Below are positions 1-23,521 of a stretch of 23,521 nt of DNA, one piece after another (the first letter of the stretch is position 1; every line of letters starts with the position of its first letter). The position numbers were made by a program, and so were the translations under genes. The stretch covers positions 1-23,521 of the IMG/VR virus record IMGVR_UViG_3300042328_002111, one strand, 5' to 3'. The DNA comes from a virus. The notes beneath the pieces were generated by a model. The model was not told the DNA's origin. It did not search any database and saw only the letters and a program-made list of their open reading frames with translations.

Positions 1-57
1 AATTCCCTGATAAAGATCATGATTTCTTTTGCGAATGTAAAATGTATGGTTACAATG

Positions 58-309
58 TTATCGCGTATTTTTTTCATTTTTCACATACTCTACGAGTTCG
101 TTAAACTTGTTCGCGTGATCTTGTTCTATAAACCAATAGATATGAAATTGAGGATTATTCTGTATTGCATATTCCCTGAATACTCTACACCCAATATGTC
201 TTAAAATAGTAGCTAATTTAACCACCCACTTTAAATCATCTTCGGTTCGTTCAACCCAAATGCAATGGACATGATCTGGGTATTTGGTTTTGAATTCATC
301 TTCGGTCAT
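58..309 (-). CDS. Small hypothetical protein, last gene of the early operon
   Basis: An 83-residue acidic protein with no family I recognise. Its middle (around residues 54-75) reads as a beta strand (FHIYWFIE) followed by a helix with D-H-A-N-K-F, which loosely recalls the strand-helix end of the W-F-L-x-W family upstream but lacks the terminal W. The start is fixed by a strong AGGAGG site six bases before the ATG. That site is inside an inverted repeat (313-346) whose loop holds a late-type promoter box, so the gene may be silent on early read-through transcripts and expressed late. It is separated by 44 bases from the gene upstream, unlike the overlapping genes before it. Confidence 0.75.
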   Translation of the reverse strand: MTEDEFKTKYPDHVHCIWVERTEDDLKWVVKLATILRHIGCRVFREYAIQNNPQFHIYWFIEQDHANKFNELVEYVKNEKNTR

Positions 310-312
310 GAT

Positions 313-346
313 ATTCCTCCTATCATTATTTATTGGTAGGAGGAAT
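313..346 (-). promoter_or_regulatory. RBS-sequestering hairpin with late promoter box in its loop
   Basis: ATTCCTCCTA at 313-322 and TAGGAGGAAT at 337-346 are a perfect 10-bp inverted repeat with a 14-base loop. On the minus-strand mRNA the distal arm contains the AGGAGG ribosome site of the gene at 58-309 and the proximal arm is its exact complement. The loop contains AATAAATA (327-334 on the minus strand), close to the T4 late consensus TATAAATA. A transcript started there would lack the proximal arm and leave the ribosome site free. Confidence 0.75.
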
Positions 347-353
347 TCAATCG

Positions 354-623
354 TTATACTCGTTCTTCAATTGGGATTACTTCGTAACTTTCAACTTTAC
401 GAATTGGGACTAATCCCAGACCTTGATGTAATGGTAATTTTAATGGTCTACCGTTAATATCCCATTCTAAAGGCATATTATAACAGTCAAAGCACACATA
501 CCCAACAATCTTGTCATCGGTGCATTTTTCATAATCGATAATAACTGGATAACCAGCTGCTGATTTGAAGCCAAAAGCTTGCATTAGAAAACCGTGATGT
601 AAATGTTTTTGAATAAATGTCAT
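354..623 (-). CDS. Hypothetical phage protein
   Basis: An 89-residue protein of unknown function. Visible features are a pair of cysteines in C-F-D-C (around residues 45-48) plus C34, which could be a partial metal site, and a mixed hydrophobic pattern suggesting a small beta-rich fold. The ATG overlaps the stop of the thioesterase gene upstream as ATGA, so translation is probably coupled. It lacks the W-F-x-L-x-W ending of most genes in this operon. Confidence 0.7.
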   Translation of the reverse strand: MTFIQKHLHHGFLMQAFGFKSAAGYPVIIDYEKCTDDKIVGYVCFDCYNMPLEWDINGRPLKLPLHQGLGLVPIRKVESYEVIPIEERV

Positions 624-973
624 GGTGTGTCCTTGATTGGTGTTTTATTACCGTCTTTATCAATTGCTACAAATGTGATTTCTGTTGTGAATACTAATTC
701 ATTATTTCTGTTTAAACAGAATACATCAATGTTGAAAGTCGCTGATGTCGTGCCTTTTTTTATCAACTTTGTGTCAAATTCAAGGATAGAACCCGCTGGC
801 ATACTTTTATGAAATACAACCTGATTCAATCCAACTGTGACAAATTCGTGTCCTGGAAATTCAACATTGACTGCAACATATCCAACGGTATCGATCCACT
901 TTAACATCTCGCCGCCAAAAAGAAACCCGTAATGGTTTAAATGGCTTTGTAAAACTAATTTGTGTTGTTTCAT
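620..973 (-). CDS. Acyl-CoA thioesterase, hotdog fold (YciA-like)
   Basis: A 117-residue hotdog-fold thioesterase that would hydrolyse acyl-CoA to free acid and CoA in the cytoplasm. Seen: near the N-terminus, H-L-N-H-Y-G-F-L-F-G-G-E-M-L-K-W-I-D, the family pattern H-x-N-x-x-G-x-x-F-G-G-x-x-[LM]-x-W-x-D, with the expected catalytic Asp in W-I-D. Further on is M-P-A-G-S-I-L-E-F, and near the end T-F-V-A-I-D-K-D-G, the typical closing strand. Length fits a single hotdog domain (YciA is about 130 residues). The ATG at 973 is preferred because it overlaps the upstream stop (ATGA) behind GGGGAG; an in-frame ATG at 985 adds four residues. The substrate cannot be read from sequence. Unusual in an early phage operon. 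Confidence 0.85.
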   Translation of the reverse strand: MKQHKLVLQSHLNHYGFLFGGEMLKWIDTVGYVAVNVEFPGHEFVTVGLNQVVFHKSMPAGSILEFDTKLIKKGTTSATFNIDVFCLNRNNELVFTTEITFVAIDKDGNKTPIKDTP

Positions 974-1176
974 TGGTCTCCCCATGTAAGTTGAAGTACG
1001 GTATATAATTCTTCATTGATAGTATATGAAACCCCGTGATTAGAATGTTCAATATGATACCATAGTCTTTGTGGTTGTTTTACTATCCAGTGTATTAATT
1101 TATGATCCTGGACATCTATACGATACCAATAATCATTCATTAAGCTGTTATAATGCTTATCTACTACTGTGAACAT
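970..1176 (-). CDS. Small W-motif family protein
   Basis: A 68-residue member of the operon's paralogous family, ending Y-T-V-L-Q-L-T-W-G-D-Q. It belongs to a subgroup with the genes at 1906-2145 and 2841-3035: W-Y-x-[IL] near residue 17, a hydrophobic helix with a central W, then a strand, and [IR]-x-E-[ED]-L-[YF]-T near the end. Function unknown. ATG follows GGGGATTAT; the final TGG GGA codons supply the ribosome site of the thioesterase gene that overlaps its stop. Confidence 0.75.
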   Translation of the reverse strand: MFTVVDKHYNSLMNDYWYRIDVQDHKLIHWIVKQPQRLWYHIEHSNHGVSYTINEELYTVLQLTWGDQ

Positions 1177-1186
1177 ATAATCCCCA

Positions 1187-1456
1187 TTACTTTCCCCATT
1201 TCAATAAAAACCAAGTTTTGTCAGTTTCCGATAATTCTGCCATTACTTGGTATCTGTTGCAATCAAATGCATAATCGGCGACTCCTAAAACCCTAATTGA
1301 TTTACTTCGTCGTTTCACCCATCGCCCAATTTCTGATTCATAGAATTTGTCGAGTATTTCGTTATATGGGTCATAATCTGGACCGTTCATAGTGGCTGGG
1401 TACATGTATGAAAGATTGGATATTATAAACTCATGTACACACATTATTTCATTCAT
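1187..1456 (-). CDS. Small W-motif family protein
   Basis: An 89-residue paralogue ending E-T-D-K-T-W-F-L-L-K-W-G-K (residues 77-89). The stretch I-G-R-W-V-K-R-R around residue 43 and V-A-D-Y-A-F-D match the gene at 1906-2145 (R-R-W-V-K, V-D-Y-A-I), so it bridges the two subgroups of the family. Start overlaps the upstream stop as ATGA, behind GGGGGGATAA. Role unknown. Confidence 0.75.
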   Translation of the reverse strand: MNEIMCVHEFIISNLSYMYPATMNGPDYDPYNEILDKFYESEIGRWVKRRSKSIRVLGVADYAFDCNRYQVMAELSETDKTWFLLKWGK

Positions 1457-1647
1457 TTATCCCCCCACATTAATACATACCATGAAAAATCTGCTTCATT
1501 TTTGAAATAGATATAATTATTTTTAATGAACCATCTAGTACCAAGATTTCCAAAGTTCTTGGCGCACCAATCATACTTTTCACCGGGTGAATTGCGAATT
1601 CGTAATCCATGGTACTCTATAAGTTGCTGTGTTTCAATTTTCATCAT
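1453..1647 (-). CDS. Small W-motif family protein
   Basis: A 64-residue, minimal form of the family: Y-D-W-C-A-K-N-F-G around residues 25-33, T-R-W at 37-39, then Y-I-Y-F-K-N-E-A-D and S-W-Y-V-L-M-W-G-D-K. This shows the module clearly: helix with W-C and F-G, an R-W, an acidic strand end, then the aromatic helix. Two adjacent ATGs at 1647 and 1644 are possible. It overlaps the upstream gene by 14 bases. Confidence 0.75.
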   Translation of the reverse strand: MMKIETQQLIEYHGLRIRNSPGEKYDWCAKNFGNLGTRWFIKNNYIYFKNEADFSWYVLMWGDK

Positions 1648-1906
1648 ATCCAGACCATTTTATATTAACCCAATTATACATTGCCCGAGCTGATTCTTCC
1701 AATTCTACCTTCCATGACATTGGACCCAATGAATTAACTAACGAATTACATATAAAAAACTCTTTAATATCTGCTATTTCTTTTTCAGATAACCAAACCT
1801 TTGCAGTTGGTGTTAATGAAACCGCCCAATACTCTTTATTTTTAACACAACAATGCAAAAGTGTAAAATTCTTTGATTTTTGTAAAAGGGTATAATGGGT
1901 ATGCAT
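1634..1906 (-). CDS. Small W-motif family protein
   Basis: A 90-residue divergent family member ending A-M-Y-N-W-V-N-I-K-W-S-G-Y-D-E-N, with the signature followed by a short extra tail. The ATG at 1906 is preferred as it forms TAATG with the upstream stop behind GGGAAG; an ATG at 1918 would add four residues. N-terminal half (two Cys at about 19-20) is not recognisable. Function unknown. Confidence 0.7.
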   Translation of the reverse strand: MHTHYTLLQKSKNFTLLHCCVKNKEYWAVSLTPTAKVWLSEKEIADIKEFFICNSLVNSLGPMSWKVELEESARAMYNWVNIKWSGYDEN

Positions 1907-2145
1907 TATGCTTCCCATTTCAACACAAACATTGTGTATAGTTCTTCTTTAATAGCATAATCAACAATAGTCATGCATTCGGTCCTCTTCCATAATGACA
2001 CATTACAAGTTTTAACCCATCTACGTATTTCTGCTGAATATATGCGTAAATAGTACCATTTGTTATTATTCTTATCGGTTTCAATCTCATACATATTGAA
2101 TTTCTTATTACTAGCAACAATTGGTCTGATTATTTTATTGGTCAT
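1906..2145 (-). CDS. Small W-motif family protein
   Basis: A 79-residue member of the [IV]-x-E-[ED]-L-[YF]-T subgroup (I-K-E-E-L-Y-T-M-F-V-L-K-W-E-A at the C-terminus), with W-Y-Y-L near residue 30 and R-R-W-V-K near 41. The start ATG lies inside the last codons of the upstream gene, behind its TGG GGA. The terminal W-E codons (TGG GAA) in turn form the ribosome site of the next gene. Confidence 0.75.
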   Translation of the reverse strand: MTNKIIRPIVASNKKFNMYEIETDKNNNKWYYLRIYSAEIRRWVKTCNVSLWKRTECMTIVDYAIKEELYTMFVLKWEA

Positions 2146-2347
2146 GGTATCCCCATTTCAATACAAACCATGTATAATTTTCATCCGTAAATTCGATTTC
2201 GTAAAACCCATCAATTTCAATGATAGCACATCTAAAAGTGTTTTCAAATTTTTTATTAAATTCTTCATCAGTCAATCCCTTGCATTCAACATAAAAATGA
2301 TTGACTACACGCCAAACCATAGGATGTCCTAATTCAAGTCTAACCAT
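2135..2347 (-). CDS. Small W-motif family protein
   Basis: A 70-residue paralogue ending F-T-D-E-N-Y-T-W-F-V-L-K-W-G-Y-H-D-Q. Its closest relative in the window is its immediate neighbour at 2340-2558: both share E-[LF]-x-x-K-x-F-x-x-T-F-R-C and the acidic F-[TE]-D-x-[ND]-Y-T-W-F ending, so the two look like a tandem gene duplication. Overlaps the upstream gene by 8 bases. Confidence 0.75.
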   Translation of the reverse strand: MVRLELGHPMVWRVVNHFYVECKGLTDEEFNKKFENTFRCAIIEIDGFYEIEFTDENYTWFVLKWGYHDQ

Positions 2348-2558
2348 ATGTGCCCCATTTCAAAATGAACCATGTATAATCTGCATCTTCAAACGTCAAT
2401 GTCCATTCACCAAATGAAATTTCCTCAGTAGTGCATCTAAATGTTTTGTGAAACAATTCCATATATTCGTGAGTGAGGAGATCAGCATTGGCGTAATAAA
2501 ATTCTTGAATTGAATGTCTTGCTTTATCTGGCAGTTCATATATCGCTTTAGTAATCAT
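2340..2558 (-). CDS. Small W-motif family protein
   Basis: A 72-residue paralogue ending F-E-D-A-D-Y-T-W-F-I-L-K-W-G-T-Y-G, with H-K-T-F-R-C shared with the next gene. The start at 2558 (M-I-T-K-A-I-Y) is chosen because it follows the upstream stop by four bases and avoids a 65-base overlap; no clear Shine-Dalgarno is seen, so coupling to the upstream gene is likely. In-frame ATGs up to 2627 are possible but would overlap the upstream gene. Confidence 0.65.
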   Translation of the reverse strand: MITKAIYELPDKARHSIQEFYYANADLLTHEYMELFHKTFRCTTEEISFGEWTLTFEDADYTWFILKWGTYG

Positions 2559-2562
2559 ATTA

Positions 2563-2829
2563 TCACACGTGTAACATAAACCAAGTAAACCGTTCATCAT
2601 CATAATCAAAGATAACTGTAAATTCATATGCGCGATAGCTATATGGATATGTTACTGATATGCCTTTACTTTCATAATGTTTGAATAGTCGATCATCGTA
2701 TCTATGCTTCAGACGTCCATTAAACCGTTCTTTAACATAGGCAGTCATTGTCAATGACGGCTTTTCATGATCCCGTAGAGATATCAATCGCTCATATTGC
2801 GACGTGTTTAATTTAATACTCTTTTTCAT
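2563..2829 (-). CDS. W-motif family protein with truncated signature
   Basis: An 88-residue, strongly basic protein (many K and R) ending D-D-E-R-F-T-W-F-M-L-H-V. The signature is there up to W-F-M-L but the last [KR]-W-G is replaced by H-V and the stop, so it may be a C-terminally eroded paralogue. Starts behind TTGAGAT, 11 bases after the upstream stop. Function unknown. Confidence 0.7.
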   Translation of the reverse strand: MKKSIKLNTSQYERLISLRDHEKPSLTMTAYVKERFNGRLKHRYDDRLFKHYESKGISVTYPYSYRAYEFTVIFDYDDERFTWFMLHV

Positions 2830-2840
2830 AAAATCTCAAT

Positions 2841-3035
2841 TTAAGCTGACCATCGTATCGCAAATATCGTAAATAAATCTTCTCGGATGTCAAATGATGA
2901 TATACCAGCAGTATCAACCCATTTTTCTGTAGATTGATTGCGTATCCACCGCCATATATCTGAATCAAGGGTATGAATGGCGTACCAAACATACCCGTCA
3001 TCACATAGACATGAACATAGAATTGTGTATTTCAT
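2841..3035 (-). CDS. Small W-motif family protein
   Basis: A 64-residue member of the W-Y-A-I / R-E-D-L-F-T subgroup, ending F-T-I-F-A-I-R-W-S-A; W-R-W-I is near residue 28. The real start is the ATG at 3035, which forms TGATG with the upstream stop. Two cysteines (C8, C10) sit near the N-terminus. Function unknown. Confidence 0.72.
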   Translation of the reverse strand: MKYTILCSCLCDDGYVWYAIHTLDSDIWRWIRNQSTEKWVDTAGISSFDIREDLFTIFAIRWSA

Positions 3036-3247
3036 CAAGCTTTTTTAGGAATTTTGTCACTCCATCTCAAAATAAAAAAATCACGCTGTCCCTCATTTTT
3101 GAAACTCCAAAGCCGATCAGTCATAAAAATACCACATTTTGAACTAATTGACCATTCAATCATTTCATCTCGTAGTTCATCTGTCATTTCCTCTTTATCA
3201 AATGACAGACCCGGAAGTTTAAAAATGCCGCATTGTACCGTTTTCAT
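3035..3247 (-). CDS. Small W-motif family protein
   Basis: A 70-residue paralogue: M-I-E-W-S at about residue 29, D-R-L-W-S-F-K-N-E-G then R-D-F-F-I-L-R-W-S-D-K, with the Trp of W-F replaced by Phe, plus a basic tail I-P-K-K-A. It follows a 48-residue gene, with a TAGGAATATAAT leader that supplies its ribosome site. Confidence 0.72.
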   Translation of the reverse strand: MKTVQCGIFKLPGLSFDKEEMTDELRDEMIEWSISSKCGIFMTDRLWSFKNEGQRDFFILRWSDKIPKKA

Positions 3248-3248
3248 A

Positions 3249-3395
3249 TTATATTCCTAATTCAAAGATTGTGTTGTAAAGGTTGAATAATTCTTCATCT
3301 GATAAATTATACACCTCAGTAACCTGTATGTCAAATATTTCTTCCAAGGATTCATCCCAGTGGTTAGCAATCCGTTCTAGTATTAAATCTCTCAT
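3249..3395 (-). CDS. 48-residue hypothetical protein
   Basis: A short acidic ORF that fills the gap between two neighbours exactly. It starts M-R-D-L-I-L-E-R-I-A-N-H-W-D, continues through an acidic helix-rich middle with L-S-D-E-E-L-F-N-L-Y, and ends I-F-E-L-G-I. Its ATG overlaps the upstream stop as ATGA, and its stop lies just before the next ATG, so it fits the spacing of the operon perfectly. L-S-D-E-E-L-x-x-L-Y helices are common in small phage proteins, but I cannot assign a role. Confidence 0.7.
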   Translation of the reverse strand: MRDLILERIANHWDESLEEIFDIQVTEVYNLSDEELFNLYNTIFELGI

Positions 3396-3715
3396 TTTAA
3401 AAACTCGCTGTATTTAATCAAGAAAAACGTGCGTTTAGCTTCATCATAAAAATCTAATTTGATCATCTTTTTTGCCTCTTTTCTTTGAGGTTCACACAGA
3501 AATAATGAACTGAATGAAGACTGTTCAGCTTCCAGGTAACTCTTATATTCCGCAGCATATTTAGGATTATCTACCCATTCGGTATGTTCACGCGGAGTAA
3601 ATCCCAGTACACGTTTTGTTTTTTCTCTGATTGCTAGCACACTTGGAGGATAATCATTGTGTAATTCTAACAACAACTTTTTCCATTGTTCTTTTGTAAT
3701 TGATATAGGTTTCAT
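3392..3715 (-). CDS. W-motif-related protein, divergent C-terminus
   Basis: A 107-residue protein with a long helical, charged N-terminal part and a C-terminus of D-F-Y-D-E-A-K-R-T-F-F-L-I-K-Y-S-E-F, which matches the family signature with F for the first W and Y for the last. The ATG at 3715 is preferred over a GTG at 3724 because it overlaps the upstream stop (ATGA) behind GGTGGATGG. Function unknown. Confidence 0.7.
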   Translation of the reverse strand: MKPISITKEQWKKLLLELHNDYPPSVLAIREKTKRVLGFTPREHTEWVDNPKYAAEYKSYLEAEQSSFSSLFLCEPQRKEAKKMIKLDFYDEAKRTFFLIKYSEFLK

Positions 3716-3978
3716 GCCATCCACCTTAATTTAAACCATGTCATTTGCGCTCTTTTAACTATTCTAGCATCAAATTGCACATATATATCTTCTTTAATCA
3801 CATACCCAGTATCATCGTCAAATACAGATTCTAAATGTAATTGCCAATTATATCCTGCACGATGCCATGTACTGGACAATTGCAATACTTCTGGACCTAC
3901 ATTTTTAATTAGCCACTCCACAAGTTGATTAGCCTCGTATGAGTGGACATCATCTAAATTTGTTATTTTTCTACGCAC
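3712..3978 (-). CDS. Small W-motif family protein, GTG start
   Basis: An 88-residue paralogue ending K-R-A-Q-M-T-W-F-K-L-R-W-M-A. A helix with L-V-E-W-L and N-V-G-P (residues 19-29) corresponds to the W-C...F-G helix of other members. There is no ATG near the beginning, so the GTG at 3978 is taken; it overlaps the end of the upstream gene by 8 bases and has no clear ribosome site, implying coupled translation. Confidence 0.68.
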   Translation of the reverse strand: MRRKITNLDDVHSYEANQLVEWLIKNVGPEVLQLSSTWHRAGYNWQLHLESVFDDDTGYVIKEDIYVQFDARIVKRAQMTWFKLRWMA

Positions 3979-4249
3979 TGGTTTTTAAAATGTACATTGT
4001 AACATATGGCCCATCAACTATCACTAAATCTTCAGGGTACTTATTGTGAGAGCCAGTATACCATGTACTAGTTTTCACATTCAACAATTGTACCTTAACC
4101 ATTTTGGGATTCAATTTGGTGACTCTTGCTATCTTCATATTATTGTGTAAACTGACTGCTACAACATCACCAATCTTTAACAAACGTCCCAAAATGTCTC
4201 GGTGTTCAATTAGTGGTTTAGGTGTTCTCGTTTTCTTCTCTGTTGTCAT
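3971..4249 (-). CDS. Conserved small phage protein, SH3/KOW-like barrel
   Basis: A 92-residue basic protein. Residues 18-55 (D-I-L-G-R-L-L-K-I-G-D-V-V-A, then R-V-T-K-L and K-M-V-K-V) have the alternation of a small beta barrel of the KOW/SH3 type: G-D-x-V strand, a turn, then two strands. From memory, similar small proteins recur in T4-like phages, without known function. Starts behind GGGAAG, which lies inside the coding end of the upstream gene (32-base overlap). The end (V-T-M-Y-I-L-K) loosely echoes the W-motif ending but lacks W. Confidence 0.7.
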   Translation of the reverse strand: MTTEKKTRTPKPLIEHRDILGRLLKIGDVVAVSLHNNMKIARVTKLNPKMVKVQLLNVKTSTWYTGSHNKYPEDLVIVDGPYVTMYILKTSA

Positions 4250-4526
4250 ATACTTCCCATGTATTATTTAAATAATCCCAATGTCTACTATCATAGACTG
4301 ATATTGCAAATTGATATCCTAAAATACCAATCTCTAACTTTGGACCTGCGTGATCTTCACCTAACCAACTAATGACCAGGTTAAGTTCAAACAAGTTCCA
4401 ATCATAATGCATCAGTTGTAATTCCCAATGCTTGTGTGGATTAAATGATCCGCTTTTGAACCATAAATTCTCAAAATTACTATTTTTGAAAAAAGGATTT
4501 TTTATTTGTAAATTAAATTTGATCAT
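4218..4526 (-). CDS. Conserved hypothetical phage protein (DHAG...DSRHWD type)
   Basis: A 102-residue protein with striking conserved-looking blocks: N-L-W-F-K-S-G, H-W-E-L-Q, W-L-G-E-D-H-A-G-P, and Y-D-S-R-H-W-D-Y. I believe proteins with W-x-G-x-D-H-A-G and a final D-x-R-H-W-D recur in tailed phages as unknowns; the His and Asp residues could bind metal or be catalytic, but this is not shown. The ATG at 4526 overlaps the upstream stop (ATGA). Its last 10 codons overlap the next gene, more than is usual here. Confidence 0.72.
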   Translation of the reverse strand: MIKFNLQIKNPFFKNSNFENLWFKSGSFNPHKHWELQLMHYDWNLFELNLVISWLGEDHAGPKLEIGILGYQFAISVYDSRHWDYLNNTWEVYDNREENENT

Positions 4527-4777
4527 GAATGACTCCAACGTAAATTAAACCAATTTGCCATTTCTGGTCTTTCAAACCAGAATTCATGTCGCAAAAATTT
4601 AATTTCAAAAGTGCTAGGATCGATCACCGGTTTGCCTTGGTTAGCATAAAAAAATGAATCACTATTTTGCTCACGACACCATGTAATCATGTCATCGTAT
4701 ACTACAACAGAAAATGATCTATTGATGGTAATTTTGGTCCAAGAATCATGTTGTTTGATATCTACTGAACGTCTCAT
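4523..4777 (-). CDS. Small W-motif family protein
   Basis: An 84-residue paralogue: M-I-T-W-C-R-E-Q (residues 30-37) and the C-terminus E-R-P-E-M-A-N-W-F-N-L-R-W-S-H-S. The ATG at 4777 overlaps the upstream stop as ATGA; a start at 4807 would add ten residues inside the upstream gene. The R-W-S codons (TGGAGT) act as ribosome site for the next gene. Confidence 0.74.
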   Translation of the reverse strand: MRRSVDIKQHDSWTKITINRSFSVVVYDDMITWCREQNSDSFFYANQGKPVIDPSTFEIKFLRHEFWFERPEMANWFNLRWSHS

Positions 4778-5118
4778 AAAACCATTCCTATATATCCAAT
4801 ATAACACAATTGATGCGCCATCTGATCAAGTCCAAGATCTCGCCAAAATTTAGGATTCTGGATATCTTGATTACCAAAGTTTCGTTTAGTCCAATCAATA
4901 TGATAATGAAGAATAAAATCCAACAAACCAATATATGCAGCAAGATATGGGTTGATCAATAGAATAATCAGACCAGTGGCAAAGCCATGTTTTAAACTAT
5001 GCATTATACCAGGTAACTCACCATAATGTCCTTTGCTAATAACTTCAATATTCGTTTGATTAACAAAATCAATGTACCAATGTTTAAATTGTAACAGTAC
5101 TAAAATTATAAATCCCAT
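4774..5118 (-). CDS. Membrane protein, DUF3307-like
   Basis: A 114-residue protein with hydrophobic segments at about 1-14, 44-75 and 103-114, and polar blocks bearing His and Asp: H-S-L-K-H-G near 40-45, F-I-L-H-Y-H-I-D near 68-75, and D-Q-M-A-H-Q near 98-103. This order of H-x-x-x-H, H-x-x-x-D and D-Q-x-x-H in a membrane protein is what I associate with DUF3307, found in bacteria and phages with unknown function. Likely in the inner membrane. Starts behind GGGTGA just after the upstream stop. Confidence 0.68.
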   Translation of the reverse strand: MGFIILVLLQFKHWYIDFVNQTNIEVISKGHYGELPGIMHSLKHGFATGLIILLINPYLAAYIGLLDFILHYHIDWTKRNFGNQDIQNPKFWRDLGLDQMAHQLCYIGYIGMVL

Positions 5119-5121
5119 TTA

Positions 5122-5454
5122 TCACCCATTATTTTTTTCAAGCACTTCTTCAGCTTTGCATAGTTGCTTAATCATATCATATTGACCTTTGGCACTAGCT
5201 AATGCTGGATATTTTTCGATTAAAATTTGTTCTTCTTTTTCTTCAATCATTTTTTTACATGCCCAATCTAACGCCTGTTCAGCGTTTGACGTTAACCCAA
5301 CTATCCCATTCTCAGATGCTATTGGTGTCCAACTATAACCAGTATATGCTTCTAAATGACCATCTTGTATTCGTAATGAACCGGATGTTATTGAAGAACT
5401 GCCATTTGAATGACACAATATATGTGAGCTATTACTTTGTATTCCATGTATCAT
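5122..5454 (-). CDS. Conserved hypothetical phage protein
   Basis: A 110-residue protein. The N-terminal half (1-46) is polar and glycine/serine rich with short strands (G-S-L-R-I-Q-D-G-H-L-E-A-Y-T-G-Y-S-W), the C-terminal half (57-110) is a charged helix with A-L-D-W-A-C-K-K-M-I-E-E-K. From memory, proteins with the same layout occur in tailed phages, annotated as hypothetical. Start is supported by GGAATC, which lies in the K-W-N codons of the upstream W-motif gene; they overlap by 23 bases. Confidence 0.7.
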   Translation of the reverse strand: MIHGIQSNSSHILCHSNGSSSITSGSLRIQDGHLEAYTGYSWTPIASENGIVGLTSNAEQALDWACKKMIEEKEEQILIEKYPALASAKGQYDMIKQLCKAEEVLEKNNG

Positions 5455-5632
5455 GTTTTTTAAGATTCCATTTTAATAATAAAAAAGTTAAATCTGACTC
5501 ATTAGTTAAGTCAAGATATGTTAATTCTCGTAAATCCCATCGATCATTAAATCCAGGTGGACCCCAATGAGTACACATCCAAGTGAAAATTTCCATTGGT
5601 CGATCAAACTGATTTAAATCTACTGTTTTCAT
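5432..5632 (-). CDS. Small W-motif family protein
   Basis: A 66-residue paralogue: F-T-W-M-C-T-H-W-G-P-P-G-F-N-D-R-W near residues 16-32 (helix with W-C and H-W-G, then D-R-W) and D-L-T-F-L-L-L-K-W-N-L-K-K. A ten-residue tail follows the signature and overlaps the next gene. ATGA overlap with the gene upstream. Confidence 0.74.
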   Translation of the reverse strand: MKTVDLNQFDRPMEIFTWMCTHWGPPGFNDRWDLRELTYLDLTNESDLTFLLLKWNLKKHDTWNTK

Positions 5633-5922
5633 ATTCCATATTTTATTTTGAACAAAAAATATTTGTGTTCGTTTACTATTACTGCCGCATCTACATCAAC
5701 TTGACCTTCACGCATTGGTATGTTCAACCCATAGGTGTCTTTAATATGTGATAGTAACGAAGTGATACTCCAGTTACTGTTACTATTTGCATAATCATCC
5801 CGTATTTCTCGTAATACCACAATCATTCGATTTCTAAAGGTTCGCTGTTTTTCTAACTCTTTTGCATACTGTTTAGTGTCATCAGCTAATTCTTTAAGTG
5901 TTTTTTCTGCTATTTTATTCAT
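5629..5922 (-). CDS. W-motif-related protein with helical N-terminus
   Basis: A 97-residue protein. Residues 1-45 form a charged, probably coiled-coil helix (many K, E, R, D); the end V-N-E-H-K-Y-F-L-F-K-I-K-Y-G-I is a divergent family signature with Y-F for W-F and Y for the last W. The ATG at 5922 overlaps the upstream stop as ATGA; an ATG at 5928 adds two residues. Function unknown. Confidence 0.7.
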   Translation of the reverse strand: MNKIAEKTLKELADDTKQYAKELEKQRTFRNRMIVVLREIRDDYANSNSNWSITSLLSHIKDTYGLNIPMREGQVDVDAAVIVNEHKYFLFKIKYGI

Positions 5923-6164
5923 GACCATCTCAGTAAAAACCAGGTATAATTTGCATCGTCCTCAAATTCTGCATATTTTGGCTCATCGTATGACGGCTTA
6001 ATCTTACATTTATTTTCTTGTTCAAAATGCTTATAAACTAGTTCCATTTGTTTAGAGAATACCTGATCAAGATTGCCAGTGAATTCAACCATCGGCGAAT
6101 GTGCAACCGAATATTTACTGGCTTTACGAACAGCGACATCCCTAGTAAGCGATAATTTTTTCAT
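5919..6164 (-). CDS. Small W-motif family protein
   Basis: An 81-residue paralogue beginning M-K-K-L-S-L-T-R and ending F-E-D-D-A-N-Y-T-W-F-L-L-R-W-S, closest in its ending to 2340-2558. The ATG at 6164 makes TGATG with the upstream stop behind GGGGTG; in-frame starts up to 6191 lie inside the upstream gene. Function unknown. Confidence 0.74.
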   Translation of the reverse strand: MKKLSLTRDVAVRKASKYSVAHSPMVEFTGNLDQVFSKQMELVYKHFEQENKCKIKPSYDEPKYAEFEDDANYTWFLLRWS

Positions 6165-6520
6165 CAAGCACCCCATCTTATAATAAACCAATTTCTGTCA
6201 GCTGCATTTCGGAAAATAAATCGATCATCAGGTACTAATTTCCACCGATCACCTAGAATTTCTCCGAATACTTCTTCACACCATTTAACGCAGTCTTGAA
6301 CATGGATCTTACTACTTGGACTAACCCAATATACATAATCTTGGTAATCAGTATAATCATCGCCTTGACGCAATGGTCTTGTATCATATCGCGTTCTCAA
6401 TGAAAATATCTGACCAGCTTGGCTTGTCATTGGTTGAACCCCCACGATATTTTGTGCAATCAATTCTGGTTGTACTCTGCGTATCATTGACAAAATTGAT
6501 TGTTTTGATAACTCTTTCAT
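6164..6520 (-). CDS. W-motif protein with gp23-like capsid segment at N-terminus
   Basis: A 118-residue two-part protein. Residues 9-45 (S-M-I-R-R-V-Q-P-E-L-I-A-Q then N-I-V-G-V-Q-P-M, G-Q-I-F-S-L-R-T-R-Y) match, by memory, the segment of T4 major capsid protein gp23 that reads M-V-R-R-A-I-P-N-L-I-A, I-C-G-V-Q-P-M, G-Q-V-F-A-L-R-A-V-Y: about 20 of 37 positions identical. Residues 74-118 are the family module: V-K-W-C-E-E-V-F-G, D-R-W, F-I-F-R-N-A-A-D-R-N-W-F-I-I-R-W-G-A. No capsid protein gene lies nearby, so this is a fusion or mimic, not a truncated mcp in place. AAGGAG lies 8 bases before the ATG. It may bind capsid or scaffold, but that is inference. Confidence 0.82.
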   Translation of the reverse strand: MKELSKQSILSMIRRVQPELIAQNIVGVQPMTSQAGQIFSLRTRYDTRPLRQGDDYTDYQDYVYWVSPSSKIHVQDCVKWCEEVFGEILGDRWKLVPDDRFIFRNAADRNWFIIRWGA

Positions 6521-6544
6521 AATCCACTCCTTGGATTTTAATAA

Positions 6545-6751
6545 TTATTCTGATATCCATCTTAATGTGAACAAAGTGCAATCTATTTCTCGATATAACG
6601 TAAGAATTCCACCTTGCATATTATATTTCATTTTTCTGTCAGCAAGCCATTCTGCTACTTGATTCCATTCTAATGTACTCAAACCCTTATCACCATTATT
6701 AGTACTCAATATGAAACTATTGTGCTCAAACGGCATTTTTTTAATTCTCAT
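6545..6751 (-). CDS. Small W-motif family protein
   Basis: A 68-residue paralogue: Q-V-A-E-W-L-A-D-R near residue 31, then G-G-I-L-T-L-Y-R-E-I-D and C-T-L-F-T-L-R-W-I-S-E. The Trp of W-F is Leu here. Starts behind TGGAGT made by the last codons of the upstream gene. A 24-base gap separates it from the next gene, one of the few true gaps in this operon. Confidence 0.73.
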   Translation of the reverse strand: MRIKKMPFEHNSFILSTNNGDKGLSTLEWNQVAEWLADRKMKYNMQGGILTLYREIDCTLFTLRWISE

Positions 6752-6752
6752 G

Positions 6753-6989
6753 TTAACTCCATTTTAATAAAAACCAATTCCTATCAATCTCATTTGCGAA
6801 CCATATATATGAAAATGTATATGACCATCTCTCATTTTGGGTCTCACACCAACCATCACCACCAAATTGTTGTGATGCCCATTCAATTATTTCAGGATAT
6901 TCATCATAAAAACAATCTCCTAAATAAACTGCATATGGATGCACGTTTGCTGAAAAAAATTCAGTACTTATCTTATATTGTTTTTTCAT
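6753..6989 (-). CDS. Small W-motif family protein
   Basis: A 78-residue clear paralogue: I-I-E-W-A-S-Q-Q-F-G-G (about 34-44), N-E-R-W near 53, Y-I-W-F-A-N-E-I-D-R-N-W-F-L-L-K-W-S at the end. The ATG at 6989 makes TGATG with the upstream stop; a GTG at 6998 is less likely. Ribosome site GGTGGGG is made by the upstream R-W-G codons. Confidence 0.76.
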   Translation of the reverse strand: MKKQYKISTEFFSANVHPYAVYLGDCFYDEYPEIIEWASQQFGGDGWCETQNERWSYTFSYIWFANEIDRNWFLLKWS

Positions 6990-7300
6990 CAGCCCCACCG
7001 TAATGCAAACCAGTTCTTATCTTCTTCACTTTTTATAAGTATTCTAGCAGGAGTTCCCTCATATGGACTAGTCCAACACCATCTTTCATTGACTATTGGC
7101 TTGTTATGAATCATTAACTCCATGAATTCATTTAATGAGCAACTAGGACCAAATGTTTCCCAACACCATTGACGCATTTCACAGAATTTTGCTGTTCGAT
7201 CACCTTGTTGCCAAGAAGGTTGCCATCTGAAAACCATGCTGTATTTGAAGTATTGATGACCGGTGTATCGCTTGTCTAACTTTGATATCGCTATATTCAT
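6989..7300 (-). CDS. W-motif family protein, first gene of the early operon
   Basis: A 103-residue paralogue, richest in Trp: M-R-Q-W-C-W-E-T-F-G-P (about 43-53), N-E-R-W-C-W near 71, and I-K-S-E-E-D-K-N-W-F-A-L-R-W-G at the end. First gene after the consensus promoter at 7307-7335. The ATG is 6 bases after the -10 box, so the mRNA should begin at or very near this ATG; AAGGAG upstream lies inside the promoter and would not be in that mRNA. Translation would then be leaderless unless a later start is used. Confidence 0.75.
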   Translation of the reverse strand: MNIAISKLDKRYTGHQYFKYSMVFRWQPSWQQGDRTAKFCEMRQWCWETFGPSCSLNEFMELMIHNKPIVNERWCWTSPYEGTPARILIKSEEDKNWFALRWG

Positions 7301-7306
7301 GTATGA

Positions 7307-7335
7307 ATTATACTCCTTCTTATGGTGGATGTCAA
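7307..7335 (-). promoter_or_regulatory. Consensus sigma70 promoter of the minus-strand operon
   Basis: On the minus strand, TTGACA (7335-7330), a 17-base spacer and TATAAT (7312-7307): both hexamers and the spacing are perfect consensus. It points into the W-motif operon, so these are probably immediate-early genes read by host RNA polymerase. The -35 hexamer overlaps a plus-strand late box at 7334-7341. Confidence 0.85.
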
Positions 7336-7341
7336 TAAATA
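7334..7341 (+). promoter_or_regulatory. Late promoter box (AATAAATA)
   Basis: AATAAATA on the plus strand differs by one base from the T4 late consensus TATAAATA. It lies 17 bases before the epimerase ATG, behind which CAGAGG serves as ribosome site. It overlaps the -35 box of the early promoter facing the other way. Confidence 0.6.
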
Positions 7342-7358
7342 ATTACAGAGGCATACAA

Positions 7359-8171
7359 ATGAGAATACTAGTCACCGGTGCCAACGGATTTGTTGGACGT
7401 AATATGCTCGAATGGCTATCCCAAGAAGAATTCTGGGAAATCGAGACATGGGAATGGGATCCTAATAATTTACCTGATGTAAAAAAATATAAATGGGTCA
7501 TACATCTGGGTGCTGTTACAGATACCAGTGATGCTGACGTTGATACGATTATACATAAGAACTATGAGTTCAGTCAATGGCTTTTTACTGAATGCAATAA
7601 GAATAAAGTGCATATGCAATATGCCAGTTCCAGCGCTGTTTATGGAAATAATAAGAATTTTTCGGAATTTGCTCCTTGTCATCCAGAAACCCCATATGCG
7701 TGGTCGAAATACTTATTTGATAGATGGGTATTGCAGCAAGAGCATAACATCTATGTTCAAGGATTTCGATACTTCAACGTGTATGGAAAATATATGCATA
7801 CCAAAGGAGAACGAGCTGATATCTTATGTAAGTGGCGAGAAGAGGCCAAAAATGAAGGAAAGATCACTATTTGGGCAAATGCTGATCGCATCAAACGTGA
7901 TTGGGTTTGGGTCGGAGACGTATGCAAATTACATATTGATTTCATTAAAACTATCAATGGTTCAGGCATCTGGAATGTTGGCTCTGGACTATCACACAGT
8001 TATTTAGATTTAGCGGAAGAAATTGCAATTCAAGAAGGGGTACAAATTGAATTTGCCTCACCAAAACCAACTGAACAATATAATACAAAAGCCGACTTAA
8101 CCTTATTGAAATCAACTATCGGAAAACGTAAATGGTTATCAGTTTACGAATGGATTGATCGTGGATTGTGA
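7359..8171 (+). CDS. NAD(P)-dependent sugar nucleotide epimerase, HldD-like
   Basis: A 270-residue extended short-chain dehydrogenase. Residues 1-13 carry the Rossmann loop (V-T-G-A-N-G-F-V-G); S-S-S-A-V-Y-G around 90-96 gives the active-site serine and Y113-x-x-x-K117 the catalytic pair. F-R-Y-F-N-V-Y-G and R-D-W-V-W-V-G-D-V match the ADP-glycero-manno-heptose 6-epimerase HldD (RfaD) closely, as I remember it (F-R-Y-F-N-V-Y-G, R-D-F-V-Y-V-G-D-V). HldD is about 310 residues, so this is somewhat shorter. The product would act on nucleotide sugars for surface polysaccharide, perhaps to alter host LPS. The ATG at 7359 is used since it opens the Rossmann strand behind CAGAGG; the longer frame from 7263 crosses the divergent promoter. 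Confidence 0.85.
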   Translation: MRILVTGANGFVGRNMLEWLSQEEFWEIETWEWDPNNLPDVKKYKWVIHLGAVTDTSDADVDTIIHKNYEFSQWLFTECNKNKVHMQYASSSAVYGNNKNFSEFAPCHPETPYAWSKYLFDRWVLQQEHNIYVQGFRYFNVYGKYMHTKGERADILCKWREEAKNEGKITIWANADRIKRDWVWVGDVCKLHIDFIKTINGSGIWNVGSGLSHSYLDLAEEIAIQEGVQIEFASPKPTEQYNTKADLTLLKSTIGKRKWLSVYEWIDRGL

Positions 8172-8177
8172 TAAATA
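8170..8177 (+). promoter_or_regulatory. Late promoter box (GATAAATA)
   Basis: GATAAATACT overlaps the epimerase stop codon and stands 18 bases before the next ATG. It matches the T4 late consensus at seven of eight positions, and the same GATAAATACT recurs at 17289. Confidence 0.65.
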
Positions 8178-8195
8178 CTTGACAGAGGAAGTAAC

Positions 8196-8555
8196 ATGAG
8201 AGCAAGTGAATTTTTAAATGAAGATAATTTTGGAGTAGGAAAAAAACGCCCTGCACGACCTGGATCTCGCGAAGACCAAGTTGGTCCACGTGGTCACAAA
8301 CCAGAAACGCAATATAGTGTGGATGAAGAATTCGAAATTGATGAAGCTGGAAAGGCTCCTAAAAAGCTGTGTCTTTCTAAAAAAACTGATGGTGAATTAG
8401 GTGCAAGCCAATTATCATCATGTCAAGCACAGGGCTTACGTAAAAGAAATACAAAACGAAAATTTAGAATTGGTAAGAAAGTTCAATCAATTGATGGTAA
8501 ATATGTGCGTTCGGCTGACTACGGAGGCCCGTTGCCCAAATGGAAAGGAAATTAG
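8196..8555 (+). CDS. Small basic protein with capsid-targeting-like leader
   Basis: A 119-residue protein in two parts. It starts M-R-A-S-E-F-L-N-E-D, very like the T4 internal-protein leader M-K-T-Y-Q-E-F-I-A-E, with L-N-E fitting the prohead protease cut rule [LI]-x-E. The C-terminal part (57-119) is highly basic: K-K-L-C-L-S-K-K, L-G-A-S-Q-L-S-S-C-Q-A-Q-G-L-R-K-R, then a Lys-rich stretch, ending Y-G-G-P-L-P-K-W-K. The L-G-A-S-Q-L-S-S-C block recurs, as I recall, in other T4-like phage proteins of unknown role. A basic packaged internal protein is a reasonable inference. GAGGAAG precedes the ATG. Confidence 0.75.
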   Translation: MRASEFLNEDNFGVGKKRPARPGSREDQVGPRGHKPETQYSVDEEFEIDEAGKAPKKLCLSKKTDGELGASQLSSCQAQGLRKRNTKRKFRIGKKVQSIDGKYVRSADYGGPLPKWKGN

Positions 8556-8564
8556 GAATTATTT

Positions 8565-9329
8565 ATGGAATTTTTGAATAATAAGTATACCAAAATGTAT
8601 TTCTCGATTGTTGAAAATGCAAAATTAAGAAAATGTATAGATGGGTATTCTGAAAAACATCATATAATCCCTAAAAGTTTAGGTGGTGATAATAGTCATA
8701 CTAATATAGTAATACTTAATGCACGTGAACATTTTGTATGTCATAGATTATTGCCAAAAATGACTACCGGTAGTTTTAGATACAAAATGCTTTCTGCCAT
8801 ATTTAGGATGATGCATAGCAGTCAATCACAACGGTATATTGGTACGTCTCATACGTATAATTCTATAAAAATAGAGAAGGCGAAGTTAGCATCAACTATA
8901 TTCAGTGGTGATAATAATCCATTTTATGGAAAGACCCATTCTGAAGAAACCAGGCAACAATTAAAAATCGCGAGGGAACTTCAAGTAGCCCGTCAAGGCA
9001 CTACCATGACTGCCGAAGCTAGGCAAAAGTTAAGTGTTGCCGCAAAAGGTAGAATCTTAACTGATGAACATAAGCGAAAAATAGGAATTGCAAATTCTAA
9101 TAAACCGATGTCTGAAGAGCATAAAGCCCGACTATTACTCACTAGAAAAGGAATACCATTAACACCCGACCATAGAAAACTTCTCAGTGATGTTAAGAAA
9201 AATATACCGCAATTGGTTGTGAAATGCCCACATTGTGACAAATCTGGCGGCGTTTCTCTTATGAAAAGATGGCATTTTGATAATTGTAAATGTATTACTA
9301 ATGGAAAGGTAACTAATGCGATTTCGTGA
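8565..9329 (+). CDS. HNH homing endonuclease with NUMOD3 repeats and zinc finger
   Basis: A 254-residue free-standing homing endonuclease. The HNH core is at about 28-63: Y-S-E-K-H-H-I-I-P-K-S-L-G-G, N-I-V-I-L, and H-F-V-C-H-R-L-L. NUMOD3-type DNA-binding repeats follow: G-D-N-N-P-F-Y-G-K-T-H-S-E-E-T near 125, then H-S/T-E-E-x or T-x-E-x-[RK]-x-K repeats through residue 215. The C-terminus holds C-P-H-C with a final K-R-W-H-F-D-N-C-K, a likely zinc finger shared with the GIY-YIG enzyme at 12555. It sits between two late genes and overlaps the next start by 14 bases, as expected of a mobile intruder. TAGGAAT precedes the ATG. Confidence 0.88.
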   Translation: MEFLNNKYTKMYFSIVENAKLRKCIDGYSEKHHIIPKSLGGDNSHTNIVILNAREHFVCHRLLPKMTTGSFRYKMLSAIFRMMHSSQSQRYIGTSHTYNSIKIEKAKLASTIFSGDNNPFYGKTHSEETRQQLKIARELQVARQGTTMTAEARQKLSVAAKGRILTDEHKRKIGIANSNKPMSEEHKARLLLTRKGIPLTPDHRKLLSDVKKNIPQLVVKCPHCDKSGGVSLMKRWHFDNCKCITNGKVTNAIS

Positions 9330-9939
9330 ATTTTCAAAATTAACAGAATTTGATGCGGGTAGCGCGATATCATCTGCAGGTAATATTATTAGTATGTTAT
9401 CTAATCCACTCGGTGCATTAGATAATATTACTGGTACTACTTCTACCGATTCGGCTGGTGCTGGATCATCGACTGCTGATATAGCAACTATTCAAGACCC
9501 AGATTTTAACAGAAAATTAGAAAAGGTTGCAAATAAGTTAGGTGTTAGAGCTAATGATTTGCTTGCTATTATGAAGCAAGAATCAGGTGTTGATCCATCA
9601 AGAGTTAATTCAACATCTAACGCAACTGGCCTTATTCAATTCATGCCAGATACTGCTAGAAGACTTGGAACTACTACCGATGCATTAGCTAAAATGTCAG
9701 CTGTTGAACAACTAGATTATGTTTACTTATATTACAAAAGTGTTAAACTTAAACCTGGGTCCGATGCCGGTGATATGTATGTGGCAACATTTTATCCAGC
9801 CGCTGCAGGACAACCTGATAATTATGTAATCAGTTCACGCGGAAACAAAGTTTATAACCAAAATGCAGGATTAGATAGAAATAAAGATGGAACAATCACT
9901 GTGGGAGATGTAAAAAAATCTGTATCAAGGTTTGTATAG
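9316..9939 (+). CDS. Lytic transglycosylase (SLT domain) with calcium-loop-like C-terminus
   Basis: A 207-residue peptidoglycan-cleaving protein. Residues about 63-145 are an SLT/lysozyme-like domain: L-G-V-R-A-N-D-L-L-A-I-M-K-Q-E-S-G with the catalytic Glu at 89, then N-A-T-G-L-I-Q-F-M-P-D-T-A and L-D-Y-V-Y-L-Y-Y. It begins M-R-F-R-E-F-S-K-L-T-E-F, a variant of the leader seen in four other late proteins with L-T-E as possible protease site. Near the end D-R-N-K-D-G-T-I-T-V-G-D-V looks like an EF-hand or dockerin calcium loop. Likely a virion muralytic enzyme used in entry. The ATG lies in the end of the HNH gene, behind AAAGGT. Confidence 0.85.
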   Translation: MRFREFSKLTEFDAGSAISSAGNIISMLSNPLGALDNITGTTSTDSAGAGSSTADIATIQDPDFNRKLEKVANKLGVRANDLLAIMKQESGVDPSRVNSTSNATGLIQFMPDTARRLGTTTDALAKMSAVEQLDYVYLYYKSVKLKPGSDAGDMYVATFYPAAAGQPDNYVISSRGNKVYNQNAGLDRNKDGTITVGDVKKSVSRFV

Positions 9940-9946
9940 TTAAATA
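9939..9946 (+). promoter_or_regulatory. Late promoter box (GTTAAATA), 5 nt before ATG
   Basis: GTTAAATA followed by ACTTT and then the ATG at 9952. The box overlaps the transglycosylase stop codon. No Shine-Dalgarno sequence is visible, so a late transcript would begin at the ATG itself. Confidence 0.6.
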
Positions 9947-9951
9947 ACTTT

Positions 9952-10500
9952 ATGAATTTAATAGGTAATTTAATTATATCCCCGCCATCAGTAAAAGGCA
10001 ATTTCTGGTATAAAACAGTCGCAATGATTGTTGAACATCATAATCAAGGAAGTATTGGTATAGTTCTTAATAAACGAAGTAACTATACTATAAATGAATT
10101 AGGTGATCAACTTGATTTAGATTTTGATATACCAGGATATGTCTATATAGGTGGTCCAGTCAATCCGAATAGTATTAGTTTAATTCATTCTAATGAATGG
10201 AGTTGCGATAATACACTTCGGCTTAATGAAAACTTCTCATTAAGCTCATCAAAAGAAATCATGCGACGATTTTCTAATAATGACTTACCAAAAAAGTGGA
10301 GGTTATTTTTTGGAATTTGTGGATGGCCACCTGGTAAACTACATAAAGAAATTAATGGCATTGAACCAGAAGATAAGAACACTAGTTGGTGTTTTACCAA
10401 TAGCGACACAGATTTAGTGTTTAATCATGACACCAAAGTACAATGGAATAAAGCATTAGAAAAAGCTGCAGAAGAATTTTCACAAAGCATATTATCATAA
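9952..10500 (+). CDS. YqgE/AlgH family protein (DUF179)
   Basis: A 182-residue protein of the YqgE/AlgH family, the usual length of the bacterial form (about 185). Seen in order: G-N-L-I-I-S-P-P (5-12), M-I-V-E-H-H-N-Q-G-S-I-G-I-V-L-N-K (about 26-42), Y-I-G-G-P-V-N-P near 64-71, F-F-G-I-C-G-W-P-P-G-K-L-H-K-E-I near 120-135 and a final W-C-F-T-N...V-F region. The bacterial role is poorly defined (AlgH has been linked to transcription control in Pseudomonas). Phage copies are uncommon. It sits with the YbaN homologue, another small host-type protein of unclear role. Confidence 0.85.
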   Translation: MNLIGNLIISPPSVKGNFWYKTVAMIVEHHNQGSIGIVLNKRSNYTINELGDQLDLDFDIPGYVYIGGPVNPNSISLIHSNEWSCDNTLRLNENFSLSSSKEIMRRFSNNDLPKKWRLFFGICGWPPGKLHKEINGIEPEDKNTSWCFTNSDTDLVFNHDTKVQWNKALEKAAEEFSQSILS

Positions 10501-10509
10501 GGATATATA

Positions 10510-10920
10510 ATGAAAAATTGGTTATGGAAAATATCTGGATTCATATTACTAGGTATTGGGTATCTCGGTATTATAACCCCAGGATTGCCATTCAGTCCAT
10601 TTATTGTCGGTTCTGCTATATGTTTTAGCAAAAGTAGTCCAGCTATGCATAAATGGTTATATAATCACAAATTTTTTGGTCCGTTTTTAAGTAATTGGGT
10701 CAATAATAAAGTGTTTCCAACAAAAATGAAATACATGATGTTAGCTGTCATGTCTAGTTCATTAGTTATTTTATGGTTTACTACACACAATTCTACCACA
10801 ATCGCATATTCTGGTGGTTTTATGATATTAGTCTCAATATGGGCTTGGAGATTTCCTGGAAGTCTTAATGAATATTATGAAAGAGAATCATCTGGTAAGA
10901 AAATAGGCTGGTTCAAATAA
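10510..10920 (+). CDS. YbaN/DUF454 family inner-membrane protein
   Basis: A 136-residue membrane protein. The start W-K-I-S-G-F-I-L-L-G-I-G-Y-L-G-I-I-T-P-G-L-P-F-S-P-F matches the DUF454 pattern G-x-x-x-L-G-x-[IV]-G-x-x-[LT]-P-x-L-P-[TF]-[TS]-P-F, then C-F-S-K-S-S-P-A-M-H-K-W-L and H-K-F-F-G-P. Hydrophobic helices lie at about 8-24, 28-38, 76-92 and 97-112, with a polar C-terminus. Function is unknown in bacteria as well. AAGGA is 6 bases before the ATG; expressed with YqgE by position. Confidence 0.85.
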   Translation: MKNWLWKISGFILLGIGYLGIITPGLPFSPFIVGSAICFSKSSPAMHKWLYNHKFFGPFLSNWVNNKVFPTKMKYMMLAVMSSSLVILWFTTHNSTTIAYSGGFMILVSIWAWRFPGSLNEYYERESSGKKIGWFK

Positions 10921-10928
10921 TGTAAAAA

Positions 10929-10936
10929 GATAAATA
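10929..10936 (+). promoter_or_regulatory. Late promoter box (GATAAATA)
   Basis: GATAAATA 28 bases before the ATG at 10965, with AAGGTAG between as ribosome site. Same form as the boxes at 8170 and 17289. Confidence 0.6.
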
Positions 10937-10964
10937 TTAGAATTACAAAAATAAGGTAGTCCTA

Positions 10965-11151
10965 ATGAGAAATAATATTTTACCACCCGTAAAACGAGGC
11001 GATACTTGGACATTTACGTTCTCGTGGAAAAATCAAAAACACACCAATTGACTTGACTGATTGCACTGTATTAATAGAAGCAATTAAAGAACAACAACTG
11101 CATATCGATAAATTAGATAAAGATATTGAACAATTGAAATTAAAAGGATAA
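10965..11151 (+). pseudogene. Small phage protein gene with a frameshift
   Basis: The ATG at 10965 (behind AAGGTAG) opens M-R-N-N-I-L-P-P-V-K-R-G-D-T-W-T-F-T-F-S-W-K-N and runs into TGA at 11049-11051 after 28 residues. The +1 frame continues the same protein: K-N-T-P-I-D-L-T-D-C-T-V-L-I-E and a charged helix to TAA at 11149-11151. The pattern R-G-D-T-x-x-F-T-F-x-W followed by T-P-I-D-L-T-x-C is that of a known type of small phage virion-region protein, so the two halves belong together. One A too many in a poly-A run (11028-11032 or 11034-11038) explains it. It could be a real mutation, an assembly error or a programmed shift. The downstream half is also shorter than expected. Confidence 0.6.
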
Positions 11152-11154
11152 ATT

Positions 11155-11514
11155 ATGACAATTACATATACATGGGAAGTAACCAGTTTAAAAACTACTA
11201 CAATTGGATCTACTGCAAATGTAGTAGTACAAGCCTATTGGAAAAAAATTGGCACTGATGAAAATGGTAATGAAGGCATCTTTAATGGTGCTACTCCATT
11301 TACCGCAGATTCTACTGATAACTCAGGTCCTTTTATTCCATTTTCAGGATTAACTGAAGAAAATGTACTAGATTGGATTAAATCCACCGTCGTTGGACAT
11401 TACGAAGAACATGTTAATGAACAAATTTTAAAGCAAATTATCGATAAGATTAATCCAGTTATAGATACAGCTATGCCATGGGTAACTCCAGAAATTTCTG
11501 ATCATTTTGTGTAA
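11155..11514 (+). CDS. Conserved small phage protein, virion region
   Basis: A 119-residue protein beginning M-T-I-T-Y-T-W-E-V-T-S-L-K-T, with Y-W-K-K-I-G-T-D-E-N-G-N-E-G near 28-41 and P-F-I-P-F-S-G-L-T-E-E-N-V-L-D-W-I-K near 59-76, then a helix. This is a pattern I recall from small proteins near tail genes in many tailed phages, with no known activity; the mix of an N-terminal beta part and a C-terminal helix suggests a structural accessory. AAAGGATAAATT precedes the ATG, three bases after the frameshifted gene. Confidence 0.72.
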   Translation: MTITYTWEVTSLKTTTIGSTANVVVQAYWKKIGTDENGNEGIFNGATPFTADSTDNSGPFIPFSGLTEENVLDWIKSTVVGHYEEHVNEQILKQIIDKINPVIDTAMPWVTPEISDHFV

Positions 11515-11517
11515 CTC

Positions 11518-11525
11518 CATAAATA
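11518..11525 (+). promoter_or_regulatory. Late promoter box (CATAAATA)
   Basis: CATAAATA just after the stop of the previous gene and 24 bases before the ATG at 11550; AAAGGA lies between. Seven of eight positions match TATAAATA. Confidence 0.6.
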
Positions 11526-11549
11526 AAAATTTAAAACAAAGGATTAAAA

Positions 11550-11726
11550 ATGGATAAAACACTAGTAACAGTAACCCTTGATGTAAACCAAGTAAATTTA
11601 ATATTTGCAGCATTAACCGATCAGCCATATAAAAATGTTGCAAAATTAATTGCTGAATTGGATGAACAACTAAAAACACAGTTGCAACAACACCCATCTG
11701 GGCCATTAACCGATAAATTAGTATAA
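11550..11726 (+). CDS. 58-residue small phage protein
   Basis: A short ORF behind AAAGGATTAAAA. It begins M-D-K-T-L-V-T-V-T-L-D-V-N-Q-V-N-L-I-F-A-A-L, then Q-P-Y-K-N-V-A-K-L-I-A-E-L-D-E-Q and a polar tail. The layout (short strand, helix with L-x-x-L-x-x-Q-P-[FY], second helix) is one I recognise from tiny proteins found beside structural genes of T4-like phages; no function is known. It fills the gap before the secreted nuclease with no overlap. Confidence 0.75.
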   Translation: MDKTLVTVTLDVNQVNLIFAALTDQPYKNVAKLIAELDEQLKTQLQQHPSGPLTDKLV

Positions 11727-11742
11727 AAACGGAGTATTATAA

Positions 11743-12558
11743 ATGAAAAAATTATTTGCATTAATCTTATTAATGTCATCAGGAATGGTGCATGCTTGGG
11801 AACAAGTTGCCCCATATCCAATTGAAAAATGTCAAGTACAATCACCGTATGGCTTTCCACAAACTTCTAAACAAGGTGTAGCAATATGTCGTGCTGGTTA
11901 TGTTACATTAAACGATACTACTGCAAAATTACCAGTTTGGGTTTCTTATACATTATATCCTGAATATGCGTTAGGATGTGTTCCACGTTCTAATGGCTTT
12001 GCCCCCGATCAAAGCTTACCAAAAGGTAGTAGGGCAGAGCTAATCGATTTTAAAGGCAGCGGCTATGATATTGGTCACGTAGTACCCAATGCAGATCAAT
12101 CAAGGTTCGATCAAACAGAAAAAGAAAGTTTCTTATTAACTAATATGGTGGCTCAATTACCAGGAACTAATAGAGGAATAATTAAATTGACCGAAACTAA
12201 TATTCGTGGATGGGTAACACAGAGAAATCATCCATATGTAATTTATTCTGGTCCATTATATGGACCAGGTGATAAAACTATTGGTTTAAACCAAATAGTC
12301 GTTCCTCATGCATTTTATAAAATAGTAATTGACACAACAACTAATGAAGTTGCTGGATTTCTAATACCACATGTCGGAAATCAAGGAAATGACTTGACAA
12401 AAGTTAGAGCGCCAATTGATCAAATCCAACAATTATCAGGAGTCCAATTTGCATACCCAGCGAATGCGGTTGAATTACCATTAAATTATTTATGGCCTGT
12501 TGATTATAAAGCATTAACCGAAGCGAAAAGAGCTGCATGCAAAGGCAACGCTAACTAA
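11743..12558 (+). CDS. Secreted DNA/RNA non-specific endonuclease (NUC family)
   Basis: A 271-residue nuclease of the Serratia-nuclease/NUC1 type. Residues 1-18 are a classic signal peptide (M-K-K, a hydrophobic core, V-H-A then W), so the enzyme is exported to the periplasm. The beta-beta-alpha-metal site is Y-D-I-G-H-V-V-P-N-A-D around 108-118 (His112 as general base; the usual D-R-G-H is D-I-G-H), followed by L-T-N-M-V-A-Q and T-N-R-G with Asn143 as metal ligand, and a Glu at 151. Likely cuts DNA and RNA outside the cytoplasm: exclusion of incoming DNA or nutrient scavenging are inferences. CGGAGT precedes the ATG. The stop overlaps that of the converging GIY-YIG gene by four bases. Confidence 0.88.
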   Translation: MKKLFALILLMSSGMVHAWEQVAPYPIEKCQVQSPYGFPQTSKQGVAICRAGYVTLNDTTAKLPVWVSYTLYPEYALGCVPRSNGFAPDQSLPKGSRAELIDFKGSGYDIGHVVPNADQSRFDQTEKESFLLTNMVAQLPGTNRGIIKLTETNIRGWVTQRNHPYVIYSGPLYGPGDKTIGLNQIVVPHAFYKIVIDTTTNEVAGFLIPHVGNQGNDLTKVRAPIDQIQQLSGVQFAYPANAVELPLNYLWPVDYKALTEAKRAACKGNAN

Positions 12559-13484
12559 CCAGGTTTATATTTACAATTATCAAAATGCCAGCGTTTTGCG
12601 TTCGATGCATTGCTGGCATTACCACAATACGGACAAATCAATATTTCCTGTGGTGTTAGTTTTTTGCCCTTTCTTGACAAACTCATTTTCAATTTAGATT
12701 CTTCGGTATGTGTTCTACCGGCCATGGCCCCTACTTTTCCATACATTGGGTTATTTTCACCAGTGTTAGCTTCACTCAGTTTTTCCTTGAGCTCTTTTGC
12801 TCGTTCTACCCCGTATATTTCATCGAAGGTCTTTCCTTTACGCAATGCAATCGTTTCCGGAGAATGTTTCTTACCCGTAAAAGCACCAGGTTTTCCATAT
12901 CTATGATTTTTATCACCTAACATTTTTATACGTTTTTTCTCAGATATTTCTTTAGCCTTTTCTTCACCGAATATTTCATTATAACTTCTCCCTAACCTAG
13001 ATGTTTTGTGAATAATCTTCATCGGTTTTAATGATTCTTTATAAATCCATGTCTTTTTTAATTTATTGATTTTTTCTAATGCTTTTTCTTCCCCATATAA
13101 TTCAATATATGTTTTTCCCTTATTATTTGATAGTTGACCTTTATTTCGTATACTAATCATTTGTTTTTGCTTATCGGTCCATAATCTTCCTAATGTACCA
13201 TCCCCACCGAGGGTCATATTGTATCCAGAATGGTAACTATCATATAAATTGATAAAATATGTCTCCATTGCATTTTTTAAATAATCCCCTTCTAACGATT
13301 GATATATTATTTCAAAGGTAAATTTATCGATGCCATACTTTTTAATAGCATAGTATAAATGCGAATTTAGTTTTCTTGAGTTTCTAGTATGTTCTACGAT
13401 CCTTCTTTCAAAGTTATTTGTAAAACCTATATAAATTTTCTCATTAATTGTATTTGTAATTTTATAAATGGAATAAATATCCAT
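12555..13484 (-). CDS. GIY-YIG homing endonuclease with NUMOD3 repeats and zinc finger
   Basis: A 309-residue free-standing homing endonuclease, like T4 Seg proteins. The catalytic domain is residues 1-95: Y-S-I-Y-K (4-8), I-Y-I-G (17-20), Arg27 in E-R-R, Glu74 in M-E-T-Y-F-I, and G-Y-N-M-T-L-G-G. NUMOD3-type repeats follow, with repeated Y-G-x-E-[KR]-A, G-D-K-N-H-R-Y-G-K and G-E-N-N-P-M-Y-G-K. The end has C-P-Y-C and K-R-W-H-F-D-N-C-K as zinc finger. The ATG at 13484 is chosen because AAAAGGAG stands 7 bases before it and it opens the GIY domain. Transcribed against the surrounding late genes, from a palindromic late box at 13545; a 30-base hairpin lies in its leader. Confidence 0.9.
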   Translation of the reverse strand: MDIYSIYKITNTINEKIYIGFTNNFERRIVEHTRNSRKLNSHLYYAIKKYGIDKFTFEIIYQSLEGDYLKNAMETYFINLYDSYHSGYNMTLGGDGTLGRLWTDKQKQMISIRNKGQLSNNKGKTYIELYGEEKALEKINKLKKTWIYKESLKPMKIIHKTSRLGRSYNEIFGEEKAKEISEKKRIKMLGDKNHRYGKPGAFTGKKHSPETIALRKGKTFDEIYGVERAKELKEKLSEANTGENNPMYGKVGAMAGRTHTEESKLKMSLSRKGKKLTPQEILICPYCGNASNASNAKRWHFDNCKYKPG

Positions 13485-13509
13485 GTTGATACTCCTTTTC
13501 AGTATTAAA

Positions 13510-13539
13510 GTAGATGGGAACGCCAATTCCGCGATCTAC
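13510..13539 (-). promoter_or_regulatory. Hairpin in the GIY-YIG gene leader
   Basis: GTAGAT at 13510-13515 pairs with ATCTAC at 13534-13539, and an inner GGAA/TTCC pair extends the stem around a short loop. It lies between the minus-strand late box and the AAAAGGAG ribosome site, so it would be in the late mRNA. Hairpins in leaders control several T4 homing endonucleases, but here the ribosome site itself is not in the stem. Confidence 0.45.
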
Positions 13540-13544
13540 ACCAT

Positions 13545-13556
13545 TATTTATAAATA
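13545..13556. promoter_or_regulatory. Bidirectional late promoter (TATTTATAAATA palindrome)
   Basis: TATTTATAAATA is its own reverse complement and so contains the perfect T4 late consensus TATAAATA on both strands (plus 13549-13556, minus 13552-13545). It lies between the minus-strand GIY-YIG gene and the plus-strand gene at 13629. Confidence 0.7.
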
Positions 13557-13628
13557 GTACTATGAAAATATTATACTACATTTATTACGTATTGTCAAAA
13601 TTTGGATGTGGATTGGAAGGAATCCTGT

Positions 13629-13850
13629 ATGAAGATTAGTGAATTAATAGAGACATCAAACTATCTAGCACAGTTAAAAAGTGATGCGAAAAAACACTAT
13701 CCAGAAACAGATACTGAGGATGAATCATTATTACAGTTTTTAGCTAGAAGTGTACTTCATGCAAAAGATGATGATGCTAAACAAAATAATGATATAGCAA
13801 TTCTAAAATCTAAAATAAATAATATTGAAAGAATAATTAACAACAAATAG
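13629..13850 (+). CDS. Small helical protein with leader-like N-terminus
   Basis: A 73-residue, mostly helical charged protein. It begins M-K-I-S-E-L-I-E-T-S, which fits the M-[KR]-x-x-E-[FL] leader of other late proteins with L-I-E as possible cut site. The C-terminal 35 residues (D-D-D-A-K-Q...I-L-K-S-K-I-N-N-I-E-R-I-I-N) have a heptad pattern of Ile/Leu and may form a coiled coil. The ATG at 13629 has AAGGA upstream; a TTG at 13602 is in frame but less likely. Function unknown. Confidence 0.72.
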   Translation: MKISELIETSNYLAQLKSDAKKHYPETDTEDESLLQFLARSVLHAKDDDAKQNNDIAILKSKINNIERIINNK

Positions 13851-13859
13851 GAAAATACA

Positions 13860-14144
13860 ATGGCATTACAAATTAATATTAATACTGAATTCGGTACTGA
13901 AGAATCACCAGTATATGCTCAATATTGGAATATTGGCGCAGTACAAGAGGATTTCAAAGGAAAGGGCACTGAAATCACTATCTATGGATATGCATCTAAA
14001 GAAGCAAGAGATAATGAAAAACAACCACTATCTGCCGGAAAATTTCAAATAACTGGTGAAGAATATGTTGCTGGTGCAGATCGTGCAACATTATATGAAA
14101 TCATCAAGCAACGCCCAGAATTCACTGGTGCAGAAGACTGCTAA
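13860..14144 (+). CDS. Hypothetical virion-region protein
   Basis: A 94-residue protein beginning M-A-L-Q-I-N-I-N-T-E-F-G, with Y-A-Q-Y-W-N-I-G near 19-26 and many short polar strands, then a helix (R-A-T-L-Y-E-I-I-K-Q). It looks like a small beta sandwich. Ten bases after the previous gene with GGAAAATACA as weak ribosome site. Not recognised beyond resembling small structural-region proteins of tailed phages. Confidence 0.72.
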   Translation: MALQININTEFGTEESPVYAQYWNIGAVQEDFKGKGTEITIYGYASKEARDNEKQPLSAGKFQITGEEYVAGADRATLYEIIKQRPEFTGAEDC

Positions 14145-14156
14145 CCAGTCATACTC

Positions 14157-14181
14157 GATATCCCTAATTGTTAGGGATATC
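14157..14181. terminator. Hairpin terminator between converging genes
   Basis: GATATCCCTAA (14157-14167) and TTAGGGATATC (14171-14181) are a perfect 11-bp inverted repeat with a 3-base loop. It lies just after the plus-strand stop at 14144 and before the ALAS stop at 14247. Only a weak T-rich run (GGTTTTATT) follows on the plus strand, so it may act as terminator mainly for the plus strand, or as an mRNA 3' end stabiliser. Confidence 0.65.
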
Positions 14182-14246
14182 ACCTCAATGGTTTTATTAA
14201 CTGTTCAAAAGAAACATATTATAGTGTTTAAGAAGTACGTAAACAT

Positions 14247-15434
14247 TTACAAAATTGATTTTAATGCATCGATTAAATCTTCAATCATTCCATCATCATG
14301 AAACGGAGTTGGTGCAAATCGCAATCGTTCAGTGCCAACATCTACTGTTGGAGAATTAATTGCTTGTACGTAAATACTATAATCATTTAATAATCTATCA
14401 CTAATTTCTCTAGCTCTTTTAGCATCACCAATCAAAACAGGTACGATATGTGTAACTGAATCCATCACTGGTATTCCAGCTTCCTTCATCATTTTTTTTA
14501 ATTTACTAGCTCGTTCTTGGTGTTTTTCTCTTAATTCATTATGAGCTTTTGAATATTTAACTGCAGCTAATGCTCCAGCGACAATAACTGGGCTCAATGA
14601 CGTACTAAAGATGAATCCATCCGCGATGCTTCGAATAGCATCAATTACTATAGAATCCCCTGCGATATAACCACCTTGTACACCAAATGCTTTGCCAAGC
14701 GTACCATTAACAATATCAACTCGATCTTGCAAATTCATTTCTTCTAACTCACCAGCACCAGTAAATCCTCTAACTCCTACTGCATGAACTTCATCACAGT
14801 ATGTAATAGCATTATATTTGTCAGCTAAATCACAAATTTCTTTAATAGGACTAATATCACCTTCCATACTGTATATGCTTTCAAATACAATACAGGGAAT
14901 ATTTTCATTTTGAACCGATTTCTTCAAACAATTTTCCAACTCTACTAAATCATTATGCTTGAATATTTGTTTAGATGCACGACTATGAACAATACCCATT
15001 ATTAGACTATTATGGTTTTTGCTATCACTTATAAATTCAATATTTGGGATAATTTTAGCCAATGCTATTAAACTTGACGTATTCGCTACATAAGCCGAAG
15101 TAAATAATAATGCACTCTCTTTTTTATGCAATGATGCCAATTCATGTTCTAATGCAACATGATAATGGGTAGTACCTGATATATTTCTCGTACCACCGGA
15201 TCCAGCACCTGTCATATCTAATGCTGTTCGCATTGCATCTAGTACTACTTTATGCTGTCCAAGTGATAGATAATCATTACTACACCAATTGACAATATTT
15301 TTAATGGCATATGGCCCATACCAGATTGCATTTGGAAATTTACCTTGTTCGCGTAGTATATCATTGAAAACTCTGTATTTTCCAGTTTCTTTTAAATTAT
15401 CGATAAGTTTGTTAAATGGTTCTTTGTTAATCAT
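14247..15434 (-). CDS. hemA: 5-aminolevulinate synthase (ALAS)
   Basis: A complete 395-residue PLP enzyme that joins glycine and succinyl-CoA to 5-aminolevulinate, first step of tetrapyrrole synthesis in alphaproteobacteria. Seen: Y-R-V-F-N-D-I-L-R near 20, [10 protein letters not shown] (51-60), [13 protein letters not shown] (76-88), Y-C-D-E-V-H-A-V-G (PLP Asp214, His217), and [14 protein letters not shown] with the PLP lysine at 248; end R-F-A-P-T-P-F-H. The T-R-N-I-S-G-T block and G-K-A-F-G-V-x-G-G-Y favour ALAS over 2-amino-3-ketobutyrate CoA ligase or AONS. All key residues are intact, so it is probably active. Encoded against the late genes, with a late box 5 bases before its ATG and CGGT as a poor ribosome site. 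Confidence 0.92.
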
Positions 15435-15439
15435 ACCGA

Positions 15440-15453
15440 TATTTAACTAAATA
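15440..15453. promoter_or_regulatory. Divergent late boxes (TATTTAACTAAATA)
   Basis: TATTTA and TAAATA with a 2-base spacer form inverted boxes: ACTAAATA on the plus strand (15446-15453, towards 15472) and GTTAAATA on the minus strand (15447-15440, ending 5 bases before the ALAS ATG). Confidence 0.6.
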
Positions 15454-15471
15454 TACAAAAGGAAAAAAATT

Positions 15472-15684
15472 ATGGCAGAAAATGGTATTTCAACACATAT
15501 CCCAAAATCCGAACGTAGAGATTTAAAATTAGAATTGGCTGAATTAAAACGTCAAGGAAAACTTATTAATACTGATCCAGTTGATATTACTAAAATTGGT
15601 TATAGACCATATAATGTTTATAATAGCCCAGGAACAGTTAGTCCAGCTACAGGACATCCATGGGAATTAGGTCCAGAGGTTTAA
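15472..15684 (+). CDS. Conserved small phage protein, virion region
   Basis: A 70-residue protein beginning M-A-E-N-G-I-S-T-H-I-P-K-S-E-R-R-D-L-K-L-E-L-A-E-L-K-R: a short head and a charged helix, then a proline-rich tail (Y-R-P-Y-N-V-Y, H-P-W-E-L-G-P). The G-I-S-T-H-x-x-K start with a K-L-x-L-A-E-x-K-R helix is familiar from small proteins next to neck/tail genes of T4-like phages. AAAGGAAAAAAATT precedes the ATG. Confidence 0.75.
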   Translation: MAENGISTHIPKSERRDLKLELAELKRQGKLINTDPVDITKIGYRPYNVYNSPGTVSPATGHPWELGPEV

Positions 15685-15685
15685 G

Positions 15686-17287
15686 ATGACATATATTCAC
15701 CCAAACGATAATAATTTAAAAAATCTGCATAAAGCTATGCAATATAATGAGTCTGGTGAACCAGTTGTTCGCACACATGTTGATGGAATATCATTACAAG
15801 GCGATGTTCTGGTTGATAAGGTTAGAATTCAAATCGATACATTAGGGAATGTATGGGATGAAAATCATTCTGCACCAGTATCAATCGGTACTAATGGGCA
15901 AGTAACATTAAAAACGAGTTCTGCAGTTATAGGAAAAGTTCAGCAAGATGGTGATTGGACTGTTAAACAAGGTACTACCCCATGGGCTATTAGCGATAAT
16001 GGTGGTTCTATTACAGTGGATGGTAGTGTTTCAATTAGTAGTCTACCAGAAGTTGAAATAAAAAATGATAGTGGAAATCCTATTCCAGTTTCTATGGGAT
16101 TTGGCGCAATTGATGCGTTTGGTAGACAACGTGTTTCTGAGCCCTTTACTTTAGGTGATTATAAGCACTTATATGGTATCGACCCCGCTTTTATTGATTA
16201 TGCTGGAAATGGTGGTGCCATTGAATTTGTAAAAAATAAAGCATGTTGTACATTAACCACTACTTCTAATCCATCTAGTTTTATCATCCATCAAACAAAA
16301 TTTTATCATCATTATATGCCTGGTAAATCTCAAGTAATTTTTAGTAGTATAAATTTTGGAGCAGCTACACCGAACGTAGTTAAACGAACTGGATACTTTG
16401 ATGACAACGATGGAATTTATTTCGAACAAGCAGGCGATGGGACTTTATCATGGGTAATAAGAAGTTTTGTTTCTGGCGCTCCCATTGAAGTCAGGAAAAC
16501 TCAATCACAATGGAATTTAGATACTGTATCATGGTTGAACATACTTAATACACAATTAGTAGCGATTGATTTCCAGTGGCTGGGCGTTGGTAGAGTTAGG
16601 GTTGGATTTGCACATGATGGTGGTGTAGTTTATGTTCATGAATTTTTACATAGCAATAATTTACCAACTGTATATATGAGTAATCCAAATCTTCCCGTTA
16701 GATGCGAAATAAGAAATATTGGTACAACTACGGGTGGATCTATGGATCAAATATGTTCAACAGTATTCAGTGAAGGTGGCTATGTTGAAGCGGGACAGGA
16801 TTGGGCTGCTACTACACCTACATTAAAAGTGATAAATGCTGGAATTACTGCGCCAGTTATGGCAATTAGATTAAAAAATACATTTCATACATATTCAAAT
16901 AGAATGATTGTTCGCATGGGTAATTTGAATATATTCAGTGATGGTGTTAATATTAAATGGAGACTGATAAAATTACCAGCACAAGCATTTCTAACAGGTA
17001 ATTCATGGGTAGATGTGCATAATGATTCAGGTATTCAATATAATTCTACTGCTACCGCATGGACAGATGGGCAAGAAATGGATAGTGGATTTGTTGGTGC
17101 ATCTACCCAAGGTAGTCAAAAAGCAGGAGGCGCACCGGCTAGTAACATCCCATCATCTGCAAAAAAGAATTATATTGTGCAAAACTTTGACAGTACGGAT
17201 TCCGAGATATTTCTAGTAGTTGCAACTAATCTTGGCTCACAATCAACTAATGTTGGTGTTAGTATGCAATGGCGTGAAATCTATTAA
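15686..17287 (+). CDS. Virion structural protein, probably tail or baseplate
   Basis: A 533-residue protein of mainly beta-strand character, without signal peptide or membrane segments. A linker-like N-terminal part (1-140) with many T, S, V and G is followed by D-A-F-G-R-Q-R-V-S-E-P-F-T-L near 146-159, a block I know from phage structural proteins of this kind, and a long beta-rich C-terminal region (170-533) ending M-Q-W-R-E-I-Y. Starts one base after the previous stop, behind AGAGG. Probably a surface-exposed virion protein; no enzymatic motif is visible. Confidence 0.78.
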   Translation: MTYIHPNDNNLKNLHKAMQYNESGEPVVRTHVDGISLQGDVLVDKVRIQIDTLGNVWDENHSAPVSIGTNGQVTLKTSSAVIGKVQQDGDWTVKQGTTPWAISDNGGSITVDGSVSISSLPEVEIKNDSGNPIPVSMGFGAIDAFGRQRVSEPFTLGDYKHLYGIDPAFIDYAGNGGAIEFVKNKACCTLTTTSNPSSFIIHQTKFYHHYMPGKSQVIFSSINFGAATPNVVKRTGYFDDNDGIYFEQAGDGTLSWVIRSFVSGAPIEVRKTQSQWNLDTVSWLNILNTQLVAIDFQWLGVGRVRVGFAHDGGVVYVHEFLHSNNLPTVYMSNPNLPVRCEIRNIGTTTGGSMDQICSTVFSEGGYVEAGQDWAATTPTLKVINAGITAPVMAIRLKNTFHTYSNRMIVRMGNLNIFSDGVNIKWRLIKLPAQAFLTGNSWVDVHNDSGIQYNSTATAWTDGQEMDSGFVGASTQGSQKAGGAPASNIPSSAKKNYIVQNFDSTDSEIFLVVATNLGSQSTNVGVSMQWREIY

Positions 17288-17288
17288 G

Positions 17289-17296
17289 GATAAATA
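17289..17296 (+). promoter_or_regulatory. Late promoter box (GATAAATACTATT), 5 nt before ATG
   Basis: GATAAATA followed by CTATT and the ATG at 17302. The extended TAAATACTATT resembles the extended T4 late consensus as I remember it. Confidence 0.65.
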
Positions 17297-17301
17297 CTAT
17301 T

Positions 17302-17508
17302 ATGAGAGCTGCAGAATTTATGAGAGCGTTGGCTGATGTAATTGATACATTAGATGGCGACAAAGAAAATAAAAAAGACCCATCTGAATTAGAAGATAAT
17401 CCAGTGTTTGTTCCACCATTACAACAAAAGATCGAATTGATGAAAAAATCATCAGGTATTCAATCTGTCTTTGATCAGGCAGATGATGATGGTCCTTTTG
17501 AGGATTAA
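17302..17508 (+). CDS. Small phage protein with MRAxEF leader and PLQQ motif
   Basis: A 68-residue protein: M-R-A-A-E-F-M-R-A-L at the start, an acidic middle (D-T-L-D-G-D-K-E), then F-V-P-P-L-Q-Q-K-I-E-L-M-K-K-S-S-G. The P-L-Q-Q-x-[IQ]-E-L block recurs in short proteins of T4-like phages. It is probably related to the gene starting at 23356, which has the same leader and reaches V-P-I-H-V-F-P at the window edge. Unlike the other leader proteins it has no clear [LI]-x-E near residue 10. Preceded by a late box; AAGGA is 11 bases upstream. Confidence 0.75.
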   Translation: MRAAEFMRALADVIDTLDGDKENKKDPSELEDNPVFVPPLQQKIELMKKSSGIQSVFDQADDDGPFED

Positions 17509-17510
17509 TC

Positions 17511-17861
17511 GTGGCCTTTACCCAAGATTTTTTTACTAGTTATCGCGGATATGATGACGGGGAAACTCGGATTGGTGATCGCAATCGTCTTTGGTACGAT
17601 AGTAATACCAATACTATACGAATATCGGATGGAGAAACTCCAGGTGGAATTATCATTGGTGGTTCAGGCGGCGGTACTTATATACTACCAACTGCCTCTA
17701 CTACTATTAAAGGTGGTGTCAAAATTGATGGAAATACTATTACTATTAATAATGGAGTTATTAGTTCACTTGCACCAACTGATATTAGTCAATTAACAGA
17801 TAACACAAATGTGTTATTATCGCTTGGCAGCAATCAAAATTTAGATGGCGGTCATTATTAA
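17511..17861 (+). CDS. Tail fibre-like structural protein, GTG start
   Basis: A 116-residue protein read from a GTG behind GAGGATT, two bases after the previous stop. It contains R-I-G-D-R-N-R-L-W-Y-D-S-N-T-N-T-I-R-I-S-D-G near 21-42, a G-G-S-G-G-G linker, and I-K-G-G-V-K-I-D-G-N-T-I-T near 65-77, a pattern seen in phage fibre and collar proteins. It ends L-D-G-G-H-Y, like the next protein (I-D-G-G-T-Y). Confidence 0.75.
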   Translation: MAFTQDFFTSYRGYDDGETRIGDRNRLWYDSNTNTIRISDGETPGGIIIGGSGGGTYILPTASTTIKGGVKIDGNTITINNGVISSLAPTDISQLTDNTNVLLSLGSNQNLDGGHY

Positions 17862-17870
17862 GGAATTTAA

Positions 17871-19142
17871 ATGAGTAACATTATTAGAATAAAACGTTCA
17901 GAAACATCAGGCAATCCATCAACATTAGGTAATGGTGAATTAGCATATTCTGGATTAACAGATAATGGTAGTAATGGTGGTGATCGATTATACATTGGTA
18001 TGGGTTCAGAAACTAGTGGAAATGCCGCAACCCATGTTGTTATCGGTGGTAAATTTTTTACCGATAGATTAGATCATACTGCTGGCACATTAACTGCATC
18101 GTCTGCTATTGTGGTAGATTCTAATAAAAAAATCGATGATTTATTAGTTGATAACATTGAATTAAATGGCAACACTATTAGCACTACTGATACTAATGGA
18201 AATTTATTATTATCACCTAATGGTACTGGAAAAGTTTCTATTGCTGGTGCTTATACATTACCTAGAGTAGATGGTACTGCCAATTATGTTTTAACCACTA
18301 ATGGAGCTGGTGTTGTATCTTGGGCTGCAATACCAGTTAGTGGCTCAATAACCATTGGCTCAACATCTATATCATTAGGCGCAACCTCCACTTCATTAGC
18401 TGGATTAACCGAACTAACAATTGATAATTTAAACTTCAATGGCAATATTATTTCATCCACAAATACAAATGGCGATATTTCATTAGACCCAAATGGGTTA
18501 GGGAATGTTGATGTCAATGGTGCGAAAATAACTAATGTTGGTACACCAGAAGTTGGTAGTGATGCTGCTAATAAAGATTATGTTGATAATGCAGTTACTG
18601 GGTTAACATGGAAAGATGCTGCTAATTTATTAGCAGATTCTAATGTAGAATTAACTGGAACAACTGGGACGTTGGTTATTGATGGTCATGGTGCATTAAC
18701 TCAAGCACACGGCGATGGTTATAGAATTTTATTAAAAAATCAATCAACTGCATCAGAAAATGGTGTATATCTATACAGCGATGATGGTTCTAATTATACA
18801 TTATCTAGATCAGCTGACGCAGATACTTACGCTGAATTAAAAGGTGCTTCAATATTCATATTAGAAGGTACCAATTATGGTAAATCTGGTTGGGTACAAG
18901 GTAATCATTATTTGACCAATTTTTCAGGTCAGCAATGGGTTCAATTCAATGGCGGTGGTGCTTACTCAGGCGGTGATGGGTTGACATTATCCGGCTCAAC
19001 ATTTAGTGTTAATGTTGCAACTGATGGTGGTATTGAAATTGCAGCTGATAACCTACAATTAAAATCAACCATTGCTGGTAGTGGGCTATTATATTCATCA
19101 GGTGTGTTATCGGTTGGTGATATAGACGGCGGTACTTACTAA
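17871..19142 (+). CDS. Tail fibre protein
   Basis: A 423-residue fibre-like protein. N-terminus I-I-R-I-K-R-S-E-T-S-G-N-P-S-T-L-G-N-G-E-L-A-Y-S is a familiar phage fibre start. Two shaft-like repeats carry N-[GT]-I-I/T-S-[TS]-T-[DN]-T-N-G-[ND]-[LI]-x-L-x-P-N-G (near 99-117 and 190-208). A D-A-A-N-K-D-Y-V-D block near 232 and G-L-T-W-K-D-A-A begin a more globular domain with H-G-D-G-Y-R-I-L-L. It ends with S-V-G-D-I-D-G-G-T-Y. Probably trimeric and host-contacting, by family analogy. AAGGAATTTAA precedes the ATG. Confidence 0.82.
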   Translation: MSNIIRIKRSETSGNPSTLGNGELAYSGLTDNGSNGGDRLYIGMGSETSGNAATHVVIGGKFFTDRLDHTAGTLTASSAIVVDSNKKIDDLLVDNIELNGNTISTTDTNGNLLLSPNGTGKVSIAGAYTLPRVDGTANYVLTTNGAGVVSWAAIPVSGSITIGSTSISLGATSTSLAGLTELTIDNLNFNGNIISSTNTNGDISLDPNGLGNVDVNGAKITNVGTPEVGSDAANKDYVDNAVTGLTWKDAANLLADSNVELTGTTGTLVIDGHGALTQAHGDGYRILLKNQSTASENGVYLYSDDGSNYTLSRSADADTYAELKGASIFILEGTNYGKSGWVQGNHYLTNFSGQQWVQFNGGGAYSGGDGLTLSGSTFSVNVATDGGIEIAADNLQLKSTIAGSGLLYSSGVLSVGDIDGGTY

Positions 19143-19145
19143 ATA
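19138..19145 (+). promoter_or_regulatory. Late promoter box (ACTAAATA)
   Basis: ACTAAATA overlaps the fibre gene stop and lies 67 bases before the ATG at 19213, with a hairpin in between. Confidence 0.45.
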
Positions 19146-19152
19146 AAATATT

Positions 19153-19174
19153 GGGTAGAATTTCTATTCTACCC
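19153..19174 (+). terminator. Intergenic hairpin
   Basis: GGGTAGAA (19153-19160) pairs perfectly with TTCTACCC (19167-19174) across a 6-base loop; no T-run follows, so it may be a weak or factor-aided terminator, or an mRNA-end or processing structure. A second small palindrome TGCAATTATTGCA follows at 19175-19188. Confidence 0.5.
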
Positions 19175-19212
19175 TTGCAATTATTGCAGAACTTTCCTCT
19201 ATAGGATTTAAA

Positions 19213-19698
19213 ATGGCAAACAAAGTATTACTGAAAAAATCATCAGTAATCGGCAAAATCCCACTCGCTACTGATTTAGATTATGGCGAGATCGCGTTGA
19301 ATTATGCCGATGAAAAATTGTATTTTAAAAATACATCAGATCAAATCAAATCACTTGGCGGTGGCGGTGGAACTACACCAACCTATACAAAACAACTTAA
19401 TTTTGTTGGCCCAGTTAATATTGGTGCTGGAAATTTAAGATGGTACCCTGATACATCTATAAATATTACATCAGTTTTTATTTCTGCTGGAACTCCGCCA
19501 TCTGGTGGATTATTAACATTAGTAATTAAAAAATCAGGTTCTACTATTGCTACAGTATCATTAACAGCAGGACAATATATTTCATCAATATCTACCTTAA
19601 ATACAACAGTTTTAACAACGGATTATATTACAGTAGACGTTACTGCTACAAATTATACATTTGATGCTATTTTATCATTTACTTATACAAGGAATTAA
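19213..19698 (+). CDS. Tail fibre-associated structural protein
   Basis: A 161-residue protein. The N-terminus K-V-L-L-K-K-S-S-V-I-G-K-I-P, L-D-Y-G-E-I-A-L-N-Y-A-D-E-K-L-Y-F-K is the standard start of a class of phage fibre proteins. A G-G-G-G-G linker near 50-54 leads to a beta sandwich of about 100 residues (58-161) rich in T, S, I and V, which may bind carbohydrate or the next large adhesin. AGGATTTAAA precedes the ATG. Confidence 0.78.
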   Translation: MANKVLLKKSSVIGKIPLATDLDYGEIALNYADEKLYFKNTSDQIKSLGGGGGTTPTYTKQLNFVGPVNIGAGNLRWYPDTSINITSVFISAGTPPSGGLLTLVIKKSGSTIATVSLTAGQYISSISTLNTTVLTTDYITVDVTATNYTFDAILSFTYTRN

Positions 19699-19701
19699 AC
19701 T

Positions 19702-22700
19702 ATGACAGTTTCTTCAGAAAGTTATACTACTAATAGTATAAAAATTACTGTTTCAAATGAAACAACACCAGCTAATATTATTTCAGCTGTTGATACCGCT
19801 ATTACATCATTGGGTTGGTCTCAATATGATTATATTGCACCAAATTCATCAACGGTATTTACCACAGCTACTAGCACTACTGGGACCATTACTCCTACTG
19901 GTGGGTTTAGTTCGTTAACAACATTCGGAACCCCAACTGGGACTAGTAGTACATCCACAATTGGCACATATACTGGTGTAGCAATTGCATCAACAAGCGG
20001 TGTAGGTTCAGGGGGATATATTACTATCTTTAAGGCGGGCACCGGCACAACATATTCTTCAGGAACAACCGCAACTATGTCTTGGTCCGGTACTGGGTAT
20101 GCAGTTGGTGATACCATTGTAATAGCGGGAGCAAGTTTAGGTGGTACAACTCCAACTAATAATTTAACATTGACCATCGGTGGTTCAGTACTTACAAATA
20201 CTATTAATGGATATGTCAGTAGGTCGGCTGTGAGTGGATCTAGTGTTACCGCAGCTAACACCTATAACGTAACTCCACTATCTACTAGTGGTTCTGGAAC
20301 AGGTGCTGTATTTCAGATCTCCAAAACTGGTGCGGGAACTGCATACAGCGGATTTACTACAATAGGTGTTTTATCATCAGGTACTGGGTATGCAGTTGGT
20401 GATACCATTGTAATAGCGGGAGCAAATTTAGGTGGTACAACTCCAACTAATAATTTAACAATAACAGTTGGTGCTGTAAAATCAAATTATCAAAATACCG
20501 CAGTTATCACCGGCATGAGTTCAACTACCGGGTTTGGAGCAGGGTCATTAATTGCTGCAACAGCTGGTACTGGTACATTGTATGGTGGGACACCTGATTC
20601 AATTGTGGTAAATAATATCGTTAGCTCATCATCGATAACATATACAATAAATAACGGGACTCCGCCAACATCTGGAACTGTTACAAATATAGTACAATCA
20701 AACTTAAATACTTGGTCACCTTTATACACTTATGTTTATCGAGCAATATGTGCAGATAATACTAATTACAAATATTTAATTATTAGATGGGATCCTACTA
20801 AACAACAGTTTTTTACAGCAGCAGCCGAGGGATGGGATACGTCAACTAAACAACCACTTAATGAAACATATGGATTTAATGGAACATTTGGGCAGGGATA
20901 TGATTTAAAAGACTGTCAAATATTAGTATCAGCTACTTCCTCACATTTTATGATTTGGCCTTGGGTTAGACAATCCATGGGATTATGGACTGCTATTTTT
21001 GAATTTGAACGAGTAGCTGTAGAAGATACAGCGATAGCCGCATATCCAAATTTTGCATGGACTAACTCTGTTATTTTAGGTTATACATCTGATAATTCTT
21101 CTTATCAATTTGTATTCCCTAGATTACCAAATAGCTCACTTAATAAAGATATGCGAGCAGTGACCAATAAAGGTATAACAACTACATTAGGTGATTCTTA
21201 TAATTATACTTATGGATGGGATATAACCAAATCTGTTATAACTTCTTTTTCTATTGATCATGCTACTAACTTACAACCACAAGGTAGAGCGTATAATTGC
21301 TCAATCACTAAACCATTTGGTGCTGGATTAGATACCACAACCGTTCCATTAGCACCTGGAGGATGGGCAGATGCTAGTGGCACTAATTCAACTTGTTTAA
21401 TATTGCCATTAAATGGCGGTGCAGAAAGTGCGTCTAGTTCATTAAATACAGTCAATGCTTCTGGTAGACCACAAAATAACGGATATTCAGCAGCTGGCGT
21501 TGTTGATATGTTATTAATCGGTGTTAATGCCTGGTGTGCTTGTGGTTCTGGTGGTATTAAAACATATGACACAACCCAAACTGTTTCGAGTGGCACATTA
21601 GTTCAACGATTAGCGGGTAATTACGATAAATTAATTTTCGATGGTTTTAGAACAATTTATGCCATTTATGTTAATGCTGGTTCTGGTGGAACTACGTTAG
21701 CTAGAATAGATACCGAAACATACAATTCCGCAACCATAACTCTTGCATATGCTGCTCATCAAATAGCGATTGACGGACAATATGTTTATGTTGGGATTAA
21801 TGGTGCAACTACTTCTCCACAAGTTGCAATTATTAACCGGTGGACTACTACTGATGGTTCAACTGGATCTGGATTTACACTTGCATCCACATATGCATCA
21901 GTTTCGGCATTAACTAGTTCATATATTGCAAATATATTCCCAGATTATTGTGGATGTATATACATAACATATACATATAATTCTACATTTAATTTAACTC
22001 TTTCTGCTAGCACCAATGGCGGTTCAATAGGGATTGATAAAGTTTCAGTTGCAGGTATTCCTACCAGGGGAAGATTGGGCACCTCATATTCATTACCAGC
22101 ATTAACCAGCCAGATTTACCCTGTACATGCTATTGCATTTTATTATGATCCTATATCAAATTATTTAATGTCTATAATTTCGCATACAAACAATAATATA
22201 TCAGCAGCAAAATATAGCAATTATGTTTTATATCATAATATATATTTTCATTCATATTCTAATAATACATTGAGTTATACTACATTAACTACATATACAT
22301 ACGTGAATGGCTCAACACCAACTTCTGCTTCTGATACCGTTGCAGGGTTGACTGGTTTTCAAGGCAATAGTAGTAGTAGTACCCTTTCTTATGGGATTCT
22401 TCAATCAATATTTCCATACAAAGGAACATTAGTGCTGAGTGTGGAAACATATTTAAACAACGGATCGTCTTATCCTGCCTATTCAACATATACTCTTGCT
22501 GATATCATATATGGCGTTACTAATAACCCACTCGTAACTAGTTATGTAACGAATACTCAAGCATTATCTGGAAATTATTCGTTGTCAACTGCAGCCAATA
22601 CTTTATTCAATAATTATAAATATCGCAGTATGTATACAAATGGAACAGTGGCATTAAGAAACATAAATGGTTATATCTATTACTTGAATAACTTATATAA

Positions 22701-22752
22701 TATGAATAAAACAGATGGTACTGCATGTGGTAGATTAATACTAAAAGGATAA
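19702..22752 (+). CDS. Large adhesin-like tail protein
   Basis: A 1016-residue, low-complexity to beta-rich protein, very rich in T, S, G, N and Y. Residues 1-350 hold short repeat units such as G-T-G-Y-A-V-G-D-T-I-V-I-A-G-A, present twice (80 of 81 bases identical, at 20089 and 20380). From about 350 a more complex region begins (Y-T-Y-V-Y-R-A-I-C-A-D-N-T-N-Y-K-Y-L-I-I-R-W-D) with many aromatics, C-A-C-G near 613, and a Tyr/Asn/Ser-rich C-terminus. No enzymatic motif or chaperone domain seen. By place and size it is probably the receptor-binding or fibre protein. Starts three bases after the previous stop. Confidence 0.78.
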   Translation: MTVSSESYTTNSIKITVSNETTPANIISAVDTAITSLGWSQYDYIAPNSSTVFTTATSTTGTITPTGGFSSLTTFGTPTGTSSTSTIGTYTGVAIASTSGVGSGGYITIFKAGTGTTYSSGTTATMSWSGTGYAVGDTIVIAGASLGGTTPTNNLTLTIGGSVLTNTINGYVSRSAVSGSSVTAANTYNVTPLSTSGSGTGAVFQISKTGAGTAYSGFTTIGVLSSGTGYAVGDTIVIAGANLGGTTPTNNLTITVGAVKSNYQNTAVITGMSSTTGFGAGSLIAATAGTGTLYGGTPDSIVVNNIVSSSSITYTINNGTPPTSGTVTNIVQSNLNTWSPLYTYVYRAICADNTNYKYLIIRWDPTKQQFFTAAAEGWDTSTKQPLNETYGFNGTFGQGYDLKDCQILVSATSSHFMIWPWVRQSMGLWTAIFEFERVAVEDTAIAAYPNFAWTNSVILGYTSDNSSYQFVFPRLPNSSLNKDMRAVTNKGITTTLGDSYNYTYGWDITKSVITSFSIDHATNLQPQGRAYNCSITKPFGAGLDTTTVPLAPGGWADASGTNSTCLILPLNGGAESASSSLNTVNASGRPQNNGYSAAGVVDMLLIGVNAWCACGSGGIKTYDTTQTVSSGTLVQRLAGNYDKLIFDGFRTIYAIYVNAGSGGTTLARIDTETYNSATITLAYAAHQIAIDGQYVYVGINGATTSPQVAIINRWTTTDGSTGSGFTLASTYASVSALTSSYIANIFPDYCGCIYITYTYNSTFNLTLSASTNGGSIGIDKVSVAGIPTRGRLGTSYSLPALTSQIYPVHAIAFYYDPISNYLMSIISHTNNNISAAKYSNYVLYHNIYFHSYSNNTLSYTTLTTYTYVNGSTPTSASDTVAGLTGFQGNSSSSTLSYGILQSIFPYKGTLVLSVETYLNNGSSYPAYSTYTLADIIYGVTNNPLVTSYVTNTQALSGNYSLSTAANTLFNNYKYRSMYTNGTVALRNINGYIYYLNNLYNMNKTDGTACGRLILKG
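20089..20169 (+). repeat. Direct repeat copy 1 in adhesin gene
   Basis: An 81-base unit identical to 20380-20460 except for one base (G versus A), encoding G-T-G-Y-A-V-G-D-T-I-V-I-A-G-A and following residues. The near-identity at wobble sites suggests recent duplication or gene conversion. Confidence 0.85.
20380..20460 (+). repeat. Direct repeat copy 2 in adhesin gene
   Basis: Second copy of the 81-base unit at 20089-20169; 291 bases (97 codons) apart, in the same frame. Confidence 0.85.
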
Positions 22753-22756
22753 TATT

Positions 22757-23059
22757 ATGGCATTAGTAGATATCGGTAGTATTACCGCAACTCGAAGTAG
22801 TTCAACAACCTATACAGCAATTTTAGATGATAATGTTGTCAAGAAAATCTTTTACCCATTAAATATCGGATTTTCAGTAGCATTAGATGCAAGTGCAACT
22901 AGTTATGTGCCATCATCTACCTATACAGCAATTTTAGATGATAATGTTGTCAAGAAAATCTTTTACCCATTAAATATCGGATTTTCAGTAGTTGCCGATA
23001 CATTAGCATTACCGAATGAAACATTTAGAAGATTAAATAATTATATATATTGGAGTTAA
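22757..23059 (+). CDS. Small protein with exact internal duplication
   Basis: A 100-residue protein in which T-Y-T-A-I-L-D-D-N-V-V-K-K-I-F, then Y-P-L-N-I-G-F-S-V occurs twice, 37 residues apart, from a 73-base identical DNA repeat. The end is F-R-R-L-N-N-Y-I-Y-W-S. Small beta-rich protein, probably attached to the tail adhesin upstream (four bases after its stop, with AAAGGATAATATT). Function unknown. Confidence 0.75.
   Translation: MALVDIGSITATRSSSTTYTAILDDNVVKKIFYPLNIGFSVALDASATSYVPSSTYTAILDDNVVKKIFYPLNIGFSVVADTLALPNETFRRLNNYIYWS
22808..22880 (+). repeat. Direct repeat copy 1, identical 73 bp
   Basis: Identical over 73 bases to 22919-22991, period 111 bases (37 codons), within one gene. 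It retains an ATTAAATA that is probably chance. Confidence 0.9.
22919..22991 (+). repeat. Direct repeat copy 2, identical 73 bp
   Basis: Second copy of the 73-base unit at 22808-22880. The DNA identity, including third codon positions, indicates a recent duplication. Confidence 0.9.
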
Positions 23060-23060
23060 C

Positions 23061-23285
23061 ATGGAAGATATTAAATCAACAGAAGAATCACAAATAAGTC
23101 CAGAAATGGAGGAATTTTATACTAATTTTCCAGTTTCTGATATTAGAATTACTAATAATTACACAGTTGATCCGGTCAATAATACTGACTGGGTATGGCA
23201 GCATAAAGAAACCAATGACCGTTTCATAGGTAATATTGATGAGTTTAATGAATATTTAAAAAACATGTCGTCAATCCCAAAGTAA
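23061..23285 (+). CDS. Small acidic hypothetical protein
   Basis: A 74-residue protein, strongly acidic at the N-terminus (M-E-D-I-K-S-T-E-E-S), with W-V-W-Q-H-K-E-T-N-D-R-F-I-G near 44-57 and an acidic helix near the end. One base after the previous stop with TTGGAGTTAAC as ribosome site. Not recognised; it belongs to the tail gene block by position. Confidence 0.7.
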   Translation: MEDIKSTEESQISPEMEEFYTNFPVSDIRITNNYTVDPVNNTDWVWQHKETNDRFIGNIDEFNEYLKNMSSIPK

Positions 23286-23288
23286 ATA
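23281..23288 (+). promoter_or_regulatory. Weak late promoter box (AGTAAATA)
   Basis: AGTAAATA overlaps the stop of the previous gene. It matches TATAAATA at six of eight positions and is weaker than the box at 23343. Confidence 0.35.
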
Positions 23289-23342
23289 ATATTTTGAGGG
23301 TGAACTACATTGCCTTAAAAGACAGGGTATCACGGCTCACCT

Positions 23343-23350
23343 GCTAAATA
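23343..23350 (+). promoter_or_regulatory. Late promoter box (GCTAAATA), 5 nt before ATG
   Basis: GCTAAATA, then CTACT, then ATG at 23356: the same spacing as at 9939 and 17289. No Shine-Dalgarno is visible just before the ATG. Confidence 0.55.
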
Positions 23351-23355
23351 CTACT

Positions 23356-23521
23356 ATGAGAGCTAAAGAATTTTTAATAGAGAACGCCAGCGGTAGCCCG
23401 GTGACCATAAACATACCAATTTCTATAACAATCCCATCGGATGGAGGTGGAATTGTTACGTCAACTAATGATCCTGTTGAAAAAGGTGAATTACCAGAAG
23501 TTCCAATTCATGTATTTCCAC
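23356..23521 (+). CDS. Partial protein with MRAxEF leader
   Basis: The first 55 residues of a protein that runs off the window. It begins M-R-A-K-E-F-L-I-E-N, the closest match in the window to the T4 internal-protein leader, with L-I-E as candidate protease site. Residues 15-29 are a beta-type stretch (P-V-T-I-N-I-P-I-S-I-T-I-P). The part before the edge, E-V-P-I-H-V-F-P, lines up with N-P-V-F-V-P-P-L-Q-Q of the gene at 17302, so a P-L-Q-Q block probably follows. Confidence 0.72.
   Translation, partial: MRAKEFLIENASGSPVTINIPISITIPSDGGGIVTSTNDPVEKGELPEVPIHVFP

Follow-up and report, generated by a model that had tools for sequence, protein, structure and literature searches.

A predicted T4-type early-off/late-on hairpin at the ribosome binding site of a small gene in an uncultivated virus

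Positions 313-346 on the minus strand of a 23.5-kb uncultivated-virus record (the whole 23,521-nt stretch that we analyzed, hereafter the window) probably form a T4-type translational hairpin that would keep gene 58-309 (minus strand, 83 aa, function unassigned) off early in infection and allow its translation late, a reading to which we assign a probability of about 0.77. A switch of the kind known from T4 genes e and I-TevI had been proposed in a first-pass annotation of this DNA, and it remains the best-supported reading in view of the layout, energetics, promoter variant, spacing, early promoters and a second instance in a relative (G007). That annotation had the hairpin and the motif in its loop right; the strand is corrected here to minus, and the part of the proposal that placed the gene at the end of an operon did not hold up (see below). 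Early in infection, host RNA polymerase starting at the sigma-70 promoters 7335-7307 and 3334-3306 (minus strand) would read through a series of small genes into 58-309, and in the resulting long mRNA ATTCCTCCTA would pair with TAGGAGGAAT, hiding AGGAGG and blocking initiation. In the late phase, a gp55-type sigma factor would direct initiation from AATAAATA within the loop, at about position 321; the late mRNA would lack the 5' arm, so that the Shine-Dalgarno (SD) sequence would be free and 58-309 could be made. We infer the read-through, the use and timing of the late promoter, the repression and the release from features that can be read in the DNA, namely the hairpin, the promoter motifs with their lineage-wide enrichment, the spacing and the predicted opening energies.

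Hairpin structure and predicted opening energies

Read along the minus strand from 346 to 313, the element consists of the 5' arm ATTCCTCCTA (337-346, the anti-Shine-Dalgarno), the 14-nt loop CCAATAAATAATGA and the 3' arm TAGGAGGAAT (313-322), which contains the SD AGGAGG at 321-316 and is followed by ATC and the ATG start codon (309-307). The stem is a perfect 10 bp with Watson-Crick pairs at 10 of 10 positions, two additional pairs can form within the loop, and the minimum free energy is -14.1 kcal/mol (z = -4.5), with none of 200 shuffles folding equally well. When the 42 nt upstream were shuffled and the final 18 nt from SD to ATG were held fixed, a stem of at least 10 bp over the SD did not arise in 5000 shuffles, and one of at least 8 bp arose in 15. 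The hairpin is beyond chance expectation, and these counts (10/10 pairs, 0/5000 shuffles) confirm the perfect 10-bp repeat, pairing with the AGGAGG of 58-309 and carrying the motif in its loop, that had been noted at first pass. An Rfam search gave no match, nor did blastn and tblastn searches of the hairpin locus and the 58-309 protein against named phages. The 83-aa product has no Pfam or PHROG family match; its AlphaFold model is an alpha/beta fold of low-to-moderate confidence, with only weak matches to the PDB (E at least 0.08, none significant).

Opening the SD of 58-309 was calculated to cost 12.5-14.4 kcal/mol in the long message and 3.1 kcal/mol in the predicted late message, and the same calculation for T4 gene e gave a drop from 14.1 to 3.5 kcal/mol. 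Removal of 7 nt of the 5' arm was enough to lower the cost at 58-309 from 14.4 to 5.3 kcal/mol. By both folding and opening energies, the SD is paired in a stable stem on the read-through mRNA. At 14.5, the cost for the interval from -12 to the start codon of 58-309 exceeds that of every other gene among 50 of the window (median 3.9), and 58-309 is the sole gene that the opening-cost score picked among them. In a blind run of the score on T4, the top genes with a late motif were e, segB, 49, I-TevI and I-TevII, which are listed as proven or proposed to be hairpin-controlled (PMC2988022, PMC3014915). High opening cost was associated with a late motif in T4 (p = 0.002); with the six genomes of the virus's group pooled, the association was not significant (p = 0.31). 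Simple as it is, an energy-based scan of this kind recovers known T4 cases and is usable for finding others in metagenomic phages.

The loop motif and the transcription unit

The predicted T4-type late promoter AATAAATA lies at 327-334 (minus strand) inside the hairpin loop, and with the box placed at -13 to -6 as in T4, transcription is predicted to start at 321. This position is the first base of the SD (the A of AGGAGG), so the late leader would be very short, at 12 nt. At the level of sequence, the promoter is therefore placed such that its transcript would lack the 5' arm. Over the whole window, the bare octamer AATAAATA is not over-represented (5 found versus 6.5 expected); just upstream of starts, ATAAATA is enriched (6 versus 0.9). 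Across six genomes of the group, ATAAATA is the top-enriched word near starts among 21 composition-matched 7-mers, being found upstream of 76 genes while the 20 other permutations reach at most 45, and it is among the top words upstream of T4 genes too. Near starts in the group, the first motif position is T in 27 instances, A in 28, G in 20 and C in 4, so that T, A and G are used about equally; in T4, the commonest variant at -13 is A, in 9 of 50 listed late promoters (PMC2988020). There are 15 NATAAATA sites in the window with both strands counted, from which the chance of finding one inside a 14-nt loop is, by simple arithmetic, about 0.002.

Of the genes of the window with a close upstream ATAAATA, the plus strand has five and the minus strand one, 58-309. 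The spacing from motif to ATG is 17 nt at 58-309, 17 nt at the epimerase gene (7359-8171; AATAAATA at 7334-7341, plus strand) and 18 nt at gene 8196-8555 (GATAAATA at 8170-8177, plus strand). The latter two served as internal comparisons: no strong hairpin covers the ribosome binding site (RBS) of the epimerase gene, and with the T4 layout applied to both, the SD would likewise fall at or near the 5' end of the message. The epimerase motif (7334-7341) also overlaps the -35 hexamer (7335-7330) of a divergent minus-strand early promoter, so that in this region (7307-7341) the early and the late polymerase could be mutually exclusive.

Upstream of the hairpin, gene 354-623 (minus strand) belongs to the same transcription unit and has its stop codon 7 nt before the 5' arm, a distance equal to the nudE-e gap in T4. 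The minus strand of the window has three perfect sigma-70 early-type promoters (TTGACA-17-TATAAT; 7335-7307, 3334-3306 and 13598-13570) and the plus strand none; two of the three lie upstream of the hairpin within an array of small genes, one heading the array (7307-7335) and the other reading toward the hairpin from inside it (3306-3334). None of four shuffled-hexamer controls was found in the window, and related contigs each contain 10-28 copies of TTGACA-17-TATAAT versus 0-1 per control. A terminator scan of the minus strand between the sigma-70 promoters and 58-309 gave no terminator-like site; together with the upstream promoters, this leads us to expect an early read-through mRNA of 58-309. 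The gene had been annotated as the end of an early operon, which is wrong: in G002, a 66-aa gene overlaps the end of the 58-309 ortholog and more same-strand genes lie beyond it, so the window merely stops there. A late transcript started in the loop would enter these downstream genes, which may consequently be made both early and late, with 58-309 itself made late only.

The array spans 7300-58 of the minus strand, with some 30 small genes packed closely together. Many of them encode a common C-terminal WFxLRW-like motif, at or close to the point where the next gene starts; they apparently constitute an expanded family, so far without a name. One of its members, 6164-6520 (minus strand, 118 aa), matches the T4 major capsid protein gp23 over residues 7-54 (phrog_138 positions 62-109, E 2.9e-13), and this segment is fused to a WFIIRWG tail. 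Similar gp23-like pieces are present in G001, G002, G003 and G004, and the product is possibly a capsid-derived decoy or regulator. The plus strand from 7359 carries virion-type genes, including virion structural proteins and a lysin related to baseplate-hub proteins, along with several metabolic genes. An unusual set of host-like genes comprises a phage-borne 5-aminolevulinate synthase (14247-15434, minus strand; TIGR01821, E 3e-169, above the curated cut-off), YqgE/AlgH (9952-10500), DUF454 (10510-10920) and a 4HBT thioesterase (620-985). At 13545-13556, the palindrome TATTTATAAATA presents the TATAAATA motif on both strands and adjoins 13598-13570, the third of the perfect sigma-70 promoters, which belongs to a gene for a GIY-YIG/NUMOD3 homing endonuclease. 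The GIY-YIG gene at 12555-13484 was rejected as a further case: late-type motifs do lie close to it, but there is no strong sequestration of its SD.

Searching viral contigs with the structural protein encoded at 15686-17287 of the window yielded 174 related stretches, of which 80 were kept. Among related contigs, the T4 late sigma factor gp55 was found in 5 of 20 searched, gp33 in 3 of 19, and a near-full gp23 in 7 of 20 searched. The presence of gp55 and gp23 in related contigs indicates that the phage is a member of the T4-like group or has genes in common with it. Neither gp55 nor gp33 was found in the partial contigs of this phage itself, and gp55 was not found in the closest contigs G001, G002, G003 and G007 (68-96 kb, partial). 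T4 proteins had few matches in G001 and G003, which seem not to span the core region.

Relatives and the wider viral collection

The hairpin is identical in five contigs that are about 99% identical to the window, and because of this identity they offer no covariation and no independent evidence. In four of these five relatives, a TnpB-type element (393-aa ORF; L003-L006 from position 4171; G001:68206-69387) interrupts the 58-309 ortholog after codon 57 and leaves the hairpin and late motif intact, so 58-309 is dispensable at least there. When 48 related contigs were searched for 58-309 orthologs, only that of G003 was identified. G003 is 78% identical over the neighboring genes; its ortholog (33-35% identical) has neither hairpin nor late motif, an extra small gene stands in the hairpin's place, and the ortholog starts at a TAATG overlap. 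Hairpin and late motif are thus co-present or co-absent, which is compatible with the device having been gained or lost locally.

A second instance was found in G007, a close relative (96% identity to the window in the structural protein). Before gene 60309-61403 (minus strand; L173:309-1403), an 11-bp stem with CATAAATA in its loop region has the SD at the start of its 3' arm and the start codon immediately after; its folding energy is -20.5 kcal/mol (z = -5.1), and the predicted opening cost falls from 20.3 to 3.8. This independent hairpin supports the view that the device is in use in this lineage. The 364-aa product has no family match, and its N-terminus looks GIY-YIG-like by eye only. 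A scan with the short pattern TCCT-ATAAATA-AGGA matched 4 of 49 contigs including the window, with one control match, numbers too small for a comparison.

In the wider viral collection, CTCCT-ATAAATA-AGGAG stands before start codons in many viral contigs, and the genes that it precedes include head-tail adaptors, a head maturation protease, a baseplate hub, a large terminase and a homing endonuclease. Among the matches listed, an ORF came next in 53 of 109 distinct cases; with the loop word scrambled, the figure was 29 of 106 (Fisher p = 0.001 among the matches listed). Since late promoters are found near SDs anyway, a sample selected by late motif, SD and ATG with no selection for a 5' arm was also taken; here the SD had a pairing partner 5' of the motif in 15 of 113 cases, no clear excess over the 10.3 expected from shuffles. 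At L245, L304, L231 and L264, the loop holds a late motif, the 3' arm is the SD, and a U-run follows before the ATG, an arrangement that looks like a terminator, promoter and RBS combined. The gene behind the element is a head-tail adaptor at L231 (PHROG), and by eye there are two look-alikes and one gp5-like gene. Hairpins of the collection precede neck protein, head maturation protease, baseplate hub/lysozyme and large terminase genes, some with a U-run. We raise as a tentative idea, and a rather doubtful one at present, that in uncultivated T4-like phages the loop-promoter hairpin could be a general insulator, both of late structural genes and of late genes stranded in early operons. Under this idea translation would come only from transcripts started in the loop, and the U-run, where there is one, would also terminate read-through.

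Known systems and alternative explanations

The closest parallel is T4 gene e, which encodes lysozyme and in which the late promoter likewise lies between the arms, AGGAGG is in the 3' arm, the upstream stop leaves a 7-nt gap and the SD opening cost drops from about 14 to about 3.5 kcal/mol. Gene e differs in having two TATAAATA boxes and mapped 5' ends, whereas the window has one AATAAATA and a predicted start on the first SD base, and the gene products are unrelated. I-TevI, I-TevII, I-TevIII, segB and Aeh1 mobE also carry a late (or middle) promoter within a hairpin that hides the RBS, and they lie within an early or middle unit (PMC2988022); these are homing endonuclease genes, whereas no endonuclease domain was detected in 58-309. 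For T4 soc and gene 49, long early transcripts hide the SD and/or AUG and late starts free them (PMC3014915), but their stems are longer or AU-rich, the placement of motif and SD is different, and the genes are unrelated.

Four other explanations were weighed against a T4-type switch. Under translational coupling, 58-309 would be translated only after ribosomes finishing 354-623 melt the stem, and AATAAATA would be incidental or secondary. The 354-623 stop is close enough to the 5' arm for a terminating ribosome to reach the first stem bases, and many neighbors in the array overlap stop-to-start, as the G003 ortholog does at its TAATG. T4 e, however, has an equal gap after nudE and its long transcripts are nevertheless repressed about 100-fold (PMC3014915), so a close upstream stop does not abolish such control, which weakens this alternative; coupling also leaves unexplained why the loop should contain a late-type promoter at the right spacing (chance about 0.002), and we consider coupling unlikely. 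Only about half as plausible as coupling is the view that the repeat is a DNA operator or RNA site at which a phage protein represses the late promoter or the RBS. An inverted repeat surrounding a promoter would suit such a site, and T4 I-TevI does autoregulate by binding an operator of its own that overlies the late promoter (PMC2988022), but no further copy of the inverted repeat was found elsewhere in the window, one arm exactly matches the anti-SD complement, and hiding of the RBS suffices with no protein. Protein binding as a layer added to RBS hiding is possible.

A stable stem between 354-623 and 58-309 could also be an intrinsic terminator or a stabilizer of an mRNA end, which we judge very improbable: no U-run follows the stem on either strand (AATATCATG on the minus strand, TCAATCG on the plus strand), for which the terminator was rejected, the hairpin is absent from the terminator-scan list, and the operon continues beyond 58-309. 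Least probable of all is a chance inverted repeat with no regulatory role. The absence of the hairpin at 78% identity in G003 and the lack of covariation would fit chance, but the shuffles did not reproduce the stem, it is unchanged in five relatives, and the late motif in its loop has a spacing like that of other genes in the window.

The control device has been worked out chiefly in T-even phages and Aeromonas phage Aeh1. An early-off/late-on hairpin at 313-346 would add an uncultivated T4-like lineage and a gene with no assigned function and, if the matches before structural genes hold, the textbook cases would understate how common the device is.
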